From Candidatus Zhuqueibacterota bacterium (GTDB taxonomy: Bacteria; Zhuqueibacterota; Zhuqueibacteria; Residuimicrobiales; Oceaniaggregativiventaceae): a stretch of DNA of 42,995 nucleotides. The DNA lies in contig WJMF01000070.1 in assembly GCA_014728085.1 (NCBI GenBank), positions 1 through 42,995 on the forward strand, written 5' to 3'. The notes under the pieces are model-generated. The model worked only from the letters and a program-made list of their open reading frames with translations. It did not search any database and was not told where the DNA came from. Shown piece by piece: positions 1 to 42,995 of this stretch (its first letter is position 1; each line of letters opens with the position of its first letter). The translations under genes were made by a program, and so were the position numbers.

Positions 1-2772
1 CACACCTTTTTCCATCCATACCGGAGGCGGTGCGTCTTTGAGATAGTGATCGAAAAATTGCTGCATTCTTTTGGAGAGGTCTTTGCGGTTCTGTCGTTTT
101 CTCAGGTTGTGTTCTTCGTTATTGTAATTCAGCATCCAGGCTGGTTTGTGCAGACGCCGCATGGCGACAAAGAGTTCGATGCCCTGGTACCAGGGAACGG
201 CGCCGTCGCCGTCGTTGTGCATGATCAGCAGCGGTGTGGTGACATCCGGGGCACGGAAGAGCGGCGAGTTTTCCAGATAGTGCCACGGTTTTTCCCACAG
301 GGTGCCGCCGATGCGGCTCTGAGTGTGTTCATACTGGAACATGCGGCTCATGCCTGACCCCCAGCGAATACCACCGTAAGCGCTGGTCATATTGGAGACC
401 GGTGCGCCGGCCATGGCGGCGGCAAAAAGATTGCTGCGCGTCACCAAATAGGCGACCTGGTACCCGCCCCAGCTCTGTCCCTGAATGCCGATTCGTTCTT
501 TATCGACAAATCCCTGTTCGATCAAATTGAGGACCCCGGGTACGATGCAGTTGAGGGCGCTTTTTCCGGGATAGCCCTTTTCATAGATGATATCGGGAAT
601 AAAGAAGAGATAACCACGGCTGGCATAAAAGCTCGGTCTTACCGTCGACGGGCTGGGCCGCGGTTCGCGGTACCAGTTGAGCGTAAAGGAGGTGCGTTCG
701 TAAAAATAGACCATCATGGGGTACTTTTTGTCCGGATCAAAATTTTCCGGTTTGTAGAGAATGCCGTCCAGCGCTTTGCCGTCAGCGGAATGCCAGCGCA
801 CCAGCTCTGCGGTGCCCCAGAGATACTCTTTTTGCTGCGGATTGATGTCGCTCAGCTTTTGTATTTCTTTAAAGTTCAAATCGCTCATCCACAGGTTCGG
901 CGGTTCAACAAAGGATTCTCTGGTCAGGACAAGCCGATCCGCTTTTTCCGCTTTTTTCGGGGTTGAAAAACGATAATCCTGCTGAATCAGCTTTTGCGGT
1001 TTCTCGTCGCTGTTGAGGGTCAGCTGGTAAAATCCGGCGGATTTGTCGTCTTCGTCAAAACTCCGCAACAACAGGGTTTGATCGGGTTGCAGGAATCTCT
1101 CTTCCCGGTCGAGGCGGACATAGCGAAAGGTGATATTTTCCGCTCTGCCCAGACCTGTTGTCAGGTTTTTGCTCTCGCCGTTGTCCGGATCGATTTGCCA
1201 GATATCATAGCGATCGTAGAGAAGAAATTTATCATCGTTTTGGGTCCAGCCGAGACGGCTGTAAGAGCGGGGATAATCGGGGACGTCATTGAGCTCATTG
1301 GCAAAGGAGACGTCGATGGATTCAGTCAGATTGGTGGTTTGTGCTTTTTTGACCGACCAGCTGAACCAGCAGCTGTCGATTTGGTCGTACCAGTAGAGGT
1401 AAAGGCCTTTGGGCGATATGCCGTTTGCGCCACGGACTTTATTCTGTACCAGGCGACGGGCTCCGTCCTTAACTGAAACGTAATAGATATCGCGATAGGT
1501 CGCCCCTTCCCAGGAGATGAGCCGGCGATAGGGCAGGCGGGATGATCCCATGGCGTGATCGGCATTGCCCTCATCGGCAAGGCGAAGGGTGGGCATGGTT
1601 TCATCGGCGAGCTGGGTAAATTTTTTGTTTTTGAGATCAATGACGGCGGTATAGCTGCGTTTTTGCTCCTCTTTCAGCTCTTTGAGCTGTTGCGGTTGCA
1701 GCAGCGGGTCTTTCCAGTTCCAGATGTCGACCTTGGCGACTTCAAACTCGACGAGGGTGGTGTCCTCGGGAACCGGAATCGGAGCGGTACCGAGAAAAAG
1801 TCGTTTGCCGTTCTCGGAAAAATGCACCTTGCCGTGCTGGCTGATCATCCAGTCGTCCGGCAGGCCGGCGGTCAGGGTGTCGGCGATGACCATGGCGGAA
1901 TCGAGACCTGCGTTCCAGTAATAGGCGGAGAAAAAGCGCTGGTTGGCTTTGGAGGTGTCGAGATCGGCGACAAACGCGATCTGTTCGCCCTTTTCGTCGA
2001 TAGCGAGCTGTTTATAGCTGCCTTTTCCCTGTTTGAGCGCCTGCAGCACAGATGAAGCCGTATCGAACAAATAGACACCGGCGGTAGCAACGCTGTCCTT
2101 GCCGGTGCTGCTGAAGAGCAGCTTTTTACCATCCTCGCTAAAGAGGTAATCGCTGACGAACTGAAAGGAAGTGTCGATGCGCGTATTCAGATTTTTCAGC
2201 AGCAACAGTGTGCCTTCTTTATCTTTGTCCCCGTTGCCATTGTCCTCTTCGGCATCGGTGAGCGCATCCTCTTCTTCGGTTTCAGTGGTGTCTTTTTCGG
2301 CTTTTTCCTTTTCATGCAGCCAGGCGACCCAGCCGCCGGCTTTTTTGGGAACCTTGAACGATTGAACCCGCGCTGCTTTTTCAACATCACCACTCTCGAG
2401 GTAGAGGATGGCGAGCGAGTCCATGGGCATCTCGTCTTTCTTTTTCTCGTCGATTTTGGCCTGCCGCACATCGGCAAACAAGGGTTTGACCAGCGAGATA
2501 GCGGCGGTGGTGTTGTAGTCGAATTGACCGTTTTCGCCGCGTTCCAGTTGATAGATTTTTTCGCTATCCGGATGTTTGACGTACAGCGTGGCATCGCCCT
2601 CCTGTGGAGCGACGGTGTAGAGAATCCAGTTGCCGCCGGTCGAGATGCGCGCATTCTCAACCGATTGCCATTGATCGTAGACCGAGTGGTCCAGGGGTTT
2701 TTTCTCCGTCTGTGCAACGCTCAGGGCTGCGAAGAGGAGAACGAGTAGACAGATCGAAGCGAATTTTTTCAT
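1..2772 (-). CDS. S9 family (prolyl oligopeptidase-type) serine peptidase, C-terminus cut by window edge
   Basis: This is a secreted or periplasmic serine peptidase that would cleave oligopeptides. The frame is open from the ATG at 2772 to base 1 (924 codons, no stop), so only the last few residues are probably missing. A GGGAAAAAG Shine-Dalgarno precedes the ATG. Residues 1-20 form a signal peptide (MKKF, hydrophobic stretch, SVAQ). A long beta-propeller-like region follows, then the C-terminal alpha/beta hydrolase domain with GQSWGGYQ near residue 767 (nucleophile Ser), an Asp in HNDGDGAVPW and the catalytic His in NNEEHNL. Around residues 170-196 there is an acidic low-complexity insert rich in E, D and T, which is unusual for the family and probably a surface loop. 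It is transcribed alone, away from the gltBD operon. Motifs make the S9 assignment firm; the substrate is unknown. Confidence 0.93.
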   Translation of the reverse strand, partial: MKKFASICLLVLLFAALSVAQTEKKPLDHSVYDQWQSVENARISTGGNWILYTVAPQEGDATLYVKHPDSEKIYQLERGENGQFDYNTTAAISLVKPLFADVRQAKIDEKKKDEMPMDSLAILYLESGDVEKAARVQSFKVPKKAGGWVAWLHEKEKAEKDTTETEEEDALTDAEEDNGNGDKDKEGTLLLLKNLNTRIDTSFQFVSDYLFSEDGKKLLFSSTGKDSVATAGVYLFDTASSVLQALKQGKGSYKQLAIDEKGEQIAFVADLDTSKANQRFFSAYYWNAGLDSAMVIADTLTAGLPDDWMISQHGKVHFSENGKRLFLGTAPIPVPEDTTLVEFEVAKVDIWNWKDPLLQPQQLKELKEEQKRSYTAVIDLKNKKFTQLADETMPTLRLADEGNADHAMGSSRLPYRRLISWEGATYRDIYYVSVKDGARRLVQNKVRGANGISPKGLYLYWYDQIDSCWFSWSVKKAQTTNLTESIDVSFANELNDVPDYPRSYSRLGWTQNDDKFLLYDRYDIWQIDPDNGESKNLTTGLGRAENITFRYVRLDREERFLQPDQTLLLRSFDEDDKSAGFYQLTLNSDEKPQKLIQQDYRFSTPKKAEKADRLVLTRESFVEPPNLWMSDLNFKEIQKLSDINPQQKEYLWGTAELVRWHSADGKALDGILYKPENFDPDKKYPMMVYFYERTSFTLNWYREPRPSPSTVRPSFYASRGYLFFIPDIIYEKGYPGKSALNCIVPGVLNLIEQGFVDKERIGIQGQSWGGYQVAYLVTRSNLFAAAMAGAPVSNMTSAYGGIRWGSGMSRMFQYEHTQSRIGGTLWEKPWHYLENSPLFRAPDVTTPLLIMHNDGDGAVPWYQGIELFVAMRRLHKPAWMLNYNNEEHNLRKRQNRKDLSKRMQQFFDHYLKDAPPPVWMEKGV

Positions 2773-2892
2773 CTTTTTCCCTTTAAAATTAATATCATTT
2801 TCAGCACAGAAAAGTAGTAATATTTTTTTTGAATTACAACCCCGGTGTTTTGGTCGTCGGGAGTTGATAAATGCGTGCCAAGAGCCAACCTC

Positions 2893-2912
2893 GCACAGAG
2901 GCACGGAGACAC
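2893..2912. repeat. Degenerate dispersed repeat (cacagaggcacggagacac type)
   Basis: A short purine-rich stretch with the period CACAGAG / CACGGAGA, in the gene-free stretch upstream of the S9 peptidase. Related degenerate copies occur at 3082-3096, 3151-3165, 10943-10962 and 33291-33318, always between genes. Such cacagagg...cgcagagg strings recur between genes in many environmental bacterial genomes; their function is unknown. Confidence 0.5.
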
Positions 2913-3081
2913 AAATATTGCTGTTGAATAACGGGGAAAAAAGTGTGAGATCACCGGAAACAGCATCAATTTTATTAAATGTATTCTACTCAACTTATTT
3001 CTTGTAGCAATGCTTCGAGTATGTGTGAAATGAAATATTTTATATCAAGAGGCTTTTGTAAGGATTATGACAAACCAGGTT

Positions 3082-3165
3082 GCGAAGAGCACGAAGTAAA
3101 AAGAAATAAATTAAATAAAAACAACGCATTAAAATATTTCTCTTCGCGATCTTTGTGTTCTTCGC
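3082..3165. repeat. Imperfect inverted repeat made of two dispersed-repeat copies
   Basis: The arms are GCGAAGAGCACGAAG (3082-3096) and CTTTGTGTTCTTCGC (3151-3165), complementary at 13 of 15 positions around an A/T-rich centre of 54 bases. It lies in the 880-bp gene-free stretch 2773-3651. Both arms belong to the degenerate family that also appears at 2893, 10943 and 33291. There is no T-run typical of a terminator. It may be a remnant of a small non-autonomous element or a structured RNA; nothing decides between them. Confidence 0.5.
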
Positions 3166-3525
3166 GGTTTATAATAAATTATCATGGACGCAGTTGATTA
3201 ACATTATTGCGTTTTCATACAGCCTGCAAGCGTTGGAACGAGTTAAATAAATGATTGAGGATTTTTATTTTTGTTCCGAGTTACTGCCGGCAATAAGGGA
3301 ATAAGGTGAATTCACGGGGAACCAGTCGGCTACCAAGGTTGAAGAGATAAAAATAAGGTAAAAAATCATATTTTGATATTTATATAGTGCTTTTTGTCTA
3401 CTGCAAGTCATCAAATATCAAGACTGTGCATATCCCGATAGCGACTATTTCCCTTTGACTATTATTCATGGTGTTTGAATATTTCTGTCTTTTTAACTTG
3501 ACAATACGCTAAAAACTCGTAAAGT

Positions 3526-3605
3526 TTCCCACGTTCCCACGTTCCCACGTTCCCACGTTCCCACGTTCCCACGTTCCCACGTTCCCACGTTCACTCGTTC
3601 ACATG
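3526..3605. repeat. 8-bp tandem repeat, unit TTCCCACG
   Basis: Eight perfect copies of TTCCCACG run from 3526 to 3589, followed by two degenerate units (TTCACTCG and TTCACATG) up to 3605. It lies about 45 bp downstream of the gltD stop codon. An 8-bp unit cannot keep a reading frame, and no gene covers it, so it is a noncoding microsatellite-like array. The rest of the 2773-3651 gap holds degenerate repeats and A/T-rich sequence but no recognisable gene. Confidence 0.95.
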
Positions 3606-3651
3606 TAAAAAAAACAATACGAGATCATGGGTTATATTTGATCGGGAATGC

Positions 3652-5079
3652 TCAAAGCCGATGTAAATACCGGTCCACCGCTTCTGCTGTCTGGCGGCCC
3701 TGGTGCAGGGCGTTGACGACCAGGGAGGCGCCGCTGACGCAGTCGCCGGCGGCAAAGATGCCGCTATGCGAGGTCATGTTGCCGTTATTGACGGCAATGT
3801 CGCCCCGGTTGTTGGTGTCTATTCGGGCGTCGCGGATCAGCCGGCAGGGCTCGGTGTGCAAAAAGCCGGTGGCCAGCAAGATCAGGTCGGCTTTGATTTC
3901 TATACCGGAATTGGGGATTTCCTTAAAACCGTTGAGGCGGCCATCTTCATACACCGGATTGACCTTGACGGCATGGATGCCCGTCACCCGGCCGGCTTTT
4001 CCGATAAAGGATTTGGTTTTTAAGCTCCAGTAGCGCTGGCAGCCTTCTTCCTGCGAACTCGAGGTGCGCAAAATGTTGGGCCAGGTGGGCCAGGGGTTAT
4101 TGGAATGCCTGAACTCGGGTGGTTTGGGCAGCAGCTCGATCTGGACGATGCCGCCGGCGCCCTGTCGACGGGCGGTTCCGACGCAGTCGGAGCCGGTATC
4201 GCCGCCGCCGATGACGATGACCTGTTTGTCTTTGGCACTGATGGCTTTTTTGGCAGGGATTTTCACCCCGTTACAGCGGTCGTTTTGCTGGGTTAGAAAC
4301 GGCATGGCAACGTGAATGCCTTTCAGGTCGCGCCCGGGAATATCGAGATCGCGGGGTACGGTGGCGCCGGTGGCGAGGACGATGGCATCGAAGATACGCT
4401 TCATGTATTTCAGCGATATATCGCTGCCGGCGTGCACGCCGGTTTCAAAGGTGACGCCTTCTTCCCGCATCTGTTGCAGGCGTCGGTCGATGACCCATTT
4501 CTCCAGCTTGAAATCCGGTATACCATAGCGCAACAAGCCGCCGATAGCTTCATCGCGCTCAAACACGGTAACCTTGTGTCCGCGTCGGCTCAACTGCTGC
4601 GCCGCCGCCAGTCCGGCCGGCCCGGATCCCACCACGGCTACACTTTTGCCGCTCATATGCCCTGCTTTTTGCGGTTTTATCCAGCCTTCTTTCCAGCCCT
4701 TTTCGATGATTTGCAGTTCGATGTGGCGAATCAGGACCGGGGATTCCTGCAAATTGAGGGTGCAGGCGGCTTCACAGGGTGCCGGACAGACACGGCCGGT
4801 AAATTCGGGAAAATTGTCGGTGGTCGACAGGATCTGCAGGGCCAGTTTCCATTGGTCCCGATAGACCAGATCGTTCCAGTCCGGGATACGGTTGTGCAGC
4901 GGACAGCCAAAGGTGTGGCAATGCGGCACGCCGCAATCCATACAGCGGGCGGCCTGTTGGTGCAGGAGCTCTTCGGCGAGGGGGCGTTCGAATTCCTTAA
5001 AATGTTTGATGCGCTCCCCGACCGGCGCTTTTTCGACCTCGCAGCGCGGATAATCCATAAATCCGGTGATTTTAGCCAT
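3652..5079 (-). CDS. gltD: Glutamate synthase (NADPH) small subunit GltD
   Basis: The small (beta) subunit of glutamate synthase carries electrons from NAD(P)H through FAD and Fe-S clusters to the large subunit, which makes two glutamates from glutamine and 2-oxoglutarate. The 475-residue length is normal. Near the N-terminus are the cysteine groups CMDCGVPHCHTFGC and CPAPCEAAC for [4Fe-4S] clusters, then the FAD-binding GSGPAGLAAAQ, the NADPH-binding GGGDTGSDC, and near the end FAAGDCVSGASLVV. The ATG at 5079 overlaps the end of gltB by 8 nt, and its GGAGG ribosome-binding site lies inside the last gltB codons, so the two are translationally coupled. Only degenerate repeats and an 8-bp array follow; no clear terminator was found. 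Confidence 0.97.
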   Translation of the reverse strand: MAKITGFMDYPRCEVEKAPVGERIKHFKEFERPLAEELLHQQAARCMDCGVPHCHTFGCPLHNRIPDWNDLVYRDQWKLALQILSTTDNFPEFTGRVCPAPCEAACTLNLQESPVLIRHIELQIIEKGWKEGWIKPQKAGHMSGKSVAVVGSGPAGLAAAQQLSRRGHKVTVFERDEAIGGLLRYGIPDFKLEKWVIDRRLQQMREEGVTFETGVHAGSDISLKYMKRIFDAIVLATGATVPRDLDIPGRDLKGIHVAMPFLTQQNDRCNGVKIPAKKAISAKDKQVIVIGGGDTGSDCVGTARRQGAGGIVQIELLPKPPEFRHSNNPWPTWPNILRTSSSQEEGCQRYWSLKTKSFIGKAGRVTGIHAVKVNPVYEDGRLNGFKEIPNSGIEIKADLILLATGFLHTEPCRLIRDARIDTNNRGDIAVNNGNMTSHSGIFAAGDCVSGASLVVNALHQGRQTAEAVDRYLHRL

Positions 5080-8000
5080 TGTACACCTCCTCGGTCGCCG
5101 AGACCGTCTCCTGGTCGCTGTGTTCTTCCATACGCATGCGCTCCAGCGATTTGCGGTAATCTATGGGCATGACCTTGACGAATAGCGGCAAATATCCCTC
5201 CCAGTTTTCCAGAATCATGCGGGCGCGCGGACTGTTGGTGTACTCGTAATGGTTTTCGATCATGCGCCGCAGGTTTTGCCGGTCTTCCGGATGCCAGACG
5301 CTTTCGAGGTCGACCATGTCGAGGTTGCACTTTGTATCAAAGAGTTCATTTTCGTCAAAGACATAGGCAATGCCGCCGCTCATGCCGGCGGCAAAATTGT
5401 GGCCGGTATAACCGAGAATCACCACCATGCCGCCGGTCATGTATTCGCAGCCGTGATCGCCGACGCCTTCGACGACCGCTTTGGCGCCGCTGTTGCGCAC
5501 CGCAAAGCGCTCGCCGGCAATGCCGTTGATGTAAAGCTCGCCGCCGGTGGCGCCGTAGAGCACCACATTACCGACGATGATGTTGTCGTGCGGCGCAAAA
5601 GTTGATTTGTCCGGCGGCACAACGACGATGGTGCCGCCGGCCATGCTTTTGCCGAGATAGTCGTTGGTGTCGCCATTCAGGGTCATGTGAACCCCCTGGG
5701 TGAGAAAGGCGCCAAAGCTTTGTCCGGCGGAACCGGTAAAGGCGATTTTGATGGTATTTTCCGGCAAGCCGTGCGTCCCGAACTGTTTGACCAGCTGACC
5801 GCTGAGCATGGCGCCGACGGTGCGGTGGATGTTGCGAATCGGCAAAGAGATGGAGACGCTCCGGCGGTTTTCAAAGGTCGGTTGCGCCCTTTTGATCAAC
5901 TCGTGGTCGAGGCAATCTTTATGATTGGAAATCTGGTGAGGCACAGAGTGGCGTGGCCGGCCGTTTCGCGTCGATACGTTTTTCAGCAGACAGGAAAAAT
6001 CCAGGGTTTTGGCTTTATAGTGATCCTGCGGGGGGATGAAATCGATCAAATCGGTGCGTCCGATCATGTCATCGAGACGGGTGAATCCGAGTTGCGCCAT
6101 AATCTCGCGCAGTTCCTGAGCGATAAAGCGCAGGTAGGTTTCGATATACTCCGGTTTGCCGGTGAATCGCGACCTCAAGCCGGAATCCTGGGTGGCAACG
6201 CCGACCGGACAGGTGTTGAGGTGGCACTTTCGCATCATGACGCAACCAAGGGTAATGAGAATACTGGTACCGAATCCGAACTCTTCGGCGCCGAGCAGAG
6301 CGGCGATGGCGAGGTCGCGGCCGGTTTTGAGCTGGCCGTCGGTTTGCAAAACGACGCGGTCGCGCAGCTGGTTGGCCATCAGCACCTGCTGGGCTTCGGC
6401 GAGGCCGAGCTCCCAGGGCAGGCCGGCGTGTTTGATAGCGGTAAGCGGTGAAGCGCCGGTACCGCCGTCATGACCGGAGATCAGGATCAGATCTGCATCC
6501 GCCTTGGCAACGCCGGCGGCAATGGTGCCGACACCGACTTCGGAGACCAGTTTTACCGATACTTTGGCATCGGGATTGACGGTTTTCAGATCATAAATCA
6601 GCTGTGCCAGATCCTCGATGGAATAGATATCGTGATGCGGTGGCGGAGAGATCAAGGTGACGCCGGGGGTGGTGTGGCGCACGCGGGCGATTTCGACGCT
6701 GACTTTATGCCCGGGCAATTGACCGCCCTCACCGGGCTTGGCACCCTGGGCGATTTTGATCTGCAGTTCGTCGGCGTTGATAACGTATTGAGTGGTGACG
6801 CCGAAACGGCCGGAAGCGATCTGTTTGATGCGCGAGCGCTTGCTGTCGCCGTTGGGCAACGGAATGTAGCGCTGCGGGTCTTCACCGCCTTCGCCGGAAT
6901 TGCTGCGGCCGCCGAGACGGTTGAGGGCGATGGCGATCGATTCGTGCGCTTCCTTGCTGATCGACCCGAAGGACATGGCTGCGGTTACGAATCGTGGGGT
7001 GAGCGCTTCCACCGGTTCTACGTTTTTTATGTCAATGCTTTTGGTCTTTTTGAATGTCAACAGGCTGCGCAGGGTGGTATAGGGGCTGCTATCGATGATA
7101 TTTGTATAGGTTTTAAACTGGGTATAGTCGGAATTGCGGGTAGCGGACTGCAGGGTATAGATCGCTTCGGTTGTCCACATATGTTGTTCGCCGCTGAGGC
7201 GAATATGATAATCACCGCCGACATCGAGCAGGGGATCGGGATCACCGCTGTGCGGAAAACCCTTTTGATGGCGTTGGCTGGTTTCCTGTGCGATTTCATC
7301 CAGTCCGATGCCGCCGATGCGGGAGGCGGTTCCGCAGAAACAGGTGTTGATGAGATCCTGATTCAGTCCCACTGCCTCAAAAATCTGTGAGGCAAAAAAG
7401 CCGTGCAGGGTGGAAATGCCCATACGGCTGAGGGTTTTTAACAGGCCCTTTTTGATGGCGGTGATATAGGAATCCATGGCCACTTCCGGAGAGGATAGCT
7501 CCGGCAGCATGTTGTTCTCGACCATCTGGCGAATGGTTTGAAAGGCGAGATAGGGGCAGACGGCATCGACGCCAAAGGCGCTGAGCAGGGCAAAGTGGAT
7601 CACTTCGCGCGCTTCGCCGGTTTCGGCGATGATGCCGGCGTAATTGCGTTTGCCGACATGGGTGAGATAATGGTGCAGCCCGGAGACCACCAGCAGAACG
7701 GGGATGCTGACGAGATCGGAATTCATGCCCTCGTCGGTGAGAATGAGCAGGGTTTTGCCCTCATCCAGCGCTGTTTCTGCGCTTTGGAAAATGGTTTGCA
7801 GTGCTTTTTCCAGTGTTTTGCCGTTGCCGTTTTTGGGAAAGAGAATGGGAATGTCCTGGGAGAGAATATCCCCGTGTTGGGTCTGGCGCAGACGCGACAA
7901 GTCCGCCAGGGTGAGGATGGGATGCGGCAGTTTGAGGCCGCGGTATTGGCCGGGTTCTTCCTGCAGGAGATTGTGCTCGCGGCCGACAAAGCTCTCCAGA

Positions 8001-9637
8001 GACATGATCAGGTCTTCGCGCAGCGGGTCGATGGGTGGATTGGTGACCTGGGCAAAGAGCTGTTTAAAGTAATCGAACAGCAGTCTGGGCCGTCGCGACA
8101 ACACCGCCAGGGCGGCGTCATTGCCCATAGAGCCGATGGCTTCCTGCCCTTTTGAGGTCATGGGTCCCAGGATCATCTTTAGCTCTTCCCGGGTATAACC
8201 AAAGGCGTGCTGTAGCTGCAGCAGGCGACGTTCTTCTTCAGGCGGATTCTGCGCCGGCGTAAACAGGCCGCGCAATTCGATGCGGTTGTTCTTGATCCAG
8301 CGGCGGTAAGGGCGTCTGCGCGCGATTTTTGCCTTGATTTCGTGGTCCGGCACCACCCGGTGCTGGGTCATATCGACGAGAAACATTTTTCCTGGTTGCA
8401 ACCTGCCGCGTTTGAGAATCAAGTCGGCGGGAAAATCGAGGACGCCGGTTTCCGAGGCCAGCATGATAATACCATCGCGCGTGATGGTGTACCGGGCTGG
8501 TCTGAGACCGTTGCGGTCAAGCGTGCCGCCGATATAGCGGCCGTCGGTAAAGGTAATGGCGGCAGGTCCGTCCCAGGGTTCCATCAGGGCGGAGTGAAAT
8601 TCATAAAAGGCGCGTTTGTCGGCGCTCATCTGGATTTTAGAGCTATAGGCTTCCGGTATCAGCATCATCATACTGTGCGGCAGAGAGCGGCCGGCCAACA
8701 CCAGCAGCTCGAGCATGTTGTCGAGTATGGCGGAATCGCTGGCCCCTTCGATGAGAACCGGTTTGATTTTTTCTATATCTTCAGCAAAGAGGTCCGATGC
8801 AAGGATGGGCTCTCTTGCCTTCATGCGGTTTATGTTGCCGCCCAGGGTATTGATTTCGCCGTTGTGAGCGAGAAAACGAAAGGGTTGCGCCAGCGGCCAG
8901 GTCGGCCAGGTGTTGGTGCTGTAGCGTTGGTGCACCAGGGCATAGGCGCTGGAGAAATGTTTGTTTTTCAGGTCGGGATAATAGTCCGGCAATTGGGTGC
9001 CGGTGAGCAATCCCTTGTAAACGATTTTCATGGTGGAGAGGCTGCAGATATAGAATTGGCTGCAGTCCTTTTTCAGATCGTCAGTGCTTTTTTCGATGAG
9101 CCGGCGAATCACGTACAATTTTCTTTCAAAATTATTTTTATCTACGGATCCGCGGGCGATGAAAAGCTGGTAGCAGAGCGGTTCGGTGGATTTGGCCAGC
9201 TCACCCAGGTGTTTATTCTTCACCGGCACGCGACGCCAGCCCAGCACCTGGCAATTTTCCTCTTGTGCCCGGTTCTCGCATATGCGCATGCATTGATCCC
9301 GCAGCGCCTGTTGGCGCGGCAGGAAAATCATACCGACGGCATAGTCGCCGGCGTCCGGCAATACGAATCCGAGGTCATGGCATTCAAGCCTGAAAAACGC
9401 ATCCGGAATCTGAAAAAGCAAACCGGCGCCGTCTCCGGTGGCCAGGTCGCCGCCGACAGCGCCTCGATGCTCCAGATTGATGAGAATGCGCACAGCATTG
9501 TCGACAATATCGTGACTCGCTACGCCGTCGAGTTTGGCGAGAAAACCGACACCGCAATTGTCGTGTTCATATGCTGATCTATAGAGTCCGGCATCGCCGG
9601 CAAAACCGCCGGCATTTATTTGGATCGGTTCCGACAT
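5072..9637 (-). CDS. gltB: Glutamate synthase large subunit GltB
   Basis: The large (alpha) subunit releases ammonia from glutamine and adds it to 2-oxoglutarate, in the cytoplasm, in complex with GltD. The 1521-residue length is normal. The order is: propeptide ending before Cys28 in HDNCGVGF (the class II amidotransferase nucleophile after processing), amidotransferase domain with the RYSTNTWP motif, central domain, FMN/2-oxoglutarate domain with SGHDGGTGASP, the [3Fe-4S] ligands in GCVMMRKCHLNTCPVG (C-x5-C-x4-C), and the C-terminal GXGXG helix domain starting near FTGSAGQSFGAFL. I placed the start at the ATG at 9637, preceded by AAAGGA at 6 nt; an in-frame TTG lies 13 codons upstream but lacks a site. 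It forms an operon with gltD (8-nt overlap). A long leader of about 200 nt lies upstream. Confidence 0.98.
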   Translation of the reverse strand: MSEPIQINAGGFAGDAGLYRSAYEHDNCGVGFLAKLDGVASHDIVDNAVRILINLEHRGAVGGDLATGDGAGLLFQIPDAFFRLECHDLGFVLPDAGDYAVGMIFLPRQQALRDQCMRICENRAQEENCQVLGWRRVPVKNKHLGELAKSTEPLCYQLFIARGSVDKNNFERKLYVIRRLIEKSTDDLKKDCSQFYICSLSTMKIVYKGLLTGTQLPDYYPDLKNKHFSSAYALVHQRYSTNTWPTWPLAQPFRFLAHNGEINTLGGNINRMKAREPILASDLFAEDIEKIKPVLIEGASDSAILDNMLELLVLAGRSLPHSMMMLIPEAYSSKIQMSADKRAFYEFHSALMEPWDGPAAITFTDGRYIGGTLDRNGLRPARYTITRDGIIMLASETGVLDFPADLILKRGRLQPGKMFLVDMTQHRVVPDHEIKAKIARRRPYRRWIKNNRIELRGLFTPAQNPPEEERRLLQLQHAFGYTREELKMILGPMTSKGQEAIGSMGNDAALAVLSRRPRLLFDYFKQLFAQVTNPPIDPLREDLIMSLESFVGREHNLLQEEPGQYRGLKLPHPILTLADLSRLRQTQHGDILSQDIPILFPKNGNGKTLEKALQTIFQSAETALDEGKTLLILTDEGMNSDLVSIPVLLVVSGLHHYLTHVGKRNYAGIIAETGEAREVIHFALLSAFGVDAVCPYLAFQTIRQMVENNMLPELSSPEVAMDSYITAIKKGLLKTLSRMGISTLHGFFASQIFEAVGLNQDLINTCFCGTASRIGGIGLDEIAQETSQRHQKGFPHSGDPDPLLDVGGDYHIRLSGEQHMWTTEAIYTLQSATRNSDYTQFKTYTNIIDSSPYTTLRSLLTFKKTKSIDIKNVEPVEALTPRFVTAAMSFGSISKEAHESIAIALNRLGGRSNSGEGGEDPQRYIPLPNGDSKRSRIKQIASGRFGVTTQYVINADELQIKIAQGAKPGEGGQLPGHKVSVEIARVRHTTPGVTLISPPPHHDIYSIEDLAQLIYDLKTVNPDAKVSVKLVSEVGVGTIAAGVAKADADLILISGHDGGTGASPLTAIKHAGLPWELGLAEAQQVLMANQLRDRVVLQTDGQLKTGRDLAIAALLGAEEFGFGTSILITLGCVMMRKCHLNTCPVGVATQDSGLRSRFTGKPEYIETYLRFIAQELREIMAQLGFTRLDDMIGRTDLIDFIPPQDHYKAKTLDFSCLLKNVSTRNGRPRHSVPHQISNHKDCLDHELIKRAQPTFENRRSVSISLPIRNIHRTVGAMLSGQLVKQFGTHGLPENTIKIAFTGSAGQSFGAFLTQGVHMTLNGDTNDYLGKSMAGGTIVVVPPDKSTFAPHDNIIVGNVVLYGATGGELYINGIAGERFAVRNSGAKAVVEGVGDHGCEYMTGGMVVILGYTGHNFAAGMSGGIAYVFDENELFDTKCNLDMVDLESVWHPEDRQNLRRMIENHYEYTNSPRARMILENWEGYLPLFVKVMPIDYRKSLERMRMEEHSDQETVSATEEVYNG

Positions 9638-9731
9638 AGGGGTTCCTTTATGAGACACCGGTTTCACAGCGGGCAAAAAATCACCCGCGACAAACGGAAA
9701 ACCGGTTCATATGAGATATGGATTCTTTTCA

Positions 9732-9886
9732 GACCGCGGCTAGCAGATGCGGTCGAAACGGGAAGGAGCGGTCAGAGCTGAGCTGCAGTCATTGAAAAAA
9801 CCCAAAATGCAATTCCATAAGATGCTCCTCAAAGCGGAGGAGTTAATTTTATTATATAAATAAAACATTTTACCTAGAAATGTCAA
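9732..9886 (-). promoter_or_regulatory. gltBD promoter region and structured leader
   Basis: Read on the minus strand, TTGACA (9886-9881) resembles a -35 box. The -10 is unclear: TTATTT at 17 nt, or an A/T-rich TATATAAT further on. The leader then holds a 6-bp hairpin CTCCTC / GAGGAG (9825-9830 with 9837-9842) and a 6-bp inverted repeat GACCGC / GCGGTC (9732-9737 with 9749-9754) before the gltB ribosome-binding site. I do not recognise a known riboswitch. The hairpins suggest, without proving, post-transcriptional control. Confidence 0.35.
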
Positions 9887-9909
9887 GTAGTTTTATTAGG
9901 AGCCTAACT

Positions 9910-9936
9910 AAAAAAGGCTGCCCCCGCAGCTTTTTA
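9910..9936 (-). terminator. Rho-independent terminator after the TPR gene
   Basis: The hairpin pairs AAAAAG(G)CTGC with GCAGCTTTTT around a CCCC loop, with one bulged G. On the minus strand the stem is followed by a T-run. It lies directly after the stop codon of the TPR gene (9938) and separates it from the gltB promoter. Confidence 0.8.
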
Positions 9937-9937
9937 A

Positions 9938-10699
9938 TCAAGTTTTTTTCTGTACTTTTTTCAGCCGTTTTTGCGCTTCTTTTTTATGTTGTGGATCATC
10001 GTCTTCGGTGGCCGGGAGTTCAGCTACTTTTTTATATTCTTCGGCAGCCGCGGACCAGTTTTTCAGTTCTTCGTAGGTCATTCCCAGCTCGAGGTGATGG
10101 TTGATATAGTCGGGATTGAGTTCAATGGCTTTTTTAAAGAGTTCTTCTGATTTTTCGACGCTGGCCGGGGGCAGGCCGCCGTAGAGAACTTTGGCGAACA
10201 TTTTTAACAGTCCGCTGAGGGTGGCGACTTCGCGATGCCAGCGAGCCAGAACGTGGTAGGCGATGTCGAGCTCGGGATTGAGTTCAATGGCTTTTTCAGC
10301 GTGATCTTTAACATCCTTGGAGAGTTCGACCTTGGTTTTACCTCCTCTGAGTAAAGCGAGGCGGCCGACACCGATCGCCAGCTGCAAATGCGCATCGGCG
10401 TTTTCCGGACATTTAGTAACCGCTTTGCGCGCATACATTTCGCCGAGCATATAGTGCGATTCCTGCTGCTGTCCTTCCAGGTTTTCACCGATATGGATAT
10501 GGGAGCGGGCTGCTTTCCATTGGGCTTCGCAATTGTTGGTATCCGCCTTTGCAGCCATTTGGTAATAAACCACGGCAGTAGAGTCATCGTTTTGTTCAAA
10601 TGCCTCATCCGCTTTGGCCATATACTCGGTGACGGTCTGTTCCTGGGCGAAAATGAATCCGCATGCGATCAATACGATTAAAACCATCCATGTTTTCAT
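9938..10699 (-). CDS. Exported tetratricopeptide-repeat protein (RMD-like)
   Basis: A 253-residue protein with a signal peptide (MKTWMVLIVLIACGFIFAQ, cleavage likely after FAQ), so it is probably periplasmic. The mature part is all-helical TPR-like: an early repeat near YMAKADEAFEQNDDSTAVVYY, then KDHAEKAIELNPELDIAYHVLARWH, and a last pair KKAIELNPDYINHHLELGMTYEE. The phrase AKVLYGGLPPASVEKSEELF sits where eukaryotic regulator-of-microtubule-dynamics (RMDN) TPR proteins and their bacterial relatives have a conserved link; this family match is from memory. The start is the ATG at 10699, since GAGG lies 8 nt before it and an ATG two codons earlier is too close. A promoter candidate sits at 10737-10765 and a terminator follows. 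TPR proteins usually bind partner proteins; the partner here is unknown. Confidence 0.82.
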   Translation of the reverse strand: MKTWMVLIVLIACGFIFAQEQTVTEYMAKADEAFEQNDDSTAVVYYQMAAKADTNNCEAQWKAARSHIHIGENLEGQQQESHYMLGEMYARKAVTKCPENADAHLQLAIGVGRLALLRGGKTKVELSKDVKDHAEKAIELNPELDIAYHVLARWHREVATLSGLLKMFAKVLYGGLPPASVEKSEELFKKAIELNPDYINHHLELGMTYEELKNWSAAAEEYKKVAELPATEDDDPQHKKEAQKRLKKVQKKT

Positions 10700-10736
10700 G
10701 ATCATACCTCGTTCTGAATTCAATTCAATTTTTGCT

Positions 10737-10765
10737 AAGCTACTCGTTTTTGCCCAAAAAGTCAA
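10737..10765 (-). promoter_or_regulatory. Candidate sigma70-type promoter of the TPR gene
   Basis: On the minus strand, TTGACT (10765-10760) is followed after 17 nt by TAGCTT (10742-10737), about 40 bp before the start codon at 10699. The -35 is good and the -10 weak. The divergent uvrA gene must be transcribed from the remaining bases up to 11002. Confidence 0.4.
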
Positions 10766-10942
10766 CGCAATTTTGTCGTGTCGTAAAAATTTTCTTTTTC
10801 AATTTAGTTCATTTTTTTCGTATATTATTCGTTCTTAAAGCGGGAACAATTCAGCCTGAACCGGGTTAGCTATTCCACTGTGCTATGAACCAAACAAACA
10901 GATTCCGATTCGATTTTTATTTTTACGATTCAAGAAATATGT

Positions 10943-10962
10943 AACCGCAAAGCGACGCGAAG
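10943..10962. repeat. Degenerate dispersed repeat (aaccgcaaagcgacgcgaag type)
   Basis: A short AACCGCAAAGCGACGCGAAG string between the divergent TPR gene and uvrA, related to the arms at 3082-3165 and to the copies at 2893 and 33291. It sits in the probable untranslated leader of uvrA. Confidence 0.4.
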
Positions 10963-11002
10963 AAAAACATTAATATAATTTTTTATTTAGTTTTACAGGA
11001 AC

Positions 11003-13837
11003 ATGTTGATTTCAGATAAAATTATCATCCGCGGTGCCCGGGAGCACAATTTAAAAAATTTTAATCTCGAATTGCCGCGTAATCAAATCATCGTTATCAC
11101 CGGTCTGTCGGGATCGGGCAAGTCGTCTCTGGCTTTTGATACCATTTACGCCGAGGGGCAGCGGCGTTATGTCGAATCTCTTTCCGCCTATGCGCGGCAG
11201 TTTCTTGGCCTGATGGAAAAACCGGATGTCGACTATATCGAGGGACTATCGCCGGCTATATCCATAGAGCAGCGTACTACGAGTAAAAATCCACGCTCTA
11301 CAGTCGGAACCGTAACGGAGATATACGATTATCTTCGTTTGCTTTTCAGCCGTATCGGCACCCCTTACTGTTACAACTGTGGCAAGCGCATCGAAAGACA
11401 GACCGTTCAGCAAATCGTCGATCGTATTCTGGAGCTGCCGGAGCGGACGAAATTGCAGATCCTCGCCCCTATTGTCCGCGGCAGAAAGGGAGAATACCGC
11501 GAAGCGTTTAAAGAGGCCAAACGCGATGGTTTTGTCCGGGTTCGGGTGGATTCCCGGGTATATGATCTCGATTCGGACATTGAACTGGATAAAAACAAAA
11601 AGCACACCATAGAAATCGTCATCGACCGCCTGGTGATCAATCCCAAGATCAAGACCCGTTTGACCGATTCCGTCGAAACCGCACTCAAATTGACCGGAGG
11701 GATTGTTCTGGCGGATATTATCGACGGCAAAGAGATGTTATTCAGCGAGCGATACGCCTGTATCGATTGCGGGATTTCCTATGAAGAGCTCGAGCCGCGC
11801 ATGTTTTCTTTCAATTCGCCATACGGCGCCTGTCCGGAGTGCAACGGCCTCGGCAGCAAGATGGAGATCGATCCCGAGCTGGTCATTCCCAATCCGGATG
11901 TGCCGTTGCGCAAGGGTGCCATCGAGCCATGGGGAGAGTTGAAGGATGGCTGGTATTTATCCCTGACCGAAGGCGTGGTCAAGCATTACGGTTTTTCGCT
12001 CGATAATACATTTTCCGAGTTATCCGAACCGTGCAAAAAAGCGTTGCTTTACGGCCACCGGGCACCGATATCTTTTCATTACAAATCGAGACGGGGCTCT
12101 TATCGCGAACGCTATAAGAGCTCATTTGAAGGCATTTTAAAAAATTTACATCGGCGTTACCAGCAAACCGATTCCAGTTTTATTCGCGAATGGATAGAAC
12201 GCTTTATGAATGTGGCCCCTTGTCCGGTTTGCGGCGGAGCGAGATTGCGACCGGAAGCTCTGGCTGTTAAAGTCGCGGATAAGAATATTCATGACGTTAC
12301 CCGGATGTCTATCAAAGCTGGTTTGGAATATTTCACTCATCTGGATCTCGATGAGCGGCAACAGCACATTGCCAGGCAGGTATTAAAGGAGATACGGAAC
12401 CGCCTGACCTTTTTGGTCAATGTCGGGCTCGATTATCTGTCGTTGTCCCGCAATGCGGATACGCTTTCAGGCGGAGAATCGCAACGCATACGTCTGGCGA
12501 CACAAATTGGTTCACAACTGGTCGGGGTTTTATATGTGCTCGATGAACCCTCTATCGGATTGCATCAACGGGATAACCGGCGTTTGATTGAGACGCTGGA
12601 GCGGTTACGGGATTTGGGCAACACGGTCATTGTGGTGGAGCACGACAGGGAAACCATCGAGTCAGCGGATTTTCTTGTCGATTTGGGTCCGGGCGCCGGA
12701 GAACACGGCGGTCACGTGGTGGCACAGGGCGCTCCCGGAGCCGTCGCAAAGAGCAGGGAATCCATCACCGGTGATTATCTCGCCGGACGCCGCAATATTC
12801 CGGTTCCCGCAGAACGCCGTCGGCAAAACGGTACCTTTTTAACCTTGCGCGGGGCGAGGGGCAATAATCTCAAATCAATAAAGGTGGATATTCCTCTGGG
12901 CATGTTTGTTTGTGTAACCGGTGTATCGGGCAGCGGCAAAAGTACATTGATCAATGAAACGCTTTATCATATTTTGAAAAAACATTTTTACCGCGGTAAA
13001 GACAATCCGCTCTCCTATGATTCCATCGATGGACTTGGGCATATCGATAAAGTCATTGATATTGATCAATCACCCATCGGCAGAACGCCGCGTTCGAATC
13101 CGGCCACCTATACCGGTGTGTTTACGCCCATACGCGATCTTTTTTCGCAATTACCGGAAGCCAAAATCAGAGGATACAAGCCCGGTCGCTTCAGTTTTAA
13201 CGTTAAGGGGGGCCGTTGCGAGATGTGTCAGGGTGACGGCATTATCAAAATCGAGATGCATTTTTTGCCCGATGTTTATGTCACCTGTCAGGCTTGCAAG
13301 GGGGCGAGATATAACCGTGAGACGCTGGAGATCAAATACAAGGGGAAATCCATTGCCGATGTTTTAAATATGACCGTCTCTCAGGCACTGGACTTTTTCT
13401 CAAATATACCCAAAATCAAGCGCAAACTTCAAACGCTATACGATGTCGGTTTGGGATATATTCATTTAGGACAACAGGCAACCACTTTGTCCGGCGGGGA
13501 GGCACAACGGGTCAAGCTGTCGACAGAATTGTCCAAAGTGAGTACGGGTAAAACGTTTTACATACTGGATGAACCGACAACCGGTTTGCATTTTGAAGAC
13601 ACCCATATGTTGATCAACGTTCTTAACCGGCTGGTGGAAAAGGGAAATACGGTGGTGGTGATTGAACATCATCTTGACGTCATCAAAACCGCTGATTATA
13701 TCATCGATCTCGGACCGGAAGGTGGCGATCAGGGTGGACGTGTTGTTGCCATGGGATCTCCGGAGGAGGTGTCTCGTGTGGAATCTTCTTATACCGGTCG
13801 CTTTTTGCGAAAAGAACTTGAAAATCAGAAATTTTGA
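11003..13837 (+). CDS. uvrA: Excinuclease ABC subunit UvrA
   Basis: UvrA is the cytoplasmic ATPase that finds bulky DNA damage with UvrB in nucleotide excision repair. The 944 residues match the usual length. Two ABC cassettes are visible: Walker [15 protein letters not shown] near residue 32 with signature [12 protein letters not shown] and Walker [14 protein letters not shown], then Walker [14 protein letters not shown] with signature [12 protein letters not shown] and Walker [11 protein letters not shown]. Zinc-binding pairs include CIDCG...[17 protein letters not shown] and the C-terminal RCEMCQGDG...[10 protein letters not shown]. The ATG at 11003 has AGGA only 2 nt upstream; the next codon (TTG) would have better spacing, so the start may differ by one residue. 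It leads a co-directional run with the Trm112-like gene (40 bp gap). Confidence 0.98.
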
Positions 13838-13877
13838 ATGTATCTTTTACTTTTGTGATTAATAAAAGGAGTGCTGC

Positions 13878-14147
13878 ATGTCTGTAAGTCAAGAATTACT
13901 CGATATTTTGTGTTGCCCGAAAACAAAGGTGCCGGTAGAACGATTTCCGGAGGAGAAGATCAAGGATTTGAATGCGCTCATCCAGGATGGCAAGGTTTTA
14001 TACGCTGATGGCGCTAAAGTTGATGAGACGGTTTCAGAGGCTCTGATTACAGAGGACAAAAAAACCATTTATCGCGTTGATGACGGCATTCCCATCATGC
14101 TGATCGATAAGGGTATTCCGACTGAGAATTTAAAGCTGCAAATCTAG
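13878..14147 (+). CDS. Trm112 family (YcaR/UPF0434-like) small protein
   Basis: An 89-residue protein beginning with the Trm112 signature (ELLDILCCPKTKVPVE), followed by an insert and the conserved ending IYRVDDGIPIMLID. In other organisms Trm112-type proteins act as small partners that stabilise methyltransferases; bacterial members are poorly understood. The second CxxC pair of zinc-binding members is absent, leaving only the CCP cysteines, so zinc binding is doubtful. AAAGGAG lies 8 nt upstream of the ATG. It is 40 bp downstream of uvrA and may be cotranscribed; the link to DNA repair is positional only. Confidence 0.85.
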   Translation: MSVSQELLDILCCPKTKVPVERFPEEKIKDLNALIQDGKVLYADGAKVDETVSEALITEDKKTIYRVDDGIPIMLIDKGIPTENLKLQI

Positions 14148-14257
14148 GCTGTTTACACTTTATAGACAAAAAAGAACATTGAATTTTAAAATTTTTATCT
14201 GTACATTTTTGTTCGAGTTTTTAACCTTTAATCACCAATACAACAAAGGTGTGTATC

Positions 14258-14671
14258 ATGACAGACAAGACGCAAAACAAGGGTGATGAACCAATCAAAA
14301 CATCTTTTTCAGACGAGGAGCTTGGCTATTTTCGCGAGCTCATAGAAAGCCGCCGGGAAGAAGCGCAGCAGGAAGTTGACCGTTTGCGCGAGCAGCTTAA
14401 AAATGAAGCCGAGTCTGATGAACATGATAATGCTTATAGTTTTCATATGGCGGACGCGGGGACGGATGCGATGGAACGGGAAAAAGTCTATATGATGATC
14501 GACCGGCAGCGCAAATATATCGGTTATCTCGATCGAGCCCTGGATCGCATCGAAAACAAGACTTATGGGATCTGCAAGGTTACGGGGAAACCGATTCCCA
14601 AGGAGCGTCTGGAAGCGATTCCTCATACCGAAATTTCGGTTGAGGCGAAGATGCAGCAAAAGCAACGCTAG
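14258..14671 (+). CDS. TraR/DksA family RNA polymerase-binding regulator with degenerate zinc finger
   Basis: A 137-residue DksA-type protein. Such proteins insert a coiled coil into the RNA polymerase secondary channel and modulate initiation, often with ppGpp. A helical coiled coil (FRELIESRREEAQQEVDRLR onward) carries the DxxDxA-like tip region around FHMADAGTDAMERE, then comes the C-terminal DksA finger YGICKVTGKPIPKERLEAIP. Of the four zinc-ligand cysteines only one remains (C in YGIC); the others are T, and residues of HTEISVEAK. Comparable Cys-poor DksA proteins are known in FCB bacteria and alphaproteobacteria. The start is the ATG at 14258 with AAAGG 8 nt upstream; an in-frame GTG three codons earlier overlaps that site. 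Confidence 0.88.
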   Translation: MTDKTQNKGDEPIKTSFSDEELGYFRELIESRREEAQQEVDRLREQLKNEAESDEHDNAYSFHMADAGTDAMEREKVYMMIDRQRKYIGYLDRALDRIENKTYGICKVTGKPIPKERLEAIPHTEISVEAKMQQKQR

Positions 14672-14721
14672 TTATCCCCCAATGATGATGTTGATCTTTT
14701 CATCTTAAGAAACCATAATTT

Positions 14722-15300
14722 ATGCTGGAATTCCTACAACAGATCGATATTCAGATCTTTTATGCAATCAACCGGGGGCTTTTAAATGCTTTTTTCGACT
14801 GGCTGATGCCGGTCATCACTAAAAAAGAGAACGGTTTTCCGCTTTGGATTGCCGCTATTGTCCTGATGCTGTGGAAAGGGGGTAAGAAGGGGCGCATTGC
14901 CGTTCTCCTCGTTATCCCCCTCATCACGCTCAGCGATCAACTCTCCGCTTCCGTGTTTAAACCTCTTTTTGAACGTGTGCGACCCTGTGTAGCGCTGGAA
15001 AATGTGCACCTCCTTGTGGGAATGAAGACCTCCTGGTCCTTTCCCTCTGCACACGCCACCAATATTTTTGCCGCAGCCACCTATTTTTCAGCAGTTTATC
15101 CGAGAGGAAAACTCTTTTATTTTATTCTGGCCGTTCTGGTCAGTTTGTCGCGAATATACATCGGGGTTCACTATCCGTTTGACGTCCTGGCCGGTGCTTT
15201 ACTCGGCAGTGCGGTTGCATGGGGAGTTATTTATGCTTACCGCGGCTCTGTATTGCTTTATGGAAAATGGTCTGAAAAAGAGATAAAGCCGTTGTTTTAG
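14722..15300 (+). CDS. PAP2 family membrane phosphatase
   Basis: A 192-residue integral membrane lipid phosphatase. The three PAP2 motifs are complete: K80-x6-RP88 (KPLFERVRP), PSAH at 108-111 and SR-x5-H-x3-D at 143-154 (SRIYIGVHYPFD). Five or six hydrophobic segments surround them, which places the active site on the outer face of the inner membrane. The family includes undecaprenyl-diphosphate, phosphatidylglycerophosphate and lipid A phosphatases; the sequence does not tell which substrate applies. No strong Shine-Dalgarno precedes the ATG. It ends the uvrA-led run and converges on the response regulator gene across a 120-bp gap with only weak hairpins. Confidence 0.92.
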   Translation: MLEFLQQIDIQIFYAINRGLLNAFFDWLMPVITKKENGFPLWIAAIVLMLWKGGKKGRIAVLLVIPLITLSDQLSASVFKPLFERVRPCVALENVHLLVGMKTSWSFPSAHATNIFAAATYFSAVYPRGKLFYFILAVLVSLSRIYIGVHYPFDVLAGALLGSAVAWGVIYAYRGSVLLYGKWSEKEIKPLF

Positions 15301-15420
15301 GTCAGCAAGGCAACTCTGCACTATAAATTGATCTCAAATCATCCGGCCGGCTGTTTACCGGAAAAGCCAGGCAAACAATTTTTTCCTGAAATCGTTCCCG
15401 GGGGATCAGGTGTAAATTGA

Positions 15421-15903
15421 TTAGCCTCTCTTGTGCAACGCCTTGTATAAAGTTTGTTGATGCAGCAAATCCTGGATGGAACCATACTCTATACCGGTTT
15501 CGAGAATAAATTCGGTAACCAGCACTTTTACGGTTTCAACAAGCTCATCGATATTCCATGGTTTTTCAACATAGCGATCGATTTCGGCCCTGTTGATGGC
15601 GGTAATCGTGTCCTGATGGTTGGCCAGTCCGGTCAACAGCAGTTTCTTAACGGCTACAAAACGCGCATCATTATTGATTTCGATAAGAAAGTCTATACCG
15701 CTTTTTTCCGGCATCACGTGGTCGCAGATGATCAAAGCGATGGGTTTGCCGGACCGGTCGAGTTCTTCCAGCACCTCTCCGGCTTCGCTTGCAGACTCGC
15801 AATCGATGATGGAAAAGGGTCCGGAAAAAACCTGCAGATCTTTTTTCAAGGCCGCCAATATTTCTCTTTGATCATCAACGCACAGAATATTGAGCTTTTG
15901 CAT
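15421..15903 (-). CDS. Single-domain response regulator
   Basis: A 160-residue CheY-like receiver domain without a DNA-binding domain. The acidic pair D10-D11 (CVDDQ), phospho-acceptor D61 in IICDHVMP, T91 (LLLTG) and K114 (VEKPW) are all present. About 30 extra residues follow the receiver (ILETGIEYGSIQDLL...), helical and of unknown role. The start is the ATG at 15903 with GGAGGA 5 nt upstream, inside the end of the kinase gene; the kinase stop is 1 nt away, so the two are coupled. It is presumably phosphorylated by the kinase next door. With no output domain it must act by protein contact. Confidence 0.93.
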   Translation of the reverse strand: MQKLNILCVDDQREILAALKKDLQVFSGPFSIIDCESASEAGEVLEELDRSGKPIALIICDHVMPEKSGIDFLIEINNDARFVAVKKLLLTGLANHQDTITAINRAEIDRYVEKPWNIDELVETVKVLVTEFILETGIEYGSIQDLLHQQTLYKALHKRG

Positions 15904-15904
15904 T

Positions 15905-17254
15905 TTATCCTCCAATCGGTAACCGAATCGTAAAATTGGTTTTGCCGGGTTTGCTTTTTACGGAAATGCGCCCCTGATAATTGTTTATAATACTCTCAGC
16001 AATGGTTAATCCCAATCCCAGCCCAAATGAAAGTCCTTCTTTTTTTGTGGTGACATTGGGTTGAAATATTTTGGGCAATATGTCGTCCGGTATACCGCTG
16101 CCATTGTCGCGGATTTCGACAAGGATATGATCTTTTTCCACGCGAGTTTTGATGTGAATGACGGGTTTTTCGATCTCTGTTTCCTGAAGATTTTCACAGG
16201 CATTTTTGATCACATTGGTCCAGATCTGGACAAGTTCTCCCTGATTGGCTGTGATCGGCGGCAGGTCTTTTAATTGCAGATCCACATCGATATTCCGGGT
16301 ATAGCTGCTCAGCAAGGCCAGGGCTTTCCAGATGCTTTCATTGACGTCTTGTCCCGGCCGCCGTTTGGATTGTGTCATGCCGAGTTCACGAACGGAAGCA
16401 ACGACATGAGCGGCCTGTTTAGAGGCGATCAACATGTCATGAAAGGTGGCGCCGGTCTGCCAGTAAAAATTGATGATATCCACCTTGTCGAGCAGAGCTT
16501 TGACATTATCCCGGTTCAATTCCATTCCGGTTTCGGCCAGTTTGGCGGCCTTTTCTTCATCAAGGCGGTATGTCTGTGTCAGCCGTTTGGTTTTTTCCCG
16601 TACCTGGCGGCTGGAGAGCGATCGCCCCTTTTTTAACCCAAAGTCGAAGAATCGATATTCCTCTGACGATTCGTCTCTGACCACCCTGAGAACGTTTTTA
16701 CACATCCATTCTGTACCGCGCTGCAAGACCGCAATCGCATTGTTCAATTCATGTGCAACCCCTGAGGCCATTTGTCCCAGCGAGGCCAGTTTTTCGCTCT
16801 GTATCAGCTTTTTCAGGGCTTGTTCTTTTTCCTGGGCAATTTCCTGTATTCGAATACCCCGATGAACCAGTTCGGTCACCACCACGGGCATGAATTGATC
16901 GCAAAGTCGTTCTTCAAATCCCATCTGCTGCACCGATTTCATGTCGATATAAGCCACTTTTGAGCGTTCTTCAGCGACAACGGTGGCTGAGCTGGCGTAG
17001 ACCTGGGAGAAAAAGCTGTAGACGCCGACAAACATGTACTTTGTCGCTGTAAAGAGTTCAAGTTCATTTTGAGCTTTGTCCGTAACCACCCCGCGTAGTT
17101 TGCCCTTCAGGACCAGATAAAGGCGTTCATTATGTCCTTTCTGTTGCATCAATACCTGGCCTTTTTCAAGGATCAATTGTCTGGAGGAATCGGAAAAGTA
17201 GGTTTTAATCAGCCACACCAGATGACCGCTGGGTGGCGGAATCAGGTTTTTCAT
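15905..17254 (-). CDS. Soluble histidine kinase with N-terminal cyclic-nucleotide-binding-like domain
   Basis: A 449-residue sensor kinase with no membrane segment. Residues about 20-120 form a cNMP-binding beta-barrel (LILEKGQVLMQQKGHNERLYLVLKG is the family start), then a coiled coil (140-155), the dimerisation/phospho-acceptor box ASGVAHELNN with H168, a long helical insert (about 185-300), and the ATPase domain with N box NVIKNACENL, G1 DNGSGIPDD and G2 GLGLGLTIAE. The usual GE...R-A phosphate-binding cassette of true cAMP binders is not conserved (VGVYSFFSQVYASSATV), so the ligand may differ or be absent. The start is the ATG at 17254, forming an ATGA overlap with the transporter stop; an in-frame ATG 5 codons earlier is possible. 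It lies between the transporter and the response regulator. Confidence 0.9.
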   Translation of the reverse strand: MKNLIPPPSGHLVWLIKTYFSDSSRQLILEKGQVLMQQKGHNERLYLVLKGKLRGVVTDKAQNELELFTATKYMFVGVYSFFSQVYASSATVVAEERSKVAYIDMKSVQQMGFEERLCDQFMPVVVTELVHRGIRIQEIAQEKEQALKKLIQSEKLASLGQMASGVAHELNNAIAVLQRGTEWMCKNVLRVVRDESSEEYRFFDFGLKKGRSLSSRQVREKTKRLTQTYRLDEEKAAKLAETGMELNRDNVKALLDKVDIINFYWQTGATFHDMLIASKQAAHVVASVRELGMTQSKRRPGQDVNESIWKALALLSSYTRNIDVDLQLKDLPPITANQGELVQIWTNVIKNACENLQETEIEKPVIHIKTRVEKDHILVEIRDNGSGIPDDILPKIFQPNVTTKKEGLSFGLGLGLTIAESIINNYQGRISVKSKPGKTNFTIRLPIGG

Positions 17255-18666
17255 ACAAAATTCACCCATTTTAGTACAACCATCAAAACATAGACGCCGG
17301 CCAGCCCGGCCAGACCGATAATGATACCGGGTAAAAGCATGTGTTTGCTCTTAAGGATACCGGTGGCGTGGGCCATGGCATTGGGCGGGGTGCTGACCGC
17401 CAGAGACATCGCCAGTGAAGCGGCAAGGGTAGAGGCAATGACGATCATTTTAACCCCTCCCAGCGGTGTCAGGCTTGAAAGATTGGCACCAAGGGCAGCG
17501 ATAATCGGTAAGAGCAGATTTGCGGTTGCGGTATTGGACATAAAGGTTGCCATCAGAATGGTTATGCCGGTTGCCAGGGCGACGACGCTATACGGTGAAA
17601 AGGTATCAAATGGTATCGAATCGATAAAATGGTGTGCCAGACCGGTTTGCTCAAGTCCTTGTCCCAGAGCAATACCGCCGGCAATCAACCAAAGAATATC
17701 CCAGCCGAGTCGTTTCATGTCTTCGCTGTTGACAATACCGGTGGTCGAAAAGACCGCGACTGGTATCATGGCGACGATATAGGAATTCATTCCATGTAAA
17801 AAATCCAGCAGCCATAACAGAATGGTTACGGCAAATGTCGAATAAACCGTAATCGCCTGCCAGCTGATGAGAAATTTGCTCCTGATGTCCAGTTGAATGG
17901 ACTGTGAGTCGGATGGATAGAGCCGGGAGAGCAGAAACCAGGCAAAAATTAAAAGCAGTATTACCAGGGGCAGTGCAAACATCATCCAGGAACCAAAGGA
18001 GACGGCGTTTTCAGCCGTGAGATATTTCATCGCCACCGCATTGGGAGGAGTTCCGATAGGGGTGCCGATGCCACCGATATTGGCGGCAAACGGGATAGCG
18101 ATGACAAAACCGATTTTACCCCGGTCATTGGGTTTCAGGGCCGCCAGAACCGGGCTCAGAAGCGCCAGCATCATAGCGGTGGTTGCTGTATTGCTCATGA
18201 ACATGGAAAAAATTGCCGTGCTTGACATCAGTCCAAGCATTACCGTTTTGGGTTGGCTGCCGAATGGTTTTAACAGCACCCGGGCTAAATTGATATCGAG
18301 ACGATATTTGGTGGCCGCTGCTGCCAGGTAAAACCCTCCCAAAAAGAGCATAACAATGGGAGAGGCAAAGGCAGCCATGATATTTTTATAATTCAATACC
18401 GTCCCAAAATTGGGTTCCTGCGCGGATTTCATAAAAATGACCAGACCATGGTCGGACACCATGACGAGCTGTAGCACCACGATCAGAATAGAAGTCGCGT
18501 AAATGGGAATGGGTTCAAGCACCCATAAAAACATGGCCAGGAAAAATATAGCCATAAATCGATGCTCAATGATACTGAGATTTTCTATGGGAATCCAGGT
18601 TTTTGGTATGAGCAGGATCAATATTGGAATCAACAGGGAAACAGATAATTTTACTCTCTGTTGCAT
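17251..18666 (-). CDS. DASS/SLC13 family sodium:dicarboxylate-type transporter
   Basis: A 471-residue inner-membrane carrier of the divalent anion:sodium symporter family, which imports C4-dicarboxylates, citrate or sulfate with Na+. Both conserved half-repeats carry the Ser-Asn-Thr sodium/substrate motif (FMSNTATTAMM and FMSNTATANLL), each followed by the loop GIGTPIGTPPNAV or STPPNAMAHA. About 11-12 hydrophobic segments are visible. The ATG at 18666 has GGAG 6 nt upstream; an in-frame GTG four codons earlier overlaps this site. A possible Bacteroidetes-style -7 element TAAATTTG (18711-18704) lies about 40 bp upstream. First gene of a three-gene operon with the kinase and regulator, which suggests that the kinase controls or senses the state of this transporter. 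The substrate is not determined. Confidence 0.93.
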   Translation of the reverse strand: MQQRVKLSVSLLIPILILLIPKTWIPIENLSIIEHRFMAIFFLAMFLWVLEPIPIYATSILIVVLQLVMVSDHGLVIFMKSAQEPNFGTVLNYKNIMAAFASPIVMLFLGGFYLAAAATKYRLDINLARVLLKPFGSQPKTVMLGLMSSTAIFSMFMSNTATTAMMLALLSPVLAALKPNDRGKIGFVIAIPFAANIGGIGTPIGTPPNAVAMKYLTAENAVSFGSWMMFALPLVILLLIFAWFLLSRLYPSDSQSIQLDIRSKFLISWQAITVYSTFAVTILLWLLDFLHGMNSYIVAMIPVAVFSTTGIVNSEDMKRLGWDILWLIAGGIALGQGLEQTGLAHHFIDSIPFDTFSPYSVVALATGITILMATFMSNTATANLLLPIIAALGANLSSLTPLGGVKMIVIASTLAASLAMSLAVSTPPNAMAHATGILKSKHMLLPGIIIGLAGLAGVYVLMVVLKWVNFV

Positions 18667-18864
18667 GGTAATCTCCACTGGTAATGGTCGCTCCTATTGT
18701 GGGCAAATTTAAAAGACTATGCTTAAAATAGCAAGAGATTATTATGAAAATTAACTTGATAATTTCTTGATTTTTAGACAAATATTTTTCACTTTACCAT
18801 CAATCGGGACCATGTTCTACCCGACCAATACCTGAACAGGTAAATAAACAATCGTGGAGGAGCC

Positions 18865-20673
18865 ATGAAAAGCATACTGTTACTGATTATGTTGCTGTTA
18901 TCAAGTTCGTTGGGTTTTGCTCAGGTACTAGAGTCTGACATTAAAGTTTCAACGGCTCAGCAAGTCCAAGGCTGGTGTGAAGTGGCTTACAATATCATCT
19001 CGGATCAGTACCTGGTGGTGTGGGAAGATTATCGCACGCAGGACAGCACCAAAAGCGACATTTACGGACAGCTGGTCGATGGAGACGGGACATTGATCGG
19101 CGAGAATTTCCCAGTCTGTACCGACACGTCAAATCAATACTGGCCTCATGTTGCCTTTGATCCTGTGAAGGAGCGTTACCTCGTCGTTTTTTCGGATTAT
19201 CGCAACGGTACCTTGAACGAGTGGGGTTATGAGGACTGGCAAGGCAATTATGATGTTTACGCTGCGCTGTTGGATAAAAACGGCAATCATATCGAAACCG
19301 CCAATTCGGAAGCGGACAAATGTTTCGGCATCGCCATGCACGAGGCCGCCATACATTATCCTTCGCTGGCTTATAACGACACGGATGAAACATTTTTGGT
19401 GGTATGGTCGGATTATCGTCATGACAACAGCGCGATTTACGGTCAAATCGTTGATACCGACGGAACGTTGCTCTCACCACCTGCTGCTCCTGATGCGGCT
19501 GTTAATTTTGCTATTGCCACAGAACCGATGAACATGGCCAAAGATGTACCGGATGTCTCTTTTAGTCCGTTGATCGATGAATGGCTCGTGGTTTTTGCCC
19601 AGGGTGATATGAACAATTCATCCGTTAAGGTTCAGCGAGTCAACGGTCAGGGAAAGTTGCTTAGACGGGAGGGTGTTGAGGGTATGGAGCCCTTGCTTGT
19701 TATTCAAGACACTCATATCGGAATTGACCCGGCCCAACCCCGGCTTTGCTTCAATAATGAGTCCGGTGTAACTCTAAGGAAACAAGCCATCGCAACAACT
19801 CGCTGTGAATGCCTGGTGACCTGGCGGCAAAAGGTTGATGGCGATATCGATCTCTATGGTCAGCGAATCGCTTTTTATTCGGATGATGAGGCCGTCAGTC
19901 TGGGATTGAAGGAAGAGGCATCAGGTGATCAAGCATTTTATGCTGTTGCCCTGACCGCTGATGGTGTTCCCAGCGAGCTGCCTCCTTCGGTTTATCCCAT
20001 CAGCAATGCCGCACAGTCCCGGACGGCAGCCGGCCTGGCGTTTGGAGCACAGGACAATGAATTTATGGCGATCTGGGGGGATTGGCGTGAGGGTCGTTTT
20101 CAGCCTGCAGACCTCTATGGCCAGAGGCTCTGGATCGCTGAAGACAATAAGATGGTATGGCTGGGAGACGACCGTTCCGCTCCGGTTGATGCGGATAAAA
20201 ATTTTCCGATTCGGACCAGCGAGCATTTTGAGGGTGGCAATCTCATCGGTGTCGCTCACAATGCAAAACGGAATGAATTTTTTGTCGCTTATACCTTTGA
20301 GTTGGCCGATCAATCGAGTCCGTCAGATATCTATGGATGCCGGATTACCGGATCTGAGCCGTCTGCCGTGCGTTTGGCCGGCTCTTCCTTGCCGCGGGAA
20401 TTTGAACTGATGCCCAATTATCCAAATCCGTTCAATCCTGAAACCACGATTCGCTACCAAACGGCTCGTCTCGCATTTGTGGAAATCGCAATTTACAATC
20501 CGGCGGGACAACGAGTCCGAACGCTGTGTCGGTCGTCACAACCGGCGGGAGCCCACTCTGTGGTTTGGGATGGCCGAATCGATTCGGGGCAAACAGCGGT
20601 AAGCGGCGTTTACCTGTGCGTGGTCGTGGTTGATGGAGTTGCCAAGGCGCAAAAACTTACCCTGTTGCGATAG
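18865..20673 (+). CDS. Secreted protein with propeller-like repeats and T9SS C-terminal sorting domain
   Basis: A 602-residue secreted protein. Signal peptide residues 1-19 (ending LGFAQ). The body repeats a motif of the form YLVVWEDYR...DIYGQLVDGDGTLIG at least six times (DIYGQ, DVYAALL, AIYGQIV, DLYGQRI, DLYGQRLW), which suggests a beta-propeller. From about residue 510 the T9SS type A / FlgD-like sorting domain begins with NYPNPFNPETTIRYQ and ends KLTLLR; in this family the domain directs export through the type IX machinery and anchoring at the surface. The start has GGAGG upstream at normal spacing. It is divergent from the transporter operon. The ligand and role are unknown; the calls of propeller and surface location are inference. 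Confidence 0.88.
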   Translation: MKSILLLIMLLLSSSLGFAQVLESDIKVSTAQQVQGWCEVAYNIISDQYLVVWEDYRTQDSTKSDIYGQLVDGDGTLIGENFPVCTDTSNQYWPHVAFDPVKERYLVVFSDYRNGTLNEWGYEDWQGNYDVYAALLDKNGNHIETANSEADKCFGIAMHEAAIHYPSLAYNDTDETFLVVWSDYRHDNSAIYGQIVDTDGTLLSPPAAPDAAVNFAIATEPMNMAKDVPDVSFSPLIDEWLVVFAQGDMNNSSVKVQRVNGQGKLLRREGVEGMEPLLVIQDTHIGIDPAQPRLCFNNESGVTLRKQAIATTRCECLVTWRQKVDGDIDLYGQRIAFYSDDEAVSLGLKEEASGDQAFYAVALTADGVPSELPPSVYPISNAAQSRTAAGLAFGAQDNEFMAIWGDWREGRFQPADLYGQRLWIAEDNKMVWLGDDRSAPVDADKNFPIRTSEHFEGGNLIGVAHNAKRNEFFVAYTFELADQSSPSDIYGCRITGSEPSAVRLAGSSLPREFELMPNYPNPFNPETTIRYQTARLAFVEIAIYNPAGQRVRTLCRSSQPAGAHSVVWDGRIDSGQTAVSGVYLCVVVVDGVAKAQKLTLLR

Positions 20674-20690
20674 ACCTTGAACTGCAGAAT

Positions 20691-20740
20691 ATCCGGTGTT
20701 TATCTTTTCGCTATTTGTAAAAGATGCAGGTTGCCCGGAT
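20691..20740. terminator. Nested inverted repeat between convergent genes (possible bidirectional terminator)
   Basis: The outer arms are ATCCGG (20691-20696) and CCGGAT (20735-20740). The inner arms are ATCTTTT (20702-20708) and AAAAGAT (20719-20725) around a 10-nt loop. It lies between the T9SS gene (ends 20673) and the porin gene (ends 20846), which converge. There is no long T-run, so a terminator role is only likely. Confidence 0.45.
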
Positions 20741-20845
20741 TTGTCCATTTTGTTTACAGGTTTTGTACGGCTGATTTATTGTTTATTTGATATCGGAGCA
20801 ATCTGCATTTTTGTATTCGTTTTTTAAAGAAGCATCCGGTTATGG

Positions 20846-21847
20846 TTACAATTTTGCATAAAAGGTCAATCGCAACAGCAGATCCGATCGGGGTTGAGTG
20901 TTTTGATCGTTTTCCGCATAGGTGACTGCTTCGATATTGGGCAGGATATGGATTTCTTTTTCCACCCGAATGTCGAGGCCGGCGATAAAGATATCGGCAG
21001 CCGCTTTTGGATAGAGGGGGAAAAATGTAATTTGATCTCCTTTTGGATTGCTGTCAAACGTATGATCCCACCGCGCGAAAAGCCCGAGTCGGTTGGTGAA
21101 TCGCTTGCTGCCGAAAAAAGAGAGTATGCTCAAAGGGCGTTTATCCATCGTCGTTTTGTGCTGCTGTCGGGCGTATAGAACGCCGACTCTGTGATTTTCA
21201 TTGTGGTATCCGAATAATCCCTGAATCAACGAACGCCTTTGCTTGTCGGGTAAAGATTCATAATAACCGGAAAGTTGAACGATAAAGGCCTTTAGCGGCA
21301 GGGCGAGAGAAGCGTTGAACTGCTTGCCCTTGTTTGTCTCCGACCCGAGACCGGATCCATTGCCGAGCATAACGTGATAAAGTATCTGATTGGAGAGCAT
21401 GCTACCCTGAATAGCGATCCCGAGGTCTCTCGAACCATACATTTTTTGCAGCAGAGCCGGCGTCCGTTCGATATGCCGGTATCCCCATAATTTACTGACC
21501 TGATACCAGCTCGGTGTCGGAGAGATACCCAGGCGGATTTTTGTGTCGTTCCACTGATAGCGAAAATAGGCGTCTTTTATATATGGCGTTAGTTTGTCCG
21601 GACTGGAAAAATCACCGGCGCTGTTCATCTCAAAGCGGATCCTTGCATCCCAGTTGTCGTTGATAGAACGGTCGAAGGTTACAAAAACACGCCGGATCCA
21701 AAATCCATTTTTGTTTTCGAGCTCATTGTTGTGATGCTGCGCCATCCAGTAATAGTCGCCAAAAAAAAGTCCATGTAAGGTGTTCTCGCCGGCAAATCCG
21801 GATTGAATGAGCCAGATCAGTAATGTTGATAGAATCAAACGCTTCAT
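20846..21847 (-). CDS. Outer-membrane porin-like beta-barrel protein
   Basis: A 333-residue protein with a signal peptide (MKRLILSTLLIWLIQSGFAG). The mature protein alternates polar and hydrophobic residues in short strands with charged turns, and contains FWIRRVFVTFDRSINDNWDA, RIRFEMNSAGD and LFARWDHTFDSNPKGD, as in OprP/OprO-like and related outer-membrane porins of FCB bacteria. It ends in an aromatic-containing strand (LRLTFYAKL), consistent with a barrel closing strand. It is transcribed alone, convergent with the T9SS gene and divergent from the toastrack-like gene. The transported solute cannot be read from sequence. Confidence 0.75.
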   Translation of the reverse strand: MKRLILSTLLIWLIQSGFAGENTLHGLFFGDYYWMAQHHNNELENKNGFWIRRVFVTFDRSINDNWDARIRFEMNSAGDFSSPDKLTPYIKDAYFRYQWNDTKIRLGISPTPSWYQVSKLWGYRHIERTPALLQKMYGSRDLGIAIQGSMLSNQILYHVMLGNGSGLGSETNKGKQFNASLALPLKAFIVQLSGYYESLPDKQRRSLIQGLFGYHNENHRVGVLYARQQHKTTMDKRPLSILSFFGSKRFTNRLGLFARWDHTFDSNPKGDQITFFPLYPKAAADIFIAGLDIRVEKEIHILPNIEAVTYAENDQNTQPRSDLLLRLTFYAKL

Positions 21848-22078
21848 CGAGTGCTCTCCGGTTGGCTATTTATTCAGGTCGAAATTTATCCAGGGCGGCT
21901 ATTTTTATTATTGGTATCCGACTGCAAGTATTCCAATATAATAAATTCCAGTTAAAGATCCAATTCAGACAGAAATTGCCTTAGTATGATAATCAAATTG
22001 ACGGGTTGTAACATTTGATTCTGAAATACGTATATTTATATAGAAATCAAATTGTATTGATTTGGGAGAACATTGGCC

Positions 22079-23062
22079 ATGCACAAACGAGGAATCATCG
22101 TTTTAGGTTGCGTTTTTTTGATGTTTTTAGCGCAATCCTTCCAGGCCAGAGTAATCAACAAACACGTTCACAAACGTTTTCCTGTCAACGAGTCCACCAC
22201 GCTTTTTCTGCAACATGGCAATGCAAGTGTTAACATTATTCCGTGGGAAAAAAACAGCATCGATATACATGTACGTTACCGCTCTTGCTCTCTCTTCCCG
22301 GACGCCGGCAACATAAATGACCTGGCCGTTGAGTTTACCTCAACTCGACAAAAAATATCAGTTATCGGCAAGCTGCAGAACAATTCATCTCCGGATTACC
22401 TTCCGTTGATAAAGTTTGACTGCGAATATACGGTTTATGCGCCGGCGTGGATCAAACTCTGTTTAAGCGGTGGCGATGGAAATGTGCACGTCAAAGACTG
22501 GGAGGCCGAAATTGCCTATATTCTGGAAGATGAAGAGATCGGCATAGATCAATGCGATGAAAGGACAAAACTTTTCATTTCCAGAGGGGAGCTCAGGATT
22601 GATGGCTTGTATGGTTATCTGCTCGTCGAGAGTGCGAATGGCTCTATCGTTCTGTCATCCTGTCAAACGCCGGTTTGCCGGATTCAAATGCGGGATGGAA
22701 ATATCTTCATCAGCCGGTCACAGACGAACACCTCTCTGCCCGGTGCGGCAACAATGCCTGATTTGAAACAAATCGAATCAGCAGAAAGAAATTATTATAC
22801 CTCGGAAGAGGTAGAGATCAGAAATCCATCCGTGATTCAACTTGAGTTTTGCGATCGAGATGGTGACATTTGTGTTGAGCTGGAATATGAGGTATCGACC
22901 ATATTGTCGATAAATTCGAATCAAAACAGTATCTGTCTTTCGATATTAAATCCCGAGAAATTCAGCGACAGCTGGCACCGTATCAGCGGACATGTTTTTG
23001 ATGGAAAGAGCGAGATAAGAATTTCAAGTCATGAAGACAAGGTCACTCTTCGAGGAACCTGA
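22079..23062 (+). CDS. Exported DUF4097/toastrack-like beta-helix protein
   Basis: A 327-residue protein with a signal peptide (MHKRGIIVLGCVFLMFLAQSFQA). The mature region resembles DUF4097 'toastrack' adhesin-like proteins: a start like HKRFPVNESTTLFLQHGNAS VN (glycine-containing GNAxV turn), then regularly spaced strands such as GDGNVHVKDWEA, GELRIDGLYGYLLVESANGSIVLSS and RDGNIFISR, typical of a repetitive beta-solenoid. It is unusually Cys-rich (about 10 Cys) for an exported protein. The start is the ATG at 22079 with GGGAGA 9 nt upstream; an in-frame TTG two codons earlier is too close. A strong terminator follows at 23091. Function unknown. Confidence 0.72.
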   Translation: MHKRGIIVLGCVFLMFLAQSFQARVINKHVHKRFPVNESTTLFLQHGNASVNIIPWEKNSIDIHVRYRSCSLFPDAGNINDLAVEFTSTRQKISVIGKLQNNSSPDYLPLIKFDCEYTVYAPAWIKLCLSGGDGNVHVKDWEAEIAYILEDEEIGIDQCDERTKLFISRGELRIDGLYGYLLVESANGSIVLSSCQTPVCRIQMRDGNIFISRSQTNTSLPGAATMPDLKQIESAERNYYTSEEVEIRNPSVIQLEFCDRDGDICVELEYEVSTILSINSNQNSICLSILNPEKFSDSWHRISGHVFDGKSEIRISSHEDKVTLRGT

Positions 23063-23090
23063 TTTTTTAACCATGTATCCATTCAAGTTC

Positions 23091-23127
23091 AAGAGGAGTG
23101 CAGTAACCGGGCACTCCTCTTTTTATT
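23091..23127 (+). terminator. Rho-independent terminator after the toastrack-like gene
   Basis: Perfect 10-bp arms AGAGGAGTGC (23092-23101) and GCACTCCTCT (23111-23120), with a 9-nt loop and a T-rich tail TTTTTATT. It is 30 bp past the stop codon at 23062. Confidence 0.93.
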
Positions 23128-23185
23128 GTACAGTATTCAAATTTTTCTATATTGGAGTTGGTATTTAATTATATTGAGGTGAAAA

Positions 23186-23388
23186 ATGCGGATTTTGAAA
23201 AGTTTGTGTCTGGTGGCTGTTTTCCTGTTCTTAACCACGACTTTGCAAGCGCAAACAGGAGCGAGGGCAAAGTTACAACTGGCAATCCTTCCTGGAATTT
23301 TCAAATTATGCTGAATGTGGATTACACCTTTGCTCTCAACGATTATAATGATCAGGCCATTGTGTTCACCATTGGTTTGTTGCGGTAA
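23186..23388 (+). pseudogene. Frameshifted, internally shortened remnant of an outer-membrane protein gene
   Basis: The frame starting at the ATG at 23186 (GAGGTG upstream) encodes a clear signal peptide, MRILKSLCLVAVFLFLTTTL then QAQTG, but stops at 23314 after 42 codons. The frame shifted by one (ending at the stop 23386-23388) encodes FQIMLNVDYTFALNDYNDQA then IVFTIGLLR, which looks like the last strands of a beta-barrel. An N-terminal export signal in one frame and a C-terminal barrel end in another suggest one gene that lost its middle and its frame. Alternatively it is a genuine 42-residue exported peptide. A terminator lies just upstream and bshB1 converges from the other side. Confidence 0.5.
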
Positions 23389-23389
23389 T

Positions 23390-24127
23390 CTAGCGCCAGA
23401 ATGTTTTTATATGTAATAAATCACCGGCTTTTTGCAAGCCGACTGGTTCCCGGACATAAAAGGGTTCACCATAGGCGACCCCCATTTTATGTCCCCAGTA
23501 TTGTGCCCGTATACGAATATAGTCAAAGAATTCGGGGCTGCTGATAAAGGTTTGTTCCTGTTCCTTGTTGTTTTCATCGGGATTATAAAATTGAGATTGA
23601 TGTGCCTGAATCGCCTGCAATTTGATCTCAAACGTTTCGGAAATATCGATGATAAAGGAGGGGGTAAAATCATATAACTCCATATAGTAAAACAGATTTT
23701 TCGGGCGGTAATGCTGCTGCCCTGTATCCAGATTTTTCAGGCCGGAAGCAAAAACCGCCTGGCGAACCAGATAGGAGCATTGCGAATGGTCCGGATGACG
23801 GGTTTCCCAGTGGGGCGCCATAACGATTTTGGGCCGGTATTTGCGAAGCGTTTTGATCACCTTGATTTTATTCGCTTCCGAAACATGCACCTGTCCATCC
23901 GGGATGTCCAGGATTTCACCTGTTTTTAAGGACATAATTGCAGTGGCTGTGGTGAATTCTTTTTTTCGATCCTGCGGGGTTCCCCGGGTTCCTGATTCTC
24001 CGCCGGTTAGTGAAATCATTCCCACTTTATATCCTTCCCGAGCGAGTTTCACCAGGGTTCCCGCACACATAATTTCAACATCATCCGGATGCGCTCCGAA
24101 TGCCAGGACATCAAGCTTATCATTCAT
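23390..24127 (-). CDS. bshB1: Bacillithiol biosynthesis deacetylase BshB1
   Basis: BshB1 removes the acetyl group from N-acetylglucosaminyl-malate, the second step of bacillithiol synthesis. The 245-residue protein has the LmbE-like zinc motif AHPDDVE near residue 12, GGESGTRGTPQDRKKE, and HPDHSQC for the third zinc ligand, plus the family ending YGEPFYVREPVGL. The ATG at 24127 overlaps the end of bshC by 8 nt; the frame remains open upstream but that part is the bshC region and does not match the family. Third gene of the methyltransferase-bshC-bshB1 operon. bshA is not in the window. Confidence 0.95.
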   Translation of the reverse strand: MNDKLDVLAFGAHPDDVEIMCAGTLVKLAREGYKVGMISLTGGESGTRGTPQDRKKEFTTATAIMSLKTGEILDIPDGQVHVSEANKIKVIKTLRKYRPKIVMAPHWETRHPDHSQCSYLVRQAVFASGLKNLDTGQQHYRPKNLFYYMELYDFTPSFIIDISETFEIKLQAIQAHQSQFYNPDENNKEQEQTFISSPEFFDYIRIRAQYWGHKMGVAYGEPFYVREPVGLQKAGDLLHIKTFWR

Positions 24128-25727
24128 CAAAGTCAAGCTCCACAAATTTATGGGTAAAGATGTCGAGATCAATATGATCATATATCTTTTCGATCCAACG
24201 GCGTCCGTATTTGCACAAATATTGCACAGCGCTGATCTTGCGTTCCTGTAAATCTCCATCGGGCAGCAGATTATGCTGTAACGATGCGAGTTGTTGTTTG
24301 GTGATTTTTTCTCTGTTGGCAATAGCGTTTTGCACTTTGGTTTCTATCAAATTGATTTGATTTTTTATTGTTTTGCCGGCCCTGTCGATGACCGATTGCA
24401 GAGTGGGATCGGTTTCTTTCACGATATTGGCCAGGGTTTTCAAATCGCCTTCCAGGTGTGTTTGTGTTTTTTCTATGGTTTTTTTCAACTCTTCCGGAAC
24501 CAGATTTTCCAGAATGGATTGCTGGATGTTTTGCGAGTCCTTTATAAAGGAGGACGGCTCAATTCCGAATCGTTTTAAATGTTTCAGGGTTTTGGTTTCA
24601 AGAAGGGTAAAGTCAGCTCTTGGGAAGACCGAGGGCATATGAATTTCAAATTCCCTGTAGACATTTTTTAACTGAGCCCAGTAGGCGATTTCTCCCGGGC
24701 CGGCCACATAAGCGATTGTCGGCAACAAATAATCCTGTACAACAGGCCGCAGAGCTGCTTTGGGGCTTAGTTTTTGTGGTTGGTCGAGCAATTCTTCAAT
24801 ATCGAATGATTTCATCTTAGATAATTCCACCAGGTGTCCGTCTCTGTACTCGAGGCTATGGCGTCCTTGTTGCAATAAAAAGAGTGCGGGGCGTTTATCC
24901 ATAATATCGAGCTGCTGATGGTACCCTTTTTGTTGCAGCCCCTTGTTGTTCTGTGAAATCGCGCCAAAGGTAATCTCTTGACGCAGCTCGCGTTCGAAAA
25001 CCGGCAACGCAAGTGATTTTAGACGACGATCCGATGCATCGAGCAGAATAACCCCGTAATCGGAGAGCAAATGTGCGAACCAGCAGGCAAAGGCATGGGA
25101 AAAGGAGCGTCCTTTCCGGTATTGGCTTTTAAGCGTTTGCAGGATGTCGGTTTTAAACTCGGTATCCATGATTTGGTTGTCCAGCGATTCGATGGTTTTT
25201 TCAATGCTATCGTCCAGAATTATATTCGATACAGGCTGTCGGTCGGGATGGAAATTTTCTGCATAGATGATTTTTTGGTATTGATTTTTTTTGTCGATGA
25301 TACCGGTCCAGCGCACTTCATCGAAATCATGATCTTCTGAAACCATATAAAACACAGGGACGACCGTTCTCTGACAGTTTGTCTGTAATTTTTTTGCGAG
25401 TTTAAGGGTCGTCAGTGCCTTGTAAAATGTATAGAGAGGGCCGCCGAAAAGTCCGACTTGTTGCCCGGTAACCACGGCACGGCTCTCTGGTTCTGCCAGG
25501 CGTTCAATGTTGGCAAGTGTCTTTTTTCCGGAACCGAATTCGCGGTTTTGATCCAATAGTATTTTGGCCAGCTCCTTTCGCGGTTGGTCCTTGATGTTAT
25601 CGATACCTTGTTGTTTGTGTGGATCGCGAAAATCCAGGTTAAAAAAATCTTTGACCCGGTCAAAGTGGTTGATATAATCCTTAACCAGGGATGAACTCGT
25701 TGGAAATCGGGATAGCGTATTAGACAT
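24120..25727 (-). CDS. bshC: Bacillithiol biosynthesis cysteine-adding enzyme BshC
   Basis: BshC joins cysteine to glucosaminyl-malate, the last step of bacillithiol formation. The 535-residue length fits. Characteristic stretches are the early AVVTGQQVGLFGGPLYTFYK, VPVFYMVSEDHDFDEVRW, the mid-protein YVAGPGEIAYWAQLK, and a long coiled coil (about 400-490), then NLLPDGDLQERK near the end. The ATG at 25727 lies in the final codons of the upstream methyltransferase gene (8-nt overlap), and the end overlaps bshB1 by 8 nt, so all three are translationally coupled. Confidence 0.96.
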   Translation of the reverse strand: MSNTLSRFPTSSSLVKDYINHFDRVKDFFNLDFRDPHKQQGIDNIKDQPRKELAKILLDQNREFGSGKKTLANIERLAEPESRAVVTGQQVGLFGGPLYTFYKALTTLKLAKKLQTNCQRTVVPVFYMVSEDHDFDEVRWTGIIDKKNQYQKIIYAENFHPDRQPVSNIILDDSIEKTIESLDNQIMDTEFKTDILQTLKSQYRKGRSFSHAFACWFAHLLSDYGVILLDASDRRLKSLALPVFERELRQEITFGAISQNNKGLQQKGYHQQLDIMDKRPALFLLQQGRHSLEYRDGHLVELSKMKSFDIEELLDQPQKLSPKAALRPVVQDYLLPTIAYVAGPGEIAYWAQLKNVYREFEIHMPSVFPRADFTLLETKTLKHLKRFGIEPSSFIKDSQNIQQSILENLVPEELKKTIEKTQTHLEGDLKTLANIVKETDPTLQSVIDRAGKTIKNQINLIETKVQNAIANREKITKQQLASLQHNLLPDGDLQERKISAVQYLCKYGRRWIEKIYDHIDLDIFTHKFVELDFDE

Positions 25728-26475
25728 TTTTTTGTCCGATCATTACAAGTCTTGCTGATTTTACATCAAAGGGACGGCCTTTATAATCGCCCAATTCGTA
25801 TTTACAGGAAAAACCGGCCTGCTCAAAAAAATGGTACAGCTCCCGGCGGCTATAGGCTCTTACGGATTCCCGGTAGGAGCGCAAACCGAGTTTGTCGCTT
25901 ACAGTGATGGTTTTCTCAATTCTTTTTGTGTCGGGTTTGTAGGCGCGTTCCTGAATGATATGCATGCCGTTTCGATTCGTTTCGCTTTTCGGCTCGAGTT
26001 CGGACAAAACGCGCTCGGTGTTCATATAATCAAAAAACAACCATCCTTTCTCATTCAGAGCATTAAAGGCTTGCCGGATGACCTGAAAATTTTCCTCATC
26101 TGTATCAAAATAACCAAAACTGGTAAATATATTCAGGATCGCATCAAAGCAGCCGATAAAGGGAATTGCGCGCATATCGGCGAGAACAAACCGTACAAGA
26201 CTATTTTCGGTTTTTGATTGTTCCATAGCATGTTTTAGCAGATAATCGGAGAGGTCGAGTCCGACAGCGCGATAATGCCTTCTTGACAATTCCAGGGTGT
26301 GGCGTCCAAAGCCGCAACCGAGATCGAGAATAGTCATACCTCTGCGAACCGGAATAATCTCTTCAAAGAGATCGATGTGTTTTTTGGCTTCAGAGAAATC
26401 GCGATGTGAATATATGGTCAGATAGTCCTGGCGAAATGAGCGCTCATACCAGGGTTTATCTCTTTCTTTACTCAT
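25720..26475 (-). CDS. SAM-dependent methyltransferase, candidate bacillithiol N-methyltransferase
   Basis: A class I methyltransferase of about 251 residues. Motif I is ILDLGCGFGRHTLELSRR near residue 48, followed by an acidic residue GLDLSDY (motif II) and VRFVLADMRAIPF (motif III). The family hallmark PWYERSFRQDYLTIYSHRD stands at the N-terminus. It leads the operon with bshC and bshB1, with an 8-nt overlap. An N-methylated bacillithiol and its methyltransferase (NmbA) have been described in green sulfur bacteria; the context makes this a good candidate for the same step, but I could not align them. The start is uncertain: ATGs at 26475 and 26499 both lack a clear Shine-Dalgarno; I chose 26475 because the recognisable domain begins six residues later. 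A weak promoter TTGATT-N17-CATTAT lies at 26558-26530. Confidence 0.8.
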   Translation of the reverse strand: MSKERDKPWYERSFRQDYLTIYSHRDFSEAKKHIDLFEEIIPVRRGMTILDLGCGFGRHTLELSRRHYRAVGLDLSDYLLKHAMEQSKTENSLVRFVLADMRAIPFIGCFDAILNIFTSFGYFDTDEENFQVIRQAFNALNEKGWLFFDYMNTERVLSELEPKSETNRNGMHIIQERAYKPDTKRIEKTITVSDKLGLRSYRESVRAYSRRELYHFFEQAGFSCKYELGDYKGRPFDVKSARLVMIGQKNV

Positions 26476-26836
26476 TATGGGAGCTTTGTCTTTTGTCATA
26501 AGCGGGGTCAAAGTTCATCTGTTGTTTTTATAATGTAATAAAATCTGTATAAAATCAAAGCCAATTCATGTACCGTCCACTCGAGGAGGGGAGGGATTAA
26601 AATTGTGCATTTTGGGATTTTCTTGTTCCATGAGCGTATTTTACTGGCCGGGAGTTGCTTAAAACCTTGATAATATCTTTGTTAGTTTGTAAATTAAGCG
26701 TAAAATTTTTTGTTACTACGATGTTTACCCCGACGGCACGCAATTCTTGTTCGAGGGCGTTTGGTGCGGGGGATATCAATCCAGTGCATAGACCGGATGA
26801 TTTTAGCCTACTTAACTGTAAAAGGAAACCGAGATT
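26476..26836. other. Gene-free divergent region
   Basis: About 360 bp between the bacillithiol operon (-) and the HAD phosphatase gene (+). I see a weak minus-strand promoter (TTGATT-N17-CATTAT, 26558-26530) and A/T-rich sequence towards the HAD gene. Short open frames here begin with TTG, have no ribosome-binding site and match nothing I recognise. Confidence 0.6.
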
Positions 26837-27475
26837 ATGAATAAAGCATCTCTGATCATTTTCGATCTCGACGGAACCATTGTCGATACTGCAACCGATG
26901 TGCGCAGAGCGATCAACATTGCTCTGAAAGAGGTCGGTTTACCGCCGATATCCTTAAATAAAACAAAGCAGGCCATTGGGCCGGGGCCGGACCGCTTTGC
27001 TCATATTACGCTGGGCGAAGAAAACATGCATTTGCAGAAAGAATTTTTCGATATTTTCCCGGCGATATACTATAACAACAGCGCAGTGAGTTCAAAACCT
27101 TTTGATGGCATTGTCGATGTTTTACAAAAAATACAACTTTCCTGTGCTGTCGCCACCAATAAAATGACCTATGTGAGCCGGCATATTCTCGATGAACTCG
27201 ATCTGGGTAAATATTTTAAACTTGTTGTGGGTCGGGACATGGTTTTAAACCCAAAACCCGATCCTGAACTGCTTTACTATATTTTGTCAAAATCTTCAGT
27301 AAAGGCCCGGAATGCCCTTATGGTGGGGGATACCAATAATGATATCCTGTCGGCACAGGCGGCTGATATACCCACCTGTGCTGTGGAATGGGGATATACA
27401 CCCATTGAGGAGCTCAAAGCGCTTGAACCCGATTATATCATTAAAAAGCCTGAAGATCTATTGAAATTGATTTAA
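26837..27475 (+). CDS. HAD family hydrolase (phosphoglycolate phosphatase-like)
   Basis: A 212-residue cytoplasmic HAD phosphatase. Motif I is IIFDLDGTIVDT (nucleophile D10, D12), motif II is the Thr in VATNK, motif III is the Lys in NPKPDPELL, and motif IV is MVGDTNNDI. The small helical cap between residues 16 and 85 fits the C1-cap subfamily of phosphoglycolate phosphatase (Gph) and related enzymes; the exact substrate is not readable from the motifs. AAAAGGA lies about 10 nt before the ATG. It is followed at a 66-bp gap by a thioesterase gene in the same direction. Confidence 0.9.
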   Translation: MNKASLIIFDLDGTIVDTATDVRRAINIALKEVGLPPISLNKTKQAIGPGPDRFAHITLGEENMHLQKEFFDIFPAIYYNNSAVSSKPFDGIVDVLQKIQLSCAVATNKMTYVSRHILDELDLGKYFKLVVGRDMVLNPKPDPELLYYILSKSSVKARNALMVGDTNNDILSAQAADIPTCAVEWGYTPIEELKALEPDYIIKKPEDLLKLI

Positions 27476-27541
27476 GATTCAATTACAGGATCATTGCTAT
27501 TGTTTTCTGCAACAGACTGTCGTTTTTAGGAGAACGTGAGG

Positions 27542-28048
27542 ATGAGAGATTCCGAGTCAAAAGATAATCAGCGTTATCTTCCCACTTTTAAAGGGTGTCT
27601 GATCTGTGGTGAAAAAGAGGAAAATCCACATACCTGCAATTTGCGCTTCAAGGTTACCGGAGACGGGGTTGAAACTGTTTTTGAACCAAAAGCCGTACAT
27701 CAGGGATATGAAAAGGTCATTCATGGCGGTATGCTCTGTGCGTTATTGGATGAAACGCTTGGCTGGGCGGTCGCGGTTGAGCGCAAGCGGTATTTTATGA
27801 CCGGAGAGCTGACGGTTCGGTTTATTCATCCGTTACCTGTTGGAACCAGAGTTATTGTGCAAGGCCGGTGCAGTGAGAATAAATCGAGATATTCTGTTGC
27901 AGAGGGGGAAATCCTGGATAGCGAGGGCAGGGTGTATGCCCGCGGCAAAGGAAAATTTTTTCTCATGTCCGAAGACCAGGCCAAAAAAGTGGACCGGGTA
28001 ATGACTTATCACAAGGATGATGTTGAGGTATTAAAGGGCAGTGGGTGA
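27542..28048 (+). CDS. PaaI-like hot-dog fold thioesterase
   Basis: A 168-residue acyl-CoA thioesterase-like protein of the 4HBT/PaaI group. A Cys pair near the start (GCLICG) precedes the hot-dog fold, and the core carries the family stretch HGGMLCALLDETLGWAV (catalytic region on the long helix), then ELTVRFIHPLPVGTRVIVQG and a ARGKGKFFLM last strand. The start is the ATG at 27542, since AGGAG lies 9 nt before it; an in-frame GTG two codons earlier is only 3 nt from that site. The gene ends 38 bp before the convergent methyltransferase. Substrate unknown. Confidence 0.85.
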   Translation: MRDSESKDNQRYLPTFKGCLICGEKEENPHTCNLRFKVTGDGVETVFEPKAVHQGYEKVIHGGMLCALLDETLGWAVAVERKRYFMTGELTVRFIHPLPVGTRVIVQGRCSENKSRYSVAEGEILDSEGRVYARGKGKFFLMSEDQAKKVDRVMTYHKDDVEVLKGSG

Positions 28049-28085
28049 ATACCGGAAGATGTGATACCGGCAAAACGGGAATGCC

Positions 28086-28673
28086 CTATTCTTTGATCGC
28101 TTCCACCCAATATAAATCCGGGTGTTCCGCGGTTTTACAATCAAAGCCAATTTGCTCCAGTAAAATTTTCAGCTTTTTGGCTAAAGGCAGGATGTCCCGG
28201 CAAACCACGGGATTGAGACTGGAATGAAAATCATTCAGTTTTTTGCTGCAGCAGTTGTGCAGAATCAACAGTTTGCCCTGAGGTTTAAGGACGCGGTATA
28301 TTTCATTTAATGCCTGTTGCGGTTCAAGGATGTGGGGAAATGTCGAATAACAGATAACTTTGTGAAACGTGTTATCACGAAACACCAACTCACAGGCGTC
28401 GGCGCAGATATATTGGGCGGTGTTTCCGAGTTCACTTTGCGCCCGGGTGAGCATTTTTTGGGCGAAATCCAGCGCCACCACCGCCCCGGGCTTTTGAATT
28501 TGTCTGATCAACACCTTGCTCAGCCTTCCGGTTCCGGCGCCGATATCGAGCACCCGATCTGTGGGGTGTATGCCAAAATTCTTTATATGCTTCGCGAGGC
28601 AGGGATCGGTCTGGACGCGATCATTCCATTCCACTGCAATTTCATCAAAATAGTTTCGGTGTGCAAGCGACAT
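28086..28673 (-). CDS. Class I SAM-dependent methyltransferase in nickel-regulated operon
   Basis: A 195-residue UbiE-type methyltransferase. Motif I is VLDIGAGTGRLSKVLI near residue 41, then VVALDFAQKML (motif II acid) and FHKVICYSTFPHI. The late section is Cys- and His-containing (ILHNCCSKKLNDFHSSLNP), which may bind a metal. It is the last gene of the nikR-TonB receptor-ECF-S operon; its start joins the S-component stop as TAATG. I infer a role tied to the imported molecule, for example modifying a metal chelator or corrinoid-like compound; no substrate can be assigned from the sequence. Confidence 0.8.
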   Translation of the reverse strand: MSLAHRNYFDEIAVEWNDRVQTDPCLAKHIKNFGIHPTDRVLDIGAGTGRLSKVLIRQIQKPGAVVALDFAQKMLTRAQSELGNTAQYICADACELVFRDNTFHKVICYSTFPHILEPQQALNEIYRVLKPQGKLLILHNCCSKKLNDFHSSLNPVVCRDILPLAKKLKILLEQIGFDCKTAEHPDLYWVEAIKE

Positions 28674-29182
28674 TAAAATAGCCTTCTGTGGGTTGTACGA
28701 TTTACAAAAACCGGGATGATGAAGAGCATCAGGATAATTCCGGGCAGCCCTTTAATAACCATGATACCCGACGTCAGAGCCGGCGGCAATCCGAGCAATT
28801 CTGCCAGGGGTACGGTGGCGACAAACAGAGCGATGCGGGAGAAAAACAGACCCGCGGCTAACGACCAAAACAGGCCCCATCGATGATGATGGTGAAGATA
28901 ACCGGTGATACTTGCAAGCACTATCAGTTCGACCATAATGAGATGCATGATTGGTGGAGACAGAGGTGGCATGCCAGTGAGCAGAGTAGAGAGCAGGGGG
29001 GTGATCAGGGCAACCGCTGCAGCCACGGGCAGGGAAAGATAAAAAGTTGCCAGCGCAACCGGCCAAAACATCGGCAAAAAAATACTGCCGGCGCCTATAG
29101 CGTGAAAAAGGACAGGAAAGAGCACGCCCAAAGCGATGAACATCCCGGCCAGCGTGACTTGTCTCGTGGGAAATCTCATCAT
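28673..29182 (-). CDS. ECF transporter S-component-like membrane protein
   Basis: A 169-residue inner-membrane protein with five to six hydrophobic segments. It resembles substrate-binding (S) components of energy-coupling factor transporters: an N-terminal ALGVLFPVLFHAIG-type helix and the loop GMPPLSPP after the third segment. A His run (LHHHHRW) follows the fourth segment and could bind metal. Energy-coupling T and A subunits are absent here, so it would need a shared ECF module elsewhere. The ATG overlaps the TonB receptor stop as TAATG, and its own stop overlaps the methyltransferase ATG the same way. It may carry a metal, metal chelate or vitamin across the inner membrane; the context favours nickel-related cargo. 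Confidence 0.72.
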   Translation of the reverse strand: MMRFPTRQVTLAGMFIALGVLFPVLFHAIGAGSIFLPMFWPVALATFYLSLPVAAAVALITPLLSTLLTGMPPLSPPIMHLIMVELIVLASITGYLHHHHRWGLFWSLAAGLFFSRIALFVATVPLAELLGLPPALTSGIMVIKGLPGIILMLFIIPVFVNRTTHRRLF

Positions 29183-31023
29183 TATCTATACTTAAAAAGA
29201 AGTTCCATCATGAACGTTCTGCCCGGCATCGGATAGAATGGTTTTATTTCATACTCTACATCAAGCAGGTTTTTTAACGAAACAGCGAGGTCGACGAAAC
29301 GGACAAGCTTGAATGTTGATTTGAGGTCGACCACTGTATAATCATCCAACGGCATTTTGTGATTGTCCATGGCATAAAGATCCATAATATGAATGGCGTT
29401 TGCCTGTAAACTCAAACGCGGCCACTGGTAGGAGAACGTCAGCGTCAGTTTCTTTCCCGGGGTTTCTCTGGTTTCGTTCTGAAGATCCAGTTTGGTCCAG
29501 GTAGACGCCACCTGAAAATGTCTTGTCGGTGCCATCTGCAGAGAGAGTTCGTAACCGCTGTGAACAAAGTCGCCGGAATTGGTAAATTGCATAGCCGGCG
29601 GAACACCGACAATTCGGATCATATTACTGCCTTTTGAGCGAAAAAGAGCAGCGTCGAAAATACCCCAGCTCCCCAGATGCTGTGATATACCGATTTCATA
29701 GTTCCATAAACGTTCAGGTTGAAGGTTTTCGTTTCTGGGGGGGAAAACGTACAGTTCCCGTATTGCCGGACTGCGAAATCCTTTTGCTGCGGAAAACCGT
29801 ACTGAAAAATTCTTGTTGAGATGGGTAACCAGGCCGATTTTGGGAATCCACTCATTGCCGTAGAGCTGATGATTTTCAGTGCGCAGGCCGGCAGAGAGGA
29901 TAAAACGGTTGTACAAAAGCTGCTGCATGTGAATATAGGGGGCAAATTCGGTGATGCTTTGTGCCCCGTATTGGATCCATGGATATTGGATAACGCTGTC
30001 CCTGGCATCTCCTCCATATTGTTTATAATCAAACCCGACCGTTGCGGAATGACCGCGCCAGAATGAGGTATTGTGGTAGAGCATGACGCCGATGGTGTGA
30101 TCGTTTGAGCGCCAGCCGTCAAAAATTTTATGGCGTCCCCAATTTCCATGAACCCTCAGGTAGGATTCGCCATATTTGTGCGCATGTGAAAGCGTCAGAT
30201 CGGCACCGGAACGCCTGAGGTCGTACCACTGGTCTGTTGGAGTGGTTGTCAGTGTGTCCGGCCCCGGATCTTTCAGATAAATATTGGAAAGATTTGCATT
30301 GAGGCTGATTTTGGTATTGTGATTGAGTTCATATCCAAGATGGGCGGTGTACGTATCGCCTTCGTAATCGGCATTCGGCCGGTGGCCATCCGTCTGCCGG
30401 TTTGCCGCTGTCAGATTATAATTAAAATTATCGATTTTGCCACCGTGTGAGCCGAGGAGTTTTTTGGTTTGATAGTTGCCCATACCGCCGATAACACGGG
30501 TGGTAAATCCGTTTTGTTGCCGTTTTTGCGAAACGATATTAATGACGCCGCCCATGGCATTGGTGCCGTAGAGGAATGAAGCGGGTCCCCGAACCACTTC
30601 TATGCGTTCAACACCGTCAAGCGTATAGGCATCCGGAATGGGATGCCCCATCATTCCCATAATATCCGGCCGGCCATCCCGCAGTACCAGAACCCCGGTC
30701 ACCGGAGAGCCGCCGATTCCGCGTATGCTGATTTCTCCGGCAGCGGCGGATGCCACACCATATCCCATGATCGATTTTTGGGTGATATAGACGCCGGGTA
30801 CATAACTGGTAACCAGATCCATTGCCGAGTGGGTTGCGGCTCGCCGGATGGTTTGCTGATCGATAACCGTTACGCTGGAAGCGAGCTCTTTTTGCGCCCC
30901 GGCAATTTTGGTGGCGGTAACCACTACCGGATCAAATCGATATTTGACCGAGTCGCTTTCTGATTCCGCAAAAACTGTTGCAACCGGGAGGAAAGCGATG
31001 CTTAAGAATATAAAAAATCTCAT
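29182..31023 (-). CDS. TonB-dependent outer-membrane receptor, probably nickel-regulated
   Basis: A 613-residue receptor. Signal peptide residues 1-19 (MRFFIFLSIAFLPVATVFA). The TonB-box-like FDPVVVTATK lies near residue 30, then the plug with VEVVRGPASFLYGTNAMGGVI-type features (RIEVVRGP and LYGTNAMGG), and a 22-strand-type barrel ending in an aromatic strand (FMMELLFKYR). The plug holds a Met/His-rich loop (DIMGMMGHPIPDAY) that could contact metal. A GAGGA site lies 6 nt before the ATG. The nikR stop lies 21 bp upstream, so both belong to one transcript. It probably imports a nickel chelate or other scarce cofactor across the outer membrane; the substrate is inferred from regulation only. 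Confidence 0.9.
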   Translation of the reverse strand: MRFFIFLSIAFLPVATVFAESESDSVKYRFDPVVVTATKIAGAQKELASSVTVIDQQTIRRAATHSAMDLVTSYVPGVYITQKSIMGYGVASAAAGEISIRGIGGSPVTGVLVLRDGRPDIMGMMGHPIPDAYTLDGVERIEVVRGPASFLYGTNAMGGVINIVSQKRQQNGFTTRVIGGMGNYQTKKLLGSHGGKIDNFNYNLTAANRQTDGHRPNADYEGDTYTAHLGYELNHNTKISLNANLSNIYLKDPGPDTLTTTPTDQWYDLRRSGADLTLSHAHKYGESYLRVHGNWGRHKIFDGWRSNDHTIGVMLYHNTSFWRGHSATVGFDYKQYGGDARDSVIQYPWIQYGAQSITEFAPYIHMQQLLYNRFILSAGLRTENHQLYGNEWIPKIGLVTHLNKNFSVRFSAAKGFRSPAIRELYVFPPRNENLQPERLWNYEIGISQHLGSWGIFDAALFRSKGSNMIRIVGVPPAMQFTNSGDFVHSGYELSLQMAPTRHFQVASTWTKLDLQNETRETPGKKLTLTFSYQWPRLSLQANAIHIMDLYAMDNHKMPLDDYTVVDLKSTFKLVRFVDLAVSLKNLLDVEYEIKPFYPMPGRTFMMELLFKYR

Positions 31024-31044
31024 AATATGTCCTCAAAAATACAT

Positions 31045-31464
31045 TTAGTGCAGGTCTTTGCCTGTCGATGTTGTCACCAATTTCCCGTGTTTGACACCTT
31101 TCATACCGATGAGATGATCGGCAATTTTTCGTACCTCGTTTGCTTTTCCGCGCACTGCCAGCACTTCGAGACAATTGTCGTGATCGAGATGAACATGCAT
31201 GGTGGAAATGATCTGATGGTGATGCTGGTGCTGGCCATGTGTCAGCTTTGCCGACAGATCGCGGATATGATGGTCATAGATCAGCGTGATGGTACCGATC
31301 ATCTCCCGCTCTTCGTCCTGCCATTCTTTGTGTATCAGGACATCGCGGATCAGGTCTCTGATCGCTTCCGAGCGGTTGGCATACTCTTTTTTTTTGATCA
31401 GGGCGTCGAACTCTTTTAACAGCTGTGCGTCCAGGGATATTCCAAAACGAACCAGTTTACTCAT
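31045..31464 (-). CDS. nikR: Nickel-responsive transcriptional regulator NikR
   Basis: A 139-residue ribbon-helix-helix repressor that binds nickel and closes its operator. The N-terminal RHH domain is [18 protein letters not shown], and the C-terminal ACT-like domain keeps the full square-planar nickel site: H79, H90, H92 and C98 (spacing H-x10-H-x-H-x5-C). The run HGQHQHHHQ supplies extra histidines. The start is the ATG at 31464, with GGAT 6 nt upstream; the frame stays open beyond it, but that part lies over the operator and promoter. It is the first gene of the operon and is expected to repress itself and the genes after it when nickel is plentiful. Confidence 0.95.
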
Positions 31465-31473
31465 GAGATCATC

Positions 31474-31502
31474 CGTGTTACTATTTTTTGAAAAGTAACA
31501 CG
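31474..31502. promoter_or_regulatory. NikR operator: perfect inverted repeat CGTGTTAC-N13-GTAACACG
   Basis: Arms CGTGTTAC (31474-31481) and GTAACACG (31495-31502) are perfectly complementary with a 13-nt centre. This matches the GTGTTAC-N13/14-GTAACAC consensus known to me for NikR sites in deltaproteobacteria. It lies 10 bp before the nikR start and overlaps the -10 element, as expected for a repressor site. Confidence 0.9.
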
Positions 31503-31520
31503 AACAGAGGAAAGATGCAA
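31492..31520 (-). promoter_or_regulatory. Promoter of the nikR operon
   Basis: On the minus strand, TTGCAT (31520-31515) and TACTTT (31497-31492) are separated by exactly 17 nt. The -10 falls inside the NikR operator arm, so bound NikR would block polymerase. Confidence 0.65.
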
Positions 31521-31650
31521 GTTTTTTTTTGATTTTTTCACCCATGGTGGCATGGCTTTCCCTCCGTGCAAATTGGGTGCATGGATGGTATGAATATAAT
31601 GATTTGAAGGAGAATAGATATTTCATTGAATGAATAAGACAAGCAGAAGA

Positions 31651-31729
31651 TCGGTCGAAGCGCTTTTGTGACAGGGAATGCCGCAGGATGCCGGCATTCC
31701 CTGTCTGATTTGTTTTATCCCTCGACCGA
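31651..31729. terminator. Large nested inverted repeat between hcp remnant and nikR
   Basis: Inner arms GACAGGGAATGCCG (31670-31683) and CGGCATTCCCTGTC (31692-31705) pair perfectly over 14 bp with an 8-nt loop. Outer arms TCGGTCGA (31651-31658) and TCGACCGA (31722-31729) add 8 more base pairs. It lies just beyond the stop of the hcp remnant (31741) and probably ends transcription of the TetR-cupin unit before the nikR promoter; no clean T-run follows on the minus strand. Confidence 0.6.
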
Positions 31730-31740
31730 ATCTGGAGATT

Positions 31741-32169
31741 TTATCCGGTCGTCATCATTTCTTGAATGTCTTCTTTAACGGTGCCAATCGGCTTGATATC
31801 GAAATTTTTGACCAGAACCCGAATGACTCGCGGCGAAAGAAAAGCGGGCAGGGTTGGTCCGAGGCGGATGCCTTTAAAGCCGAGCGACAGCAGGGCGAGT
31901 AGAACCGCTACCGCTTTTTGTTCATACCAGGCGATGTCAAAGGAAATCGGAAGGTCATTGATATCTTTCATTTTAAAGATTTCTTTGAGCTTTAGGGCGA
32001 TAACCGCGAGCGAATACGAGTCGTTACATTGACCGGCATCGAGGATGCGCGGTATACCGTCAATATCGCCCAGATCGAGTTTATTGTAACGAAATTTTGC
32101 ACAACCGGCAGTAAGGATAACCGCATCCCGGGGAAGAGCTTGAGCCACCTCTGTAAAATAGTTGCGGCT
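31741..32169 (-). pseudogene. hcp: C-terminal remnant of hybrid cluster protein (hydroxylamine reductase, Hcp)
   Basis: The frame matches only the last quarter of Hcp: [78 protein letters not shown] and [11 protein letters not shown]. The retained residues include three hybrid-cluster ligands (Cys in LTAGC, Cys in DAGQC, Glu in WYEQK). About 400 upstream residues, including the N-terminal Fe-S cysteines and other ligands, are missing. Homology begins within a few bases of the cupin stop codon (32171-32173), and an in-frame TGA at 32184-32182 closes the frame further up. A GTG at 32148 could start a short product but has no clear ribosome-binding site. A deletion is the simplest reading; an assembly error is possible. 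Confidence 0.85.
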
Positions 32170-32170
32170 T

Positions 32171-32494
32171 TTATGATTTAATCATTGTTAACATCATTTT
32201 GAACCGGCTTGTCGCCTTGACCGCGTGCGGCACATTTGCCGGCATCAGGATCATTTCTCCCGGTTTGAGATCGAATGCGTTGTCGGCGATGGTGATGTGG
32301 GCATTACCATCGATGATTTGCACCAAAGCTTCGTATGGAGCCGTGTGTTCGGAAAGTCCCTGATTTTGGTCAAAGGCGAACAGAGTTATAGAGCCGTTTT
32401 TCTTGTCGATCAGCGTTTGGCTCACCACCGCGCCGTCCTGATAATCAATAATATCTTTGGTTGATTGTATTTGTGCGGATTCGAGTATAGACAT
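32171..32494 (-). CDS. Small cupin-domain protein
   Basis: A 107-residue single cupin beta-barrel. The two cupin motifs are visible: [20 protein letters not shown] (His and Glu of motif 1, though the usual second His is not conserved) and [17 protein letters not shown] (motif 2 His). Such proteins bind a metal or small ligand; close relatives occur beside hcp genes in anaerobes. The ATG at 32494 has a perfect AAGGAGG site at 4-5 nt, and the in-frame upstream codons are not conserved. It follows the TetR gene, with a TetR-type operator in between, and ends exactly where the hcp remnant begins. It probably belongs to an NO or hydroxylamine stress response; that is inference from context. Confidence 0.85.
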
Positions 32495-32584
32495 ATTACC
32501 TCCTTGAAAATTTGTGTTATAATATTGCACCGTTTAAATCGATAACATCTATTTTTATGATTTTGCGTTTCATGTTCTCTTATA

Positions 32585-32602
32585 TTAGTGAATATTAACT
32601 AA
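32585..32602. promoter_or_regulatory. Second TetR-type operator, in front of the cupin gene
   Basis: The sequence TTAGTGAATATTAACTAA has the same length and layout as the operator at 33219 (TTAGTTAGTGATAACTAA): TTAGT, a variable centre, then TAACTAA followed by C. It lies between the TetR stop (32621) and the cupin start (32494), where a repressor of the cupin would bind. Confidence 0.7.
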
Positions 32603-32620
32603 CTTGTTATGGCAAAAAAA

Positions 32621-33208
32621 TCAATCAGGTTTGATCATGATTTCGACCGCCTGCCATAGAGTTGAGCCTTCGTGTTTGAGGTCAAAAGCAAAGCCGCTGA
32701 AACTCCATCGGTTAACCAGCAAGCGCATCGAGCCGACGATGAAATGAAAAAGATGATCGGCATCGATATCGCTGCGAATTTCTTTTTCTTTTTGTCCTTT
32801 TTGGATGGCGTTAAAGAGCAGGTCGCGGTGTTGATGCATGATCCCGAGGATCTTTTTCGCCAGTTGTTCGTCGTTCATAAACATCTCTTCGGCAAAAAGG
32901 ACTTTGGCCAGGTCCGGATTATCGCTAAAGAGGGCATAGCGGTCGAACATAAACCTTCTAATCTGTTCCAGGCCGTTACCATTTTGCCGTTGTAGTTGAT
33001 CCCGAATACGCAGAGAGACTGTTTCAAAATGACCGAGTACCGCCATGAGGATGTCGTGTTTACTGTCAAAATGGCGATAGATTGCCGGTTCGGAAATACC
33101 GATTTCTTCAGCGATGTGCTTGATGGTCAGATAGGGCATACCCTTTCCGGCAATCAGCCTTATGGCGACGTTTACAATTTCTTTTTGTCTTGGTGTTGGT
33201 TCTTTCAT
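32621..33208 (-). CDS. TetR/AcrR family transcriptional regulator
   Basis: A 195-residue repressor. The N-terminal helix-turn-helix reads LTIKHIAEEIGISEPAIYRHFDSKHDILMAV, the classic TetR pattern; the rest is the helical ligand-binding/dimer domain ending in HFIVGSMRLLVNRW. The ligand is unknown. A near-perfect promoter and a palindromic operator lie directly upstream, and a matching operator precedes the cupin gene, so it likely represses itself and the cupin-hcp unit. No strong Shine-Dalgarno precedes the ATG at 33208, since the operator occupies that space. Confidence 0.93.
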   Translation of the reverse strand: MKEPTPRQKEIVNVAIRLIAGKGMPYLTIKHIAEEIGISEPAIYRHFDSKHDILMAVLGHFETVSLRIRDQLQRQNGNGLEQIRRFMFDRYALFSDNPDLAKVLFAEEMFMNDEQLAKKILGIMHQHRDLLFNAIQKGQKEKEIRSDIDADHLFHFIVGSMRLLVNRWSFSGFAFDLKHEGSTLWQAVEIMIKPD

Positions 33209-33218
33209 GGTCGATATA

Positions 33219-33236
33219 TTAGTTAGTGATAACTAA
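33219..33236. promoter_or_regulatory. TetR autoregulatory operator (TTAGTTA-GTGA-TAACTAA)
   Basis: Perfect 7-bp arms TTAGTTA and TAACTAA around GTGA, 11 bp before the TetR start codon and just downstream of its -10 box. The same pattern recurs at 32585 before the cupin. Confidence 0.8.
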
Positions 33237-33238
33237 CC

Positions 33239-33267
33239 AATATAGTTTATTTTTGTTACTTTGTCAA
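33239..33267 (-). promoter_or_regulatory. Promoter of the TetR gene
   Basis: On the minus strand, a consensus TTGACA (33267-33262) and TATATT (33244-33239) are separated by 17 nt. The start of transcription would fall in the operator at 33219-33236. Confidence 0.8.
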
Positions 33268-33290
33268 GGTCTATTTTTAATCAAGTCGAA

Positions 33291-33318
33291 CCACAGAGGG
33301 CGCCGAGAAACGCAGAGG
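33291..33318. repeat. Degenerate dispersed repeat (ccacagaggg / cgcagagga type)
   Basis: CCACAGAGGGCGCCGAGAAA followed by CGCAGAGG, between the TetR and rsgA genes. It is the copy in this window closest to the common CCACAGAGGC-ACAGAGA-CGCAGAGG form, and related to the copies at 2893, 3082-3165 and 10943. Confidence 0.5.
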
Positions 33319-33398
33319 AATAAACATAAACATGTGGCTATGATGAATATTGTTTTGCTGAGCATTCTATTTGTCCTCTAATGATATCTGCGACGAGA

Positions 33399-34478
33399 TC
33401 ATTTTTTGATTTTGTGTTTCATTATACGTTTATAGAGTTTGCCGAACTCTTTGTCGCGTTGACGTTTTTCCAGGTAGGTTCGTTCGTGGTGGGCGGCTTC
33501 CTTTTGCATTTTAATATAATTTTGATAATACTGTTCAGAAATTTCACCCTTTTCCAGCGCCTGAAGGACAGCACAGCCGGTTTCGTGCTGATGGCTGCAG
33601 TCGTTAAAGCGGCATTGTTCAGCCAGAAGCGCAATGTCTTCAAAGGTATGGGTGATGCCTTCATTCATCTCCAGTGCACCGAGTTCTCTCATACCGGGCG
33701 TATCGATGAGCATGGCGCCGTTGTCCAGATGTATCAGTTGTCTGCGACTGGTGGTATGCCGGCCGCGGCCATCTTTTTCCCTGACCTCCCCGGTTTCATA
33801 TTGTTGCGTTCCCAATAGATTGTTCAACAGCGTGGTTTTCCCGACCCCGGAAGAACCGAGCAGGCAATAGGTTTTTCCGGGATCGAATTGTTTTTTCAGA
33901 TTTTGCACATCATCATCGATGCTATTGCTGAACGGCAGCACCTGCAGATCAGGATAGAGCTTGCCTACGGTATCGGTTTTAGTCGCGATTTGTGCTTGTG
34001 TGAGCAAATCTCTTTTACTCAACAAGACCAGAGGCGTAATCCCTCCTTCATAAACCATGGCCAGATACCGCTGCAGGCGATTGATATTAAAATTGCGATC
34101 GAGAGATTGCACGATACAGGCAACATCGATATTGGCAGCGATGAGCTGGTGCTCAACGGCTTTGCCGGCGCTTTTTCGCTTCAGCAGGGATTTTCGGGAA
34201 AGAACCTGGTGAATAACCGCGACGGAATCATCATCGAAAACCTGTGCAATCACCCAGTCCCCGGTGGTGGGAAGGTCGAGTGCAGACTCGGCAGCAAAAC
34301 GCATCTTCCCGGTCAGCGTCGCCGTTACCGTGCTTTTGCTGTTTTGAATGATATATCTTTCTTTATCCACTGTGCATACACGTGCAACCTGATCCTGCTG
34401 CAGATAATGAGGCTCGATAAGGGTTTGCAAAGCGGGATCAAAGCCAAGGCGTGAGAGTGCTTTGATGATTTCTTTCAT
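33399..34478 (-). CDS. rsgA: Ribosome small subunit-dependent GTPase A (RsgA)
   Basis: RsgA is a circularly permuted GTPase that checks maturation of the 30S decoding centre. The 359-residue length is usual. After an N-terminal OB domain (to about residue 110), the G motifs appear in permuted order: LLSKRDL (G4), then G1 GSSGVGKTTLLNNL, the switch region GRGRHTTSRR, and G3 DTPGMREL. The C-terminal zinc finger is C-x4-C-x-H-x5-C (CRFNDCSHQHETGC). The start is the ATG at 34478 with GGAAAA upstream; the frame is open further up but those residues are not family-like. It is transcribed alone. Confidence 0.96.
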   Translation of the reverse strand: MKEIIKALSRLGFDPALQTLIEPHYLQQDQVARVCTVDKERYIIQNSKSTVTATLTGKMRFAAESALDLPTTGDWVIAQVFDDDSVAVIHQVLSRKSLLKRKSAGKAVEHQLIAANIDVACIVQSLDRNFNINRLQRYLAMVYEGGITPLVLLSKRDLLTQAQIATKTDTVGKLYPDLQVLPFSNSIDDDVQNLKKQFDPGKTYCLLGSSGVGKTTLLNNLLGTQQYETGEVREKDGRGRHTTSRRQLIHLDNGAMLIDTPGMRELGALEMNEGITHTFEDIALLAEQCRFNDCSHQHETGCAVLQALEKGEISEQYYQNYIKMQKEAAHHERTYLEKRQRDKEFGKLYKRIMKHKIKK

Positions 34479-35160
34479 TTTGTTTTCCGATTTTAGCAAA
34501 TTCTTATTCATTGCTCCGGCTGCAGGGTTGGCGTCTATGGGATATTTGTATATTAACGTTATCGCGCAACCCGGATTGTTTTTCTGTTCTTCTATCTCTT
34601 GGTTGGTGGTGATTTTTCGAGTTGTAATCCGTTGATCGGTTGACAATAGTCGTATGACCAAAATATACTAAAAATTATCAAAACATAATACCAAAAGCAG
34701 TATTGCTGAAAACATTGAAATGAAATCAGCAGCAATACCGACAAGTTCATTCAACGATCAACAGGGTCATGAGAACGGAGGCAATGCTGTATACAGAGGG
34801 ACTGAGAAAGAGTGAATATTTTTGAATGAGAATAATTCAGCCGTTCTGACGGAAGGTGGGAAAAGGGGCCTGGTCCTGATATTTTTATGTCTTGCTGTTT
34901 TGTTACAAAGTAATACCAGTAATGTCTTTAGATCATCGAAATTGAAAAAGGTATATTTATTCACCGGGGTATACAAGTAGGTTTAATATTTATAGTATTC
35001 TAACACCAAAAAAATCAAAAAATACTTGATTTTTTCCGAGAATATTGCTATCTAGTAATTCAGGTGGTTTAAACGTCAAAGGCATTTCCATAAAATGCAT
35101 AATCTTCCTTTCTATCTTTTCACAATTCACAACTTTCATTAATCAAAAGGAGAACAGCCT
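34479..35160. other. 680-bp gene-free region
   Basis: Between rsgA (-) and the FG-GAP gene (+). The only clear structure is an inverted repeat GTATTGCTG (34700-34708) / CAGCAATAC (34730-34738) with a 21-nt loop. The part after 34980 is very A/T-rich and probably holds the promoter and leader of the gene at 35161. Short open frames here match nothing I recognise. Confidence 0.6.
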
Positions 35161-38100
35161 ATGAAGAAATCTATGTTACAGCTCGCGTTTGTAGCTCTTT
35201 TGGTCTATGTGTTTCTGCCCATGGCAGCGATTGCACAATTCGACGTTGCAGAGGGATTTGAGCTCGTCTGGACACTGGATCCAAGAGAACACACGGACTT
35301 GTTTCCGCGTGGACCGGCTTTTGGCGCCAAGATGGTCGAGGTCGGTATGGATATGGATAACGATGGTAAAAAAGAAATTTTGTTTACCACCGATGAAACC
35401 CTGGCACCTTATGGTCCCGACCCGGGATATCTCGATATCTACCTTTTCGAGGCATTAGGTGATAATGATTATGGATACGTTTGGCATTACACCATGCCGG
35501 AGGGTAGCAACTCTTTAGCCGCCCTGGATTATGGCGACATGGATCAGGATGGCAAGTGGGAAATCTTTTTCGGCGTTCCCACCATCGACAATGCGAACAA
35601 ATTGTTTGTCTTTGAACAGGATGCTGCCGGTGTCTTTCCGGATGCCCCGACGGTAACCTGGGATTACGACCGCGATGCCGCTCTGGATTTCAGACCGTCC
35701 GGATTTCAGCTTGCCGATGTTGATGGCGATGGCGAGATAGAACTGGTTACCCAGTCGCGCACCAGTGGCCGTCGTGAGCTCGTGGTGGCTTCTCTGGCAA
35801 CGGAAGGGCTGGATGAATTTGCTGATTTTAAAATCGAATTTGAGGCTGGTGAAGATCTTCTCGGCGGCGGTGCCCCTTATGATGTCGACGTTTATGATTT
35901 TGACGGCGACGGGTTGATGGAAATCTGGTACAATACCTGGGACAAGTTCAGTTTTGCGATTTTTGAAGCAGTAGAAGCAGATTCTTACGCTTTACAGGTA
36001 GACTTGAACCAGTTGTTCGATGACAGTGATCCCGGCTCCTTCAATAGCCATAAATTGCACATCCTGGATATCGACGATGATGGCTTGATGGAAGCCTGGT
36101 TTCCAATGAGTAACGGCAAGCTCTATTTTCTCGATGATGATGAAGATGTTTCTACATTGACCGCGGATAATTTTGTTGAGGTTGGCAGCTTTATGCCGAC
36201 ACCGACCATGGCTGCCCGTGGCAGCGATGTCGGGGATATCGATGATGACGGCATGCTCGATATTATTGCCACGCACGGAACCGGCGAAAAAGTGTCGCGT
36301 ATTGAATATCTGGGTATCGGCTCTCCGGCTGATTCGAGCAGTTACGAATGGAGTATCCTGCTGGAAAGTGAAGGCGAACCGACGGAACGCTATTATCCCA
36401 GTCGTATCGCTCCGATGGATCTGGATGGCGATGGCTTTAAAGAGGTGGTGTTGACAAATCTCTACGCCAGTGAAGAGGGTCAGCCTTTGATTATGGTTCT
36501 GGAATACACTCCGGAAACCGCGGAAAAAATGGCGTATGAATGGCAAGTCGGTAGCACCCTGCATCACCAGGACGTTGATTCGCTTTTTGCTTCCGATTTT
36601 TCCGGCAACAGCCGTACGGCTATCGCCGGCATGGATTTGGACCAGGATGGTGCCAAAGAAGTTATAGTAAATGATTATGTCTCTGCCGGCGTTCATGTTT
36701 TTGAATACGACGCTGTTAATGATGTATTTGAATTAAAATGGTCTTCACCGGTGGATACTGTAAACAACAGAAATTCCTACAACCCGCGTACGGTTGTGGT
36801 CGGCGATATGGATACCGACGGAAGATGGGAAATCATTTTCCCGCGAGCCTCGGATCCCTCCGGCTGGTATGTCTATGAATGGGATGGCGTTGTCGGCAGT
36901 GATAATTACGGAACCGTTTACTCTTCGATTATCGATGCGGAAATTGATGTTTGTTGCGCTTCGGACCCGACGGCTTTTCGCGGTGACCATGAAGCAGCCG
37001 ACATTTGCGATGTTGACGGCGACGGACAGCAGGAGCTGCTGGTGGGTATCCGCAGAAATGCTTCCGGCGGTCAACGCGGTACATTGATCGTTCATTGTGA
37101 AGGTGGCATTGATTTTGAAGCTGCCGGTGGTGGCTTTGAGACCTGGGTGGCTGAATTTTTTGTCGATCGCGGACTTTACGGCGGTGGCTCGCCCTATCAG
37201 TCCTTACCGGCGGATCTGGATGGCGACGGTACCTGGGAAATCGTCAACCATACCTGGAACAATTTCAACTTTTATAATGTCGACGTTCTGGGTGCGGATT
37301 CCTATCAGGCACCGGATACGGCCGCAGCCAACACGAAAAAGAATGTCAAACTCACCTCCGATGACGATGTCGCCTTGTTTGGTGGCGGGGCCGGCGATAT
37401 CGACGGCAATGGTGACGACGAAGTTTTCTTTCCAAGTTTTTATAGCGGCGATATGTGGATTATCGATTATGAAGCGGGCGACAATGTGCTAAATATCGAC
37501 GAGTCCCATGCCGCTAAAATTGTTCCCGGTATCGGCAGTGCGGCTGGAACGTTTCATGCCAGCGTCTATGACGTAGACAAGAACGGCAGAGCCAATCTTT
37601 TCTGCGGCTCGACATTTCCGCGTACCATCACCAGCACCGAATTAATCGGTGATGATCCGCGCGATCCGGCACATTATCAAACCAGTGTTATCTATACCGG
37701 TGAACCGGATGTTTTCAGAAATATCACTGTTGTTGACTCGGCCGGTGTGGTGACGACGAGCAAGTCGAACACTGGCGCATTCGCTTCCAAGGTTCAATCT
37801 CATTTTATGGGTGAAGCCCTTGATTTCGACGATGACGGTCAATTTGAGCTCGTCGCCAGTTTTCAGGGCAATCAGGACAGCATTACCACCACGACCTATA
37901 CCTGGAATGTAAATGAGGCGGACTGGGACACAACGGTGAACAAAGTCGTCAATCCCAAGAGCTGGGCGATGATGCGCTTTGAATTTACCGGTATGGCTAC
38001 CGGCGTGGTTGCGAATGAAATGCGCTTCATTACGCCTGAAGATTATGTCCTCAAACATAATTATCCCAATCCGTTCAACCCCTCGACCACGATCGAATAC

Positions 38101-38319
38101 GCTTTGCCGATTCGCAAGCAGATTTCGGTCAAGGTCTATAATATCATGGGTCAGCTGGTGCGCACGTTGGTGGACAATCAACTGCAGACGGCCGGCACCC
38201 ATAAGGTCATGTGGGATGGCAAGAACGAAAACGGTGTCTCTGTTTCCTCCGGCACTTATCTCTATACCCTTGAATTCGGCAATTTTAGAAAATCACATCA
38301 GATGACACTGATCAAATAA
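35161..38319 (+). CDS. Large secreted FG-GAP/VCBS-like repeat protein with T9SS sorting domain
   Basis: A 1052-residue secreted protein. Signal peptide residues 1-25 (MKKSMLQLAFVALLV...AIAQ). The body carries at least ten Ca-binding-like Asp motifs of the FG-GAP/integrin-propeller type, such as DMDNDGKKEILF, DVDGDGEIELV, DFDGDGLMEIWY, DIDDDGLMEAWF, DLDGDGFKEVVL and DVDGDGQQELLVG, suggesting two or more beta-propellers. From about residue 960 comes the T9SS type A domain (NYPNPFNPSTTIEYALPI to MTLIK). AAAGGAG lies 8 nt before the ATG. A strong terminator follows, so it is monocistronic. It is probably surface-exposed and adhesive or carbohydrate-binding; the ligand is unknown. It is strongly acidic, rich in Asp. 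Confidence 0.9.
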   Translation: MKKSMLQLAFVALLVYVFLPMAAIAQFDVAEGFELVWTLDPREHTDLFPRGPAFGAKMVEVGMDMDNDGKKEILFTTDETLAPYGPDPGYLDIYLFEALGDNDYGYVWHYTMPEGSNSLAALDYGDMDQDGKWEIFFGVPTIDNANKLFVFEQDAAGVFPDAPTVTWDYDRDAALDFRPSGFQLADVDGDGEIELVTQSRTSGRRELVVASLATEGLDEFADFKIEFEAGEDLLGGGAPYDVDVYDFDGDGLMEIWYNTWDKFSFAIFEAVEADSYALQVDLNQLFDDSDPGSFNSHKLHILDIDDDGLMEAWFPMSNGKLYFLDDDEDVSTLTADNFVEVGSFMPTPTMAARGSDVGDIDDDGMLDIIATHGTGEKVSRIEYLGIGSPADSSSYEWSILLESEGEPTERYYPSRIAPMDLDGDGFKEVVLTNLYASEEGQPLIMVLEYTPETAEKMAYEWQVGSTLHHQDVDSLFASDFSGNSRTAIAGMDLDQDGAKEVIVNDYVSAGVHVFEYDAVNDVFELKWSSPVDTVNNRNSYNPRTVVVGDMDTDGRWEIIFPRASDPSGWYVYEWDGVVGSDNYGTVYSSIIDAEIDVCCASDPTAFRGDHEAADICDVDGDGQQELLVGIRRNASGGQRGTLIVHCEGGIDFEAAGGGFETWVAEFFVDRGLYGGGSPYQSLPADLDGDGTWEIVNHTWNNFNFYNVDVLGADSYQAPDTAAANTKKNVKLTSDDDVALFGGGAGDIDGNGDDEVFFPSFYSGDMWIIDYEAGDNVLNIDESHAAKIVPGIGSAAGTFHASVYDVDKNGRANLFCGSTFPRTITSTELIGDDPRDPAHYQTSVIYTGEPDVFRNITVVDSAGVVTTSKSNTGAFASKVQSHFMGEALDFDDDGQFELVASFQGNQDSITTTTYTWNVNEADWDTTVNKVVNPKSWAMMRFEFTGMATGVVANEMRFITPEDYVLKHNYPNPFNPSTTIEYALPIRKQISVKVYNIMGQLVRTLVDNQLQTAGTHKVMWDGKNENGVSVSSGTYLYTLEFGNFRKSHQMTLIK

Positions 38320-38329
38320 ACAGTTAGCA

Positions 38330-38365
38330 GGCGGATTGCATTCTGAATGCAATCCGCCTTTTTTT
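38330..38365 (+). terminator. Strong Rho-independent terminator after the FG-GAP gene
   Basis: Perfect 13-bp arms GGCGGATTGCATT (38330-38342) and AATGCAATCCGCC (38346-38358), loop CTG, followed by seven T. It is 10 bp past the stop codon at 38319. Confidence 0.97.
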
Positions 38366-38533
38366 GATATCATTCCGATCTTTTAAAAACTCCTGGCATT
38401 TTATCCCCCAAAACATTATATTTTTAAAATTTTTGACTGAAATGTAGAACAGTACCCATGAATTTGAAAATCACAAGCCAGTATATCAATTTATATCCCT
38501 GCTCAGCGTAAGAGGAAAAGTGGAGGTTTACAT

Positions 38534-41221
38534 ATGCGAGCGACCATCACAACCACCAAATGGATTGTCCTGCTCATTTTTTTAATGACCAGCGCGCTCT
38601 TTGCCGCCGGCGGTAAAATCGCCGGACGGGTGACGGATCAGGAGACCGGAGAACCGCTGCCAGGTGTAAATGTCATTATTGAAGGCACCACAATGGGAGC
38701 GGCTACCGATCTCAACGGAAATTATGTCATTCTTAATGTGCCGGCCGGCACCTACAGTATACATGCCACCTTTATCGGCTATGCGACTTATAAGGTTTCC
38801 AATTTACGCGTTCATATCGGCCAAACGACACGTCTGAATATTTCAATGGCATCCGAAGTTATTGCCGGGGAAACCGTCACGGTTGTTGCCGAGCGGCCGA
38901 TGGTGCAAAAAGATTTGACCGCTTCCCAGAAAACCACCTCTGCTGAAGAGATGAAAACCTTGCCGGTCGAGGATTTTACCGCTGTATTGGCGACCCAGGC
39001 CGGCGTGAATAGAGGCGCGGATGGTGCCTTGCATATCCGTGGCGGTCGGGATAACGAAATCGGCTTTTATATCGATGGCGTTCCGGTCACCAATCCCTTT
39101 TTTACCAATACCCTGGCCACCAATGTTTCCAACAAAGCCCTTGATGAAATGAAAGTGGTCAGCGGTGCTTTCAATGCCGAATACGGTAATGCCATGAGTG
39201 GTATTGTCAATATTCAAATTAAAGAGGGCGGACCAAAATATTCAGGCAGCTTGTCTGCCTACAGCGGTGATTATGTTTCCGGCGACACGGATATTTTCAT
39301 GAACATAGATGACCTCGATCCCGCGGCCAACTATATCCTCGAGGGAACATTAAATGGTCCGATCCCATTTACCGAAGACAAGCTTACTTTTAATGTCAGC
39401 ACTCGTTACAATGACAATGAAGGGTATATCTACGGTCTTCGCGAACATTTGCCTTCGGATTCCGCTAATTTTTTGAACAATGAGAACTGGTTCATCGAAT
39501 TGGGGGGAGACAGCAGTTATGTGCCGATGAACTGGAACAAGGACCTGAATTTGCTGAGTAAATTGACCTACAAGATTAATCCATCGATCAAGTTATCGAC
39601 TCAATTGATTTACGACCGGGGGCGTTATAAATATTATGGTGCTACGGCGCACAATTATCGCTATGTACCTGATGGTACCGCACAGTCATATAAAGACAAT
39701 TACAACTATTCCATGAAACTGACGCATGTTTTCGGCAAGAGTTATTATGAGGCCAATCTGTTTTACAGCGTCACCGATTTTTCCAGCTATGTTTATGAAG
39801 ATTCACTCGATTCCAGATATGTCTCCACGACAAAAATACGCGGCACACCCAGTTCCAGCGTTTTTTATTTCGGCGGTATGCAGATGGGCCATACCTATCG
39901 CAATTCGACCTCTATGGGAGGAAAGATAGATTTCACCAGTCAGATCAATGTTCATCATGAAATCAAAACCGGACTTGATTATCGTCTGGATAATTTGCAG
40001 GAACGCCAGTTTACCATACTTTATGATAATCTTCAATACCGGGAACCGACGGTTAAACCGGAAAATGAAACTCCGAGCCATATTTTTTACGACAAGGATG
40101 CGGTTTCTTTTTCAGGATACTTGCAGGACAAGATCGAGTATGGCGATATGATTGTCAATGCGGGTGTGCGCTATGATTATTTTGATCCCAGGAGCGATTA
40201 TATCGACAATTTGATTCTACCCGATGTCAGCGAACGAAAACCTGCCGACCCCAAACACATGGTTTCTCCGCGGCTGGGAATTGCCTTTCCCATTACCGAT
40301 AAGGGCGTTTTGCATTTTTCTTATGGTCACTTTTATCAGATGCCGCCGTTGCGACGCCTCTATCTGGAAGAGGTTTTCGGCGCCGGAACCACACCGTCAA
40401 TGGGATATGCCAATCTGAAACCGGAACAAACGGTAATCTATGAGTTTGGTCTGCAGCAACAACTTGCCGATGTTTTATCGATAGAGATGACCCTCTTTTC
40501 CAAAGACATCCGGGATTTGCTCGCTCTGCAAACCATTCGTTATGAATCGCCGCTGTTCGGTCCATCGACATACAGCGTTTATCTGAACAAGGATTATGGC
40601 GATATTAAGGGATTCACCTTTAGTCTGATCAAACGCCGTGATCCGGCAACCAAGCTGGAAGCCTGGCTGGATTATACGTTTCAGCATACCAGTGGTAACA
40701 GCATTACCGGGGATGCCTTCTTTTTCAGCGCCATTTCCGGAGTTGAGGAAGAAAAGAGGATTGTTCCGCTCAACTGGGATCAAACTCATTTGATCAGCGC
40801 CACTGTTTCTCTCAGTGATCCCAACAATTGGGGAATCAGCTTTATCGGGAAAATCGCCTCCGGCTGGCCTTATACGCCGGAAATTCCCTATGCAAATTAC
40901 ATCCCCGATCCCAACAGCGAGCGCAAACCGTTGCAGCGGAATCTTGATCTTTATCTCTTCAAGAATTTTTCGCTTAAATCGATTAATCTCGTTCTATTCA
41001 CCAAAGTGTTTAATGTGTTCGATATTCGAAATGAGAGATATGTGTTCGATGACACCGGCCGTGCCGGCTATACGTTCTGGAACCGCACGTCTCAGGAAAC
41101 CCGGGCCTTAAAAAGTCATTACGGCGAGCCCGGCGTCCATACCTGGGAGGAATACATGACCCGTGCACATTATTACACAGCCCCACGGAGGGTGCAAGCC
41201 GGCTTTGCGATAGAATTCTAA
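38534..41221 (+). CDS. TonB-dependent receptor with N-terminal carboxypeptidase-regulatory-like domain
   Basis: An 895-residue outer-membrane receptor of the FCB type. Signal peptide residues 1-24 (ending LFAA). Residues about 27-110 are a CarboxypepD_reg-like beta-sandwich (KIAGRVTDQETGEPLPGVNV and DLNGNYVILNVPAGTYSI). Then the plug (TLPVEDFTAVLATQAGVNRG, IRGGRDNEIGFYIDGVPV, NAEYGNAMSGIVNI) and a large barrel with many aromatic strands, ending VQAGFAIEF. GGAGG lies 7 nt before the ATG. Unlike SusC it is not followed by a SusD gene but by a large exported Asp-rich protein 43 bp downstream, probably its partner. The substrate (glycan, peptide or siderophore) cannot be told. Confidence 0.92.
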   Translation: MRATITTTKWIVLLIFLMTSALFAAGGKIAGRVTDQETGEPLPGVNVIIEGTTMGAATDLNGNYVILNVPAGTYSIHATFIGYATYKVSNLRVHIGQTTRLNISMASEVIAGETVTVVAERPMVQKDLTASQKTTSAEEMKTLPVEDFTAVLATQAGVNRGADGALHIRGGRDNEIGFYIDGVPVTNPFFTNTLATNVSNKALDEMKVVSGAFNAEYGNAMSGIVNIQIKEGGPKYSGSLSAYSGDYVSGDTDIFMNIDDLDPAANYILEGTLNGPIPFTEDKLTFNVSTRYNDNEGYIYGLREHLPSDSANFLNNENWFIELGGDSSYVPMNWNKDLNLLSKLTYKINPSIKLSTQLIYDRGRYKYYGATAHNYRYVPDGTAQSYKDNYNYSMKLTHVFGKSYYEANLFYSVTDFSSYVYEDSLDSRYVSTTKIRGTPSSSVFYFGGMQMGHTYRNSTSMGGKIDFTSQINVHHEIKTGLDYRLDNLQERQFTILYDNLQYREPTVKPENETPSHIFYDKDAVSFSGYLQDKIEYGDMIVNAGVRYDYFDPRSDYIDNLILPDVSERKPADPKHMVSPRLGIAFPITDKGVLHFSYGHFYQMPPLRRLYLEEVFGAGTTPSMGYANLKPEQTVIYEFGLQQQLADVLSIEMTLFSKDIRDLLALQTIRYESPLFGPSTYSVYLNKDYGDIKGFTFSLIKRRDPATKLEAWLDYTFQHTSGNSITGDAFFFSAISGVEEEKRIVPLNWDQTHLISATVSLSDPNNWGISFIGKIASGWPYTPEIPYANYIPDPNSERKPLQRNLDLYLFKNFSLKSINLVLFTKVFNVFDIRNERYVFDDTGRAGYTFWNRTSQETRALKSHYGEPGVHTWEEYMTRAHYYTAPRRVQAGFAIEF

Positions 41222-41264
41222 ACCTGCAAAATCAGATAGGAATAGCAACATTCAAGAGGGATAT

Positions 41265-42995
41265 ATGAAAAATCGGAAGAATATAATTCAATTTTTGGCA
41301 ATCTTTGGTCTGTTTTTTATCCTTGCCACCACACTTGTGGCTCAGGAGAGACCGCTTTCCTGGTATCTCAACGGTCCGCAAAAAGAGTGGAGCGAGGCTG
41401 AACAGGAAGAGTACTGGCAATGGCGTACGGAAACGCATGATCGTTCTCTGCGCAAATCTATGGCGGATCCACAGATTTTGCGTCGTCAGAAGGCAATCAT
41501 GAAGGGCAACAAAATAACCACCGAGGTGTGGAATTATGGATCCATTTCCAACCCAAACAACCGTGTAACCGACATCGTTTGGGAAGGATTGGGATACGGA
41601 TATGAGTTTGCTCCCTTTATTTGCGCCGAGGTGTCGGTACCCAAGGGGAGTCACCGCGATGTTTATGCCAAGCGTGATGAAAATGGCAACATTGTTGTTG
41701 ACGCTGCCGGCGATACGGTTTGGGCAGCCCGTGTTATCAGCGATGGCCTTGTTTCTTTGGGCGGCGAAGTATCACCGGACGGCAAGGAATTTTGGGGATG
41801 GGAGCCACTCGCCTTTAGCGATGATGGCCGCATTCAATACGCTGATCCCAATAGCGATCGCCTGCCGACATCTAATGATATCGACAGAGATAAAGACGGC
41901 AAGCCAGACAGCTGGCCGAGCCAATGGTATGATCCCAATTTAAAGCGTTATGTCTGGCCGGGAGCGTTGAGCCTGGGCAGTACCAATTCCGATATGGAAG
42001 CTTTTTTTGTGGTCGATGACCGTATGAACAAGGAATTTCAATATTTTCCTTTTCCGGAGGACAAAACGCGTCGCGGCCTCGGGCTTCAGGTGGAATGTCG
42101 CTATTACCAGTGGTCCAATCCGTTGGCAGAGGATATCATTTTTTTGATCTACAAAGTGACCAATAAAAGCAATATAGATCTGAAAGAGGTGCTTTTCGGC
42201 ATGTGGGGTGATCCTCATGTCGGTGGTCCCAGCAATTATGGAGACGATCTCGCCTTTTTTCTTACCGATATCAACATGGTTTACGCCTGGGATGAAAATG
42301 GATTGAGCGACGTGGCGGGAAAAAAGCCGGGGTATTTCGGGTATAAATTTTTGGAGAGTCCCGGTAATCCGCACGACGGCATTGACAACGATCTCGATGG
42401 AATGATTGACGAAGACCGCGAGAACGGTATCGACGACGATGGCGACTGGGACCCGGACAAGGATGACATTGGTGTCGACGGTATTCCCAATACCAACGAC
42501 TATGGCGAAGGCGACGGTATGCCGACTGCGGGAGAACCGTTTGATATTCTGCAGCCCGGTGAGCCTAATTTTGAATGGACTGATCTCGATGAATCCGATA
42601 TGATCGGTCTTACCAGTTTTGCCGCACCGCCGTTTTCTTCACAAAACCGCATATCAAATGATGATTATGTTTACAGAAATTTTCTCGTTCCGGGCAAGTT
42701 CGATTCCGCCAATTCGACGCAGGCCGGTGACAATGTATTTCTTTATGGATCGGGTAATTTTGATCTAAAAGCCGGCGAATCGAGGCGTTTTTCCATCGCG
42801 CTTCTGGTGGGGCAAAATCTGGATGATCTCAAGTTAAATGCCGCTACCGCACAGCAGATTTACGAGATCAACTATCAGTTCGCCAAACCGCCGAACAAAC
42901 CCAATGTTACCGCTGTTCCCGGTGATGAGAAAGTTACCTTGTACTGGGATGATGTGGCGGAGGCGTCTTATGATCCGGTTTCCGAAGCCAATGAC
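41265..42995 (+). CDS. Exported Asp-rich protein paired with TonB receptor, C-terminus cut by window edge
   Basis: The frame is open from the ATG at 41265 (AGAGGG upstream) to the window end: 577 codons, no stop. A signal peptide (MKNRKNIIQFLAIFGLFFIL, ending LVAQ) is followed by WYLNGPQKEWSEAEQEEYWQ, a conserved-looking but unfamiliar domain with VWNYGSISNPNN, WEPLAF and SQWYDPNLKRYVWPGAL. Around residues 365-430 many Asp-rich calcium-type loops occur (DGIDNDLDGMIDED, NGIDDDGDWDPDKDD). The last visible part (KPPNKPNVTAVPGDEKVTLYW) starts a fibronectin type III-like domain, so a longer protein, possibly with a T9SS domain at the end, continues outside. Cotranscribed with the TonB receptor. 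I do not recognise the main domain; function unknown. Confidence 0.85.
   Translation, partial: MKNRKNIIQFLAIFGLFFILATTLVAQERPLSWYLNGPQKEWSEAEQEEYWQWRTETHDRSLRKSMADPQILRRQKAIMKGNKITTEVWNYGSISNPNNRVTDIVWEGLGYGYEFAPFICAEVSVPKGSHRDVYAKRDENGNIVVDAAGDTVWAARVISDGLVSLGGEVSPDGKEFWGWEPLAFSDDGRIQYADPNSDRLPTSNDIDRDKDGKPDSWPSQWYDPNLKRYVWPGALSLGSTNSDMEAFFVVDDRMNKEFQYFPFPEDKTRRGLGLQVECRYYQWSNPLAEDIIFLIYKVTNKSNIDLKEVLFGMWGDPHVGGPSNYGDDLAFFLTDINMVYAWDENGLSDVAGKKPGYFGYKFLESPGNPHDGIDNDLDGMIDEDRENGIDDDGDWDPDKDDIGVDGIPNTNDYGEGDGMPTAGEPFDILQPGEPNFEWTDLDESDMIGLTSFAAPPFSSQNRISNDDYVYRNFLVPGKFDSANSTQAGDNVFLYGSGNFDLKAGESRRFSIALLVGQNLDDLKLNAATAQQIYEINYQFAKPPNKPNVTAVPGDEKVTLYWDDVAEASYDPVSEAND

Follow-up and report, generated by a model that had tools for sequence, protein, structure and literature searches.

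Organization of the bsh operon

The window analysed here comprises 42,995 nucleotides from Candidatus Zhuqueibacterota bacterium (assembly GCA_014728085.1, contig WJMF01000070.1, positions 1 to 42,995 of the forward strand). On its minus strand, three consecutive genes occupy positions 23390–26475, coordinates that an earlier sequence-only reading of this DNA had given correctly. The first gene of the operon (25720..26475) encodes a 251-residue NmbA ortholog, a SAM-dependent enzyme and predicted bacillithiol N-methyltransferase, in a frame that runs from an ATG at 26475 to a TAA at 25722–25720. It is followed by bshC (24120..25727; 535 residues), which encodes the cysteine-adding enzyme of bacillithiol synthesis, matches TIGR03998 as well as PF10079 and PF24850, and extends from an ATG at 25727, inside the methyltransferase frame, to a TGA at 24122–24120. 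The third gene, bshB1 (23390..24127; 245 residues; TIGR04001), encodes the GlcNAc-malate deacetylase, beginning with an ATG at 24127 and ending at 23390. A mechanical list of open reading frames gave longer forms of the methyltransferase and of BshB1, with TTG starts at 26511 and 24322, respectively; homologs favour the shorter ATG starts of both.

Adjacent genes overlap by 8 nt at each junction, as the same reading had claimed. The nmbA/bshC overlap is ATGTCTAA (25720..25727, minus strand) and the bshC/bshB1 overlap is ATGAATGA (24120..24127, minus strand). Together with the orientation of the genes, these overlaps suggest that the methyltransferase, BshC and BshB1 are produced together. Upstream, a gene for a HAD-family phosphatase starts at 26837 on the plus strand, while downstream a DUF4097-like protein, whose Pfam match falls just under the cut-off, is encoded on the plus strand and ends at 23062. 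The divergent orientation of the former and the convergent orientation of the latter suggest that the operon consists of these three genes only.

The HAD phosphatase gene (26837–27475), divergent from nmbA, is followed by a hotdog thioesterase gene (27536–28048). In L034, L038, L039 and L044, too, the HAD gene lies near nmbA in divergent orientation, and L038 and L044 also have the hotdog gene nearby. Farther along, a tight row of minus-strand genes (28086–31023) encodes a TonB-dependent receptor, an ECF-type substrate-binding membrane protein and a second class I methyltransferase, and looks like a unit for the uptake of a small cofactor or metal. Matches to type IX secretion tails at 35161–38319 were below the cut-offs and are compatible with an FCB lineage.

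Pathway and recycling genes in the genome

The genome holds the complete N-methyl-bacillithiol (N-Me-BSH) gene set, namely bshA, bshB1, bshC and nmbA. TIGR03998 matched BshC at 472.7–472.9 bits (cut-off 265.8) and TIGR04001 matched BshB1 at 269–269.9 bits (cut-off 182.5), each being the only match in the genome. A separate contig, C136, carries bshA (534 bits; cut-off 273.7). Chlorobaculum tepidum likewise has bshA, bshB and bshC besides nmbA; the locus tags of its four genes, CT0548, CT1040, CT1419 and CT1558, are widely spaced (PMC12719100; PMC6282198), in contrast to the nmbA-led three-gene operon of the window.

Within this assembly, which is 97.9% complete, no YpdA/Bdr exceeded the cut-off (best 89.6 bits vs 339.9) and no match to a bacilliredoxin of the YphP/YqiW family was obtained. 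Among 60 relatives, YpdA was over the cut-off in 8 of 17 NmbA genomes vs 11 of 18 BshC genomes without NmbA, and the idea that Bdr tracks NmbA in the phylum was rejected on these counts. Two further NmbA genomes (G014 and G051) have a YpdA match that is broken or lies at a contig end.

The methyltransferase belongs to the NmbA clade

Generic Pfam and NCBIfam models identified the protein only as a class I methyltransferase, with no NCBIfam equivalog over its cut-off. When compared with solved structures in the PDB, its best match was 9RI2 (E 2.5e-45, 158 bits; runner-up 64 bits), the crystal structure of C. tepidum NmbA (CtNmbA, CT1040) (PMC12719100), with the alignment spanning residues 18–258 of 263 in the query and 13–258 of 266 in the chain. 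The two proteins are thus homologous almost end to end and share 36% identity (88/246 in a 246-column local alignment), similar to the 37% between a Paenibacillus NmbA and CtNmbA; identity between the window protein and a Paenibacillus NmbA (L082, which is not P. polymyxa itself) is likewise 37%. Reciprocally, the top match of CtNmbA in this genome was the window gene (154 bits; next match 66.5), and across the 60 relatives CtNmbA matched 17 genomes at 126–172 bits before scores dropped to 95. Published criteria for NmbA homology are E < 1e-20, coverage > 80%, identity > 25% and similar length, and the E-value, coverage, identity and length of the window protein all lie within them.

We then placed the protein in a maximum-likelihood tree of 77 rows, comprising 66 rows of the NmbA clade and an outgroup of 11 (10 chosen paralogs and one Coatesbacteria match). 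The window protein grouped with CtNmbA (Chlorobiota) and with NmbA of Paenibacillus and Bacteroidota, apart from paralogs of its own phylum. In this tree, support for the split between the NmbA clade and the paralogs was 91/94, which is not fully decisive, and the deep forks within the clade are unsettled. Residue conservation follows the same division: Y22, F117, E203 and V205 are invariant in all 66 NmbA-clade rows and rare in the outgroup (2/11, 1/11, 0/11 and 1/11, respectively), and R25 and K188 each occur in 65/66 clade rows vs 0/11 and 1/11 outgroup rows. The window protein retains SAM motif I along with the clade residues R25, F117, K188 and E203, and its Y122/F123 correspond to CtNmbA Y134/F135, which have been named for the SAM adenine (PMC12719100). 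Further motifs common to both proteins are YxHR, FTSFGYF (FSSFGYF in CtNmbA) and ESVR, as well as R242 of the C-terminal (S/T)PR motif, where the window protein reads SAR. On this evidence from sequence, the window methyltransferase is an NmbA ortholog.

A model predicted for the protein (pLDDT 95) had 9ri2_A as its best Foldseek chain (E 1e-23); in VIA-align, 9RI2 (Z 27.6) and 3D2L (Z 27.9) scored alike, with further ties, and AlphaFold reportedly mispredicts the NmbA cap domain, which has a narrow-basket topology in the crystal (PMC12719100). Because the fold is common to many class I methyltransferases, structure comparison was left out of the decision on membership.

Two kinds of NmbA-like protein fell outside the clade. 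The Coatesbacteria methyltransferase (L127), which came from the scan of named genomes, branches with the paralogs, and its placement indicates that similarity searches alone may over-call NmbA. Five loci of the same phylum (L050:7667-9562, L165:1550-3403, L051, L166 and L168) encode proteins of ~610–650 residues in which an NmbA-like but distinct methyltransferase is joined to extra sequence; in L050 and L165, the only two scanned, the fusion partner is a D-Ala-D-Ala ligase-like ATP-grasp domain. These fused methyltransferases were considered as NmbA relatives of the same pathway and rejected, since they too branch with the paralogs.

nmbA co-occurs with and adjoins bshC

We called NmbA in 82 genomes of the phylum at a threshold of at least 300 bits, the next match being at 177. 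NmbA was present in 18 genomes, all of which have BshC, and in 0 of the 42 genomes without BshC (Fisher p 1.9e-7, a value that ignores shared ancestry). The 42 latter genomes have neither gene, and 22 of the 40 BshC genomes are devoid of NmbA, for which plain bacillithiol is predicted.

Beyond co-occurrence, the phylum has 17 other genomes with NmbA, and in 14 of them bshC comes immediately after nmbA, so the gene order is not a matter of chance. The nmbA–bshC junction overlaps in 11 of 13 cases measured with mechanically picked start codons, and bshB1 follows within ~130 nt of bshC in 10 of the 14 linked genomes. An apparent BshC–BshB1 fusion in L039, called by a script, proved to be an artefact, as a TGA separates the two frames. 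The three unlinked genomes (G025, G038 and G079, corresponding to L048, L049 and L167) belong to one family and carry bshC on a separate contig; in the tree their NmbA falls outside the operon-linked group and perhaps represents a second lineage in the phylum that was gained separately.

The same arrangement recurs well outside the phylum. At 18 of 80 named loci, bshC adjoins nmbA on the same strand, and at least seven further phyla are represented among them: Planctomycetota, Lentisphaerota, Acidobacteriota, Gemmatimonadota, Hydrogenedentota, Krumholzibacteriota and Electryoneota, in addition to some that are unassigned. The count combines 16 loci with tblastn matches starting downstream of nmbA and two (L056 and L079) recovered by profile search; stop-to-stop frames give 7 linked loci, which is an undercount. 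The remainder consists of 59 loci without BshC in the DNA around nmbA and 3 that end too early. As in the window, nmbA is followed by bshC and then bshB in six MAG clusters (L053, L058, L063, L072, L085 and L092) from Planctomycetota, Lentisphaerota, Acidobacteriota, Krumholzibacteriota and Electryoneota, and L101, L102 and L129, of unassigned phylum, have the same order. Nine named loci read nmbA, bshC, bshB, bshA; in such MAG clusters bshA comes last, whereas in the window's genome it is on another contig. Among the 80 named loci, the link is absent from all those of Bacteroidota, Bacillota, Chlorobiota and Ignavibacteriota; eight Bacillota nmbA genes (seven from Paenibacillus, one from Anoxybacillus) differ from the window in having no bshC in the surrounding DNA. 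Recurrence of the link in several phyla provides genomic support for the role of NmbA that is independent of sequence similarity. In the freely readable main text of the N-Me-BSH papers covered, the word "operon" is absent, and a literature search for a bacillithiol operon with bshC and a methyltransferase led to papers that, judging by their listing, deal with other subjects; within this scope, the link may be undescribed.

Proposed route to N-methyl-bacillithiol

According to the established pathway (PMC6282198), BshA, encoded elsewhere in the genome, would join GlcNAc and malate, BshB1 would remove the acetyl group from GlcNAc-malate, and BshC would add cysteine to yield bacillithiol. The NmbA ortholog would then transfer a methyl group from SAM to the cysteine nitrogen of bacillithiol in its reduced form, the only form on which NmbA is reported to act by Hammerstad et al. 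(PMC12719100). The overlapping frames probably couple translation, such that the methylase would be made alongside BshC, the supplier of its substrate. We hold it to be highly probable that this operon supplies the enzymes for the last steps of N-Me-BSH synthesis, with an NmbA ortholog as its methyltransferase. NmbA orthology, co-occurrence with BshC, linkage to bshC and the presence of bshA further indicate that the organism very probably makes N-Me-BSH, which may be its main thiol.

An enzyme of the NmbA clade might nonetheless act elsewhere in the pathway, on the glucosamine nitrogen of GlcN-malate, on a malate carboxyl or on the cysteine nitrogen a second time, and so give rise to a different methylated thiol. 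Because the gene shares its operon with bshC and bshB1, an intermediate could serve as substrate; identity to CtNmbA is only 36%; and a further methylation is not chemically far-fetched, given that a secondary amine by-product was methylated in vitro by Hammerstad et al. (PMC12719100). Set against this are the clade-invariant residues that the window protein has in common with CtNmbA, and a clade in which CtNmbA, itself assayed, stands together with Paenibacillus, the genus whose P. polymyxa enzyme has been assayed; we regard an altered site or step as improbable. The matches to general Pfam and NCBIfam models, with no equivalog among them, would also suit a generic small-molecule methyltransferase that is merely a translational hitch-hiker in the bsh operon. 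A hitch-hiker accounts poorly for a bshC link that recurs in several phyla, for the confinement of NmbA to BshC genomes among the 82, and for an NmbA-specific match whose bit score is over double that of the runner-up, and we consider it less probable still. As many BshC genomes of the phylum do without NmbA, the copy could be decayed or non-expressed and the cell could make plain bacillithiol, but the intact frame, its overlap with bshC and the retained SAM-binding and clade-specific residues make this scarcely credible.

Synthesis of N-Me-BSH from bacillithiol thus remains the preferred interpretation. Counting against it are the lack of YpdA/Bdr and YphP/YqiW matches in the genome, the 22 BshC genomes that do without NmbA, and the three genomes of the phylum and the loci of several other phyla in which nmbA is unlinked to bshC. 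The sequence-only reading had predicted a methylated thiol in this lineage and had proposed clustering with NmbA and co-occurrence with bshC as checks; the PDB match, the reciprocal match, the tree and the residues bear out the first, and the presence of BshC in 18/18 NmbA genomes of the one phylum surveyed (82 genomes) the second, so that both lend support to the predicted thiol. Its statement that green sulfur bacteria are the only described source of methylated bacillithiol is out of date. Deletion of nmbA in C. tepidum abolishes N-Me-BSH in vivo (PMC6282198), and the compound has also been measured in Polaribacter sp. MED152 (Hiras et al. 2018; PMC6282198); NmbA of Paenibacillus polymyxa has been assayed in vitro, and 1765 species have been counted that possess all the genes and are predicted to have the pathway (Hammerstad et al. 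2025; PMC12719100). As N-Me-BSH was already placed beyond green sulfur bacteria by these sources, the prediction for the window extends a known pattern.

This family of methylating enzymes had already been described in green sulfur bacteria and in many others, and what is added here is one more lineage and a possibly undescribed operon arrangement. A broader proposition, which we put forward tentatively and think rather unlikely as a whole, is that the nmbA-led bsh operon is widespread outside Bacteroidota, Bacillota and Chlorobiota, that N-Me-BSH would be an obligatory rather than an optional end product there, and that in the window's genome, which has no known Bdr or bacilliredoxins, the thiol would be recycled by another reductase. 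The predicted N-Me-BSH pathway now reaches one more genome lineage, and the linked genomes are candidates in which to seek both the methylated thiol and the missing reductase.
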